Assembly: GCF_032118995.1 (NCBI RefSeq)
Contig: NC_092669.1
Location: 1,782,501 to 1,846,500 of the forward strand
Direction: 5' to 3'
DNA from: Asterias amurensis
Taxonomy: Eukaryota > Echinodermata > Asteroidea > Forcipulatida > Asteriidae
DNA length: 64,000 nucleotides
In this document: positions 1 to 64,000 of the stretch, piece by piece
Position numbering within the stretch: the stretch's first letter is position 1
Layout of the letters: every line of letters begins with the position of its first letter
The notes under the pieces: model-generated
The model's database searches: none
What the model saw: the letters and a program-made list of their open reading frames with translations, nothing else
Told to the model about the DNA's origin: nothing
Made by a program: the position numbers and the translations under genes

Positions 1-64
1 ATTCCCAAGTCTATCCCCCAAATAGTTAATTTTAAAAAGTACATGTATGTTAGCAATAACTTAC

Positions 65-113
65 CATTTATAACAGCAACGAAGAAGATGACAAGCACAG
101 TTTTTGGATTCAT
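65..113 (-). CDS. Possible first coding exon of a secreted or membrane protein (partial)
   Basis: On the minus strand an ATG opens the peptide MNPKTVLVIFFVAVIN, which looks like the start of a signal peptide: one Lys, then a hydrophobic run. It runs straight into a good 5' splice site (G|GTAAGTT) in phase 1. The rest of the gene would lie left of the window, so no family can be named. A start plus hydrophobic core plus consensus donor is suggestive, but 49 bases is little evidence. Bases 114-451 hold nothing else I recognise. Confidence 0.3.
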
Positions 114-451
114 ATTTGACTTTGGTAAGAGCTAGATGAGCTGAGGAAAGTTATACTGAACACAACAAGGAAGTATGAAAATAAATGCTTTATGGATTTA
201 CTCGTATTTTTTAAGACTGCGTTAAAGGGATGATTGATAGAGAAAGAAAATTAGTCTTGTAAGTCAGATTTCATAAAATAATATTAAAGGCAATTTTGTA
301 GTGCGTCATATTATTTTATATATTTTTTTACTCCTGGCTCGTATGAAAAAAAGACTCTGCTGATGACGGTACTTAAAAGCAAAGGCTGAACAATATTGCA
401 AGTGAGATTTTTCAAGTTAATTTTGAAATTGGAGCAAGTGTCTATTAGTCT

Positions 452-692
452 GGGCCCAATTTCATAGGGCTGCTAAGCACACAAATTTGCTTAGCATGAA
501 TCTCTTCCTTGATAAAAACAGGATTACCAGCCAAATTTCCACGTGATTTTCAGGATAAGCAATCAGCAGCTGAGTACCAGTGACAAGCAATATGCAACAA
601 ATGGAAATTTTGCTGGTAATCCTGTTTTTTTCAAGGAATAAATTTCATGCAAAGCAAATTTTTGTGCTTAGCAGCTCTATGAAATTGAGCCC
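452..692. mobile_element. Foldback MITE, GGGCCCAATTTCAT family (type A1)
   Basis: The ends GGGCCCAATTTCATAGGGCT and its inverted partner (AGCTCTATGAAATTGAGCCC) close an element of about 240 bp in which the two arms pair along most of their length. It has no coding capacity. Near-identical copies lie at 7949, 8575 and 20522. No clear target duplication is visible. Confidence 0.75.
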
Positions 693-3392
693 TGAGATTC
701 AGTGGAAGAGCATTTCATAATGATGACATAGATGTCCTAATTATGACTTATCATGACCGATTGGCATTAATAGATGACCCAAAACTATAAGATTAAGTCA
801 TAAATATAAGAAAACAGTGTCATTGTTTTATCACACTGTCCCTTTAATGCTTCTGCACAACAATGAAAGTAAAACAGAGCAGTCAGAGGAATGAAAGTGG
901 CGTGACACTATAGAAAAAACACAATATCAATTGGTCCTCGAAAATAAAAGTAGGAATTTTGTATCGAGTACAACAAGGGCCGACTGACATGAAGGCCTAC
1001 ATTGTGGTGTAGGCTCTAATAATTAAACTAGGGTGAGGGTCATTACTGCCGAAAAAGTCTGAAACTTGGCTACAAGTTCAAAGGCATGTTGAAATGATGG
1101 CATTTCTACTGTTTGTTGGTAACCGCTGATGGGGTTACAGATTCCAAGGAGCTTTTGGAAACAGTATCCAAAGCACTAGAGAAGTAGACCAATGAGCAGG
1201 ATTTCTTTATTTGTGGGGGAAAAAACATTGTCTGATTTTCTTCACCAGGCTGACATAAAAAGTCTGATTTCAGCCAAAAGTCTGAACAATCCCATCCCCG
1301 TTTTCACAATTTCGTCCATGGGCAAATCATCGGAAAACAAACATAGGTATAGGAAGAATTTTATGCCTGAGAAACCTAACTTTGAACCCGAATTTTGTTT
1401 TGAAGGGGGGGGGGGGGGATACACTGAAATCAAATTACTGTTTTGTAACTCTGATATAAAAACAAAGTTGCTACTTTAAGAAGACATGATGTTGTGTTTT
1501 CTCTTTTATACTTTCTCTTTTTAATAAATTCAAATAAAGATAATGAATGACATAATCAAAATAAATATAAATAAAACAAAATTAACAAATATATCCATGA
1601 ATGAATGAATGAATGAATAAAACAAATCTTAACGAAATGAATAAGCTTGTAGATATAGAGATAAATAAATAAAATTAAATGCACAAAATAAATAAATTAA
1701 AAATAGTAAATAAAACTAAGAGTAATAAGCAGATAAATAGTTAGAATAAAATAATCACTGACAACCTCTGTGTTTTATAACCCACAGAATGTTTTAGACT
1801 AAAAACAAGTTAAACAAACAACAGACAAACAAACGAAAATTCCCATACAAATTATTTTAAGAAAATGATGTCAAAAATGTGTCTGTTTGTTTTTTAAACG
1901 GCAGCTTTTAGGCATAAAAACCTATTAAAATGACCAAGGCCTTATTTCACTAAAAGAGCTGCCAAACAAATCTGCTAACCCAGAATCGTCAACTGCACCA
2001 AGACAGCCTACATAATGATCAATAATCTATGTTCTGTTTTTCAAATTTGTAAATATTTTAATAAAACTTGGTTAAAAATAAATGTCTGCCCAAAACATTA
2101 CTAACATTTTACGAGTGAGATACAGGTAATAGAATAATACCCATTGTATTGGTCGCCATCATGACTAGGTCAAACATTGGAAACAATGGAGACATGCTTG
2201 CGCAAATCTCTGCCATAGGTCTTGATTTATTCTCAGTGGAATGCGCTGTTTGACCATGTGAGGGGACATCCAATGCACAGGGTCTTTTTAAAGACAATGA
2301 TCAATTGATGTAGGTTTATGTCTTTGCCCTTTTTTAATTAAAAACACTAAGGTCTGTTCTTTATGGATGGAGGCAGCATGCCCCATCTTTATGCCCCTTG
2401 CCTTGGTGCCCTTTAAAATGTTTGATTTCCAGCACAGAGGTGACCTTTACTAAGTACTTTTTGCTTTTACAGCTTAATAATGCCCAGTTGCCCTACATTA
2501 CAATAGTAGCATGGTGTTATAACACCTTTTCTTCTTCTTGCTAAGCACAATTTTAAATAGGTTTAAGCTGCAACATGTATAGAGTCAAGATAAATACTTA
2601 GAAGGATGTCATACTGTTAACTTATATTTTGTACACTCTAATAATATACTCTGTTTTCCCCAATACATATATATCATCACTAAGTTATGGATGCAGTTAA
2701 ATATATAGCATAGATGGAAAGAATACCACTTTCATATAATATATTATAATTTGAAATAGTAGGCCTATCAATAATTTATATAGAATGCTTTAATATAATT
2801 ATATTTTCAAATAAATATTATATATTAGATTGGAGTTGAAAATGTCAGTATTGGTAAACATTTATTTAAACAACAGTGAAATAATTACGTTCAGCTGTGA
2901 CAATTTTTATTTAAAAAACAAAGAGCACAAACTTTCAAAGAAAAAATGAACATTACATCCTAGTATTTACAGCATCTATATTTCTTTGTAAATAATTGTA
3001 AACAATTAGCTTGAGTGTAATCACACTTAAATGGGGAGGCCATTGTCTAGTGATAAGTCTCATTTGAAAAAAGGACCACACTAAATTGTCTTCAAACTTT
3101 GAAATCAAAAAAATAAAATTGAAATAATAATCTAGGTTATTTTTCTCTCAAACACAGAATGACGTTTTGTAAAACTGTTTTTGGGAAAGGAACAACTTTG
3201 ATCAAAGTTGAAGCTAAGCTCTACACCAAGTGAACCTTTGAAAATAAAATTGTGCTTCTTACAAAATAATATCCATAACTTAGAAAACCAGACTAAACAC
3301 AAAAAGGTGAAGATGATCCTTTGGGGAGGCAACCTTATTTATTAGCCCCTTTTGCCAAAATACCATGTCACACATAAAACCACTGGTGTCCT
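693..3392. other. AT-rich intergenic DNA with simple repeats
   Basis: No exon is supported here. The stretch holds a G-run near 1406, a (GAAT)n tract near 1596-1620, long A/T-rich sequence from 1500 to 1760 and 2600-2960, and a decayed repeat fragment near 2370-2470 whose 'TGCCTTGGTGCCC' wording recurs across the window (for example 8540, 27160, 40980 and 54120). Confidence 0.5.
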
Positions 3393-4021
3393 GGGGCCAA
3401 TTTCGAAGAGCTGCTTAAGCAAAGAATTTGCTTAAAGGAACACGTTGCCTTGGATCGGTCGAGTTGGTCTTTGAAAAGCGTTTGTAACCGCTTTTTATAA
3501 AATGCATATGGGTAGAAAGGTGTTGTAAAAGTAGAATACAATGATCCACACAAACATACTTCGAAATTGCGTGGTTTTCCTTTTACCTCGTCGACTAACA
3601 CGTCGGCCATTTATGGGGGTCAAAATTTTGACTCCCATAAATGACCGACCATGTTAGTTCGCACAGTAGAAGGAAAACCACGCAATTTCGAGGCAAACTT
3701 GTGTGGATCATTGTATTCTACTTTTTAAACATCTTTCTAACCATATGCATTTTATAAAAAACGGTTACAAACGCTTTTGTTTTGACCAACTCGTCCGATC
3801 CAAGGCAACGTGTTCCTTTAAGCACGAAAATAGCTCGCTTATTTTACACATGCTACTCGCCAAAATGTTATGCTATATACATTGCTTGTGACTGGTATTT
3901 AGCTGTTGTTCACTTAGCATAACAATGAGTGGAGTCTTGGCCGGTAATCTGATTTAACTAAGCAAGGATTTATTTGCTTAAGCAACATTTTCTGCTTAAG
4001 CAGCTCTGTGAAATTGGGCCC
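3393..4021. mobile_element. Foldback MITE type A2, split by a second MITE
   Basis: Ends GGGGCCAATTTCGAAGAGCT and AGCTCTGTGAAATTGGGCCC mark a copy of the family also seen whole at 6613 and 54211. Its left arm is opened at a TTAA by the 382-bp element at 3436. Without that insert the copy would be about 240 bp like its relatives. A further decayed arm of the same family follows at 4022-4102. Confidence 0.75.
3436..3817. mobile_element. TTAA-flanked foldback MITE (family B), nested
   Basis: The element opens AGGAACACGTTGCC and closes GGCAACGTGTTCCT, with TTAA at 3432-3435 and 3818-3821. The arms pair over nearly the whole length around a centre near 3625. TTAA duplication is the hallmark of piggyBac-type transposition. 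A copy of identical length, in the opposite orientation, lies at 30026. Short reading frames inside are by-products of the palindrome. Confidence 0.85.
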
Positions 4022-4540
4022 TGCTTAGTTTTGCTAAGCAGGAAATTTCTTTAGCACATTAAAAAATAAATAAAAAATAAGCAGCTTTATGAAACTGGCC
4101 CCTGTCTTTGAGTCTCTTTAAACTGTTCCCATTGGATCGTTTTCAAATGGTGGACACTAATGGAATGCACTTTTTATGTTGGGGGTTTACAGACAAGTTT
4201 GCTCAAACCTAAAATACTATCATAATTGTTAGCGATTCACCCTGTTTTAAATTTGGACACAGTTTTTAAATTTTCACATCCTTCCCAAATCCCCAAATTC
4301 CAGTGACTCATCCTTGCTTTTTGCACACAAAAAATAAAATAATAATAATAATACGTTTTCATATATCGCTTCACAAAAAGGCTAAAAAAATGTGTATTAA
4401 AATGCTCTAAGATGACTTACACCAGCATAAAAAGGTACAAAGGAATAAATACATAATAAATTTAAAATTTAAAAACAATAAAATGGCCTGTCCTCTTCAA
4501 AGAAGAAGTTCCAGATTTGCATCGGGGGATAAAGAATATT

Positions 4541-4740
4541 AGTTTAGTTTTATTTTACCCATACACCGATGTGTGTTAGACTGCTTGTTGGTATGATACT
4601 GCTCTAGAATTGCCAGGGTCGTGGGTTCGAATCCCACTCGAGTAATAACATGCCTGTGATACATTTGTTCCACAGGACTCGGGAAAGTACTGATTCAGTG
4701 CAATTACACATCGCGAATGGGTAAAACTCTAAATTAAGTT
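4541..4740 (+). mobile_element. tRNA-derived SINE (family 1)
   Basis: A tRNA-like head carries the pol III B-box GGTTCGAATCC at about 4625, followed by the tail wording 'CATGCCTGTGATA' and 'CAGGACTCGGGAAAGTACTGA'. The same head and tail recur at 31548-31735, and the head alone at 7085. It does not fold as a standard tRNA with matched acceptor arms, so it is a SINE and not a tRNA gene. Confidence 0.65.
4549..4554 (-). terminator. Candidate poly(A) signal of FBXO47
   Basis: AATAAA on the minus strand, about 243 bases past the FBXO47 stop. It lies at the edge of the SINE, so the SINE may supply the signal. Transcript ends were not available to confirm it. Confidence 0.35.
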
Positions 4741-4796
4741 CCAGATTACAAAATGAAAATGCGATAACAATTCGATGTTCACTTACTCAAGTTTCC

Positions 4797-7700
4797 TTAG
4801 TAAGTTTTCAAGGAGATTCTAGGCTGCTGTTGTGACGGGGTAGTTGACCCAAAGAGCTGCAACATCAGTCCTTGCATGAAATCAGACTGTGCCATAGCAA
4901 TGTGGTGCACCTGGATCTGCATTGTTGTAACTGTGCAAGAAAAAAAATAGGCAAAATATTAAATTCTTACTTGATTTTAAAGACATTGGACACTTTCGGT
5001 AAACAGACGTATTGTCCAAAAAGGCCCACACTTCGTGTGTAACAAACCTGTGAAAATTTAGGCTCAATCGGTCATCGGAGTCGGGAGAAAAAAAAAGGGA
5101 AAACCCACCCTTGTTTCTGCACGTTTCGCCATGTCATGACATGTGTTTACTATAATCCGTAGTTCTCGATGTCTAGAATTTATAATTGTTTTAATGTTTT
5201 CTCAAAAAGTAAAGCATTTCATGGAATAATATTTCAAGTGAAGTCTTTTACCATTACCTTCTGTAAACCCTGTAAGTTATTTGTAAATCTGTAAACTTTT
5301 ATTTTTGTTTCTGTTTCGAAAGTGTATAATGGCTTTAAAGACACTGGACACGTTTGGTAATTGTCTAAGACCAGTCTTCTCACTTGGTGTATCTCAACAT
5401 ATATGCACAAAATAACATAACCCATTTGTACTCCTCGAGAGAAGCAATTATGGACTTGAGGAAGCAATTATGATTAAGTGCCTATGAAAGGGCACAAGTG
5501 GTGTGACTGACCAGGCCAGGATTCCAACCTACATTCTGTAAATTACAGAACTTGAGCCCCCTCCCTAAGAGTCCCTAGACACCTTGGCTACAACACCCCA
5601 GGCAGTCTGCTAAGCGAACTACTTTTTAAACCTACCTTCCTCACCGGGTGTGTACATGAGTGCCAGGATGAAGTCTTTATACGTCGCTGTGATGGATGCC
5701 AAGAAGGCCTTGACGTCTTGAGAGGTTCTCATCATCCGGCATAACTGCTGTACTATCTTGATGAGCCAAGACATCCTCAATCCTTCATCATATAAAACCT
5801 ACATGAGAACAAGAAAAATGAAAAAACCCAAAATATTCAAACAACCAAACACCCAATGTAATTCTAAAAAATAAGAAATGATGGCCAACGAGACATTTAT
5901 TTGAAAAGTTGCCATGATTAGTTAGTGAGTCCAGTAGGTTGTTGGCCTGGGTCTAGAGGATGGGGCCCCCTGAACCTCCTGGGTGGGTGTCTGAGGATTT
6001 GCAGACTCTCTACATCACCATTAAAACTACTTTTGGTTTTCATTGTTGTAACAAAAATGTATCTTTAAGATTGTCTTTGTTCAACACAAATGAAGTATAC
6101 ATCTCTGTACCAGTATGATATTTGGTTCTGGGGAAAAAAGTAGGAACAATTAAAACTGGAGTACAACAAGGGCTGATCCACACTGGAATCCAGAGGCTTT
6201 GAAAGAACCTCTCATAGCCCTGTTGTCGATTTCACAAAACTCTTCCTAACTTGAGACTAATCTTTGGACTTAGGAAGCATCCCAACCCTGCACTGTAGCA
6301 TGCAGACCTTAAGATTAATCCTAAGTTAGGACGAGTTACTCATCCTAACTCGAGATAAGACGATTCCTAACTCTTTGTGAAATCGACAGCTGGTCTTGGC
6401 CTTGGTGGCCCTTCAAAAGCTTCCTATATGACCATAGAGATGTTTTTAAGTCACTGTTTAATATTAGGCAAGGGGAAACTGGATTCTTGAATGAATGGTT
6501 TGTTGTCGGGATCTGTAAATTGGGTGAACAGAGGTGTTGACTTAAAATTTTTCGTAAGAATGACCTTTGGAAATTGTAAAATAGCCTTTGCCTTCAAAAG
6601 ATAAGAATTCCAGGGGCCAATTTCATAGAGCTGGTTAAGCAAAAAAAGTTGCTTAAGCACGAAAAAAGCTCGCCTATTTTACATATGTTACTGGCCAACA
6701 TTTCATGCCATATACATTGCTTGTGACTGGTATTTAGCTGTTGTTGCATAACAATTGAGTGGAGTCTTCGCCGACAATCTGATTTTATTAAGCAAGGATT
6801 TTTTTGCTTAAGCAAAATTTTGTGCTTAAGCAGCTGTATGAACTTGGGCCCAGACCTAAACATTGTATGCTTACCACAGAGAAGGCCACAATAGTGTTTC
6901 CTAGGTCGGTCATCTTCCCGTTGATGGCTTTACTCCCCAGGACTTTCAGGGTGATGGATTCACCGCACAGAATCAACAACCTAGCAATGTTCTCAATCAG
7001 CCATTCATCTGGGCAACCTGGTTAGAAAACAACATCTAGACGTTAATAGATGGAAATTTTACATCGGGGATAAACTACCTCTAGCTATCGGGTAATCGCA
7101 GTGGTCTAGGTGGCAAGACACTGCTCTAGAATTGCAAAGGTTGTGGGTTCGAAACCAATTGAACTAAAATTTTCACAGGTTTGTTATTTTGTGCATAGTG
7201 TTGAGATACACCAAGTGAGAATACTGGTCTTTGACAAATACCAAAGATTTCCAGTGTCTTTAAAAAGTCTAAACGCAGGTAAAAGTCTTAAAATCATCAT
7301 CCCTGTGCTTCGCAAAACATATTTAGTGAGCACAACTTATCCATGAGAGTATCCCACTTATTTCTGCTGAGCAGAAAGTTGTTAAGCAATATTTGCTGCC
7401 TTAAGTAGCCCTATGAAATTGAGCACTTTGTATAGTGGGTCTAACTTTTAACTGTATCATTTTCTACCTTAAAAACCACCAATTGTGGTAAATCTACTCT
7501 TACTTACCTGTCAACTCTTCCAAGACACTGATGACATCATCATCGCTCCATTCTTTGTGCATAAAGAGAGCTTTGAGTGCCATGGCGATCTCGCTCAGGG
7601 GAGCAATGGCACGATGTCGAGACTCGCCCTCACCGATGGATGGCTCTGCCATACACTCCCAGAAAATCACATCTGGAAATAAATAGTCATCTTGTCAAAT

Positions 7701-10700
7701 AGTATTATAATTTGTTTCATATATTCTTGTTGTGAAGTCAAGGACTTTCAGAAAAGCCATCTTAATTATTAGTAGCCAAGAACCGAATAGAGAGAACACA
7801 AGGAAGGATGTTTTAGTTTCTGCTTAATAACGGCTTTATGAAATTAGGCTCTGGGTCAAATTTCGTAAAGCTGCTTTGGCACACAAAGTAACTAAGCACA
7901 AACAAATGTTGCTTACAAGAATAAAGATCCAAACCGGTCAAACTACCAGGGCCTAATTTCATAGAGCTGCTAAGCACAAAAATTTGCTCAGAATGAAATT
8001 TCTTCCTTGATAAAAACAAGGTTAACAACTAAATTTTCATATGTTGCATATTTCTTGTTACTGGTATTCAGCTGTTGTTTGCATATCCTGAAAATTAGGT
8101 GGAAATTTGGTTGGTAATCTTATTTTTATCAAGGAAGAAATTTCATGTTAAGCAAATTTTTTGTGCTTAGCAGCTCTATGAAATTGGGCCCAGGCCACCA
8201 CATATATGATTTGTGACTGGTATATGCTCATTTATGGTGAGCAGAAAAGTGTTAAGCAATACTTGCAGCTTCAGCAGTGGGCAATGTGCAAGGAGGTCTG
8301 GCTTCTCTCTTAGTTTTGCTTTCAAAAAGTGAGCCAACAATTTTACTTCTTCCCTCAAACCCTCAGTTTTGCTTTGTTTCAAAGAGTCACCAACAAAACT
8401 CCAGGCCTGTATGCATCGTTTTTGAAAGGGCGAGGGCACCAAGGCATCTTCCCTTAGTAAAGAGTACCCTATTTATGAGGAAATTGTCAATTTCTACTGG
8501 AGCATTTCATGGGCACCAAGGCAATGACCAGGGGGCATGGAGGCAATCGCCTTCTTTGCCTTCGTGAAGTATCTGGGCCCAATTTCATAGAGCTGCTAAG
8601 CACACAAATTTGCTAAGCGTGAAATTTCTTCCTTGATGAAAACAGGACTACCAACCAAATTTCCATGTGATATTCAGGATAAGCAAACAACAGCTGAATA
8701 CCAGTAACAAGCAGTATGCAACGAACAGAAATTTGGTTGGTAATCCTGTCTTAATCGAAGAAGAAATTTCATGCTAAGCAAATTTTTGTGCTTAGCAGCT
8801 CTATGAAATTAGGCCCAGGCCTGAAACTCACCTGTATTTGGACATAGTGGTCCATAGAGGAGATACAGCATCCTAGCTTGGTGTACCATAGGGAAGGGTT
8901 TTAGGATGAAATTAAGCCACATGGAGAGGTCTTCCATCACCTTACACTGGTCTAGGAGAACGTGTCGGAAGAAGCGTCGGGTCTTGATCTCCACTTGGGA
9001 GTTGGAGCCTGGGTTACCTGAGAGCATCATCACTGAAGAAAAAAGAAATGTTTAACTTCTGAGATGTTTTTGTTCTTTCTTATACCACCAATCTGACATG
9101 CATATTATTCAGGGTTGATGTTGCCCTCAGCTACCACATGCAATAAAAAATCATTTTGTTGTTTGTATGTTTTTAAAGATTTCTTGATGAATTATTGTGT
9201 TTGGGTAAAAGAGCTAAGATTGCAGGACCAAATGTTAATTAATGGGAGTTTCTGGACTATACCAAAGTAAAATAACTGGTCCTGGGCAAGTGGCTCAGTG
9301 TATATTTTCAGCCCCGTTTTTTTCAGTGAGAAGGGCATTTTTTCACCAGGCCTGAAGTTTCATCTTTGAGAGGGCAAGCTAATTTACACTTTGCAAAGTG
9401 CACTGTCATTAAAAATTCTTAAGGTCTATGGAAAAGTTTGGATGAGGCGCTGATGAGACACACCTCTACGAGTGAATGAACATTTCAAAGGGCAACAAGG
9501 CACTGACTTGGGCATTGTGGCAATAGACCGATCCATTAGGCTTTGTCCACGGCGCACGTGTGAGCAAGAACACGTGAGCCCCTCCAATGCTTGCCTTTTT
9601 CAAGGCTTGCATACTTACAGATTTTATTTGTCATGCTCTGGCTTTCACTGACGGTGAGGTAAGCTCTCATACATTCCCTCTCCTCCCAGCCTCGTGTGAA
9701 CGTACTCAGGAGCTGACCGTGGCAGCTCAGAGCCTGGCAGGTGAAAATCCTATTCACTCCTTGGAGCTAAGAAATAAAATAACCAGATAATAGTTTTTAC
9801 TTTGATTTAAGCTGCTTTAAAAGCGCAAAAGAGGCTAAGCACAACAAATGATGCTTACCATAGTAAGGTTACCAGCTGAAGTATTATGTCACATGTACAA
9901 ACTGTAATTGGTATCTTGCTCATTTCTGCTGAGCAAAATATTGTTGAGCAATATTTCCTGCTTAAGAATCTCAATGCAATTTCATAGAGCTGCTTATAAG
10001 CACACAAAATAAGCTAATCACAACAAAATAATGCTACCAAGAATAAGAATACCAGCAAAAGTACCATGCCACATGTACTATACTACAATCTCAGACTGGT
10101 GCAGAAAGTGGTTTTGAAGCAATATTTTCTGCTTTAAAATAATCTTTAAGCAAGGGCCCAATTTCATAGAGCTGCTTTCAGCACAAAGGAGGCTAAGCAC
10201 AGCCAAATTATGTTTACCAGAATTAGATTAGGCCAACTACCATGCCACCGTAATGTACAATCCTGCTCATTTCTGCAGGGCAGAAATTGTTTTGCAATAT
10301 TTTCTGCTCAAGAATCTCAATGCAATGTCGTGTTTTTCTCCCACATCTCAAACTGAGATTTCTTCAATGTCTTCTCTACAAACATATCTTCAGTCCTGTG
10401 GGTTACAGAGCAAGTTACGATTTAGGATTTATTGGTTTCATACTAGAAAAATATAATTACCCGAGATACGCAGTTTTCAAGGATCCTCAGTCGTTCTCTT
10501 GTTGGATAGAGACATGTCGCCCTCTTTAGTAGTAAGCCTTTCATTAAAAGAAAAAAACAAAACATAAAAATCATGGTTTAATAGAGACAAATAATGTTTT
10601 CATTAAAGAGAGTGTGATGAAAGGGGGACAGCCGGGGTAATGGAATAATTGGGGGTTGCGACAGATATAAAGCTAAAAAGTGTTTTGGCGTTACATACGC

Positions 10701-13523
10701 AGTGTGAACCTGGGAACAAAAGAGGTCCTCACAATATTGAAGGGACTTGAAACACTATGTGGACTTCTACACACATCCACACAGTGGTTTTTACAGTGTT
10801 GAAGAATTATGATTTACAGATGGTACAATTATAACACACGCTGTGTGTGGGTGGGGTGGGGGAATTTTTAACTTGGAATTTCATATTTGAAGGGTGGGTT
10901 CGAAGCCTACCCGGACTGGAGACATGTATGCCTGTTTGTCCACAAAGTTCTAAATGGCAAGGCTCCCCACTATATTTCTGAACTGCTTCAAGTTTACACT
11001 CCATCAAGGAATCTTCGATCAAGTTCCATGCTTCTCCTCATTGAACCCAAGTCTCGACACTCATGGGGTGACAGGTCTTTTTCTTTAGCCGCGCCACGCA
11101 TCTGGAACTCTCTACCACTTAATCTTCGATCTTGTGTTTGTACCTCAAAATTCAAGTCTCTTCTCAAAACTTATCTTATGTCACAGGTTTTCAATGACTA
11201 ATTTTGTTGTGTCTGTTTTTCTTTGTGTTGTGTTTTGTTTTTGTCTTGTTTTGGTTTTACTGCGCCTTGAACACCCAGCAGGGTGGATATGTGCGCATTA
11301 CAAGTCTTATTATTATTATTATGTTTTCCTGTGAGGGTCACCGAGTATGCAATTTTGCTCACACATTAGAATTTGTTTCTGATGTGTTTAAATGTTTTCC
11401 TTACCGATATTTCTATAGTGGGTCATGTGATTATCACAAATTGTCCGCTTGCATGAGTGCTTCCTTAGGTGGACTAGTTTGCGCGGTTGAATCCTTTTCA
11501 TGCCAGACTTGCTGTTTATGTAGACTGAGATGACATCTCGAAGACTCTTAGAGGTCAAGCTTAAGATTCCAATGTCTTGAACTTCAAAAAGAAAAAAGGA
11601 AACTTTGTAAAAGGTTGGTTTACAAGGAAATAAGCATGATCACACCTACTAGCCTACTGCTGCTCAATTGGTCCATTTGTGAGGGGGAGTCAACATTATT
11701 TTGTAAAAGAGGAATTTTTCACCTTATTCAAAATAAAAGTTAAAGCCATTGGACCCTTTCGGTACAGAAAAAAAAAAAAAAGTTCACAGATTTACAAATA
11801 ATTTACAGGGTTTACAGAAGGTAATGGTGAAAGACTTCTCTTGAAATATTAGTCCATGAAATGCTTTACTTTTTGAGAAAACGGTAAAACAATATAAATT
11901 CTTGTTAACGAGAATTACGGATTTGTTATAAACACATGTCATGACACGGCGAAACGCGCGAAAACAGGAGTAAGTTTTCCCGTTATTTTCTCCCGACTCC
12001 GATGTCCGATTGAGCCTAGATTTCCACAGGTTTGTTATTTGATATAGAAGTTGTGATACACGAAGTGTGGGCCTTGGACAATACTGTTTACCGAAAGGGT
12101 CCAATGGCTTTAAATCAGAATTTTCCGCACAAATTTTTTCCTCGCTGTCTTAATACGCATCCCTTTGTCGCATGCCCAGTGATCAAAAATATATCTTCTG
12201 TATGGTGGTGGATGAACCATATTATAACCCAAAACAAAACAAATAATCCAAAAACAGACACAATCAAATAATATTCTAAAAAACATGTTTAGCTCCTTGG
12301 CTTCTGAAAAATGATTGCAATTTCATAATTTTGTTTAAAAAGAAACCCGGCGGCCACATAGGCCTAATATAAAAATGAAAGCAGGCAGGGACACTCAAAA
12401 TGAATTTTGAATGCAATTTCAATGCAATTTAGTTTTTTAAAACTTACTTGTCAAGGTGTGCAGTATTTGATACATCAGCTCTGTTGGAAGAAGTGTGAAG
12501 TAACCAAGAGGTTCGGATTCAACGCTCCACGAGACACGGCTCTGAAAATCCTTGATTTTTAGTCGTGTACTTCTGCGGCAAATCTGCACGTTGGTTTCTG
12601 TTAACGTTGGTGGAGTTGTCTCACTACACAGATAGAGGAAAAGCAAAAAAACAACAACATGATTTTGTCATGAGAGGTAGACACAAGCACAACTTGTTAA
12701 GAAACAAGTTAATTGAAATGAAGATTTTTTTTTAAAAGCCCTAACACCTACACTACACACAATGCTACAGGCCTAACTAAAGTAACATTTGCCAGCTTGT
12801 TTGGTTGAAAAAAAAGTGCACTGCCCTGGCTCCCTCACCACCATGCTCACCCTCAAAATACCCTCATATCAGTCTCTGGACGGTTTAACGCAAGTCAGGA
12901 TAATAATTTAAAGCCTGTTTGTTTGGCTGCAAAATGTGTTAAAAATGTAGGCCTAGGCCTACGTACATGGCCTAGGCCCAGGCCTAAATAATAAATAAGT
13001 CATGTACACACAACCACATCAAATCAGGATCTGACAGTAACATGTCATGTCATGTATGACCCCAACATACAATACATCATGACATACACTCTACACATTG
13101 AATCAATTGAGTGATAGCTGGGAGTGGAATAGCGATGCTACTTTTTAATAACAAAATATTTGTTTTGCAAACCAAAAAAGTTTAAAAACAAAACACTTGA
13201 CATGCTTGACCTTGATAAGTTGAATTGTTGTTCCGATGTAGGCCAACAATATTTATTCATCAGTTCATAAACATTCATGAACATATGAAAACAATGGGAT
13301 CGTTAAAATAAATAGCCACTGGAAGCTTAGTAAGTGTAAACTCCCCAGTTCATGATTAAGAAAAAAAATAACATAAATTTTTACACATCAGTCGAGTCAC
13401 GTACAGACGTCAATGACAGACGTGTCACTGTCAGACGGTAGCAATTTTGCTAAAAAATAATCAGCCAGAAGCAAAATATACTCACCAAATCATCATGAGA
13501 TAGTCGCGAATGTCCACAATCAT
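4797..13523 (-). CDS. FBXO47: F-box only protein 47, ten coding exons, complete
   Basis: Coding exons (minus): 13486-13523, 12448-12623, 11405-11581, 10461-10537, 9619-9766, 8832-9032, 7508-7672, 6875-7017, 5636-5798, 4797-4930. All junctions are GT-AG and in phase, giving 473 aa against about 452 in human. The F-box lies at about residues 56-95 (LLPTELMYQILHTL, then DIGILSLTSKSLRDVI). Downstream blocks match vertebrate FBXO47 as I recall it: LLLKRATCLYPTRERL, FFRHVLLDQ, ILKPFPMVHQARMLYLLYGP, EWSDDDVISVLEEL and EWLIENIARLLILCG. The start chosen gives MIVDIRDYLMMI before the first intron. The F-box should bind SKP1 in an SCF ubiquitin ligase. Mouse FBXO47 and its nematode relative PROM-1 act in meiotic chromosome pairing and synapsis, so a germline role is inferred. 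Introns are loaded with MITEs, a SINE and a LINE end; the exons look intact. Confidence 0.93.
4981..5334. mobile_element. TTAA foldback MITE (family D), followed by half a family C element
   Basis: Lies between TTAA at 4977-4980 and 5335-5338 in the last FBXO47 intron. It begins AGACATTGGACACTTTCGG and ends in the inverted form. Straight after the right-hand TTAA starts the first arm of a family C element (5339 to about 5430), so the two abut on a single TTAA. Other D copies lie at 11744, 31841 and 55973. Confidence 0.75.
6217..6386. mobile_element. Foldback MITE (family G)
   Basis: Ends GTCGATTTCACAAAACTCTT and its inverted partner near 6368-6386 (AACTCTTTGTGAAATCGAC) close an element of about 170 bp in an FBXO47 intron. 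The inner arms share 'CCTAACTT...GACTAATCTT'. A second copy in the opposite orientation lies at 17967-18133, inside calumenin. Confidence 0.7.
6613..6852. mobile_element. Foldback MITE type A2
   Basis: GGGGCCAATTTCATAGAGCT at the left and an inverted GGGCCC end at the right. The body repeats 'GCTTAAGCA' steps and matches the copies at 3393 and 54211. The right end lies about 20 bases from the FBXO47 exon ending at 6875. Confidence 0.75.
7085..7275 (+). mobile_element. SINE head joined to a family C half-element
   Basis: Bases 7088-7160 are the tRNA-like head of SINE family 1 (TGGGTTCGAAACC). From about 7170 to 7268 the sequence changes to one arm of family C ('TTTTCACAGGTTTGTTATTTT...GTGTCTTTAAA'). 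Two unrelated repeats have been joined, probably by insertion followed by deletion. Confidence 0.55.
7949..8191. mobile_element. Foldback MITE type A1
   Basis: Ends GGGCCTAATTTCATAGAGCT and AGCTCTATGAAATTGGGCCC, about 243 bp, in an FBXO47 intron. The arms match along their length, including the CTTCCTTGATAAAAAC and inverted TTTTTATCAAGGAAG blocks. A decayed partial arm precedes it at about 7830-7920. Confidence 0.75.
8575..8816. mobile_element. Foldback MITE type A1
   Basis: Ends GGGCCCAATTTCATAGAGCT and AGCTCTATGAAATTAGGCCC, about 242 bp. The right end stops only about 15 bases from the donor side of the FBXO47 exon at 8832-9032, so the element sits within the splice-donor neighbourhood without destroying GTGAGT. 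Confidence 0.78.
9815..10320. repeat. Cluster of decayed A-family MITE arms
   Basis: Three broken starts of the type 'CAATTTCATAGAGCTGCTT...AAGCACA' occur near 9820, 9978 and 10148, each followed by 'TACCAG' and 'TGCTCATTTCTG' blocks. None has a matching intact far end. They fill most of the FBXO47 intron between the exons at 9766 and 10461. Confidence 0.5.
10885..11325 (+). mobile_element. 3' end of a non-LTR retrotransposon (LINE), CR1/L2-like
   Basis: The plus strand encodes about 100 residues that read like the C-terminus of a CR1/L2-type reverse transcriptase ORF: LFVHKVLNGKAPHYISELL, then HSWGDRSFSLAAPRIWNSLP, then FKSLLKTYL. A short 3' UTR and a (TTA)n tail at about 11308-11321 follow, as in many CR1/L2-like elements. 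It is 5'-truncated, as usual, lies in an FBXO47 intron and is antisense to that gene. The exact clade is not settled. Confidence 0.75.
11744..12109. mobile_element. TTAA foldback MITE (family D)
   Basis: TTAA at 11740-11743 and 12110-12113 bracket a 366-bp element, AGCCATTGGACCCTTTCGGT to the inverted ACCGAAAGGGTCCAATGGCT. The left arm has an A-run near 11768. Same length class as the copies at 31841 and 55973. Confidence 0.85.
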
Positions 13524-13687
13524 CCACAAACTATAAAAAGTAAACTGACAAAACAATAAACTAGGTGAAATCGATGAAAAAATCGGCCACGTCCGACTTC
13601 TCCGAATTGTGCGTCCGTCGCGCCCGCTGTGCTGTGTTGAAATGTGAACATTTTCGAATCAGCTGATCACTTTTTGTGGGCATTTAA

Positions 13688-13733
13688 ACTTCCCGCTTTT
13701 TTTGACGTAAATATGCAGGAAACTTTTTCCCGC
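13688..13733 (-). promoter_or_regulatory. Probable FBXO47 promoter with paired E2F-like sites
   Basis: About 165-210 bases upstream of the FBXO47 ATG lie two matches to the E2F core: CTTCCCGCTTTT (13689-13700, i.e. AAAAGCGGGAAG on the gene's strand) and TTTTTCCCGCC (13724-13733). There is no TATA box nearby. E2F/DREAM sites are common at cell-cycle and germline genes; their use here is inference. Confidence 0.4.
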
Positions 13734-13740
13734 CATTTTG

Positions 13741-14460
13741 GTGACACACAGATCCGTGTCGTCTGCTACTTCACTGCTGATTCTCTGTGCGCTGTGTTTA
13801 TTCCATAGAGAGCTATATGGTTTATGCAGACTTTTTGCTTGCTATTTATTCGACGTGTGTGCACGGCCCGGCCGGATGTTTTGGGATTTTGTTGTGTGTG
13901 TGCATAATGTGGTATTTGATTTGACCAAAATTTGACCTTATGAGAGCGTTATCTTTGGTATTGGGCCTGGGATTGCTTTCCGTGATTTACCATAAATAAA
14001 CTTCCATGACTTAATAATTGTCTGTGCCCATTTTTCACAGAGCAGAAAATAATTGTTTTGCTTAAAATATCCTTGCTTAGCGATATGAGCAGGATACCAG
14101 TCACAAATTGTACGTGATTACTATGGTATTTTGACTGAAGCATTTGTTGCTTATTTTATTAGTCTATTTTTTTGCAGCAAAACTTTTGCAGTCCGTTTAA
14201 GTAGGGACATTTTTATTTAAAAAAAATATAGAAAAAAGTCCAAAAACCTACAACAAAAAAAAAACAAAAAAACAAAACAAAACAAAAACATACTCTTTAT
14301 TTTCATTTTACTTGATTTGTGCAAATGTTACAGTTATAAAATTTGAAAAAGAAAAGGTAATAGTCAATAGATGAGCTAGGATTTTTTTCTTTTTAAACCC
14401 ATAAAAAAGTTAAACAAAAATTAACTCAAACTTTTCTTTGACTGATTCCGACCTTGATTT
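13741..14460. other. Intergenic spacer between FBXO47 and calumenin
   Basis: No gene seen. It contains a decayed A-family arm at about 13963-14160 (GCTTAGCGATATGAGCAGG, then an inverted GCATTTGTTGCTTA), and an A-rich tract at 14215-14290. The two flanking genes diverge, with about 1.4 kb between their probable starts. Confidence 0.5.
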
Positions 14461-14470
14461 TATTATTTTT

Positions 14471-14909
14471 ACACGTCAGATATGACACGTTCACAATGCT
14501 CTTTTATGAGGGTGATGCAACAGCAAGAGCTAGCGAACAATGTTTTTTTTTTTTTTTTTTCACTTTCTCAAGCTCTCGAAATTTCTTTAAAAAGTGACGT
14601 GTCCCTATCCCCCATGCTGCATGCGTGGCAGACGAGTTCGTCCGTCCATGTGCAACGAAGAAAGGAAGAAGACGTGGCAAGTTTTATCCAATCACCATTG
14701 CCTGGATTGCCAACTTGGCTGCTGTTGTCCAATCAGGATGCCTTTAATTCACGCAATGGATTTTTCCGAGCCGTAAAGATAGACCAACTTCATTGGTTAG
14801 GATTTCTTAGGGTAAAAATAACGCATTGTCATTGGTTGAGACTGACCTATGACCGGATCTCGCGAACTATGACCTGTCATCCACGTAGTCACCATCGACA
14901 AGTATAAAA
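14471..14909 (+). promoter_or_regulatory. Calumenin promoter: TATA box, four CCAAT boxes, UPR-like sites
   Basis: TATAAAA at 14903-14909 places the start near 14930-14935. Four CCAAT boxes lie upstream: direct at 14688 and 14729, inverted (ATTGG) at 14792 and 14831. TGACGTGT occurs at 14595-14602 and, inverted, at 14471-14478; GACGTGG at 14671-14677; CCACG at 14881-14885. TGACGTG is the core of sites bound by XBP1/ATF6 in the unfolded-protein response, which would suit an ER-lumen protein. I do not find a textbook CCAAT-N9-CCACG unit. Confidence 0.6.
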
Positions 14910-15091
14910 TCGGTCGAAACAACTCCGGGCTTACAAATCTGTTTTGTTGAGTTGAAATATCCGGTAAAACAAGACATTTAGCCTTAAAATTGCTGGAAGG
15001 TGCAGGCATCTTTGCAGAGAATTTTAAGTTGCGACTCAGGTCTGTTTTTGTATTTATCAACGCTGTTACTTGCCATCAACAAATTGTAAAC

Positions 15092-18000
15092 ATGAAGAGT
15101 CTCGCGATCGTAGCTTTCCTCACCGCTCTGTTGGTCGTGACTTTTGCAAAACCAGCAGAAAAACAGGACGAGCATCAAAGTGACAGAGTGAAAGACACAA
15201 AACTTAGTGACGAGGCTCATTTTGAAGGAAAGGAACACAACGTTGATTATGACCACGAAGCTTTCCTAGGTGAAGATGAAGCGAAAACATTTAAAGACCT
15301 CAGTCCAGAGGAAAGCAGAAAAAGGCTTGGGTAAGTTTTGGATTTTTAAGAATTTTTCAATTTCGTCATGATGATTTTCGGGGTTCGTAAATGCCCTGGG
15401 AGTGGGACTCCCTGAAATAACCATGTTAACTATACGAATTCAGAATTATCCATCAACGTACGTGTTCATTTATCACAGTTAAACCAAAAGATTCCTAAAG
15501 AAAGAGTGTTTTGTCTGCCCTATAAGTTTGTTTCGTTCTTTATTTATTAATATTATTATTATTATGATTTGCTTGTCTTGTAAAGTTTATGTTGTGATTT
15601 GTGAACTGAAGGAAGGAGTTGTGTTTTTGAGATATTTGTTTTGCTTGCATGTGCTTGCCTGTTGTCTGGTTGTTTGTTTTTGGAAATGTGTCTGTACTGT
15701 ATCCTGTATTTTACAAAAAGGAACACCTCATTTGTGTAAAAATTTAGAATCGGTTAAGTTGCATACTATTTTATTTGGATGAAAAAGTTGTGGCGGGATG
15801 CGGAAACTTACTCAAAATTTATGGTTGTTTAACTATAAATTTTCTCTCAACATTTTATTTACCAGTGTGATCGTAGATAAAATTGATACTGACAATGACG
15901 GCTTTGTTACTGAAGAAGAATTGAAGACGTGGATTGAACATCAACAAGTAAGACTTTGTTTTTAAAAAAACTTGAAGTTTTGTTGAAATGGACAGTGCTT
16001 TTCAGGCCAAGTAAAAAATTACCACTGATTGTCCCCTCCTAAACCCTTTTTTTAAAGCCGCATCCTTCATTTAAAAAAATAATTTTTGTTCTCTGAATTT
16101 TTTTTTTACTTGGCTTTGTTTAGCACAATCTTCAACAGCAGTGCACATTTTTGTAAAAATGTTCAGTGTGCCTTTTTTGAAGATGCAAAAAAAAACAGTT
16201 CACAAAGTCATAAATATATTGCCAAAATTATGGTATAAATGCTATGTAAGATGGTCATGTGAGTGAAAAACTGTCAGATGAAAGTACTCTTTTCCTCTCA
16301 AGGTTTCGAATATAAGCCCAGAATATTTGCAAAAGTACAACATAAATTGTTGTGCTATCCTACGTTTGTTGGACATAATTTTTATTTTTGGTTTGTTTGT
16401 GGGGTTCCACGGTGAAAAAAAAAAAAAAATACCAAATGTTAGTGAAACTGAATGCAAAAAGGTAAAAAGATAAACAAATCGCAAGTTTTATGCAATGGTG
16501 CTGTGTTGAAAAAACCCCAATAAAATTATCACATTGGAAGGGGGACATTAAATTTGGGCGAGTAGAAAATAGCTCAAGGTTCGATTTCATAAAGAGCTAA
16601 GATTGATCTTAACTGTGAATCGGTCTGAAATGTCTGTAATACTGACAACACATCTATAAGACAAATCTTCAGTGCTTTGTGAACTCGAGCCCAGCTCATG
16701 TAAATGTTTTGAGTTTTTTTTTGTAAGGGGGGTGGGGTTGGAGATGGTAAAGTAGTGGGGGGGCTTATTACTTCATCCACACAGCACTATTTCATTTCAT
16801 TGCTTTACATTTCTTTTTTTGTCTTTTCTGTTTTCATTTACACTTTGCATTGCTCTTCAGAATAAGTACGCCCATAACGACGCAGAAATTCACTGGAAAA
16901 ATCGTAACCAAATCCTTGATGATATTATGTCCTGGGATGAGTACAATGCCACCACTTATAGTAGCCAAACTGGTAATGTTTATAGCCAATATCCTTTTTT
17001 ACCCACAGAACACTTCATGACTGGCATGAGTTGAACAATGAGGGCATTTTAACCATAGTTCCATCAGTATGCCATGTGACCCAGTTAGATGTGATAGTGC
17101 AAAAACCAATGATCTTAGATGGTGTACACCTTTGGTGAAGTGTCCTGAGTTTTAAATGGGGTAAAGGCAGTTGTCTCCATGCCCCTTATTTACATTTCCC
17201 ATTTGTAAAAAATGCCTGCGTGTATGCAAGGGAAACCTGCCTTGCCGTTACAAAAATATGTTGATGATAAAGAGGACCATCACGTTAAAGCCATGTTGCT
17301 TTTTCACCTGTTTACTTTAAGGCAGTATTCCAATTGGCAGCTATAGCTTCGGCTACCACTGTTGCTACATAGGTATGTTGTTAAGGACGCACTATACTTA
17401 AACGCAGCGATGCATTCCTAGCCAAAGCCATAGCGGCCAATTCGGACAGAGCCTACACTTGGCAAAAAGCCTGGTTCTTTTTTTAAAATAGGGAGTCATT
17501 TGTTGCTGCAATTGCACGCAGGGAACCCAACAAAAATGGTGGCAGCTTACCAACGATGTACACCTTCCTCCATTGAATCCTCAGACTGCATGCTACTATT
17601 GTTGTCACTCTTTTATACACTACAGAAAACATTCATCTTTGACGATGTGATAGGGCTTTGGACGGCCCACAACCCAGATAAGAATGACCTAATGACATGG
17701 GACGAGTATAACTCTACAACATACAGCAACTTACCTGGTGAGAGCAGCTATGGGCACTCACCACACTCTGCTGTTAGAGACGCTCCGTGCAACCCTTATA
17801 CTAAGGCCCCGAAATAGCCCACAGCACCCACAGTAATAGCGTGGTGCCCTGTGCTTTTGCTGTGGTGCCCTTTGCAAAGTTCCGATACAAATTTACATTT
17901 GCCTCATAGAAATGCCCCTTACCAGAGGAAAATTGCTCGCTCCTTCAAAAAATGGAATTCCAGCCCACGATTTCACAAAGAGTTAGGACTCGTCTTATCT

Positions 18001-21000
18001 CGAGTAAGGACGAGTAACTCTTCCTAACTTTGGACTAATCTTAAGGTCTGCATGCTACAGTGTAGGGTTGGGACTCGTCCTAAGTCATAAGATTAGTCTT
18101 AAGTTAGGAAGAGTTTTGTGAAATTGTCGGCAGGCCTTATTCCCTTGACCCACTTTCACACAGGCAACCTCAATCCTTCACTGACCTCAGGTCCTGAATT
18201 AAGGGGTAAAACCACAAGACCGCCAGGCTTGTAGCTCAAAATGTTTACAAGACCCAGTGTTAATATCAAGACCTGAGGCCGACTTCACAAAGAGCTCTGC
18301 TAAGATTGATCGTAACTGCAAATTCAATGTAGTTGCTTAGTAAAGTGTGATGTCACAATGAAACATCACTATGGTGATACTGACAGTTTTTCTTACGATG
18401 GATTTGATTGCTTTGTGAAATCGACCCCCTGGTCCTCTACTCTAAACAAAAGGAATACTGGGGGTAAAGCAAAACAAATGAAATTAAATGAAATTGTAAT
18501 TGGACAAGAAAGTAAAACGACCTTAGCTAAGGGCTGCACGGAGTGGATTCAAACAACACAAGAGGTCCCTGGTCCCGAAGTTGACCCGTTCCCTCAGTGT
18601 CTTAAACCCTGTGTTTACGTTTCAAGCTTGTGCATCAGCTTCGCTAGAAATCTCTAACTGCTTAACTCCTCATGCTGCCATCTCAAAGTCACCCTTCTTG
18701 TTTTTTTTCTTTTCTCTCAAAAGCTCTTCTGTCTTGAATACCCAACCTTTTATTTTTTAAAAAGCACATTTTTTACCAAACAATTGTTATAAAGTTCCTG
18801 TACTTGTATAATACAGCAACTTTGCTTTGTCGAATACACATGATGTCAAAATTGTGGAAGTGAACCGTATACAGTTATTCAGTGCCAAATTGTCAAAGAA
18901 ACTAAGACTAAATTTTGATAATCAGAGACCATTTTTATGAAGTCTGTAAAGCTGACCTTTCTGCTTAGCAGATTTTCCAGTCTATGCTTAACGTTGGCAA
19001 AGCAAATAGCGTACTATCTTTTTGATACATGCTACCTTATCTTCTTGGTTTTGGCAAAAAAATATTCAATAATGTTATCATGTCATGGTGATGGATCCAT
19101 ATTAGGCTCTTCCGTATAATAGTATCGTAGTTACATTATAAAATTCAGAGAGAAATTTATCTTTCCTTCTTCTCGACTTGACCTTGATTTCTTTCATGGA
19201 ATGTTTTCCTGCTAAAAATGCTTTCACTAACCCGACCATCTTCCTTGTCTGTTGCACTGATCAATCACTGGGTCATCATGGGTATTGTGTGGAACTAATA
19301 TTAGAATGCTCCCTCATTGCTTGGCCTCGTGCCTTACCCCCTTATCAATCTCTAGACACCTGTTTCATAATTGGAGACCAATTACAGAGAAGACTTTTTA
19401 CCAAAGACTTTCATTGGCTTGTAAAGTTTGCCGTTGAACCCTGTATTTATTTCATTGTTGAGACATTCCAAAGAAACTCGCATTATTCAAGTTTGTAGAT
19501 TGTATCTGTTGTATACTATTTTCAATGTGTTCTCCAATTATGGAAGTGATGCCAGGGATAACAGTCATCTGCTCAGAAAAACTTTGCCCCCAAAATCCAT
19601 GATTTCTACTTTTAACCCGATGAAAATATGTTTTATATTGTCGCTACAGTGATACGTAGCCATTTTTTTTCATCCATTAGATTGAGTACTGTGTTTGATT
19701 AAATCGCAAAGAAATCAGGATTTTGCGGTATCGTTTTGCAGCAGGATGACCTCTGATTAATCCTTTTTATTATTTATTTGATGAACCATCTTCGTTAACT
19801 GACCTCGCAGAAGCAATACTCGGCAGAGAATGCGGAACAGTCTTGGAAGTCAAGTGGTTTCAAATCACAAGTTGAATGGGACGAGTACCTCCAAAGTGCT
19901 TTCGGAAAAGTTGGTGAGGGAAAGCACACATAAAAAATACCCCAAATTATTTTAAAATTGCCCCAGTCGGATTACCTTGTGGTGTATTACTTGAAATTAA
20001 GTTCATCTCCTTTATGTGACTCGCTGCTGCCACTTCCCAGGTTGTATCAAGAACTTGGGAGTGATTCCTGGCTATACGGCGATTACAAGTTGTATGGTTT
20101 AATAATAAAAATAAAAACCGTAGTTATAACACGACTTTTGCTTCATGATTCTGTGGCTAATTGATGCATAAAAGAAATTGTTGGAAGTAGTTGATCATAC
20201 ATATCACACTTGAGGCATGCACAAATTACCTTGCCAAAATTTTCCTTTGCAAAATTTTCCTTTATCTCCTACCTAAATTAACAATAACATGAATGAATTG
20301 AAACGCCCTGAATTAACATCGCCCCTCCACCTTTACTTAATCAATTAAAACATTTGCATGATGACGTTGAAATTTCGTAATTTGTTATTGTACAAGAAAT
20401 TGCATGAGTTTTCATCAAGTTTGAAACTTAGAAGGGACTGTTGACATAAATGATCGAACATGTAGTAGGTATGTGGCTGTATGGAGTATGAAATTTCACC
20501 CAGTTACTGCACCCACTTACTTGGCCCAATTTCATAGCGCTGCCAAGCACAAAAATTTGCTAGGCATGAAATCTCTTCCTTGATAAAAACAGGATAACCA
20601 GCCAAATATCCACGTGATCTTCAGGATAAGCAAACAACAGCTGAATACTAACCAGTAACAAGCAATATGCAACAAATGGAAATTTAGTCGATAATCCTGT
20701 CTTTATGAAGGAAGAAATTTCATGCTAAGCAAATGTTGGTGCTTAGCAGCTCTATGAAATTGGGCCCTGGTCATAGATTGGATACAGCCAGGGTGCCCTT
20801 TCTGGACTGGCTGGGATAAGGCTTGGAACTTTATCTTTGAGAAGGCAAGGCCATTATCATTTTGCAAAGGAAGTTTGGAGTTTGTTTAAAATCTGGGAAA
20901 CTGGGAAGAAACGGGGTCATAATTCCATGTACAGCTAGCCACATACCTGTTATGATCATGGTGTCAATGTTCCTCTTTAACGTGTGAAAATTTTGTTAAC

Positions 21001-23997
21001 TACTGCACACAATAACTTACACATACATGTATAATACAAACAACATGGAAGTTACCAATTGTAAAAGCTTGCAGGGGGTCAAGAATGGGACCCTTAATAA
21101 CACCACCAGACATGGGGTTCAATCAAAGGACAATTGTTTGAGTGGATTTTTTTAAATTTTGATGACTTCATCTCATGACAACAATAACAAACTTTATATA
21201 AAAAAATATTGTGCATGCACTGCATGTTGTGTGTTAACACTTAATAATGATTTACTCAAAGTTTGTTGACCTCATTACCTAGAAATTCAGTAAATACTAC
21301 AAGTGAAACCGAAATGTCTAATGATAACAACCTTTTACCAATAAACCTTACGCACATGACCTCAATTGCGCAGGGCGCCCTCGACTAGAGATCAATGCAA
21401 TATTACTCATTGCTTACCCTTTGCACTGCGCATACTCTTATTCCTCTTCTAAAATGCCGGTGGCGTCGATGCGTAAGGTCTTTTGTTGCATTTGGTTTGA
21501 GTGGAGAGTGTTCTCCTTTTGACAGTGTTCCACTGGCCAAATGCTAGTTTAAAAAAAAAAACCTTATGACCAGCATCCCTCTTTCATTTAAAATATGGAT
21601 TAGGGAAGAAGATGACTGTCCAGTCACAAGAAAAATGTCCTGTTGGACAGTCACTTCAAATGGTAAAATCTCACAAGAAAATTACTATTTTATTCAATCA
21701 GCTTAAGTGTGGTTACTTACATTACACCTGTACAGGGCTCTAATTTGGGGGGAAAACCCCACAAGACTGCCGGGCTTTTCGCTTTGAATAGGCCAGAATT
21801 TATTTTACAAGAATTTATTGGCACAACACTAAAAAAAATCACAGGCCCTTGGCCGGTGGTCATTTTGCGCCCTGCTGTATCCAGTTTTGCTTTCATTTTC
21901 AATCACTGACGTCAACTTTAAATTTATTAAAAACTAACAGAGGAAGAGTTAAACCAGATGCCTGAGAGCGAACACATGGACTTCACTAAGATGATCCGCA
22001 GAGACAAAGCTCGCTGGAACGCCGCCGACGAGAACAATGACAACCTCCTGTCCAGGGATGAGTTCACCGCTTTCCTCCATCCTGAGAACTTTGAGAGGAT
22101 GAGAGATATCGTTATTCAGGAGACGCTTGAAGATGTGGATAAGAATGGTGATGGGCAGATCTCGCTTGCTGAGTATATCGGTGAGTTGAGTTGAGAGAAT
22201 CTTGTTAATCTCCAAATAAATGGATATATCACTGCTTTTATTTAACAATATGTTCAGGCCTGGAAATAACCCATGACACCCACAGCAAATAGACCGATCC
22301 ATTAGGCCCCGCACGTATTGACCAATTACAACCCATTGCGCAACCAAAAATTCGACAAATTAAGGTACGACATGCGTGCGCAAATGCTTGGCGCTTAAGG
22401 AGTGATATAAGGCCCGGTGACCAGGGGTAATAATGTGAAGCGCTTTGGGACGCCCTCCGGGTGTGAAAAGCGCTATATAAAAACGGGTTATTATTATTAT
22501 TATTATTATTTATTACTTGGCTTGGGAATGAAAAAGTTTTTTTTTTTTTTTTTTTCTTTTTCTTTAGGGCTAACTTTCCTACTAGTTTTAACTTGAATTC
22601 CGATGTTCTGTAAAGAAATGTGTGTTCTTTTAATATTTACAACTGAGGAATTGTTGTTTGTCGAGTGTTTCACAATTTTGAATGTGTGTGTACTTACATA
22701 CTGTATAGATTGATCATGTTTTGTGCTTACTAAATGCTAACTCTTATGATTTTTTAATAGCTGTTAAATATTTTGCTCTGTTTTACAATGTTTTACAAGA
22801 ACAATCGTTCACTGTAGAAGTAAAAATTTTGCTTATATCTTAAAATCTGTAGATTTTAAGGTAAATACCTAGAGGTGTTGTTTTTTATGGTGTTATCTGA
22901 CATTTAGGTAGGCCTATACGTGCTTATTAAATATTGTATGTGATAGTTGTGTTTATACATGTAAGTCTTTCAGGCCTACATTATTGTACCCTTCATTTGG
23001 GGGAGAGGTGGCAGGAGGTCGATTTCTTGTCAAGTTTTCCTGTGTTTTCTATCTTGAAGGATAAACATGTATTGACACTAAATGGTTAAATGAATCTCTT
23101 TTCCGTTAAGGTGATATGTACAAGGAGAACAACGAGGGCGCTGATGAACCCGAGTGGGTGAAGACGGAGCGCGAGCAATTCAGTCAGTTCCGAGACAAGA
23201 ATAAGGATGGTTTCATGGACCTCCAGGAGGTCGGGGAGTGGATTCTACCCACTGATTACGACCACATGGAAGCCGAAGCAAAACATCTTATTTACGAGTC
23301 AGATAAGAACAAGGTACGTTGATTTTAATAGTATGCTAATTTGTCAGTGATAAAGAACATTACACCAATGTGTGTAAGTTATGTTAACTATACCTTTATC
23401 TTTTGGGTGCGTTCGTTTAGCTTCCCTGAGTCGACCCCGGTACGTTCGAATAGCTTTGACGGGGCTCACCCGGGATAGCCCACAGTGCCCTGCTTGTGGA
23501 GTGGGTCACTTGGGGGGTGACCTGAGGTGCATGCCGTCACCACAAGAGGGCGAGTGTGATCGTTGGATTAGCTCTTGTCAGGGGCTCACCCGAGTGAGCA
23601 CCGCGGGGTCGACCCAGGGAAGCTTATCGAACCCACCCTTTATAATTGCAGCACCTTGTTCATTCAAGAAGTAGATTTGTTCAGGCCTAGAATTACATGT
23701 AGAGGCCCTGGAGGCCATAGCCTGTTGCCCCATGTCTTGACCGTGGTAACACTTCAAAAGTTTGCCGTGCCCTTTGCCAAATGAAAATGGCCATGCCCTC
23801 TTAGAGATGAAATTCCAGGCCAGAGTCCATAAGTCGCTCATGCCTTTTCGAGTGACTCAACTTTAATTATCTCCATCCTCTTCTCATTACAGGACAAGAA
23901 GCTAACGAAGGAAGAGATAGTTGACAAGTACGACCTCTTCGTCGGAAGCCAGGCCACTAACTACGGAGAAAGTCTTCAACGACACGACGAGTTTTAG
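15092..23997 (+). CDS. CALU: Calumenin-like CREC-family EF-hand protein of the secretory pathway
   Basis: Exons: 15092-15330, 15866-15947, one of 16861-16972 / 17626-17737 / 19811-19913, then 21941-22180, 23111-23313, 23893-23997. Protein of 326 or 323 aa (human calumenin 315). Residues 1-19 form a signal peptide ([19 protein letters not shown]). The block [10 protein letters not shown]-type (here [20 protein letters not shown]) is typical of the family. EF loops: [12 protein letters not shown] (EF1), the variable exon (EF2), [12 protein letters not shown] (EF3), [12 protein letters not shown] (EF4), [12 protein letters not shown] (EF5), [12 protein letters not shown] (EF6). The C-terminus is HDEF, the family's ER-retention tail. 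Calumenin binds several Ca2+ weakly in the ER/Golgi lumen and acts as a chaperone-like regulator. ATG at 15092 is chosen because it alone opens the signal peptide. The stop is TAG at 23995-23997. Confidence 0.95.
16861..16972 (+). CDS. CALU: Calumenin alternative exon 3a (EF-hand 2 variant)
   Basis: Bounded by CTCTTCAG| and |GTAATG. It encodes [20 protein letters not shown], then [17 protein letters not shown], 37 codons plus one base. The segment aligns with human calumenin 'WIYEDVERQWKGHD...VSWEEYKNATYG'. Its 12-residue loop would be [12 protein letters not shown], which lacks acidic ligands at positions 1 and 3, so Ca2+ binding is probably weak or lost. Confidence 0.85.
17626..17737 (+). 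CDS. CALU: Calumenin alternative exon 3b (EF-hand 2 variant)
   Basis: Bounded by ACACTACAG| and |GTGAGA, exactly the same length as 3a (112 bases). It encodes [20 protein letters not shown], then [17 protein letters not shown]. The loop [12 protein letters not shown] keeps oxygen ligands at positions 1, 3, 5 and 12, so this is the variant most likely to bind Ca2+. Confidence 0.85.
17967..18133. mobile_element. Foldback MITE (family G), plus a diverged relative
   Basis: GATTTCACAAAGAGTTAGGA at the left and TTAGGAAGAGTTTTGTGAAAT at the right, about 167 bp, matching the 6217 copy in reverse. A diverged relative follows at about 18280-18427 ('CTTCACAAAGAGCTCTGC' to 'GCTTTGTGAAATCGACCCC'), and a weaker one lies at 16577-16690. 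All are in calumenin introns. Confidence 0.65.
19811..19913 (+). CDS. CALU: Calumenin alternative exon 3c (EF-hand 2 variant)
   Basis: Bounded by CCTCGCAG| and |GTGAGG, 103 bases (34 codons plus one base), three codons shorter than 3a and 3b. It encodes [20 protein letters not shown], then [14 protein letters not shown]. The loop [12 protein letters not shown] has Gly and Lys at two ligand positions, so it should not bind Ca2+ normally. The TSWDEY-type core (here VEWDEY) and identical phases mark it as a sibling of 3a and 3b. Confidence 0.78.
20522..20767. mobile_element. Foldback MITE type A1
   Basis: TGGCCCAATTTCATAGCGCT to the inverted AGCTCTATGAAATTGGGCCC, 246 bp, in the calumenin intron after exon 3c. 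Paired CTTCCTTGATAAAAAC and TTTATGAAGGAAG blocks show the same architecture as the 452, 7949 and 8575 copies. Confidence 0.75.
22285..22505. repeat. Mosaic of a MITE end and a SINE family 2 tail
   Basis: Bases 22289-22375 match one end of the element at 39709 ('AATAGACCGATCCATTAGGC...GACATGCGTGCGC'). Bases 22390-22505 match the 3' tail of SINE family 2 ('GTGAAGCGCTTTGGGA', then an (ATT)n run). The SINE tail begins inside the MITE sequence, so it probably inserted there and is 5'-truncated. A T-run follows at 22538-22555. Confidence 0.55.
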
Positions 23998-25392
23998 ACG
24001 CGACCCTAACAGTTTGAGCCCAAATATCTCAAGGGGGGGGGATAGAGGTCTACTCAACAGGAATGCAGCTTATCAGCTGGTTCCCTCAATTAACAAAGAC
24101 AACAAGTGCCAAAGAAAACTGGGGGGGAAAAAACAATGTACACAGATTCTTCTACTATTTCATGTATGGCTACTTTCAGAACCACGCCTTGGGCTCTGTT
24201 TCTTGTTCCAGCTCTGGCTCTGGCTCCCGCTCTTGTTTTGGATCCGGCTTTGGCTTTGTCTCCGGCTTGGGCACCGTCTGCAGTTTGAAATCCATAACCG
24301 AAAGTGTACATTAGAAAATATTACTGACGGAGCACAAACCAGAGCTTTAAAAGCTGAAGGCGTGGTTTTAATGGCCGCCGACCCTGAGGCTGCCATTACT
24401 TTTTTTATCTTACATTGAAAAATCTAAAAATTACTTTCAAAGTTTGATTTGATTTGCTTGTGATAGAGCAAAAACATAATGATTGAAAACCATTTTTGTA
24501 GGTTTAATACAGCATAAACCATTTGGGCATGATTGCGTTAGTATTTTGTTCAGCAATATTGCCTTTAATCAGCCCTCGACCATATAAGGACAATACTCTA
24601 AACTTTAACAAAATAACTTTAAGTATTGATAAAACCATCAGCATGGGCTCAACATTCATTTGTGGTTTAATAATTTATTAGATCGTGGTGCTATTTTTAA
24701 TAATAATAATGTATGCAAATAACGTTTCAAACTCATGACCCAAGTAATATAATGTAGATGAGCTTAGACTTGTTTTTTTTTTTGTTCCTACCATTTTAGC
24801 GTCAAGTAGTTTAAAGTAGTCTCCTTAGTCATAAGTGTTTAACACCTCTTTCATAATGAAATACGTTTTATGCGCTGTACCATATAAATTTCAAACTCAT
24901 GTTTTGTAAAAATCGTTTTTTTGAGAAAACCGTAATGTTAACAAAGACTAAGTATTGTGTGATGCTTTTTTCCATTAGTATGTCTTATAGATTAGTCATG
25001 TGTTTTTTAATAAGAACTAACTGCATAGTCAATAGATGATGTGACCTGTGACATCACATGTTTACAAAAGAGCCACAGAGCGTGGACTTCCTGCAGGCAA
25101 GATTTGTACACAGCCTAATGGAAGAAAACATAAAATCTTATATTTTATGGAGATTGCACTGTCTAATACTTATCAACTTTTGATATGATCTCAAAACTTG
25201 TCTAGCTTTTACTTTCATAATATTTGGATTTATGTGGAAATTAGGATACAAAATGTCAACTTTCCCATAGGACCTGTGCAGTATCTTGTCTGCCATAATA
25301 CTCACAGAATGCACAAGGTCACACTTATTGCCAACAAAGTTCACATGGTCTATAGACCTCTTGCTTAGGCTGATATTCTGTCCAAACATTAA

Positions 25393-25768
25393 AGCCAGTG
25401 GACACTATCGGTAAATGTCAAAGACCAGTCTTCTCACTTGCTGTATCTCAACATATGCATAAAATAACAAACCTGTGAAAATTGAGCTTGATTGGTCGTC
25501 GGAGTTGCGAGATAACTATGAAAGAAAAAACACCCTTGTCACGCGAAGTTGTGGCTTTCAGATGCTTGATTTCGAGACCTCAAGTTCTAAATCTGAGGTC
25601 TCGAAATCAAATTCGTGGAAAATTACTTCTTTCTCGAAAACTACTCCACTTCAGAGGGAGCCGGTTCTCACAATGCTTAATACCATCAACCTCTCCCCAT
25701 TACTCGTTACCAAGAAAGGTTTTATGCCAATAATTATTTTGAGTAATTACCAATAGTGTCCACTGCCT
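25393..25768. mobile_element. TTAA foldback MITE (family C), in the probable calumenin 3' UTR
   Basis: TTAA at 25389-25392 and 25769-25772 bracket AGCCAGTGGACACTATCGG and its inverted end GTCCACTGCCT. Paired CTTGATTTCGAGACCTCA and inverted GAGGTCTCGAAATCAA blocks form the centre. If the poly(A) signal at 26075 is used, this element is carried in the mRNA and could fold into a long hairpin. Confidence 0.8.
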
Positions 25769-26074
25769 TTAAGCATAACCTTCCAGGTCTGGAATTACAC
25801 AAAGGCCATGGCCTCGTTGCCCTGGTCTTGGTCTTGGTGCCCCTAGGTTTCTCATGGACTTGAAGATTTCCTAAAGGAAATGCCCTTGCCCTCTCTCTAA
25901 AGTTACTGCAAATGAACTCATGATTTTGTATCCATGGTTAAGGCAGTGCTCATATGAAGATGCAAATTTGTCCCAAATTACTTCTGGGAGCATTTGAATA
26001 TATGAATATTCAGTTATTGGCACGGTCCTATCATAGGTGAATGATTCGAACTGACCCTGATGTACCTAATGCAC

Positions 26075-26080
26075 AATAAA
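26075..26080 (+). terminator. Candidate poly(A) signal of calumenin
   Basis: AATAAA about 2.08 kb past the calumenin stop, followed by a T-rich stretch. I see no better AATAAA between 23998 and here; nearer variants such as ATTAAA at 25388 are weaker. It would give a long 3' UTR. Confidence 0.35.
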
Positions 26081-26166
26081 GATTTTTTTAAGGTACATTT
26101 ACTTTTGATTTGTTTTGTGACCACTTGATTTGTTTGCCATTTAATTCTATCGAAAGTGATCTAGCC

Positions 26167-26448
26167 CTAGACTTGTGGACAAGTCGTTAAATGTCTCTCG
26201 TGGTGATAGCGTTCCGAATCTATTCCAAATCTCCCCGTGATTCCCACAAGATTGCTGGCCTGCGAGGCTACTGCTCTCACGACTACAGTCCCATTTGGGG
26301 AGTTGATGTCGGCAACCAGCATTTCGCGGCAGACCATTAACGACTTGGCTACAAGTCTAATATTGCCCGCGAATTGATAGGATTTTTCCAAGTTTTGAGA
26401 TTTGTATTTGACCTCTCTTGCACTTGAAAGAGGCGTCCTCACCATCAC
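26167..26448 (-). CDS. Unrecognised open frame of about 92 aa, coding status uncertain
   Basis: On the minus strand an ATG (MVRTPLSSAREVKYKSQ...) opens a frame to a TAG. The codon choice looks more gene-like than the AT-rich surroundings, and the stretch is locally richer in G+C. No acceptor with a pyrimidine tract is evident at its left end, and I recognise no domain. It could be a single-exon gene fragment, a piece of an unlisted transposon, or chance. Poly(A) and promoter signals were not found. Confidence 0.25.
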   Translation of the reverse strand: MMVRTPLSSAREVKYKSQNLEKSYQFAGNIRLVAKSLMVCREMLVADINSPNGTVVVRAVASQASNLVGITGRFGIDSERYHHERHLTTCPQV

Positions 26449-28271
26449 CGAGTTGACTCGGCAATTTATTTGATCAGTGTTTTCAGAGTTTTGAATTTAT
26501 GTACAATCTTGCCCATCCGGGCTCAAAGAACTGGTGTCTAAAAAAGAAGTACAACAGATTCATTTCTTAATCAAATTTCTTCATTTATTTGTCACTTCAA
26601 AAAATTTTAAAATCAAAAATTTTACAATTCCTGAGCATCATTTTTTATTATACTCGGATACAAAATTACATTTTTTGATTGTACAACAAATAAAATTGAA
26701 GTTGAACGCCACACATTTTTCAGCCCATTCTTATTCAGAAAAATAAAATTATCAACAAAAAAACAAAGCAAAACAAACTAAGGCACGTAAGGTAACAATA
26801 AGCAAGTATAATATACTTTAGTGTGGTCGTTGAAAAAAAAAAATGTCCAATTGAAATAAAATAGTGCAAGGCCATACAAACATAGCAATAAATTTTGTTG
26901 ATTCTAATCTACTAAGTTTTACAGAAATATCACGGCAATTATTTCAGAAGTTTGCAAAATTGTACAAAATACTAACTCAGCTGCATTCGAAGCTGTCAAA
27001 ATATCAAAACTACCAACGAATTTGTTAAACAATTTAACATTTAAGTACTGCTGTAAAAAAGAATTACCGACAAAATTATTTACATAGGATAGTTACGTTA
27101 TGTCCATTTTTAACAAAACATTACTTATATTCCCTTTGGCAATTGCCTCCATGCACCTGTTCATTGCCTTGGTGCCCCTTGCAATGTAGAAATGAAAGTT
27201 CCCGTACAAAGGAAAAAACTACCTTGTCCTAAGACGTAAGAATGTATGAAGTCTGGTAGATGTGATGTAAGAAAGACTATTTTACAATACTTCAAAGTAA
27301 TCCATTTTTGTATCACTGAAAATGGAAAAGAAATACAAATACTAGAAAAAGTACATAAATATTCACACACAAACTTCCAGAGACTCATGAAGTTGTGTCT
27401 CATTAAATCTAGACTTGGTTCCAAGTCTTTGATCGTGGCTTTTTAGTCGTCCTGATAGTTGCTACAAACAGCGCCCTCTTGTGATTTTTCTTTGTCATTA
27501 AGCCTACAGAGATTGCGAGATAGGGTGTGTGATAGCTAATTTAAATGAAGGGGGTGTTTTTTTGGCTGAGATGCAGAAGAATAACCGCAATCTAAGACTT
27601 GAATCAAGTCTACATTAAATCTACCCTGACAATTTCGGTGCATTGAACTTCAACCTTTGACACAACTTGCGGCTCATATTACTGATGACATTTAAAACTA
27701 ACCAAGACTCTGCACTAATTCGGTCATTTAAATATACTGTAGTTTGATGCCTAAAATTATTCAAGAAAATAATTTGACAAAAAGTTAATTTAAGAAGTTT
27801 ATTTTGCAGATGAAATAACAAAATTAAAATTAGCTCACGATAACAAATTTTACGAATAGTTAAAAGTATTTGGAACGAATTGCTAGAATTTCAGACGATT
27901 TCAAATAATTGTTTGGCAATTGAAAATTGTGTGATAGAAAACATAAAATAAAACACAGTATATATATGTATGTGCAAATTTTCTTGTACTTGCACTCAAA
28001 ACTAATTTATACAGAAATACTTTTGATTGTCTTCCCAAAATTAATGACCAGTGTCCCCGATCTGTGAATGTTACTTCAACCTTGACCTAACTTAGTCCAG
28101 CTGCCTAAAATAACACGAAACAATTTGGCTTACCACGAACGCTGTTATACCATTACAAGCCAAGTGTGGTGGACTGGATACCAGCCGAATTAACATGTCT
28201 AGAACACTGTATTCAAGTGGTTCCCTGCGTTATGAACCAGATATATTATCTGGATTTCCCCCTTCCAAAAT
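26449..28271. other. AT-rich intergenic DNA, nothing recognised
   Basis: Apart from a decayed 'CCTTGGTGCCCCTTGCAATG' fragment near 27165 and simple A/T tracts, I see neither exons with splice signals nor inverted repeats here. Confidence 0.45.
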
Positions 28272-28277
28272 TTTATT
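28272..28277 (-). terminator. Candidate poly(A) signal of the minus-strand ELOVL gene
   Basis: AATAAA on the minus strand about 550 bases past the stop. Using it would place the inverted-repeat element at 28385-28815 inside the 3' UTR. Confidence 0.4.
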
Positions 28278-28384
28278 TCTTGTGGTAGATTATGCTTGAA
28301 GTTGGTGTTCTTTTAGATCTAAACCCAATCTGAATCAACAGCTATGTTTTTTTTTAAAGTTGGATGGTCTACGATTATGACAGT

Positions 28385-28815
28385 GAAAAGCCCTTTTCAC
28401 ACTACTCAAATCCCCAGGGTTGAAACGGCCAGCCTTTTCACACAATGATCAATATACCACTGGTCCTTCCCAAGTCTGCCCCCTGCAAATGGGCATACCC
28501 CTAGGGGAATAGCCACCCCTGCTCTAGAGTAGAGGAAAGCGGTAAAACCCTGTGGTATTCTTGAAACGTGCAACCAGAACCCAGTGGAATAGGAACTCTG
28601 CCCTGCAAATGGGCATTATTCCCCAGGGAATAGCCACCCCTGCTCTTTAGTAGGGGTACGCGGTAAAACCCTCGAGTATTCTTAAAAGGTGCCACCAGAA
28701 CCCGATGGAATAGGAACACCAATACAGTGGTTCGCTGGGGGGTAAACCGTGGGGTAAAGAAAAGTCTTGGGCTGTATTCCACTCACGGATGATAGATATA
28801 GCATGAAAAGGGCTA
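28385..28815. mobile_element. Inverted-repeat element with an internal tandem duplication
   Basis: The ends AGTGAAAAGCCCTTTTCACA and its inverted relative (CATGAAAAGGGCTACAGTG) bracket about 430 bp. Inside, a block of about 117 bp starting near 28487 ('CTGCAAATGGGCAT...CCACCCCTGCTCT') is repeated near 28604. It lies 14 bases beyond the stop codon of the ELOVL gene, so it probably forms much of that gene's 3' UTR. Confidence 0.5.
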
Positions 28816-28828
28816 CAGTGAAAACCCC

Positions 28829-31800
28829 CTAATTTTTACCAGGTCTCTTACGAAGGTTATACCTTGCGTTGTCTTCTCGTTGCTTAGTAGTCTCCCCAGA
28901 TGCTTTGCCTTTCGCTTTCTTGTCACTGTAGCTCTTACGGTAGAAGTTGGTGAAGAGAATGATGTGACTGAGAAGGTAGGCCATCAGACAGTAGACGTAG
29001 GGTCGGGGAAAACCGCAGTCTTGGTATAGAACGACGAAGCTGTGAATCATGATCCCGAAAAACTGGATCTGAGGCGGAAAGAAAGAATTAAACATGGATA
29101 TAAGTGTTTGATGAAAGCAAGCAGCGACTTGGGCCCAATTTTATTAAGCTGATTAGCAGAAAATTCTGCTTAGCAAATTTCTTGGCTGAGCAAGAAACGA
29201 CTGGGGTACCAGTGGCAGCAATGGTAACTACATGTATGTGGCGTTTTGGCTGGTAATTAAATTTTGCTTAGCAAACGTTTTTTTGTGCTTACAGCCTTTA
29301 TGAGCTCAACATTATATGGTGACTGCTTTTTCTATTCCAACCAGACATCTGCTAAGCGGTTTCACAAACTGCAGGCTCACATTGGCAACTAAAAAGTTAT
29401 AAACACATTTCAGAATCGTGCTTTCCACTCGTTTCTGATTTAAGCGTTCATATCTGAACTCTCTCCACAACAAAATATCCATACATAAATATGTCTTACC
29501 AGTTGCAGGGATGTTAGATATTTCTTCCACCATAAGAATGGCTGGATGCTGGGACCAAGGGCCGTCAAGAAGTAATATGAGTACATTAAGGTGTGGATGA
29601 GACAGTTCACCATAGCACTGGAGTACGCTGTAAACAAAAAAGAAACACAATTTTTTTTAAAACAATTTATGGCCTTATATCCAAAGATTTTAGAGTGTCA
29701 AAAGCACAGGTTATTGTTTGAACGTGAAATACGCCTTGGCACCATTTTGGCAAGCGATCATTGCATTGATCATCGATAGCAATGATCATTGTCTGCATGA
29801 TCTACTGTTGCATCAAAAGAGTTGCCTCCTGCAATGGCGTCCGGTGCACTTCTCAAATTTCAGTCAGAGTTCCCCAGGTAGTGAAAGTTAAGTCAACACT
29901 TTTTGTTAATCTTTGCAAAATGCAGTGACATCCTTTTAAACAGAATTGATAAGAGTATGTTTCCTGACTTCCTGTGTCCACCATACTGACTTAAATTTCC
30001 GCACGTTCCACAACTTTCAGTTTAAAGGAACACGTTGCCTTGGATCGGACGAGTTGGTCAAAACAAAAGCGTTTGTAACCGTTTTTTATAAAATGCATAT
30101 GGTTGGAAAGATGTTTTAAAAGTAGAATACAATGATCCACACAAGTTTGCCTCGAAATTGCGTGGTTTTCCTTCTACTGTGCGAACTAACATGGTCGGCC
30201 ATTTATGGGAGTCAAAATTTTGACCCCCATAAATGGCCGACGTGTTAGTCGACGAGGTAAAAGGAAAACCACGCAATTTCGAGGCATGTTTGTGTGGGTC
30301 ATTGTATTCTACTTTTACAACATCTTTCTACCCATATGCATTTTATAAAAAACGGTTACAAACGCTTTTCAAAGACCAACTCGACCGATCCAAGGCAACG
30401 TGTTCCTTTAAAGGGAAGGTCTTACTTGATAATCAGTCTTACAACAAATGGCAATAAATACCTATGGTTAGAAGTCTACAGCAGCTTTCGGCATTTCACT
30501 TTGAAGTAATGTGGTTATGTAGTCATCCGCAGTAATGTGGTTATTAGTTTTTATGCCTCAATATCTGGTTGTTAGCACTTTTTGCCATGGTCTGTTTAAT
30601 AATGTATTGTCCGCACTGTTGGAATGGATTGGTCGGGGCAGCGTTAGCCGGTCACGGGTGGCTACACGGGGGTTGGAAAAATTCCCTGCCTGTTGTTGTC
30701 TTGGTGTCCTTATGTGACTGGTTGGCGTTGTTTTGGCTGGTGCATTTTTGTTAGTGTGCGGGTTCTTTGTCTGGTGTTGCTTTGTATTTCTAACTTAACT
30801 TTTTGTAATTTATATAGTTGTTATATTGTTTGTGTATATTGTATTTGGCCAGTGGATGTCAAGTTTCTATGTTTTTAACGTGGACAAATAAATAAAATCT
30901 AATCTAGTCTAATCTAATCTATTTGAACTGCAGTATCGCTTCTCAGATTGTGTCTTCCTATTAGCGACTATTCTTCCTGCATGGACATAAAAATTCACTC
31001 TGGATTGTTGGCGATATCTGAAAAATGCGACCACCTTTTGAAATGAAATATTTTATTGTATAATCTACATTTGTATAGAGTTAAAACGATTCAACAGTTC
31101 CAAAAACCATTGGTATAATTTACCTTCAAATTTTTTTAATTTCTGAATTTCACAACTTACTGTTTCCCCCGGCAACCCAACGTACTCCGACCCACCACAG
31201 CATCACCATTGTAGAGTGATGATAGACATGCAAAAAGGAAACCTGGCTGTTCTTCTTCCGGAGGATAAAAATGACCTAGAAAAACACACATAATATAACA
31301 TTGTTGAAAAGTCAGAAAGAGGTGTGGCTGTTCTTTTACCAGAGGACCCAGCGGGGCCCTTTTTAGCTTATGACTGAAAAGCAAAACCCAAAATAAGCTG
31401 TTTTGCCATAAAAACACGATTTAAGTGTAAAAAGAGGCCGAGATAGGGTAAAAACCAAAATTAATATTCTTTATCCCGATGCAAATTTAACATCCATTAT
31501 ATCGTTGTGGTACCCGCTGCCAAAACATAGGACATGTAGGATTCGAACTGCCTCTAGGTACCGGGCAACCTTGGTAGTCTAGTTGGTAAGACACTGCTCT
31601 AGGATTGCAAGAGTCGTGGGTTCGGATCCCACCCGTGTAACATGCCTGTGATATTTTGTTCACAGGACTCGGGAAAGTACTGAGTATACAGTGCTAACAC
31701 ACATCGGTGTAGGGGTAAAAACCAAAATTAATAATATTTCTATTTGTTTTTATTTCTAAAAATGAAGAAGTTTTCTTTCTAAGCAACTACTGCAGAAGCC

Positions 31801-33824
31801 AAGTGTGGTTGGTGTTCACAACAAAATGCTTTTTTATTAAAGCCATTATACACTTTCGGTAAACAGTATTGTCCAAGTCCCACACTTCGTGTATCACAAC
31901 TTATATATAAAATAACAATCCTGTGGAAATTTAGGCTCAATCGGACATCGGAGTCGGGAGAAAATAACGGGAAAACCCACCCCTGTTTTCGCGCGTTTCG
32001 CCGTGTCATGACATGTGTTTATAACAAATCCGTAATTCTCGTTAACGAGAATTTATATTGTTTTACCGTTTTCTCAAAAAGCAAAGCATTTCATGGACTA
32101 ATATTTCAAGAGAAGTCTTTCACCATTACCTTCTGTAAACCCTGTAAATTATTTGTAAATCTGTGAACTTTTTTTTTTTTTTCTGTACCGAAAGGGTCCA
32201 ATGGCTTTAAGGAAATGCTTTGTGTACAAGGCCAGGTTACATCCGGATCACTACTTTTCACCTAGTATCCTAGTCAGGTCAGGTCAGGTCAGTTCAAAAA
32301 CTTGGGCCAGACAAGCTAAAAGACTTGTTTATAGGTCCAAATAGCAGAGCTTTTTATAGTGTTGATCAAAGTGTTTTTAAATGCTACTCGTTCACTCACC
32401 GTGTCCAAAAGTTCAATGACCTTGGAGATATAAAACCACCAGCAGACAGAAGCCAACTATGAGAAAAGAAAAGATTTAATCATTTTTAACTCCACAGTTG
32501 TGTCTCCTTGAGCGGTGCTAAAATATTCTTGTTTCAATAGAATTCAAACAGCAAAGCATGAGGCATGCTAACAATGGTACGTGTGTCTAGGGTGGTGAGC
32601 AATTATCTGCTTAGTAAAGCGCTATTACGCTTAGCATAACTTACCCTGAGAGCCATTGGGTCGTCGGAATAGTCAACCGGTTCACATACAGAATTGAAGT
32701 TTGGGTTGAGAATAGATGTGACCAAGAACTGCAGAAACATAAAACAAAAAAACAAACTTTTTGTTATTATCATTATTAATTATTATTATATTTATTTTTG
32801 TTATAAATGAAACCATGCGCGAGCGCTAACTGTTGAATGAGGTGCATGCTGGTCTAGGATGGCTACCTAGACCAGCATGCACCTCAGTATTTGCAATAAG
32901 TTATTTCAAGTTCGTTTAAGCTCACACACACAGCAGAGTCGGGTCAAAGAACACTGACCGAAATGACGTAAAGTACAAACTGGCTCTTCACTACTGCTTT
33001 TTACACTGTGTCACCAAAAACCTCACTAACTTAAATCACACCAAGCTTACCTCTTTAAACATGTACACCGAGAGAACAACCAATGACAGATTATATGCCA
33101 TCATAATGTACTTCAGATCAAAGGGTTTACGGTCCGCCATGTACTTGGGCCCCCACCACACCACTAGTAGGTATACCATAACCAGACTGTAGGGTTGCAC
33201 CGGACTTTGCACAAAGAACCAGTCCTTTGTTCTTGGATCTAAAGACAAAAAGAGAAATGAATTATTACTTTTAGATAATGTATATTGTTTTAATCTTCAT
33301 TTGTCTTCAAATTTATATAGCTGCAGAATGCAAGTAAAATAGAAAACAAGTAAAATAGAATGCACAAAAGAAGTTAGCTTAGCACAAAATGATTCCGCTT
33401 AGCAAAAATCGAGGTTACTTACAGGGTTCTCACAGGGAATTGTATACAACTAGGAGAGGCATTCTGAACCTGAACTTTAGAAGCTAGGCTTCAGCGCGCT
33501 GAATTGAAACGAGTTCCTCTAAATGTTTTTTTTACATTTTGCAAAACAGCAAATGGTGCTAAAAAAAATAAGGCTAAGTAAAATTAAGCAGGATACCAGT
33601 CACAGATAATACATCTGGAATGATACTTTGACTGGTAACCTAATATTTTAAGGTAAGCATAATTTTAATGCACTCAGCTACATTTTTTGCTTAAGCAGCT
33701 CTATGAATTTGGGCAAGTCTGCGATCGTTGGGAGGATAGTTTGTTTAAATCTAGATTCTTACTTACCAGCTACGCTGTCTGCCCACAGGACCATCTCCTT
33801 GGCATACTCGACTAAACCGGACAT
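28829..33824 (-). CDS. Very-long-chain fatty-acid elongase, ELOVL4/7-like, complete
   Basis: Exons (minus): 33767-33824, 33051-33238, 32645-32728, 32400-32456, 31161-31275, 29500-29627, 28829-29068; 289 aa. It catalyses the condensation step (3-ketoacyl-CoA synthase) that lengthens fatty acyl-CoA in the ER membrane. Family motifs in order: DPRTKDWFF at the N-terminus, KVIELLDT, the histidine box [15 protein letters not shown], and [15 protein letters not shown]. Several hydrophobic segments fit a multi-pass protein. The tail is basic (…NLRKRPGKN) but ends without a canonical KKXX ER-retrieval signal, unlike its neighbour. A noncoding first exon (35020 to about 35150) joins at 33880. The second member of the pair starts on the other strand. 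The exact orthology (ELOVL4 versus ELOVL7 or an invertebrate-specific group) needs a tree. Confidence 0.93.
30026..30407. mobile_element. TTAA foldback MITE (family B)
   Basis: TTAA at 30022-30025 and 30408-30411 bracket AGGAACACGTTGCC to GGCAACGTGTTCCT, 382 bp. Its arms match the 3436 copy in the opposite orientation, with few differences, so the family was active fairly recently. It lies in an ELOVL intron. Confidence 0.88.
30535..30922 (+). repeat. Possible retroelement 3' tail ending in (TCTAA)n-like repeats
   Basis: A G/T-rich block ends in AATAAATAAAATCTAATCTA followed by further TCTAA-type units (30897-30922). Such short tandem tails are typical of some LINE 3' ends. No coding sequence of a transposon could be recognised, so this is tentative. 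Confidence 0.25.
31440..31735 (+). mobile_element. tRNA-derived SINE (family 1), near full length
   Basis: From about 31560: 'GGTAGTCTAGTTGGTAAGAC' (A-box region), then GGTTCGGATCCC (B-box), 'CATGCCTGTGATATTTTGTT', and 'GGACTCGGGAAAGTACTGAG', ending near 31735. A separate tail fragment ('GGGTAAAAACCAAAATTAAT') precedes it at 31448, so two copies probably lie head to tail. This is the best copy in the window for defining the family. Confidence 0.65.
31841..32206. mobile_element. TTAA foldback MITE (family D)
   Basis: TTAA at 31837-31840 and 32207-32210 bracket AGCCATTATACACTTTCGGT to ACCGAAAGGGTCCAATGGCT, 366 bp. The arms are the reverse of the 11744 copy, and even the T-run near 32169 mirrors that copy's A-run. 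Located in an ELOVL intron. Confidence 0.85.
33375..33715. repeat. Decayed A-family MITE arms in an ELOVL intron
   Basis: Pieces such as 'GCTTAGCACAAAATGATTCC' (33380), 'AGCAGGATACCAGTCAC' (33588) and 'GCTTAAGCAGCTCTATGAA' (33690) show the A2 pattern. The arms are no longer matched end to end. Confidence 0.4.
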
Positions 33825-35019
33825 GGTGATGGTGTCAATTACGCAAGATTATCGCTCCAAGAAATGAAGAAAGTAGGCACCTGAAAGCGCTAGAACTCAG
33901 GTGTATGTGACCTTGTTACTAATTGGTAATCCGCTCACAAAAAGTTTTTCTGTTGAGAAACAAAATATGTAAAAATAAAATTTGATAACAAGGAATGACA
34001 TTTTATAAACTGACAGTGCAAACAGTCCTGAAGATGGCTTGCCGATCTGGGTTATTCATAGACCAAAAACTTTGCAAATGTTCTGCGGTACATGGTAACG
34101 AAACGGTAATTTGTACTACGCTTATCTGACTATTGGGAATAAACTATAAAAAAAATAGATAATAAAAAATGTTCACACAAAGATCCTGTTATTTTGGCTA
34201 TTTGTTTTGGGGGATGAAGACAAGAAAAAAGAACACCTTTGTTAACTGGATTATAAAAACCAAATATTAACATAATATCCATGGGCTATTATTATTATTA
34301 AAATTATAATAATTTTGTTTAGGATTCTCTCTATCTATCAATCATGCATTCTCTCGCTTACTCACTGTATATAAACATGATAGTTTATGCTTTGCAATTG
34401 CCAAATGTTTTTTGTAAATGCTATTTAGTTATCAAAATGATACATGTATGATGTACATGAATGTGGACAGTATACTGACGACGATCACCTGAGTGATCTC
34501 TGATCTGAAGTGATGGGGTGATCCTATTGTTCTAATCAAGATCAAGGGTATCACGAGGCCGCGGGGTGATAACTCATCCTTTGTTTTTTTTGCATTTGCA
34601 GAGTGGCCAATTGAAATTAAAACAGATCCTGTCTTTAGTTTATACTTTTACAAAAATAATGTTTATTTCAGTTTTAGGCTTTACTGTTCTTGATGAGGGA
34701 GAATTTAATTTCCGCAAGCACAAACACTTTGATAAAAATTAAATTAAAAGTTTTCCAACTTCCGCCGGCGGCTGCGCCGGAGTCCCCCCCCCCCCCCCCA
34801 CACACACACAACTTATGACAGTCAGCAGTCACTATGGAACAATTAACCAAGTTGTCTAACGTATTCGTGTAACGTGTGTTATTTTCCTCAGCAAAAACTA
34901 GCGGCTTATTAAACGATGCAGTGCCCTAGTATTAGCGGAAAGTATGGCATTTTATTATTCTGAACTATTTACCCGCCCTCTCACACTAACAAAACATTTA
35001 AACTAATGTTTGTACTTAC

Positions 35020-35150
35020 CATTTTTAGCGGCTTTACTTGTGGTCTCAAACACCGATTGTAACACAGTTGAGTAGTCAATATAAACGTTAACATGCCTTT
35101 TAGGTCAAAGGTTATGGGAGCGTCAGTTTTACAACAGGGTACCACTAACA
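35020..35150 (-). other. Noncoding first exon of the minus-strand ELOVL gene (predicted)
   Basis: On the minus strand the sequence ends with a strong donor, AATG|GTAAGTAC (exon end 35020). A matching acceptor TTTCAG lies at 33881-33886, so that 33825-33880 is the remaining 5' UTR ahead of the ATG at 33824. The upstream edge is a guess based on a TATAAAC-like motif near 35177. Confidence 0.5.
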
Positions 35151-35159
35151 TAGAGCTAT

Positions 35160-35470
35160 TGTTTTTCTATTTTAGTTTATAACTAGACAGATAAAAAGTG
35201 TTTTATTAGTTTTATTAACTCGATGATCAGTTTAAAAAATCATTTTTTGAAACAAAATTTGATAAAATTGCGGCATTTGATTGTGATATTTGGTTTGGTG
35301 AAATTATTATTACCCCTATTTGAAAAATGAATTGGTCTAGGCGCGGCTTAAGCTTTCCACACAGCCATGGGTACGCGGACAAAACCGACCAATGGTTTGA
35401 TTGATAAGAGATAAACAACCTCCGTGGCTTCGGCTGTCGTTTATATAACGAGGATTATCATTGGTCAATA
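35160..35470. promoter_or_regulatory. Probable bidirectional promoter of the ELOVL pair
   Basis: On the plus strand TATATAA at 35442-35448, with CCAAT at 35389-35393 and inverted CCAAT at 35460-35464. On the minus strand a TATAAAC-like motif at about 35177 faces the other way. The two first exons (35020 and about 35475) are only about 325 bases apart at their 5' ends. Confidence 0.5.
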
Positions 35471-35474
35471 ACAT

Positions 35475-35623
35475 AATTATGCTCTCACATACCTGGGGAT
35501 TCCGCACGTGTAAACGTCGATAGACAGTTCCTTCTGAATTTCTGTTGAAAAATGGACCCATAAATAAACATTATCTGGAGGTTTTTTTCAAAGTCACAAC
35601 TACAGTCATTCTTCGGAAAAAGG
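35475..35623 (+). other. Noncoding first exon of the plus-strand ELOVL gene (predicted)
   Basis: About 30 bases below the TATA box and ending at AAAAGG|GTGAGT (35624). The likely partner acceptor is TTTTCATCAG at 38850-38859, leaving 30 bases of 5' UTR ahead of the ATG at 38890. An upstream ATG near 35562 would lie in this leader. Confidence 0.45.
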
Positions 35624-38600
35624 GTGAGTCATAAAACATACGTTTTACCAAAGTCTACTTGTGATTTGTTCGTGTTTGACCGTGGTTTGACATTCGAATG
35701 TTCAATGTCCAAATGTCAAACGTGAATTGCTCCATGGTGAAACCAACTCCACACCGGTTGGATCTTGGCGTGTATTCGTTGGACAGCCTGCCGTGTTAAA
35801 GCGTGTGTGTACGGTATGGTCTAGCGGTGGCCACACGCTGGCACTGCCCTTTAGATTCTCGGGTCGTCGCGGCCAAAACTCCCTGCTGTGCCCCCATGGG
35901 AATTGATTATTGGTATGCCAAGAATGCTACATTAACAGATGTGGTCTAACTGCACTTCACTATGACCATGATATGACTAACGTTTAGATAGCTAATGTAA
36001 TACATAAATTAAAATAGTTTATAAAAATAGGGCCATGACTTTTTTTTATGAGTCATACTCATAATTATTAAATTAATATTTATAATAATAATACGAAAAT
36101 AATAATTCAAAAAGTTCAAGAATACTGTTTTATAATAATATAATAATAATTTAGGTATTTATAATAGCGCCTTTTTTTTAAGCACAGATCAAAGCACTCA
36201 ACAATAATTATATTTATAACAAGAACAAAGCAAGGAAAGAAAGAAAAAACTAAATGACGAGGCTGACTGAAGAAGTAGGTTTTGATTTTTTTTTTAAATG
36301 GCAGTAGAAGATGATTCCCTGATGAGTTTGGGTAATTTGTTCCATTCCTTCGGCCCGCTAGAGAAAAAGACTTGGAGCGGGCAGATCGATTAACTATTAA
36401 GTATTATTATGACTCGTGAATTATTAAAATTATAGTTGGTATGGTAGGATACATTCATTAGGTAGGCACAACTAACAAATTTTCCTTATTCGGAGAAAGA
36501 GTGTAAAGTTTGCTGGCTTTGTAGTAGAACTTTAGAAACTCTAATAATATGGGCATCAAAAGGGTCATTCCAGGATGGATGTGATTTTGTCAAACAAACA
36601 ACAATGTTTAATTTTTGTAATACAAATAAGGCCAATCCATAAAGAATTCTCTTCTTATTTATAGAAAAGCAAAATGCATCAATTGCTTAGCCTCAAAAAG
36701 CACAGAAGTGTTTGCACAAGACTTGTCCGTTCACAATTCTTTGCTAGATCATAAATGTAAAATTGTCGATGAATTCTTTCCCTGCAACAATCCCTGCACT
36801 TCCAATTATGTCTGCTGGTTTATGGGTGACTTTATTCTTTATAAAATAAACACCAAACAGTATTTGTTTGAGTTGCTCTAACAACAAATTTGCATTGAAC
36901 AGGTCTCCACTGCGTGTTTGTTTGTGTGCCCTCTCTACCCAAGGTCGCCCGGGGTCAAGCAATACAATATTGTCACTCTCCAAATATGCACAGATACTAT
37001 TGTAGGCACCCTATTGTATTGCCGCTTATCTTTTACACTCTTGAATTTTGCAAACAAAAAACAAGTACTAAGTTGGCCTACCACAAAAAAACCCATTATA
37101 TGCAGTCCAGTTGATCCAGTTGTACAATGCACTGCACACAAATAAACTCCATATGACTAGACCCAGTAAACTGGGGCGCTGTACTCCTTTTTCAAAATTT
37201 TAGCATTATCGGTACGACCATGGTACGACCGATATCGAAATTTTATCATTATCGTTACAACCGATTATGACAACTTGAACATAAAAAAAAAAAAGGAGTA
37301 CACAGCGCCCTAGTTACTGGGTCTATTCCATGACTTTAATCTATGGTGCTAACTTTATCTGGGTGAAATGGACCTTTCGTGGTGTCGCTATATTGATTTT
37401 TCGCCAATTCAACCCAGTGTAACCAGATTGAGGCCGGAAGGAAAAAACTAGTCTGGTGCCTATTTATGCCATGGAATTAAGATCTAGTGTATGTTATCAT
37501 TGAGTCTTGCCACGGTACAAGCATGGAGGTAGCTACCTCCATCTGTCCATGGTACAAGGTACCAGATCTTATAAAGATGGTGACATTATGTAATTAATAA
37601 ACTGCTGGTACATGCACCTGTTTCACCTACGAATATAATTAGTCAAAATAACCTGGTTGTGCTGTAGATGCGCCTTACATTCATGTATTGCCTGAAAAAA
37701 ACAGTATCTTTGTGAACTCATTTGTACCATAATAGCAAAGCAGTGTAGGATCTCACTTACTGGTGGAACCTAGATCAAGAACAATTTGATTATGGAGACT
37801 GTGCTTAAAAATTGTCAAAGCTACACCTGACCTGCCATGTGAAATGAGCTCCTGGTCACACTTCCCAAAATAACTTCACTTGACAACTTCAAGAGGGGAC
37901 TTATAGTCACACTTGTTGACATAGACTTTCATATTCTTTATTTTCATTTAATACATGATGTTTTCTTTTCTTTTCTGGAGAAGTGCGCACTATAAAAAGT
38001 GCGCCTTTTTATTGAAAGGCTTGTGTTTTCTTGGAGCATATTTTTTCTTCTTTTCATATGAATATTAATGAGCTCAATCAATATCTAGGTCATCCTTGGG
38101 AACAACGAGTCCATCTGGTTAGTTAGGCACACACCTGGCTTTTATGAGCTATTTACACAGGCACAGTCACCCATGACAACAATGTGCGCAAGACTCTAAC
38201 TGTGCCACCCACACATGTTTTGTACAATGAAAACCTTCCCAACCATTGTATGTGTGTTATTTATATCAGAAGAAGGCAGCTGGTTTCTTTGTCTGGGTAT
38301 GTGATGTGACATTATTGGTTGCAGACAGAAGCTTTAATCTCCAAACTCAACCAGTCACAAATGTTTAGGTAAAAAATCACCTAAGAAGAGGTAGGATTTA
38401 CTGCTTCCTTTACACTACTGCAGATTGTCAGAAAATTTACCTTCAAAACCATCTGAAATCCTCTGGATAATTTTGAAGGACTCTGGAAAGTAAGATCTTT
38501 TCAGCTTGCATTTTAAGATTGTGGTTGTCTGCTTGTAGCCTAAGTTGATTTTTTGTTGTTGTAAAAGTACCAATGACTCTCAGGGTCCAATGTCATGTCT

Positions 38601-38859
38601 CTACTTACCCTCGAATTCTGTAGCTTACTGCACCCCATGAAACACGGGACGGTAAGCCCATGGTAACCCCATACATGTATACTGCGCTAAGCAGAACCAT
38701 GAAACTGGCCGAAATTTGTGAAGATATTTGCGAAGTGTAGGCCCTATCAGTTTTTCATGTTTGAACTAGCGTGAGGCTACTACCAGTGTGCAATAACGTA
38801 TGTAATTTTTTGCTTTCTGAAATTACCAGCTATACTGTTGGCGGGATTGTTTTCATCAG
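35624..38859 (+). other. First intron of the plus-strand ELOVL gene
   Basis: About 3.2 kb, AT-rich between 35990 and 36250 with ATA-type runs. Apart from the MITE at 37159 I see no other gene or clear element; an SSR-like stretch of TAATAATAAT lies at 36085-36160. Confidence 0.4.
37159..37325. mobile_element. Small TA-flanked foldback MITE, mariner-like
   Basis: AGACCCAGTAAACTGGGGCG to the inverted CGCCCTAGTTACTGGGTCT, about 165 bp, with TA on both sides. The centre is itself a near-palindrome around GTACGACCATGGTACGACC. TA duplication and size fit a Tc1/mariner-type MITE. Confidence 0.65.
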
Positions 38860-38889
38860 TAACCACGGCAACACAATCCAAGCGCAATC

Positions 38890-41800
38890 ATGGAGATTAT
38901 TGCGGACAAGGTCGACCATCTATACAAGTTTTATCTGCACACCCTGACACTAAGTGGTGAGTGTTAATTCTGCAGTTCCCAACAAAATTGCAAGATATTT
39001 ATGGGACTCAAAGTCAACATTTTGGGGTGTCGTGGCCGAGCGGATAATAGTGTGGGTTCGAATCCCTGTCGTGACACTTGTGTCCCTGAGCTGGATAGTT
39101 AACTATAATTGCTTCTCTCCACCCAGGGGTAAATGGGTACCTTAGAGGGCAGAGATGGTTCTTGTGATTGATTTAGCCGAGTAGCGCATATTAATGTTGG
39201 ATATGGCTGTATACTCCCCACCAGGGCGCTGAGATGGTTTAAGGAGTGATTTAAGGCCCACTGACCAGGGGTAATATTGTGAAGCGCTTTGGGATGCCCT
39301 CCGGTTGTGAAAAAGCTCTTGTCAAAAAGGGTTATTATTATTGTAATTATTAATGTTTTGAAAATATTAAAAATGATAGGTCAGTTAGGCATGTTAAGTA
39401 CCGAGTTCTAGAACAATCCGACGAAACAAAATTGGTAGCGCCCTCTATTGAAAATTACCAACTACGGCGTCTTTTTGTGCACAATCTAGGCATTGAAGAC
39501 ACCGCAGCAAATTGTGCGCGGTGCTCAACACTTGTGCACCCATTGCGTGTCGAATTGGTCTATTGATAGAGACAAGCCAACTGGACTTTTCCAGTCATGA
39601 GTTTACTTGCCCGAAGCAACACTAGCCTCCGGCCTGCGGTTCAGTTTTAATTTTGAGCTCTGAGGCCCAGGCCTCGGAACAACCCACGGCACCCTCGACA
39701 CCCACAGCAATAGACCAATCCATTAAGCTCCGCCCCATTGCGTATTGACCAATCACAACGCAGCGAAGGTCCAACACTAAGGTCCGACATGCGTGCGCGT
39801 ATGCTTGGTGCGCGCGGTAGAGTTGTGCAGAAAGGCATTGGAGAGCCCCACATGTTCTTGCTCACATGTGCGTCGTGGGCTGAGCCTACTGAATTGGTCT
39901 ATTGCTGTGATGCCCTGTACTTTTGCTGTGATGCCCTTTGCAAAGTTCCAACACAAATTTTACATTTTCCTCAATGAGGTGCCCTAACCAGAGAGAAATT
40001 GCTGTGCCCTTCCAAAAGCGAAGTTGAAGGCCTTGAGGTCTAATGACTCCAAATACACAAATGGGCTCATAATACCAACTTGATTTAAAAATTGGGCAAC
40101 TAACATTACACCATGCAGTCTTTTATTATGGTCCATTCATAAATACCCAAGACAGTTTATCCATTCTGATTGGTCGAGAGGGCATCACGAGGGGTTGTTT
40201 GAACAGATGATATAACACCAGTAAAAAGTGTTAAATACATTGTGTAACATGGGCGTGACACGCGAGCTTGCACATTCTGCGTTTATAAGACAGTTTCTTC
40301 ATTCCTATTGGTCGAGAGCAACGGCCGAAACAGTTGTGCCACATCATGCGATACTTGCGACGCCCACAGCATTCCCTTATAAGGAGTTGTTTACCCGAGG
40401 GCCTTGACTAGGCCTTACCATTTCATAGCTGGAGGGGTGTTGTGTTGAAAGAAATCATTGAAAAATTATAATTTTTGCATTTTAATTTACTCTTTGACCA
40501 TAAGTGTTGATGTTTTTTGACGGAAAAGGTATTTATGAATGGGAATCAAAGTGTGTTGAATCGGTTTTCAACTAGTGGTTTAAACCCGCCGAGGCCTGGT
40601 TCTTGATAATTTTACCGAGACGAAGTCGAGGTAAAGTAAACCACTAGTTGGGATTAAACCACTAGTTGAAAACCTCTTCACCACACACTGATTCCCTTAT
40701 TGGTAAATTTCTGAAATGCAAGAACTCTACTGTACTCCAGTGGAAGATTCTGCTTGCCCCCCTCCCTCCCCCCTCCTCTCTATACCACACAGAGTTTGTT
40801 TATACGTATAACTTGTATTATAGGTAAATAAATACTTACTTATAATACTACATGTATGTTGGTTCAAACCCACCCGAGTAACATGCCTGCTATTCTTTCA
40901 CATATCTCTGGAACAGAGCTTATACACTGATACTTCACGGAGGCAACGAAGGCGATTGCCTCCGTGTCCCCTGGTCATTGCCTTGGTGCCCTTGAAATGC
41001 TCCAATACAAATTTGCAATTACATCATAGGGTGCCCTTTACCAAGGAGAAAATGCCTTGGTGCCCTTGCCCTTTCAAAAACGAAGCATACAGCCCTGATA
41101 TATGGGTAAAACCAAAATTAGTATTCTTTATAAATGCCCGATGCACATTTAACAACTACTTTAATATACTGACGCGTTTGTTCTTTGCTCTCTATTCGTA
41201 GATCCCCGTGTGGCAGACTGGTTATTGTTGGATTCCCCATGTTGGACAATAGGCATTGTTCTGCTCTATTTACTCATTGTCTGGTTGGGGCCAAAGGTCA
41301 TGGCGAACCGTGAACCCTTCACCCTCAAATGGTCCATGATGGCTTATAACTGTGTGTGTATGGCAATATCGTTTCATATTTTTAAAGAGGTAAGTTCTGA
41401 AAAGAAACACTAAGACGCTACCTTTCAATACCTGATTTTTTAGAAAGTTTATTGAACTTCGCAAGCAGACTTTTATTTTGGTTCACTCCCCCCTCCCGCA
41501 TTTTATACCACGATGCAGGACATGCAATCACAAGGTTGTTGGTTCAAATCCCACCAAGCTAACCAATGATTTCACAATGATTAAAATATTTATTTAAAGG
41601 AACATTACAGAATTGGTTTTTTGCTAACAAAACAATTGCTGGCAGTGTAAGCACTTTATGTAATCCATAAACTGACCAACCTGTGGGAGTTTGAGATCGA
41701 TCAGCCATCTGGGTCACGAGAGAATAGTGAAAAACCGATTACAAATTTTGCATTGCATCGATGCCAAAATAAAAATGAATTAAACACTCACTGAGCGATA

Positions 41801-44741
41801 AACTCCAAACGCGAAGTTAGATTATTTATTTCTCATATTTCAACTATCATTATCATAAGACTGTGTAAGTTTTATGTAAATCTGTGATCTTGACGATTTT
41901 TGTTTCTTACCAATTCTGTATCGTTCCTTTATTGTTTTCTAGCAACAGAATCACAAGTTCTTGATTTGTGCAACTCATAATCAAAGCCAATGTTTGTGTT
42001 AGAGAGCTTGGCTGTTGCTAACTTTGCGTTTATACCCCCCTTGTGGCAAGTTCCCTTGGAGGAAGAGCATCTTTAAACAAACAAAATAGTATAATTTTTA
42101 TGAGAACAAATAAATTAACTTTTGTTTTTTATTGATGTTTATTGTTTTCAGAATGTGATTTGCGGGTATCAACTTGGTTATAGTCTGACCTGCCAGCCAG
42201 TTGTCTTCAGTTACAATGAATTTGAACACCGGGTAAGTCATGTATGGTGTCTGCTTTCCTGCAGGGTTGGGTAGTTTGGCTAACACTCAAACCACAGTGG
42301 GTGATGATGAGTGGTCAAACAGTAGGAGGGTTGACTGTGTACTGTGTAGATGTCAATACGTTATATGACATTGCAAGCTGGCATAGCTCTTCATTCAAAC
42401 CCCAGTGGATGGTAATGAATGGTCAGACAGTAGGAGGGTTGACTGTGTAACTGTAGATTGTCACTACGTTATATCACATTGCAGGTGTGCATAGCTATTT
42501 GCATTCAAACGCAGTGGATGGTAATGAATGGTCAAACAGTAGGAGGGTTGACTGTGTACTGTGCTGTGCATTCTTTTCATGTTACCATACTGTTACCATA
42601 CATGTACTGTAGGCTGGCATTGTCTGGCATAGTTTATCTGTCATTCCAGCAGCAGTGGATCATAACGAATGGTCAGACAGTAGGAGGGTTGACTGTGTCA
42701 TGATATCATTTGCATACTGAATTGCACGTATGAATCGCTTTTTAAACACAGGGTGAAGTTTTGTTCTTCTGAGAGCTACCCTCAATGATTTAGGGAGGGC
42801 AGTTTATTATTCTCCCCGTATTTCTTTAAATCGTTGTGTCAGTACAAAAACGTTGTATAAGTATAATATCCTAAAATAACTTTTACATTATGCCCAAATT
42901 TGACAATAAGTACATGCAAAGATCTGACGCTTTTGTGCAAAGCATTTTCGTTTTCGCACAATCGTGATACAATGTTTTTGCACTGAAGCAGTTGAAATCT
43001 GGGACTTTTGGACAGTTTCGGACAGTATTGAGGGCTTAAATTAATGATTGATTGATTTGTGTCATTTACAGATAGCAAAGTCACTATGGTGGTTCTACTT
43101 CTCCAAGCTGGTGGAAATGTTAGACACAGTCTTCTTCATCTTGAGAAAGAAGAATAGTCAACTTACGTTCCTTCATGTTTATCATCACGCCAGTATGTTT
43201 GGTCTCTGGTGGATCGGTATGAAGTGGGTAGCAGGCGGACAGTGTGAGTATTAAAACTAAAAGTTAAATTAGGGTCAGAGATTGGTTTTGTGACCGTAGT
43301 GGCTAAGTCATCGGAGTGTAGGTTCGAATCCCAGTCGTGACACTCGTGTCGTTGAGCAAGATGCTTTACTATAGTTGCTTCTCTCCACCGAGGGGTACAA
43401 CAAGGTACTTGAGAGAGCAGGTTGATATTGTGTTTGAAAAAGGCCTTCTGAGCCCTGGCAGCTTGGGCTGTATACTCCCCAGTGAGTCCCTCGGGGGAAT
43501 AGTTGTACACTATTTACCTCATTGCTAGTCAATATGTGGGAAGTCGGCCACTTTTGATCATGCCAATCTCTTTAAAGGCAGTGGACACTATTGGTAATTA
43601 CTCAAAATAATTGTGAGCATAAAAGCTTACTTGGTAACGAGTAATGGGGGGAGGGTGATAGTATAAAACATTTTGAGGAACGGCTCCCTCTGAAGTGACG
43701 TAGTTTTCGAGAAAGAAGTAATTTTCCACGGATATGTTTTCGTGACCTCAAATTGAGAATTTGAGGTCTAAAAATCAAGCGTTTGAAAGCACACAACTTC
43801 GTGTGACCAGGGTATTTTTTCTTTCATTATCTCGCAACTTCAACGACCAATTGATCTCAAATTTTCACAGATTTGTTATTTTATGTTGAGATACACCAAG
43901 TGAGACGTCTCGTCTTTGACAGTTACCAATAGTGTCCAGTGTCTTTAAAAGTAAAATTCCTCTCTTTCTGTTTTTCTTCTTAGCGTGGTTTGGTGGGACG
44001 TTGAACTCTTTCATTCATCTAATTATGTATTCGTACTACCTCCTCGCTGCCATGGGACCAAGAATGCAGAAGTACCTCTGGTGGAAGCGCTACCTCACAC
44101 AGCTTCAGTTTGTAAGTATAGACCTTAAGCGCGCTGTCACCATCTTGTTCGTGTTCCCTGTTTCCAATCACAGTAATGAATGCTAACATTGCGCATGGCT
44201 CCAGACTATTATTTCGTCTGGCCTCGGTTTGGTTGCAATGAGTTGGAATGGAGTCGAATCAAGATGACCACACCGTGATAAAGGTCTATAGACCTTATGC
44301 ATTGACGACATCCAGCCGCCATCTTAGAGGAAAAACAGTGATGAAACAATCGAAACGCACAGACTTGTGATTGTCATTGGTCTGATCCACTCTGTTCAGT
44401 CCCTCTGTTTCCAGTAGGGCTAACAGTTTAGCTCTTTTATCATATGATCAGGTAATCTTTAACTAACTTATCAACTACTGTTAATGATTTTCCAGGCGCA
44501 GTTTGTGATTGGTCTGATCCACGCCACACAGTCACTCTATTTCCAGTGCGACTTCCCCATCTGGATGCAGTGGGCGTGCATCCTCTACGGCATCACCATC
44601 TTCTCCCTCTTCATCAACTTCTACGTCCACGCCTACATCCGTAAAGAGCGCCTCCCCAAGGCGGAGAGAGCGGAGGGAAAGAAATCCTCGAACGGAGTAT
44701 CTGCCTCAAACGGGAAGGTAGATAGTAAAAAGACTAAGTAA
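38890..44741 (+). CDS. ELOVL4: Very-long-chain fatty-acid elongase, ELOVL4-like, complete
   Basis: Exons: 38890-38956, 41202-41389, 42152-42232, 43072-43243, 43984-44111, 44496-44741; 293 aa. Family motifs: [10 protein letters not shown], the box [13 protein letters not shown] histidine box, [25 protein letters not shown], and [15 protein letters not shown]. The block between HVYHH and MYSYY follows vertebrate ELOVL4 closely as I recall it. The C-terminus ends …SKKTK, which satisfies a KKXX ER-retrieval signal. Like its neighbour it should carry out the rate-limiting condensation of malonyl-CoA with long acyl-CoA in the ER membrane. Introns 2 to 5 hold a minisatellite and MITEs; the exons are clean. 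Divergently paired with the minus-strand elongase. Confidence 0.93.
39028..39352 (+). mobile_element. tRNA-derived SINE (family 2), near full length
   Basis: Head 'GTGGCCGAGCGGATAATAGT' (A-box) and GGTTCGAATCCC (B-box), then 'ATTGCTTCTCTCCACCCAGG', 'GTATACTCCCCACC', and the tail 'TGAAGCGCTTTGGGATGCCC' with a (TTA)n end. A second long copy lies at 43285 and a tail-only copy at 22390. In an ELOVL intron. Confidence 0.7.
39650..40033. mobile_element. Small inverted-repeat element inserted in an older repeat
   Basis: AATAGACCAATCCATTAAGC (39709) and its inverted end (CTACTGAATTGGTCTATT, to 39904) bracket about 196 bp. The flanks ('CACCCACAGC' and 'GCTGTGATGCCCTGTACTTT') belong to a separate repeat seen uninterrupted at 17818-17960. 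Further decayed copies of that flank repeat lie at 23690-23825, 25790-25910 and 40950-41095. Confidence 0.5.
40132..40690. mobile_element. Inverted-repeat element and adjoining foldback
   Basis: CCATTCATAAATACC (40134) and GGTATTTATGAATGGG (40529) are inverted ends of a piece of about 410 bp that also contains two 'ATTGGTCGAGAG' motifs. Directly after it, 40563-40680 folds on itself (GGTTTTCAACTAGTGGTTTA with TAAACCACTAGTTGAAAACC). They may be one composite element. Confidence 0.45.
41598..41928. mobile_element. TTAA foldback MITE (family F), partly decayed
   Basis: TTAA at 41594-41597, then AGGAACATTACAGAATTGG; the far end CCAATTCTGTATCGTTCCT is followed by TTA with the last base lost. Size and structure match families B to E, but the sequence differs. 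In an ELOVL intron. Confidence 0.6.
42265..42700 (+). repeat. Short tandem array, about four units of 110-150 bp
   Basis: The core GGTCAAACAGTAGGAGGGTT with 'GACTGTGT' recurs near 42312, 42419, 42530 and 42671, each preceded by a 'CAGTGGATGGTAATGAATGG'-type block. It starts about 30 bases past the donor of the exon ending at 42232. The ORFs across it are repeats, not protein. Confidence 0.7.
43285..43530 (+). mobile_element. tRNA-derived SINE (family 2), 3'-shortened
   Basis: Head 'GTGGCTAAGTCATCGGAG', B-box GGTTCGAATCCC, then 'GTTGCTTCTCTCCACCGAGG' and 'GCTGTATACTCCCCAGTGAG'. It lacks the 'GCGCTTTGGGA' tail of the 39028 copy. It begins about 40 bases after an ELOVL donor. Confidence 0.6.
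43576..43944. mobile_element. TTAA foldback MITE (family C)
   Basis: TTAA at 43572-43575 and 43945-43948 bracket AGGCAGTGGACACTATTGGT to ACCAATAGTGTCCAGTGTCT, 369 bp. Ends 39 bases before the ELOVL exon at 43984, so the insertion pressed close to the acceptor but left its pyrimidine tract. Confidence 0.82.
44373..44413 (+). pseudogene. Decayed partial copy of ELOVL exon 6
   Basis: TGTGATTGTCATTGGTCTGA, followed by TCCACTCTGTTCAGTCCCTC and TGTTTCCAGT, repeats the start of the exon at 44496 (TGTGATTGGTCTGATCCACG and onward, ending TTTCCAGT) with a small insert and several changes. It soon runs to a stop and has no acceptor. It looks like a short tandem duplication of the exon start that has decayed. 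Confidence 0.55.
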
Positions 44742-45546
44742 AAAGAACTTCTTTTTTGTATCAACTGTTTTTTTTAATTTGAATTGGTGATTGAGTGACT
44801 GTAGTAGTAGATTCTTTTTGTGTAGGTGAGTTTTATCTTTTTAATGATTATGAATCTGACAGTACCAAATTTTGCTCGTACCTCGAAAATAGAGGTTATT
44901 TTAATTTTTTTACGGTATATTTTTAATAGGTATTTATTAGTTTCTTTTAGAGACCAAGTTTTGAATTACACTCAATGTAGCACCTTGGCAGTTTTTGATA
45001 CTACTTAAAAAAAGGGATCTTTTTGTCTTGATTCCTTGATAGATTTAGCTTGATAGACAATTGTAGGTTTTTCTGAGGAACTGGTGATGCTGCGTGCACA
45101 AATGCAACGGGGCCGCAAGGAGACACGCGCAGCATTTTGTTACAACTTTTTACGCTCATTGAATATGAAGTACACGTTGAAGAGCGTGTGTTGATAACAA
45201 TACGCGATTGCTGCCTGTTTTGTCAACTTACAATATGGCCTCATGCGCGCATGCAGTGCCACGGTTACAGGCCAGTGCGCCCTCTAGTTCTTATATACAA
45301 CTCTGGAACGCTAAGATCCAATTGTGACTTCTCAGGATTCTTATTGAAGTAATTAACTGACTGCCAGTATGGAATGAGTTTTTACATTTGAATTTCATTC
45401 AGGTTTTGTTTGCAATTCTTGTATTCTTATTGGGTTTTTTTGTAAACATTTTTTAGTGATCTTTTTCAAATGTTTTGAGTCTGGATTTGAAAATCAATTT
45501 AGTATTATCCTAAGAGGTTGAGTTTAAAATCGGATAGTGTTAGTGC

Positions 45547-45552
45547 AATAAA
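45547..45552 (+). terminator. Candidate poly(A) signal of the plus-strand ELOVL gene
   Basis: AATAAA about 810 bases past the stop, followed by a T-rich stretch. It is the first canonical AATAAA after the stop that I find. A decayed A-family MITE arm (45574-45760) follows directly. Confidence 0.5.
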
Positions 45553-45789
45553 TTTTATTCCAAAACATTTTTTTACCAGGACGCAATTTCATAGAGTTGG
45601 TTCAGCAGAGAAAGTTGCTCTAAACACACTCAAAATCATGCTTACCAGAATTAAGTTACCAGCCAAAATGACATTCCACATCACATGTGGTTGGTAACCT
45701 GCTCCTTTTTGCTTAGCTGGAAATTGTAGAACACTATTTGCTGCTGACACAGTAGTCACACTGCAGCGATAATGAAAACGGTAAGGCTA

Positions 45790-46012
45790 TTTTTCCTTGT
45801 GTTATTATCAGATTTTGCTCAAAAAAGTGTTGTTATCTAATTTGTCCTCAAATTTTGCTCAAAATACACAAAAATATAGCCTTGTGTACTTTTATCATAT
45901 TAATTACACAAGGCTATATCCTTGTATAATTATAAAATTTTGCTCAAATTTTGCTCAAATTTACACAAGGCTATTATGAACTTTTCGCTCATAGTATTTA
46001 TAAATGTTTGCT
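45790..46012. repeat. Degenerate edge of the satellite array
   Basis: Irregular pieces such as TTTTGCTCAAAATACACA, ACACAAGGCTATATCCTTG and 'TTGCTCAAATTTTGCTCAAA' use the same words as the main array but at uneven spacing. This may be the founder region, or the decayed array margin. Confidence 0.6.
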
Positions 46013-49000
46013 TAAAAAAGTGTACAAGGCTATAAAGGCCTTGTGTACTTATCAATTTGTGCTTGAAAAGTGTAGGGTTGTGTACAAGGCTATACACTTC
46101 AAGGCTATATACGCCTTGTACACTTTTTCAAGCAAAAAGTTCATAAGGCGATAGCCTTGTACTTTTTCGAGCGAAAAGTTCATAAGGCCTTGTACACTTT
46201 TTTGAGCTAAAAGTTCACTAGGCTATACTTGTACACTTTTTTGAGCTAAAATTTCATAAGGCTATAGCCTTGTACACTTTTTCGAGTGAAAATTTCACAA
46301 GGCTTGTACACTTTTTCGAGCGAAAAGTTCATAAGGCTATAGCCTTGTACACTTTTTCGAGTGAAAATTTCACAAGGCTCACTTTTTCGAGCGAAAAGTT
46401 CACAAGGCTATATAGCCTTGTACACTTTTAGAGCAAAAAGTTCATAAGGCCTTGTACACTTTTTCGAGCGAAAAGTTCATAAGGCTATAGCCTTGTACAC
46501 TTTTTCGAGCGAAAAGTTCACAAGGCTATATAGCCTTGTACACTTTTAGAGCAAAAAGTTCATAAGGCCTTGTACACTTTTTCAAGCGAAAAGTTCATAA
46601 GGCTTTTTTAAGTTAAAATTTCACAAGGCTATGGCCTTGTACCCTTTTTCGAGCAAAAAGTTCTTGTACACTTTTTTGTACACTTTTTTGAGCGAAAAGT
46701 TCATAAGGCTATATAGCCTTGTACACTTTTTTGAGCGAAAATTTCATAAGGCTATATAGCCTTGTTACTTTTTAGAGCGAAAAGTTCATAAGGCTATGGC
46801 CTGGTACACTTTTTCGAGTGAAAATTTCACAAGGCCTTGTTACTTTTTAGAGCGAAAAGTTCATAAGGCTATTATAGCCTTGTACACTTTTTCGAGCAAT
46901 AAGTTCACAAGGCTATAGCCTTGTACACTTTTTTGAGCGAAAATTTCATAAGGCTATAGCCTTGTACACTTTTTAGAGCGAAAAGTTCATAAGGCTATAG
47001 CCTTGTACACTTTTTTGAGCGAAAATTTCATAAGGCTATAGCCTTGTACACTTTTTTGAGCGAAAAGTTCACAAGGCTATATAGCCTTGTACACTTTTTA
47101 GAGCGAAAATTTCATAAGGCTATAGCCTTGTACACTTTTTCGAGTGAAAATTTCATAAGGCACTTGTACACTTTTTAGAGCGAAAAAGTCACAAGGCTAT
47201 AGCCTTGTTACTTTTTAGAGCGAAAAGTTCATAAGGCACTTGTACACTTTTTAGAGCGAAAAAGTCACAAGGCTATAGCCTTGTTACTTTTTAGAGCGAA
47301 AAGTTCATAAGGCTATATATAGCCTTGTACACTTTTTCGAGTGAAAATTTCACAAGGCTATAGCCTTGTACACTTTTTCGAGCAAAAAGTTCATAAGGCC
47401 TTGTACACTTTTTTGAGCAAAAAATTCACAAGGCTATAGCCTTGTACACTTTTTCGAGCGAAAAGTTCATAAGGCCTTGTACACTTTTTTGAGCAAAAAA
47501 TTCACAAGGCTATATAATAGCCTTGTACACTTTTTAGAGCGAAAAGTTCACAAGGCTATAGTCTTGTACACTTTTTCGAGCGAAAAGCTCATAAGGCCTT
47601 GTACACTTTTTTGAGCAAAAAATTCACAAGGCTATAGCCTTGTACACTTTTTCGAGCGAAAAGTTCACAAGGCTATAGCCTTGTACACTTTTTCGAGCGA
47701 AAAGTTCATAAGGCCTTGTACACTTTTTTGAGCAAAAAATTCACAAGGCTATATAATAGCCTTGTACACTTTTTAGAGCGAAAATTTCATAAGGCTATAG
47801 CCTTGTACACTATTTTGAGCGAAAATTTCACAAGGCTATAGCCTTGTACACTTTTTCGAGCGAAAAGTTCATAAGGCTTGTACACTTTTTTGAGCGAAAA
47901 TTTCATAAGGCACTTGTACACTTTTTAGAGCGAAAAAGTCACAAGGCTATAGCCTTGTTACTTTTTAGAGCGAAAAGTTCATAAGGCTATAGCCTTGTAC
48001 ACTTTTTCGAGCGAAAAGTTCATAAGGCACTTGTACACTTTTTAGAGCAAAAAGTTCATAAGGCTATATATAGCCTTGTACACTTTTTCGAGCGAAAAGT
48101 TCATAAGGCTATAGCCTTGTACACTTTTTTGAGCGAAAATTTCATAAGGCACTTGTACACTTTTTAGAGCGAAAAAGTCACAAGGCTATAGCCTTGTTAC
48201 TTTTTAGAGCGAAAAGTTCATAAGGCTATAGCCTTGTACACTTTTTCGAGCAAAAAGTTCATAAGGCTATAGCCTTGTACACTTTTTAGAGCGAAAATTT
48301 CATAAGGCCTTGTTACTTTTTAGAGCGAAAAGTTCGTAAGGCTATATAATAGCCTTGTACACTTTTTCGAGCGAAAAGTTCATAGGGCTATAGCCTTGTA
48401 CACTTTTTCGAGCGAAAAGTTCACAAGGCTATAGCCTTGTACACTTTTTTGAGCGAAAATTTCATAAGGCTATAGCCTTGTACACTTTTTCGAGCGAAAA
48501 GTTCATAAGGCCTTGTACACTTTTTTGAGCAAAAAATTCACAAGGCCTTGTACACTTTTTCGAGCGAAAAGTTCATAAGGCTATAGCCTTGTACACTTTT
48601 TTGAGCGAAAATTTCATAAGGCTATAGCCTTGTACACTTTTTCGAGCGAAAAGTTCACAAGGCTATAGCCTTGTACACTTTTTTTGAGCGAAAATTTCAT
48701 AAGGCTATATATATATAGCCTTGTACACTTTTTTGAGCGAAAATTTCATAAGGCTATTGTTACTTTTTAGAGCGAAAAGTTCATAAGGCTATAGCCTTGT
48801 ACACTTTTTCAAGTGAAAATTTCACAAGGCCTTGTCATTTTTTTGAGTGAAAATTTCACAAGGCTATAGTCTTGTACACTTTTTCGAGTGAAAATTTCAT
48901 AAGGCTTTATAATAGCCTTGTACACTTTTTAGAGCGAAAAGTTCATAAGGCTATAGCCTTGTACACTTTTTTGAGTGAAAAGTTCACAAGGCTATAGTCT

Positions 49001-50638
49001 TGTACACTTTTTCGAAGTTTCACAAGGCTATAGCCTTGTACACTTTTTCGAGCGAAAAGTTCATAAGGCTTGTACACTTTTTTGAGCGAAAATTTCATAA
49101 GGCACTTGTACACTTTTTAGAGCGAAAAAGTCACAAGGCTATAGCCTTGTGACTTTTTAGAGCGAAAAGTTCATAAGGCTATAGCCTTGTACACTTTTTC
49201 GAGCGAAAAGTTCATAAGGCACTTGTACACTTTTTAGAGCAAAAAGTTCATAAGGCTATATATAGCCTTGTACACTTTTTCGAGCGAAAAGTTCATAAGG
49301 CTATAGCCTTGTACACTTTTTTGAGCGAAAATTTCATAAGGCACTTGTACACTTTTTAGAGCGAAAAAGTCACAAGGCTATAGCCTTGTTACTTTTTAGA
49401 GCGAAAAGTTCATAAGGCTATAGCCTTGTACACTTTTTCGAGCAAAAAGTTCATAAGGCTATAGCCTTGTACACTTTTTCGAGCGAAAATTTCATAAGGC
49501 ACTTGTACACTTTTTAGAGCGAAAAAGTCACAAGGCTATTATAGCCTTGTACACTTTTTTGAGCGAAAATTTCATAAGGCACTTGTACACTTTTTAGAGC
49601 GAAAAAGTCACAAGGCTATAGCCTTGTTACTTTTTAGAGCGAAAAGTTCATAAGGCTATATATAGCCTTGTACACTTTTTCGAGTGAAAATTTCACAAGG
49701 CTATAGCCTTGTACACTTTTTCGAGCAAAAAATTCACAAGGCTATAGCCTTGTACACTTTTTTGAGTGAAAATTTCACAAGGCTATAGCCTGGTACACTT
49801 TTTCGAGTGAAAATTTCACAAGGCTATAGCCTTGTACACTTTTTCGAGCGAAAAGTTCATAAGGCCTTGTACACTTTTTCAAATGAAAATTTCACAAGGC
49901 TATAGCCTTGTACACTTTTTCAAGCAAAAAGTTCACAAGGCTATAGCCTTGTACACTTTTTCGAGTGAAAATTTCACAAGGCTATAAGCCTTGTACACTT
50001 TTTCGAGCGAAAAGTTCATAAGGCTATATATAGCCTTGTACACTTTTTCGAGTGAAAATTTCACAAGGCTATAGCCTTGTACACTTTTTCGAGCAAAAAG
50101 TTCACAAGGCTATAGCCTTGTACACTTTTTTGAGTGAAAATTTCACAAGGCTATAGCCTTGTACACTTTTTCGAGTGAAAATTTCACAAGGCTATAGCCT
50201 TGTACACTTTTTCGAGCGAAAAGTTCATAAGGCCTTGTACACTTTTTTGAGCGAAAAGTTCATAAGGCTATAGCCTTGTACACTTTTTCAAGTGAAAATT
50301 TCAGAAGGCTATAGCCTTGTACACTTTTTCAAGCAAAAAGTTCACAAGGCTATAGCCTTGTACACTTTTTCGAGTGAAAATTTCACAAGGCTATAGCCTT
50401 GTACACTTTTTCGAGCGAAAAGTTCATAAGGCCTTGTACACTTTTTCGAGCAAAAAGTTCATAAGGCTATAGCCTTGTACACTTTTTTGAGCGAAAATTT
50501 CACAAGGCTATAGCATTGTACACTTTTTCGAGCGAAAATTTCATAAGGCTGTAGCCTTGTACACTTTTCAAGCGAAAAGTTCATAAGGCAATAGCCTTGT
50601 TACTTTTTAGAGCGAAAAGTTCACAAGGCTAGCCTTGT
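46013..50638. repeat. Satellite of roughly 40-bp units, each with two palindromes
   Basis: About 4.6 kb with on the order of 100 units. A typical unit reads AAGGCTATAGCCTT, then GTACA, then CTTTTTCGAGCGAAAAG, then TTCAT. The first part is a perfect 14-bp palindrome; the second is an inverted repeat with a short loop. Variants swap CGAG for AGAG, TGAG or CGAGT, drop part of the first palindrome ('AAGGCCTTG', 'AAGGCACTTG'), or extend it (CTATATATAG). There is no open frame of note. It fills most of the gap between ELOVL and the ETS gene. Confidence 0.95.
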
Positions 50639-52180
50639 GTAAAAATGCACAAATAGAAATTTGACAAATCAAATGGGGATGCATACGGTAATAGTAAAGA
50701 GTTTTACATCTTTTTCCTAATTATAAAATGTTTTATTTCTTTTGAAAACAAATCAAAAATTTTTGATAAATATATTACTTAAGTGCCTAAGTTAAATTAT
50801 TCTGAGTAATCGTTTAATCTTTCGTTCAATCGCACAAATGTTTAAAATATGTTTTAGTCTATCATTAGGAATGTCATTCAATGATTCTTCTCCAGTTAAC
50901 CACAAACGTCAGTACTTCTATAAGTTAGAGTTTAAATTTAGTTAGAATAAAAATGAATCTAAAAGAGGCTTATACAACTCTGTGAACACTTCATAGCCTG
51001 TATTTTTACAGCTGCACAAAATGAAACAAAGTATATAACAAAAAAAAAGTACTAGAAAAAAAAATAGATACTTGCACACAATTCTCAAGTACTAAATTAT
51101 TAGGAAGGCATGTACGTGAAGTTTTTAGTAAAGTAACGTTCAACATCAACCTCGCTACCAGGGAAAACACGCCGTATCGATATAAGCTTGGGCGATATCG
51201 ATTTATTTTATTCACGATATATCGCCGACAATGTATCGCGATATTCGATATAATCGCAATTAATTAAATTTGACATCATCAGTCTTCAAACTCCCAGTGA
51301 AAGTTGTAGAAGAGACAGTCATAGCATAAGAGAGGTGTTCTAATGACCTATTCTCCTGGTTTTACTCCAAACCTATGGGGTGCAAGATGTCTCAGCTAGG
51401 AAATACATAGCGATACCAAATCGAACCGATATCAAAATCGTTTCCAAATTAATATCGCAATATTTGATAATATCGTGGTATCGACCAAGCTTATATCGAT
51501 ACCCCTCATCACTAACCTCTGGAAGGGAAGTCCTGAAAATCACCGTTGATTTGTTTGAATTGTCAGCAGCGACTGCTATGTTGTCATGCTTGTTAATAAC
51601 TTGCAATTGCTTTTAGTTGCTTAGTACACGCGTGTAAAAATGCATGTTTTTTTACGCATGTTTAATAAGTTTTAAAAATATGAGGGGACCAGTTCCTTGA
51701 CTTGATCCTGTTTATAACAGTGCAACCTGAAAAGAGATCGATGGAAGGACTGCTTAAAAATGATCCAATATATTTTGATATTTCAAAGTCACACTTCAAG
51801 GGGTTATGATCGAGCAAGGCAATCTAGGATAGAGATTGTACACCACTGGGAGCGAGGTTGATTCAACATGGCCTTCTGCATTGAGGAGTATCTGTGTAAT
51901 TAAATTGTCTTTTTTATTGTCACTTTACTTTGACTATTAAATTTGATCATGTGATCAGTGTTTAACCAATCAGACTGTATAATCTTTTTTCTTTGTGGAG
52001 TTCTATCATGTGATCAGTGTTTAATCAATCAGACTGCATAATCTATCTCTTTGTGGAGTTCTACATGAAATTATTCTCAAAATGCTTGAAACTATCAAAA
52101 GCTGTTTTAGGTTTCCAATGAAGGATCTACTTTTGCCATTAATTGTAAGATTGATTAGCAAACAAAAACCTTCCCTTTAA
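50639..52180. other. Intergenic DNA right of the satellite
   Basis: AT-rich, no exon supported. It contains the CGATA-rich foldback at 51173 and a short local duplication near 51950-52060 ('CATGTGATCAGTGTTTAA' twice with 'CAATCAGACTG'). Confidence 0.45.
51173..51505. mobile_element. CGATA-rich foldback element
   Basis: GTATCGATATAAGCTTGGGC at the left and its inverted form (CCAAGCTTATATCGATAC) at the right, about 335 bp. The inner arms carry 'TATCGCGATATTCGATATAA' and 'AATATCGCAATATTTGATAA'. Flanking duplication was not clear, so the superfamily is not assigned. Confidence 0.6.
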
Positions 52181-52534
52181 TGACACTGGACACTATTGGT
52201 AATTGTGAAAGACCAGTCTTCTCACTTTGTGTATCTCAACATATGCATAAAATAAAAAACCTGTGAAAATTTGAACTCAATTGGTCGTCGACATTGCGAG
52301 ATAGTACCGGAAGAAAAAACACCCTTATCACACAAAGTTGTGTGCTTTCAGATGCTTGATTTCGGGACCTCAAACTCTAATTCTGAGGTCTTGAAATTGA
52401 ATTAGTGGAAAATTACTTCTTTCTCGAAAACTACGTTACTTCAGAGCAAGTCGTTTCTAACAATGTTTTATGCTATCAAGTAAGCTTTTGTGCTTACATA
52501 TATTTTGAGTAATTACCAATACTGTCCAGTGCCT
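52181..52534. mobile_element. TTAA foldback MITE (family C)
   Basis: TTAA at 52177-52180 and 52535-52538 bracket TGACACTGGACACTATTGGT to ACCAATACTGTCCAGTGCC. More diverged from the family than the 43576 copy. Lies in the probable 3' flank or UTR of the ETS gene. Confidence 0.75.
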
Positions 52535-52742
52535 TTAAATCGTCCCCTTAGAGCATAAACAGTTGCAGAGGTATCATACCATCAGTGGAGGTTTATGCGG
52601 ACCACTGTTGATGGTATTCGTTAGAAAGAAAACGAAATTTGTGACTTGCCAATAAAAAATATTTCTTGCATTTTACATATTTACAAACTTCTTTGCCTCC
52701 AACATATTCAAGTACTTCTCACCGCATGAACAAGACAATACC

Positions 52743-55700
52743 TTATTGAAGAGGGAATCCAAGATCATCAGGCTCTCTTTTAATCTTGATGTCTTCCCGA
52801 GCAACAGTTGTCATGCCGATCGGTGTATCACAGCATTGCAATGAGGTCGTGCTGGTCGTCGAGGCAGACCCCGGTGAGGACATCTTCTCTGCCGTCTCGG
52901 GATCTGTCTCAGAGGAGAACGATTTCGGAGTGTCCACTTCTTGATCAATTCTCGCCTCCCTGGATTCTGCATCAGAAACGGCGTTGGTTTGTGTCTTGTT
53001 TTTGAAGACGGGTCTTGAGTTAATTAAGTCCTCTGGTGGGGTAAGAAATCTACAAAAAAAGGAAACAAACAAAAATTGTCAGCATTAACATTTAAGAAAG
53101 TTGCCTGAATTATTATTTTTTTTGAGAGATCGCCTTACATGACAAGGCCATGGATAGCCACTTCAAGGTGAGGGCTATCTTAAATGACCCGTCCCAAATC
53201 AACTGCCACCAGGGGGCCTGCTGCCACTCACTCCTGGGGCTGAAACAGGGCTACCCATTTTACAGTCCGAAAGTACGTAGACATGGGTATCATCCACTAG
53301 GAGCCTGGCTAGTAGAGCAGAATGCACTAGGAGAGGGCTACTGCCACCAGGGGAATGTTGCCACCTACATGTACTCCTGGGGCTGAAACAGGATAATCCC
53401 CTTCACAGTCTGTAAGGATGTAGGCATGGGTATCATCCACTAGGAGCCTAGCTGGTAAAGCAGAATGCACTAGGAGAGGGCTACTGCCACCAGGGGAATG
53501 TTGCCACCTACATGTACTCCTGGGGCTGAAACAGGATAATCCCCTTCACAGTCTGTAAGGATGTAGGCATGGGTATCATCCACTAGGAGGCTGGCTGGTA
53601 GAGCAGAATGCACTAGGAGAGGGCTACTGCCACCAGGGGAATGTAGCCACCTACTCCTGAGCCTCAAACAGGGTTACCCCCTTCACAGTCCGTTAGGATA
53701 GGCATGGGTATCATCCACTTGGAGCCTGGCTAGTAGAGCAGAATGCACTACCTTCCAAACTTAATACAATTTCTGATGCCCCAGATTGCCCTGGCACAAA
53801 TCATTCAACAACCTCTAGTCTGGCTGGTACACACTTACTCCTGTGTGTGGAGAAGAAATCATGGTTAAAGGTCTTGCTGTCTTGACCGGGATTCGAACCC
53901 ATACTTTCAGGACTTGAATTTGATCATCCTAGGCTCGATTTCACAAAGCACTAAGATTCATCTTCATATGAGTTGGCAAATTTATGGTGATTTGTCTTGT
54001 GACATCACGCTTTGCTATTCAAATCAGATTGATACGCAGTTAAGATCACAGGCCTGAATGACTCCAGTAGAAATTTACAATTTCCTCATAGGGTCCCCTT
54101 CACCAAGGAGAAAATGCCTTGGTGCCCTTGCCCTTTCAAAAAACGCAGCAAACAGGCCCGAGACAAATTCTTAGCTCTTTGTGAAATCGACCCCATGACC
54201 ACTCAGCCCTGGGGCCAATTTCATAGAGCTGCTTAAGCAAACAATTTGCTTAAGCACAAAAATAGCTCGCTTAATTTACACATGCTACCGGCCAAAATGT
54301 CATGCCATATACATTGCTTGTGACTGATATTTAGCTGTTGTTTACTTAGCATAACAATTGAGTGGAGTCTTGGCCGGTAATCTGATTTTACTGAGCATGA
54401 ATTTTTTTGCTTAAGCAAAATTTTGTGCTTAAGCAGCTCTATGAAATTGGGCCCTGGTAATGAACTCACCGGTATGTCAGCTTCTGCCCCGGTTCCTTGC
54501 ATAGAATCCCTGTGTTGTAATAATACCTCATTCCTCTGGACATCTTCTCGTATGTCATATTCAGTCGATTCTTCTCCTTCCCCCAGAGTTTTGAGACTTT
54601 CTCCGTATCGATGATGCGGAAGACGAGGCAAACTTCGTCCTCCCAACAGATGGAGTGGAGATTGTTTCTATCTTTGAGGAGTTGCCATAAGAATTGCCAC
54701 AAGAGGGGTCTGTGACCTGTAAGCAAGAAGTGGTGTGATGGTAAAAACTTTAAAGAGGAGGTTAGAAGTTTGATAATTACTCTTAAAGGATTTGGGTACT
54801 TTTTGTAACACAAAACACGATGTCCACAGATTTACATTAAACTAACACCGTTTGAAGATAATGATAGTAGAAAGCGTACCTTAAATACTAATGCTAAGGT
54901 GCTGAAAGTTTTTGAGAATGAGTAAAACAATGTCATGAAATTACCTTTTTACATGCTAAAATAATTTTCGTCTTATGATCACTGAGATGAAAATTGTGTT
55001 CATGACATTGTTTTACTCATTTCTCAAAAACTACAGCACTTCAGCAAGTAATATTTTCAGGGAAGCTTTCTAATATCATTATCTTCAAACTGTCTAAGTT
55101 TAGAGTAAATCTGTTGACATTGTGTTTTTTGTCCTACAAAAGTACATAGACCCTTTAAAATGACAGACTTGGAATAACATGCATGTCACATAGGCCACAG
55201 CCTCTTTTCTCCATGATCTTGGCACTGGACACTTTTAGTATTTAATCAAAGTAATTATTAGCATAAAAACTTACTTGGTAACCAGCAATGGAGAGCTGTT
55301 GATAGTATAAAACATTGTGAGAAATGGCTCCCTCTGAAGCAACGTAGTTTTTGAGAAAGATGTAAATTCTCACTAAAACATTTGAATTTGATTTCAAGAC
55401 CTCAGAACTAGATTTTTAGGTCCTGAAATCAAAGCACACAACTTCGTGTGACAAGGGTGTTTTTTCTTTGCAACTTTGACGACCAATTGAGTTCAAATTT
55501 TCACAGGTTTGTTATTTTGTGCATATGTTGAGATACACCAAGTGAGAAGACTGGTCTTTGACAATTACCAAACGTGTCTATGGCCTTTAAAGACACTGGA
55601 CACTATTGGTAATTGTCACAGACCAGTCTTCTCACTTGGTGTATCTCAACATATGCATCAAGTAACAAACCTGTGAAAAGTTGAGCTTGATTGGTCGTCG

Positions 55701-58700
55701 GAGTTGCGAGAAAACTATGAAAGAAAAAACACCCTTGTCACACAAAGTTGTGTGCTTTCAGATGCTTGATTTCAAGACCTCAAAATTTAAACTTGAGGTC
55801 TCGAAATCAAACTCAAGGAAAATTACTTCTTTCTCGAAAACTACGTCACTTCAGAGGGAGCCGTTTCTCACAATGTTTTATACTATCAACCTCTCCCCAT
55901 TACTCGTTACCAAGTAAGGTTTTATGATAATAATTATTTTGAGTAATTACCAAACGTGTCTATGTTCTTTAAAGCCATTGGACCCTTTCGGTACAGAAAA
56001 AAAAAAAAAGTTCACAGATTTACAAATAATTTACAGGGTTTATAGAAGGTAATGGTGAAAGACTTCTCTTGAAATATTAGTCCATGAAATGCTTGACTTT
56101 TTGAGAAAACGGTAAAACAATATAAATTCTCGTTAACGAGAATTACGGATTTGTTATAAACACATGTCATGACACGGCGAAACGCGCGGAAACAGGAGTG
56201 GGTTTTCCCGTTATTTTCTCCCGACTCCGATGTCCGATTGAGCCTAAATTTCCACAGGATTGTTATTTTATATATAAGTTGTGATACACGAAGTGTGGGA
56301 CTTGGACAACACTGTTTACCGAAAGTGTACAATGGCTTTAAGTAGAGACAATTAAAATAACAAGATGTCCATACCTTTCTTTTTACCAACTCTGACTTGT
56401 TTGGCATCGCAGTCCATTTCTAAAGTGCCTTCCTCAACTTCAGTGTCACACAAGACTTTCACATTCAGCATGTTTGAAAAAACGGATGGAGAACTCCTCT
56501 CACAGGTCAACGCCTGGCCAACAGAGGGCGCCAGATGGTACGGATATTGAAGAGAAAAAGGCGCAGGAGGCACATGGTGAGCGAGGGTGTCCGAGCTGAT
56601 GGAAGCTGACCTCTGATTGGCTGTGCAGTTGCTGATCACTCTAGTACAGGTGTTGCCATTGGTCGAGGCTGCAGCAGTCTCCTGGATAACTGGAACGTGC
56701 ACTTTTGGCTGTACCTTCATCCGACTGTAAGGCAGAACTGATTTTGGACAACGACCCCTGCTGGTAAGAATGTCTCGTAAAATCGGCCGCGCATCTCCGC
56801 TTCTGTTGGCGCTAGAATTCTGGAGGCCCTCCGCAGAACTCAGCTGAGCTTCCATCGTTTCTCTTCGGTGTTTATCTTTATAATCTTCGATAGGGGCTGC
56901 AAACCCAGCTGCTGTGAGACTTTGCCGATGAGGCAGTCTTGAGGTAAGGTACGGTGGAAAGTTCTGCTTCCGATTGACGATCTGTGAGTGATTCGCAGGT
57001 GACTGCCGACTTGGTGGGGAGGAGCAGTGAGCTGGGGAGTGGATGTCTGGTCGGGGGTTTTGACCGGTCGGGGTGTCTGGGTGCGTCTCTGGGATTGAAG
57101 CCCCGTTTCTGGGCTCTTGCAGAGTCTTAGGGTGTATGGTAGGATGAGACGACAGGTAGGGTGGGTAGCTGTGATGGATGGCTGCCATTGGGCGAGGGCT
57201 GTACTGGGACTCGTCTTCAAACACTGCATAAGGGGTGCTGTGACCGGAACTACTGGAGCTCTCATGACCATTATCTATAGAGAATTTATAAAAAATATGG
57301 ATTTATAATGCGCACTTCTCCAAAAAACAGATCAAGGTAAGCATTGTACAAAATGAAAATGAAATTAAAATGATGAAATTATAAACTATTATTATAAATT
57401 TCTGGTAGTGAAACCAAGGATGTCGCATAAGTGACTTTAATCACTGCAGCTTGCAAGCCGGAGAAAAACGTGTAAACAAGGGTGCTTGCTGTGTGAACAA
57501 GAAACACTGGGGTTAACCGCTACCCTTTCACTGTAGCTCACAAGCCAGAGGAAACCTGTAAACAAGGATGCTTGCTATGTGAACCAGAAACACTGGGGTT
57601 AACCCCTACCCTTTCACTGTAGCTTGCAAGCCTGAGGAAACCTGTAAAACGAGGGTGCTTGCTATGTGAACCAGAAACACTGGGGTTAACCCCTACCCTT
57701 TCACTGTAGCTCACAAGCCAGAGGAAACCTGTAACAGGGGTGCTTGCTTTGTGCACCAGAAACACTGGGGTTAACCCCTACCCTTTCACAAAACCTGTAA
57801 CAGGGGTGCTTGCTGTGTGAACCAGAAACACTGGGGTTAACCCCTACCCTTTCACTGTAGCTTGCAAGCCAGAGGAAACCTGTAAACAAGGATGCTTGCT
57901 ATGTGAACCAGAAACACTGGGGTTAACCCCTACTCTTTCACAAAACCTGTAACAGGGGTGCTTGCTGTGTGAACCAGAAACACTGGGGTTAACCCCTACC
58001 CTTTCACTGTAGCTTGCAAGCCAGAGGAAACCTGTAAACAAGGATGCTTGCTATGTGAACCAGAAACACTGGGGTTAACCCCTACTCTTTCACAAAACCT
58101 GTAACAGGGGTGCTTGCTATGTGAACCAGAAACACTGGGGTTAACCCCTACCCTTTCACTGTAGCTTGCAAGCCAGATGAAACCTGTAAACAAGGATGCT
58201 TGCTATGTGAACCAGAAACACTGGGGTTAACCCCTACCCTTTCACTGTAGCTCACAAGCCAGAGGAAACCTGTAAAACGAGGGTGCTTGCTATGTGAACC
58301 AGAAACACTGGGGTTAACCCCTACCCTTTCACTGTAGCTCCTCGCCTGAGGAAACCTGTAAACAAGGATGCTTGCTATGTGAACCAGAAACACTGGGGTT
58401 AACCCCTACCCTTTCACTGTAGCTTGCAAGCCTGAGGAAACCTGTAAAACGAGGGTGCTTGCTATGTGAACCAGAAACACTGGGGTTAACCCCTACCCTT
58501 TCACTGTAGCTCACAAGCCAGAGGAAACCTGTAAAACGAGGGTGCTTGCTATGTGAACCAGAAACACTGGGGTTAACCCCTACCCTTTCACTGTAGCTCC
58601 TCGCCTGAGGAAACCTGTAAACAAGGATGCTTGCTATGTGAACCAGAAACACTGGGGTTAACCCCTACCCTTTCACTGTAGCTTGCAAGCCTGAGGAAAC

Positions 58701-61700
58701 CTGTAAAACGAGGGTGCTTGCTATGTGAACCAGAAACACTGGGGTTAACCCCTACCCTTTCACTGTAGCTCACAAGCCAGAGGAAACCTGTAAAACGAGG
58801 GTGCTTGCTATGTGAACCAGAAACACTGGGGTTAACCCCTACCCTTTCACTGTAGCTTGCAAGCCTGAGGAAACCTGTAAAACGAGGGTGCTTGCTATGT
58901 GAACCAGAAACACTGGGGTTAACCCCTACCCTTTCACTGTAGCTCACAAGCCAGAGGAAACCTGTAAAACGAGGGTGCTTGCTATGTGAACCAGAAACAC
59001 TGGGGTTAACCCCTACCCTTTCACTGTAGCTTGCAAGCCTGAGGAAACCTGTAAAACGAGGGTGCTTGCTATGTGAACCAGAAACACTGGGGTTAACCCC
59101 TACCCTTTCACTGTAGCTTGCAAGCCAGAGGAAAGCTATGTGAACCAGAAACACTGGGGTTAACCCCTACTCTTTCACAAAACCTGTAACAGGGGTGCTT
59201 GCTATGTGAACAAGAAACACTGGGGTTAACCGCTACCCTTTCACTGTAGCTCACACGCCAGAGGAAACCTGTAAACAAGGATGCTTGCTATGTGAACCAG
59301 AAACACTGGGGTTAACCCCTACCCTTTCACTGTAGCTTGCAAGCCAGAGGAAACCTGTAAACAAGGATGCTTGCTATGTGAACCAGAAACACTGGGGTTA
59401 ACCCCTACCCTTTCACAAAACCTGTAACAGGGGTGCTTGCTATGTGAACCAGAAACACTGGGGTTAACCCCTACTCTTTCACAAAACCTGTAACAGGGGT
59501 GCTTGCTATGTGAACCAGAAACACTGGGGTTAACCCCTACCCTTTCACTGTAGCTTGCAAGCCAGAGGAAACCTGTAAACAAGGGTGCTTGCTTTGTGAA
59601 CCAGAAACACTGGGGTTAACCCCTACTCTTTCACTGTAGCTCCTCGCCTGAGGAAACCTGTAAACAAGGATGCTTGCTATGTGAACCAGAAACACTGGGG
59701 TTAACCCCTACTCTTTCACAAAACCTGTAACAGGGGTGCTTGCTGTGTGAACCAGAAACACTGGGGTTAACCCCTACCCTTTCACTGTAGCTTGCAAGCC
59801 AGAGGAAACCTGTAAACAAGGATGCTTGCTATGTGAACCAGAAACACTGGGGTTAACCCCTACTCTTTCACAAAACCTGTAACAGTGGTGCTTGCTATGT
59901 GAACCAGAAACACTGGGGTTAACCCCTACCCTTTCACTGTAGCTTGCAAGCCTGAGGAAACCTGTAAACAAGGGTGCTTGCTTTGTGAACCAGAAACACT
60001 GGGGTTAACCCCTACCCTTTCACTGTAGCTCCTCGCCTGAGGAAACCTGTCAACAAAGGGTGCTTGCTTTGTGAACCAGAAACACTGGGGTTAACCCATA
60101 CCCTTTCACTGTAGCTCCTCGCCTGGGGAAATCTGTTAACAAGGGTGATTGCTGTGTGAACCAAAAACATACCTGTTATTTTGAGGTTGAGTGGTAGAAG
60201 TTCTGGTATGTTCGATATTCCTCCATCGTCGCTGCTCTTTGAGTGGTCCCTGTTGCACTTGTCCAACGTTCTTAGTCTGAAAGTCGGCTCATAAGCAGGC
60301 CTGGTCGGTTCGTCGTCTGCTGAGTGGTTTTTGGAAAGGTAAAATCATACATTTCAAATGGATTTCAATATACATCCGTATGAAGGTGGGGGGGGGGTGG
60401 GTGTAGTAGAAAACCCACAACAACAAAAGAACAGTATTGTGCATCAACATGCTTACCGTAATTTTCGGATTATAAACCGCGGTTTATATGTTGATTTTGA
60501 CATTTTTTTGAACTCCTGCGGTTTATTCTCCGGGCGGCTTGTAAGCCGACGTATAAATATTTAAGAGAAAAAACGGCATTTTTTAAAAGAAAGATCGTTC
60601 GTAAAATATTCTAATAGTAATGTTTTTTTTCTTCAACGAGAACAAAAACCTGCCTGTGTGATGACAAAATCCTGTTGAAAATCCCACAATTGTATTCCGT
60701 GTTTCCTTTGTAAAACGTTTATCAACCGCCCTCAGCTCCCCCTCGCAGCGCAACTCGGGTTAGACTAGACTGGTGCCCGTCTATTTATCCTAGCGATCTC
60801 TACATGCTGACGTCAGACATTCAAGCTATACTCGTATCTCAGCGAAATAGACTCGTCCCCTGTCTATTTTTCCCACGATCTTTATATACTGACGTCAGAC
60901 ATCCAGGCTACACTCGTGTCAGCCAGCGGTTTCTTCAGCTCAACCACGCACACCGCAACAGCAGAATGGTGAATGGACGTACGCATAGAACTATGCCGCG
61001 ACGGGGGGTCAAACAAAACGTTTTCAAACCGCCCTGATTGTTGAGTCCAGTAACATTGGGAATTTATTTCCAGGCGGCGCAAATGCGAGGGCGTAGCGCA
61101 ACCCGTCGGCGAACATCGCTCAATACGGTGCCCCCAACATCTGTTGTGCAATTTCGAGATTGAGCAGCGCAATTAACAGATTGCTAGCTTTACGAACTCG
61201 CATGTGTACATGTGTGCGTAATGTGCACGCTGCAGGATACATTGCTACACACATGCTACGTCCGTCCGCCCGTCCGTCGTTGCAATCTGTTGTGGATCCT
61301 CGTTGTGGGACTACAATAAAAGGGAGGGAGAAACAACCACTTTTCTTTAATTCCCTTATTGAAAGACCCATTTCAACCTTATTTCCCGTCTACTCCGATG
61401 TTTAATAAAAGTGAATCCCCTGTCCTTATGATTACGCAAACAATAAGGTAGCGCCTTTTGTGTCATTACTACCGCTATACAATAAAAGTGAGGGAACAAC
61501 TTCAGCCGTCACTATTATTATTTCTTTTATATTTTATAAAGGAATTTTGTTGTTTTCAGTATCACAATAATAAACGTATTTTCAGTTGTAACTTTCACCA
61601 ATAATTACCCAACACAAACAATAGTGTGGTCACACAAAGGGGGTGCTGCCAGCTTACAAAAAGAATGCTATCCTATAATAGATCATTTCAATTACGATCA

Positions 61701-62714
61701 ATAGTGTAAACTTCAATACATTTCTACTCTAAGACGCAACTCCCACATTGCGGCAACTATACAAGACTGACTGATGTGCCGCCCGCCTGTCACTGCACAT
61801 TGCCACAAAGAGGACCGCAAACAAGCACGGCCCCTTTGTGTGTACGCATGCGGTGATTGGCCGTTTGATGATTGGCCGTTGTTGATTGGCCGGTGATAGT
61901 TCCATTCATAAAATCTTGGCTAGACTTCGGACGGATCGAGTAGAGCGGCTGCCCATTGTACAACAAATAGCTTGAACGTCTGACCCACGCTTCGAGGCTC
62001 GGGGCCCAGTCTAATCAAACGTGGACAACTTTTGTCAACAGAGGGCGATGCGATGCAGGGCAAAGTTCAACTATTTCTCGGTGTGCGTTGTCGACCGATC
62101 TTTGATTCAAAGAGAGTTTGTTGCCAAAGAAGTTCACAAAACATGGTCAACACAACCGATCATCAAATCGCAAATTCTTGAAAAGGGTTGTTGATGGAAA
62201 AAAAGTATAACTCAGGACTGATAGTGTGAGATAAAAAAATCACCCGTAACGCGGCAGGTTTGCGTACTTCACTTCCGTGTTTTGAGGTTAGTTTTTTCAT
62301 GGTTTTTTTTTATTTTGGTCGCGGTTTATACGCCGCGCGGCATATACGCCGACACCTAAATATTTTTTTGTATATTTTGGGGAAGTGCGGTTTATACGCC
62401 GCGCGGTTTATAATCCGAAAATTACGGTACATGTTTAGTGAATCGGGGGGGGGGGGTGTTGTACTGTATTTCACACACGCTTGTGCGATAACTTATAATC
62501 AACCCACCTCTTTTGAGGAGCTTTTGGAGGAGTTCATACAAGAAGTCTCCAGCATTAGGGGCGCGGTAACGGAAGCCTTCTTTGGAAAGGATGCAGAGGG
62601 CTTTTCCATTCATAGAGAACTTCTTCTGTTGGACATCATCCAGTTCAAACTCTCTAACACACCAATCCAGCCACTCCTCCACATCATCTTTTGACCAACT
62701 TGTGGGATGTTTAC
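52743..62714 (-). CDS. ETV6: TEL/Yan-type ETS transcriptional repressor (5' part outside the window)
   Basis: Exons (minus): 62508-62714, 60173-60319, 56375-57274, 54470-54716, 52743-53049, all in phase; 602 codons visible. The first holds a Pointed (SAM) domain: WSKDDVEEWLDWCVREFEL, FSMNGKALCILSKEGFRYR, GDFLYELLQKLLKR, close to human TEL. The 900-base exon encodes a Ser/Pro-rich linker. The fourth holds the ETS domain: LLWQFLWQLLKDRNN, LWGKEKNRLNMTYEKMSRGM, RYYYNTGILCKEPGQKL, with the two DNA-contacting arginines of the recognition helix kept. The tail begins FLTPPEDLI and ends with IKIKREPDD, a SUMO-type site. TEL and Yan polymerise through the Pointed domain and repress GGAA-bearing targets of Ras/MAPK signalling. 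Bases 62715-64000 show no upstream exon, so the start lies to the right. Confidence 0.92.
53206..53755 (+). repeat. Tandem repeat of about 142-bp units, near four copies
   Basis: 'GGGCTACTGCCACCAGGGGA' recurs at about 53335, 53477 and 53620, each followed by 'CTCCTGGGGCTGAAACAGG', 'CATGGGTATCATCCACTAGG' and 'GCAGAATGCACTAGGAGAG'. The two middle units are nearly identical. It lies in the last intron of the ETS gene. Confidence 0.85.
53932..54195. mobile_element. Family G-like foldback, interrupted
   Basis: GCTCGATTTCACAAAGCACT at the left and TTAGCTCTTTGTGAAATCGA at the right are inverted partners. Between them lies a piece of the 'TGCCTTGGTGCCCTTGCCC' repeat (about 54055-54150), which must have inserted later. 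Confidence 0.5.
54211..54455. mobile_element. Foldback MITE type A2
   Basis: GGGGCCAATTTCATAGAGCT to AGCTCTATGAAATTGGGCCC, about 245 bp, with internal GCTTAAGCA steps. The right end lies 15 bases from the ETS-domain exon (54470), in the donor flank. Confidence 0.78.
54787..55154. mobile_element. TTAA foldback MITE (family E)
   Basis: TTAA at 54783-54786 and 55155-55158 bracket AGGATTTGGGTACTTTTTGT to the inverted ACAAAAGTACATAGACCCT, 368 bp. Inner arms share 'CACAGATTTACATTAAACTA' and 'ACAATGTCATGAAATTA' with inverted partners. A decayed sister lies at 62790. Confidence 0.78.
55219..55586. mobile_element. TTAA foldback MITE (family C), first of a chain
   Basis: Starts near GGCACTGGACACTTTTAG (left end worn) and ends ACCAAACGTGTCTATGGCC before TTAA at 55587-55590. 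The next element starts directly after that TTAA. Confidence 0.72.
55591..55968. mobile_element. TTAA foldback MITE (family C), second of a chain
   Basis: AGACACTGGACACTATTGGT to ACCAAACGTGTCTATGTTC, between TTAA at 55587-55590 and 55969-55972. Both TTAA sites are shared with neighbours, one on each side. Confidence 0.8.
55973..56337. mobile_element. TTAA foldback MITE (family D), third of a chain
   Basis: AGCCATTGGACCCTTTCGGT to ACCGAAAGTGTACAATGGCT, 365 bp, between TTAA at 55969-55972 and 56338-56341. It ends 37 bases from the ETS-gene exon at 56375. Strongly similar to the 11744 copy. Confidence 0.85.
57437..60168. repeat. Minisatellite filling an ETS-gene intron, long and short units
   Basis: About 2.7 kb, roughly 33 units. 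Long units (about 85-88 bp) contain CTGTAGCTTGCAAGCCAGAG, GGAAACCTGTAAACAAGG, TGCTTGCTATGTGAACCAG, AAACACTGGGGTTAACCCC and TACCCTTTCA. Short units (about 66 bp) lack the 'CTGTAGCTTGCAAGCCAGAGG' part and read 'CAAAACCTGTAACAGGGG' instead. Each carries the palindrome GGGGTTAACCCC. The array ends a few bases from the splice donor of the exon at 60173. Long open frames on the minus strand are a by-product of the unit length. Confidence 0.95.
60456..62427. mobile_element. Large TA-flanked inverted-repeat element, non-autonomous
   Basis: CCGTAATTTTCGGATTATAA at the left and TTATAATCCGAAAATTACGG at the right, with TA at 60454-60455 and 62428-62429. The inner parts of both ends are rich in CGGTTTATACGCCG-type words and 'CCTAAATATTT'. 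TA duplication points to the Tc1/mariner/pogo group. No transposase frame is visible in 1.97 kb, so it would depend on a helper. It fills nearly all of the intron between the Pointed-domain exon and the next. Confidence 0.75.
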
Positions 62715-62789
62715 CTGCACAATCACAACAGAAATGAGAAAATTTCATTCAAATGCTTTTTATCAGTTTATTTATTTATGGTCTTTTAA

Positions 62790-63067
62790 ATGGTCTGGGT
62801 GCTTTTTGTCGGACACAAAACACAATGTCCACAGATTTACACTAAACGTACACAGTTTGAAGATAATGATGTAGAAACCTTGCCTTCCCTTAAATTGCTA
62901 AGAATCTGGAGTTTTTGAGAAAAACAAGTCACAAAAATCATTCAATAAAATGTAATATTACCAGTTATTATCGGACATGGTTTAACATCATTATCTTCAA
63001 ACTGTGTAAGTTTAATGTCAATCTGCGGGCATTGTGTTTTGTGTTACAAAAAGTATCAAATTCCTTT
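62790..63067. mobile_element. TTAA foldback MITE (family E), decayed
   Basis: TTAA at 62786-62789, then TGGTCTGGGTGCTTTTTGTC and 'CACAATGTCCACAGATTTAC'; the far arm has 'GTGTTACAAAAAGTATCAAA' and a worn TTAT in place of TTAA. It lacks about 90 bases found in the 54787 copy. Confidence 0.6.
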
Positions 63068-63242
63068 ATTATAACAAGCTGCCCATCACAGAAAAAGCCA
63101 GTTATTTGTTTCAAAAAGTTTCTCCTCAAGAAATTTGTAAGAATTAATAAGCCATAAATTGACACATGTGTAACAGTACTGTACTTTCAGGACTTGATTC
63201 TCTTGTTTCATTTTCACGTCCGCTCCGTTGAGTTTTGATTAA

Positions 63243-63636
63243 AGACACTGTACACTATTGGTAATTGTCAAAGACTAGTCTTCACAGTTTGTGTATCTCA
63301 ACATATTTATACATATAAAATAACAAACCTGTGAAAATTTGAGCTCAATCGGTCGTTGAAATTGCAAGATATTAATGAAAGAAAAAAACACCCTTGTCAC
63401 ACCATGGTCCCACGAAGTTGTGTGCTTTCAGATGCTTGATTTCGAGACCTCAAATTCTAAATCTGAGGTCTCGAAATCAATTGTGGAAAATTACTTCTTT
63501 CTCCAAAACTACGTCACTTCAGAGGGAGCTGTTTCTCACAATGTTTTATATTATCAACCTCTCCCCATTACTAATAATCAAGAAAGGTTTTATGATGACA
63601 ATTATTTTGAGTAATGACCAAAAGTGTCCACTGCCT
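63243..63636. mobile_element. TTAA foldback MITE (family C)
   Basis: TTAA at 63239-63242 and 63637-63640 bracket AGACACTGTACACTATTGGT to ACCAAAAGTGTCCACTGCC, 394 bp. Central blocks TTTCGAGACCTCAAATTC and GAGGTCTCGAAATCAA pair. Upstream of the visible ETS-gene exons, probably in an intron. Bases 63641-64000 show nothing I recognise. Confidence 0.8.
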
Positions 63637-64000
63637 TTAAGTCAAAGGGAGTTTCCCACCATGTTATGCACAACCATAAATTACGCCCACTTAGCCAGGC
63701 ATGAAGGAGTTTCATGTTTTTTTTCCTGCAAAGCTTCCAGGTTTTGTATTTATGTAATCAAAGTTTCTCACAGGTTCACGCCTGCATCAACAAATTAAGG
63801 AAGCTTCACTTAAGAGAAGTGTATTCATGACCATCAAAATAAAGGTTCACAGGAAAACAAATAGTGTTTTCATAAGCTGGTACTTCCATCCTTTTAGTTT
63901 TGTTTCATGATTGTACTTTAAAATAGTCTGCCTAGTGAAACACTTCCTGGGGTATTCTAAAAAGAATTTCCGTGCCCACCAGTGACATTATTTTTTGGGA

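Follow-up and report, generated by a model that had tools for sequence, protein, structure and literature searches.

A calumenin gene with three versions of one exon

The DNA considered here is a 64-kb stretch of the starfish Asterias amurensis (the window, whose numbering is used throughout) and carries, on its plus strand, a gene predicted to encode calumenin. The coding part of its first exon (E1, 239 nt from the ATG, 15092-15330) specifies an N-terminus that is hydrophobic and, judged by eye, signal-like, followed by the region preceding EF-hand 1, which is itself encoded by the single-copy exon E2 (15866-15947, 82 nt; Pfam EF-hand, E 1.3e-6), ending in phase 0. Next come three candidate alternative exons, each bordered by AG and GT, entered in phase 0 and left in phase 1, that encode versions of EF-hand 2: 3a (16861-16972, 112 nt), 3b (17626-17737, 112 nt) and the most diverged copy, 3c (19811-19913, 103 nt), with introns of 653 nt between 3a and 3b and 2,073 nt between 3b and 3c. 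E4 (21941-22180, 240 nt) requires one base from the preceding exon and encodes EF-hands 3 and 4; E5 (23111-23313, 203 nt) adds EF-hand 5 and the start of EF-hand 6, and E6 (23893-23997, 105 nt) the rest of EF-hand 6, the C-terminal HDEF and the stop. The coordinates, lengths, phases and remainder of one on division by three that the initial annotation had assigned to the three copies proved exact to the base.

With its signal-like N-terminus, six EF-hands (loops listed by hand) and C-terminal HDEF, the predicted protein bears the traits of the CREC family, a feature set that we took from the excerpted text of PMC12516920. Pfam EF-hand models match the whole predicted proteins, and a search of solved structures at E up to 0.001 returned 30 distinct sequences from EF-hand proteins such as troponin C, none of which bore the name calumenin. 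Searching the genome with the complete protein (E up to 10) gave one match per flanking exon plus two weaker paralogues, and only one calumenin gene is detected in the genome. We take the paralogues, the only other CREC-like genes found, to be RCN2-like and Cab45-like; the gene itself may be an orthologue of CALU rather than of RCN1 or RCN3. Viral contigs searched with the E4 peptide yielded 13 pattern matches, none confirmed, and the ER-stress promoter box TGACGTGK occurs twice, versus 1.8 expected occurrences.

How closely are the three copies related? In local BLOSUM62 alignments, the score of 3a and 3b is 81, where shuffled peptides average 21.8 (p 0.0002, the lowest value that 5,000 shuffles allow); 3a and 3c reach 43 (p 0.0008) and 3b and 3c reach 31 (p 0.006), both again compared with shuffled peptides. 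Synonymous sites between 3a and 3b are saturated (pS 1.05) with pN at 0.34, and the same codon is used for 5 of the 14 residues that are identical among 37; 3a and 3b therefore have the look of old copies whose protein sequence is under constraint. Since 899 of 5,555 windows of 111 nt in the surrounding introns (16%) are open in a given frame, three old, open and phase-correct copies would not be expected without selection. We also scanned both strands of the window for an AG, an open frame and a GT enclosing 91-130 nt with a remainder of one on division by three, and scored the resulting 862 candidates while leaving out the exon being judged. The score of 3a was reached by five candidates and that of 3b by seven, all of them the three exons or their splice-site variants; 13 reached the score of 3c, of which the 12 listed correspond to 3a or 3b, to a 3c variant, or to parts of E4 and E5. 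The latter score 45-47 against the RCN2-like reference, above the 43 that 3c attains against its best reference match, 3a, so membership of 3c rests also on its place, phase and splice sites. By sequence alone, the homology of 3c is weak: a genome search with its peptide (E up to 10) recovered only 3c itself and neither 3a nor 3b, and the corresponding search with 3a gave no link to 3c.

A fourth copy was absent from the best 25 of 69 candidate exons on the plus strand between 15331 and 23892, in a scan that is blind to copies broken by stops, and from the best five candidates listed on the minus strand. Whole-genome protein searches (E up to 10; 14 of 14, 2 of 2 and 3 of 3 first-look candidates scored) returned the gene's own exons and the two paralogues, and no retrocopy that would reveal the splice form in use. 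Direct repeats at 16596-16692 and 18299-18428 were considered as a trace of intronic duplication and rejected: the first is a dispersed repeat with at least 46 matches, itself included, on many chromosomes (40 of 222 candidates scored).

Reading frame and choice among the copies

Of the eight possible combinations of the three exons, the three that contain a single copy remain open to the HDEF stop, giving products of 326 (3a), 326 (3b) and 323 (3c) amino acids. The other five run into a premature stop, located 431 nt (no copy), 538, 481 and 481 nt (the three pairs) and 641 nt (all three) upstream of the last exon junction. The earlier claim that exactly one copy keeps the frame, whereas none, two or three shift it, is thus borne out over all combinations. 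The stronger wording, that the frame forces the use of one copy, holds only in so far as wrong products would be penalised by frame and nonsense-mediated decay; it leaves unexplained how the spliceosome comes to choose one.

Pillmann et al. 2011 (PMC3228551, in its excerpted text) recognise clusters of mutually exclusive exons by length, with a default tolerance of 20 amino acids, by splice sites and reading frame, and by homology. On each count the starfish exons conform, being 112, 112 and 103 nt long, flanked by GT-AG introns with phase 0 in and 1 out, frameshifted to a stop in all five other combinations, and homologous, clearly for 3a and 3b and weakly for 3c. We consider it probable (about 0.8), on the evidence of the genomic sequence, that 3a, 3b and 3c constitute a cluster of candidate mutually exclusive exons in the single detected calumenin gene. 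We envision that each mature mRNA would take one of the three, that transcripts containing no copy or more than one would meet an early stop and be removed by nonsense-mediated decay, and that the choice would exchange 34-37 residues, together with a split codon, in the surroundings of EF-hand 2 in a secretory-pathway calcium protein.

By what means might a single copy be chosen? Steric exclusion was rejected, the introns of 653 and 2,073 nt being too long, as was incompatibility of U2 and U12 sites, which by eye look U2-type; given these long introns and U2-type sites, no exclusion mechanism is visible beyond frame and nonsense-mediated decay. The array resembles Dscam-type clusters in consisting of tandem homologous exons, one of which enters each mRNA in the Dscam-type case (PMC6071210, excerpted text), but differs from their docking and selector arrangement: competing pairing with a shared docking sequence did not exceed shuffled controls, 12, 24 and 12 of 40 shuffles reaching the observed values.

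Two other accounts of the locus bear on this reading. One would have only 3a and 3b in use and 3c decaying or very rare, as might be suspected from an exon that falls 9 nt short of the others, no longer has the TTYS tail, finds nothing but itself in the genome (E up to 10) and is least similar to 3b. Its donor is also the weakest, agreeing with the consensus at 5 of 9 positions against 6 of 9 in both 3a and 3b, and its acceptor has 11 pyrimidines in 17 positions (13 in 3a, 12 in 3b), so that 3c could be rarely used. Nonetheless, 3c is still open in frame with the right phase and intact AG and GT. Of intronic windows this size, roughly one in six is open in a given frame, and fewer would have the phase and both sites as well; among the references, 3c matches 3a best, even if the E4 and E5 stretches score higher against the RCN2-like one. 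We regard the loss of 3c from use as rather unlikely. The other account replaces alternative internal exons by alternative promoters or terminators, or by several small genes, and could appeal to the two calumenin genes reported on one chromosome or scaffold in sea urchin (PMC3034685, excerpted text). The starfish locus offered no support for it; 3a, 3b and 3c are internal in phase and open between splice sites, and the flanking exons are matched once each genome-wide (E up to 10), barring the two weaker paralogues, which makes this account highly improbable.

Human CALU and the origin of the array

Human CALU belongs to the same gene family and likewise offers a choice of homologous versions of an N-terminal EF-hand region. 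That its exons 4 and 5 (also called 3a and 3b) are mutually exclusive, as the initial annotation had stated, has been demonstrated with full-length mRNA and single-molecule RNA FISH (PMC5877393, excerpted text). The two copies are reported to lie 73 nt apart and to share 64% residue identity, and they are listed among U2AF-regulated duplicated exons. The human exon, at about 194 nt as deduced from probe coordinates in that text, has the combined length of starfish E2 and a 112-nt copy (194 = 82 + 112), and therefore appears to combine the counterparts of E2 and E3 in a single exon that encodes both EF-hand 1 and EF-hand 2. The array in starfish differs in its three copies of 112, 112 and 103 nt, its restriction to EF-hand 2, its long introns and its degenerate loops, and the suggestion that the same segment is duplicated in both animals is not supported. 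The human copy peptides are identical at 42 of 65 positions (64.6%), in agreement with the 64% figure, and both have canonical EF-hand 2 loops; their EF-hand 1 halves are identical at 21 of 28 positions and so also differ, which argues that the human unit includes EF-hand 1. Against the two human copies, 3a has 11 and 12 identities in 36 positions, 3b 12 and 12 in 36, and 3c 11 and 10 in 34; no starfish copy prefers either human copy.

Is the array nonetheless an ancestral deuterostome arrangement, held in common with vertebrate CALU and grown from two copies to three? Family and protein region are shared, E2 plus a 112-nt copy equals the presumed human exon, and a tree of 37 columns did not reject orthologous pairing of starfish and human copies at 5% (AU p 0.083 and 0.084, KH 0.19, SH 0.24). 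Such pairing was nevertheless worse by about 3.2 log-likelihood units, and 3a and 3b grouped in 73% of bootstraps; the same tree did not favour a union of the starfish copies over other topologies (AU p 0.565 with all three grouped, 0.575 with 3c beside the human pair, 0.415 with 3b beside it). The duplicated units are also unlike, 112 nt in starfish against about 194 nt in human as deduced, so that the vertebrate event does not share exon boundaries with the starfish one. Moreover, the intron that separates E2 from the E3 position is missing from the RCN2-like and Cab45-like paralogues and, as far as can be deduced, from human CALU, and shared ancestry would require the loss of duplicated EF-hand 1 exons. 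We hold a common ancient arrangement to be unlikely, and the earlier proposal that it is ancient and was expanded in this lineage finds no support here.

Independent duplication is likelier, if not proven, on the basis of unit boundaries and the two paralogues of one genome. Probably, the EF-hand 2 exon had already been split from EF-hand 1 by the extra intron when its duplication in the starfish lineage produced the array, and a separate vertebrate event would have copied EF-hands 1 and 2 together.

EF-hand 2 and calcium

The earlier statement that each copy encodes a version of EF-hand 2 stands by position, but not by profile: none of the three peptides was matched by Pfam at E up to 10 (its filters drop most hits above about 0.1), whereas the EF-hand 1 peptide was matched at E 1.3e-6. 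A canonical EF-hand has oxygen ligands at loop positions 1, 3, 5 and 12 and Gly at position 6. All four ligands are found in 3b, with Asp at position 6; 3a has three of them, lacking position 3, and 3c two, lacking positions 3 and 5. Gly at position 6 is absent from all three copies, whose EF-hand 2 is thus degenerate rather than canonical. Since the full ligand set occurs only in 3b, exon choice may set calcium binding at EF-hand 2: a weak site should be kept by 3b, and 3a and 3c probably have none.

More tentatively, and with somewhat less than even confidence, we envision that starfish and vertebrates independently made the N-terminal EF-hand region of calumenin a splice switch, three-way in starfish, with 3b keeping a calcium site, 3a and 3c presenting non-binding surfaces, and splicing tuning the calcium response. 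It is a recognised pattern that human genes and their fly orthologues have undergone tandem exon duplication independently (PMC9741552, excerpted text). If differently bounded units affect one and the same part of calumenin, selection on its EF-hand 1/2 region would be indicated, and the three natural variants would offer a way to probe the role of that region. A choice of comparable consequence is known from the unrelated gene OGDH, where the mutually exclusive exons 4a and 4b decide the presence of a calcium site (PMC7969005, excerpted text), a switch that is reported there and that the loops of 3a, 3b and 3c would predict for starfish calumenin.

Three alternative EF-hand 2 exons

Every intron of the plus-strand calumenin gene has GT-AG borders. 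The coding part of E1 (15092-15330) is followed by E2 (15866-15947), which encodes EF-hand 1, by the three alternative EF-hand 2 exons 3a (16861-16972, 112 nt), 3b (17626-17737, 112 nt) and 3c (19811-19913, 103 nt), and by E4 (21941-22180, EF-hands 3 and 4), E5 (23111-23313) and E6 with the stop (23893-23997); all these coordinates were re-derived from the sequence. The alternative exons are each 1 mod 3 in length. Translation of the eight possible combinations left those with a single copy open, with 326 (3a), 326 (3b) and 323 (3c) residues and the C-terminus RHDEF; in each of the other five, a premature stop lies 431 to 641 nt before the last junction. Under the usual NMD rule, a stop that far upstream marks an mRNA for decay. 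Thus, the coordinates and the argument that only one copy preserves the frame are borne out. That the frame "forces" this outcome is correct insofar as wrong products would be useless, but the way in which one copy gets chosen is not explained by frame.

We consider a candidate cluster of mutually exclusive exons the best explanation as a whole, with a probability of about 0.8. Peptide similarity exceeds that of shuffled peptides for 3a/3b (p 0.0002), 3a/3c (p 0.0008) and 3b/3c (p 0.006). Both strands of the window were scanned for candidate exons (AG, open frame and GT, 91-130 nt, 1 mod 3; n = 862), which were scored without the exon under test. The score of 3a was reached by five candidates and that of 3b by seven, all being the three exons or their splice-site variants; that of 3c was reached by 13, and the 12 of these listed are 3a, 3b, a 3c variant, or stretches of E4 or E5. 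No fourth copy emerged from the 862. Searching the genome at E up to 10 with the peptide of 3a returned 3a and 3b; with that of 3c, it returned 3c alone. Judged by these ranks and searches, 3a and 3b are clear sisters, and the membership of 3c rests on position, phase, splice sites and the WDEY core more than on overall similarity. The weak genome-search result counts toward an unlikely alternative, whereby only 3a and 3b are used and 3c is decaying or very rare. Long maintenance best explains why there are three open copies with correct phase and intact splice sites, because synonymous sites between 3a and 3b are saturated (pS 1.05, past the range of the method) at a pN of 0.34, and only 899 of 5,555 intronic windows of exon size (16%) are open in any given frame. 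Exons 3a and 3b share 60 of 112 bases (23/37, 21/37 and 15/37 by codon position).

The cluster is real and well observed, and its kind is already known; its isoforms may already be in RefSeq. The titles and abstract openings listed in searches of the open-licence literature do not mention the starfish array, nor do the available portions of PMC3034685, PMC9177970, PMC9741552, PMC9013439, PMC5740500 and PMC6071210. What is new is that a calumenin gene carries three copies of a small exon whose calcium loops differ.

Calcium loops

In the twelve-residue loop of EF-hand 2, position 3 is Ile in 3a and Gly in 3c, and 3c also has Lys at position 5; 3b carries oxygen-bearing residues at 1, 3, 5 and 12, with Asp instead of Gly at 6. 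From these residues, a weak calcium site is predicted for isoform 3b and none for 3a or 3c. Three points count against this assignment: 3b fails the Pfam models as well, non-canonical EF-hand loops sometimes bind calcium, and every copy has the exit helix WDEY, which probably preserves the fold. None of the three copies gave a Pfam match at E up to 10, under filters that drop most matches above about 0.1; the EF-hand 1 peptide did in the same search. Mutually exclusive choice can switch a calcium site, as described for OGDH exons 4a/4b (PMC7969005); for calumenin, such a switch is suggested by the loops.

A genome search with the full protein returned its own exons and two further loci, on contigs C18 and C15; to judge by their peptides, these are Cab45-like and RCN2-like. 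By eye, the EF-hand 2 loops of both paralogues appear canonical.

Origin of the array

The initial annotation suggested that the array is ancient and was expanded in this lineage, and placed it in the same segment as the human CALU pair. In MCF-7 cells, full-length sequencing and RNA FISH did show that exons 4 and 5 of human CALU exclude each other (PMC5877393). The probe positions in that paper have the alternative exon lying between nt 1188 and nt 1383, which implies 194 nt. The two human exons are 64% identical (PMC5737536). The human EF-hand 1+2 peptides are identical at 42 of 65 residues (64.6%) and differ in the EF-hand 1 half as well (21/28 identical), in agreement with a human unit that includes EF-hand 1. 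Its implied 194 nt equal 82 + 112, that is, starfish E2 plus E3 without the intron, whereas the starfish copied only the second, 112-nt part. Mutual exclusivity of the human pair is supported; "same segment" is not.

Neither paralogue (RCN2-like, L024 5251-5424; Cab45-like, L023 8381-8530 with 7600-7632) has a break at the E2/E3 intron point, and the introns of both lie at positions unlike those of calumenin. The simplest history would be that the extra E2/E3 intron was gained in the starfish lineage and the small EF-hand 2 exon duplicated afterwards. An ancient array common to starfish and vertebrates would require the loss of additional EF-hand 1 exons. In a tree of 37 columns with the human copies included, 3a and 3b grouped in 73% of bootstraps. 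Orthologous starfish-human pairings are not rejected at 5% (AU p 0.083 and 0.084; KH 0.19; SH 0.24), and their RELL proportions are 0.013 and 0.015. Three other arrangements are indistinguishable: all starfish copies together (AU p 0.565), or the human pair joined by 3c (0.575) or by 3b (0.415). The tree thus speaks weakly against orthologous pairing; antiquity is compatible with the test, but the differing units and the paralogues uninterrupted at this point argue against it. PMC9741552 documents orthologous human and fly genes in which tandem exon duplications arose convergently.

Choice of a single copy and neighbouring repeats

How might one copy be selected? Steric exclusion is ruled out, because the introns between copies (653 and 2,073 nt) leave donor and branch point far enough apart; the human exons are separated by an intron of 73 nt. 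The splice sites look U2-type by eye. Docking sequences pairing with both inter-copy introns did not exceed shuffles (12, 24 and 12 of 40 shuffles attained the observed values) in a search of one genome with low power. This leaves regulated splicing, which would pick one copy, backed by NMD, which would remove wrong products. Many human clusters may work in the same way: in 377 (60%), exon length is not a multiple of three (PMC5740500).

A dispersed repeat at 16570-16710 has at least 46 genome matches including itself, on many chromosomes (40 of 222 candidates scored), and two direct repeats tie 18281-18428 to it. The intron between 3c and E4 holds a MITE-like inverted repeat (20523-20766) with 90-nt arms, 83% complementary and 64 nt apart.

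Elsewhere in the genome, which has 23 contigs, contig C23 (16,427 bp) is mitochondrial, with COX1 and the small rRNA opposite in orientation to ND1 and the large rRNA. Sea stars have this gene order and 22 chromosomes, which the remaining 22 contigs match; the animal is read as a starfish on these grounds. On C5, the mitochondrial genes COX1 and ND1 give similar scores at two nuclear places (658874-662216 and 675294-678636), both in mitochondrial orientation. The spacing of 16.4 kb is close to the length of one mitochondrial genome, as would fit either a tandem numt or an artefact of assembly.
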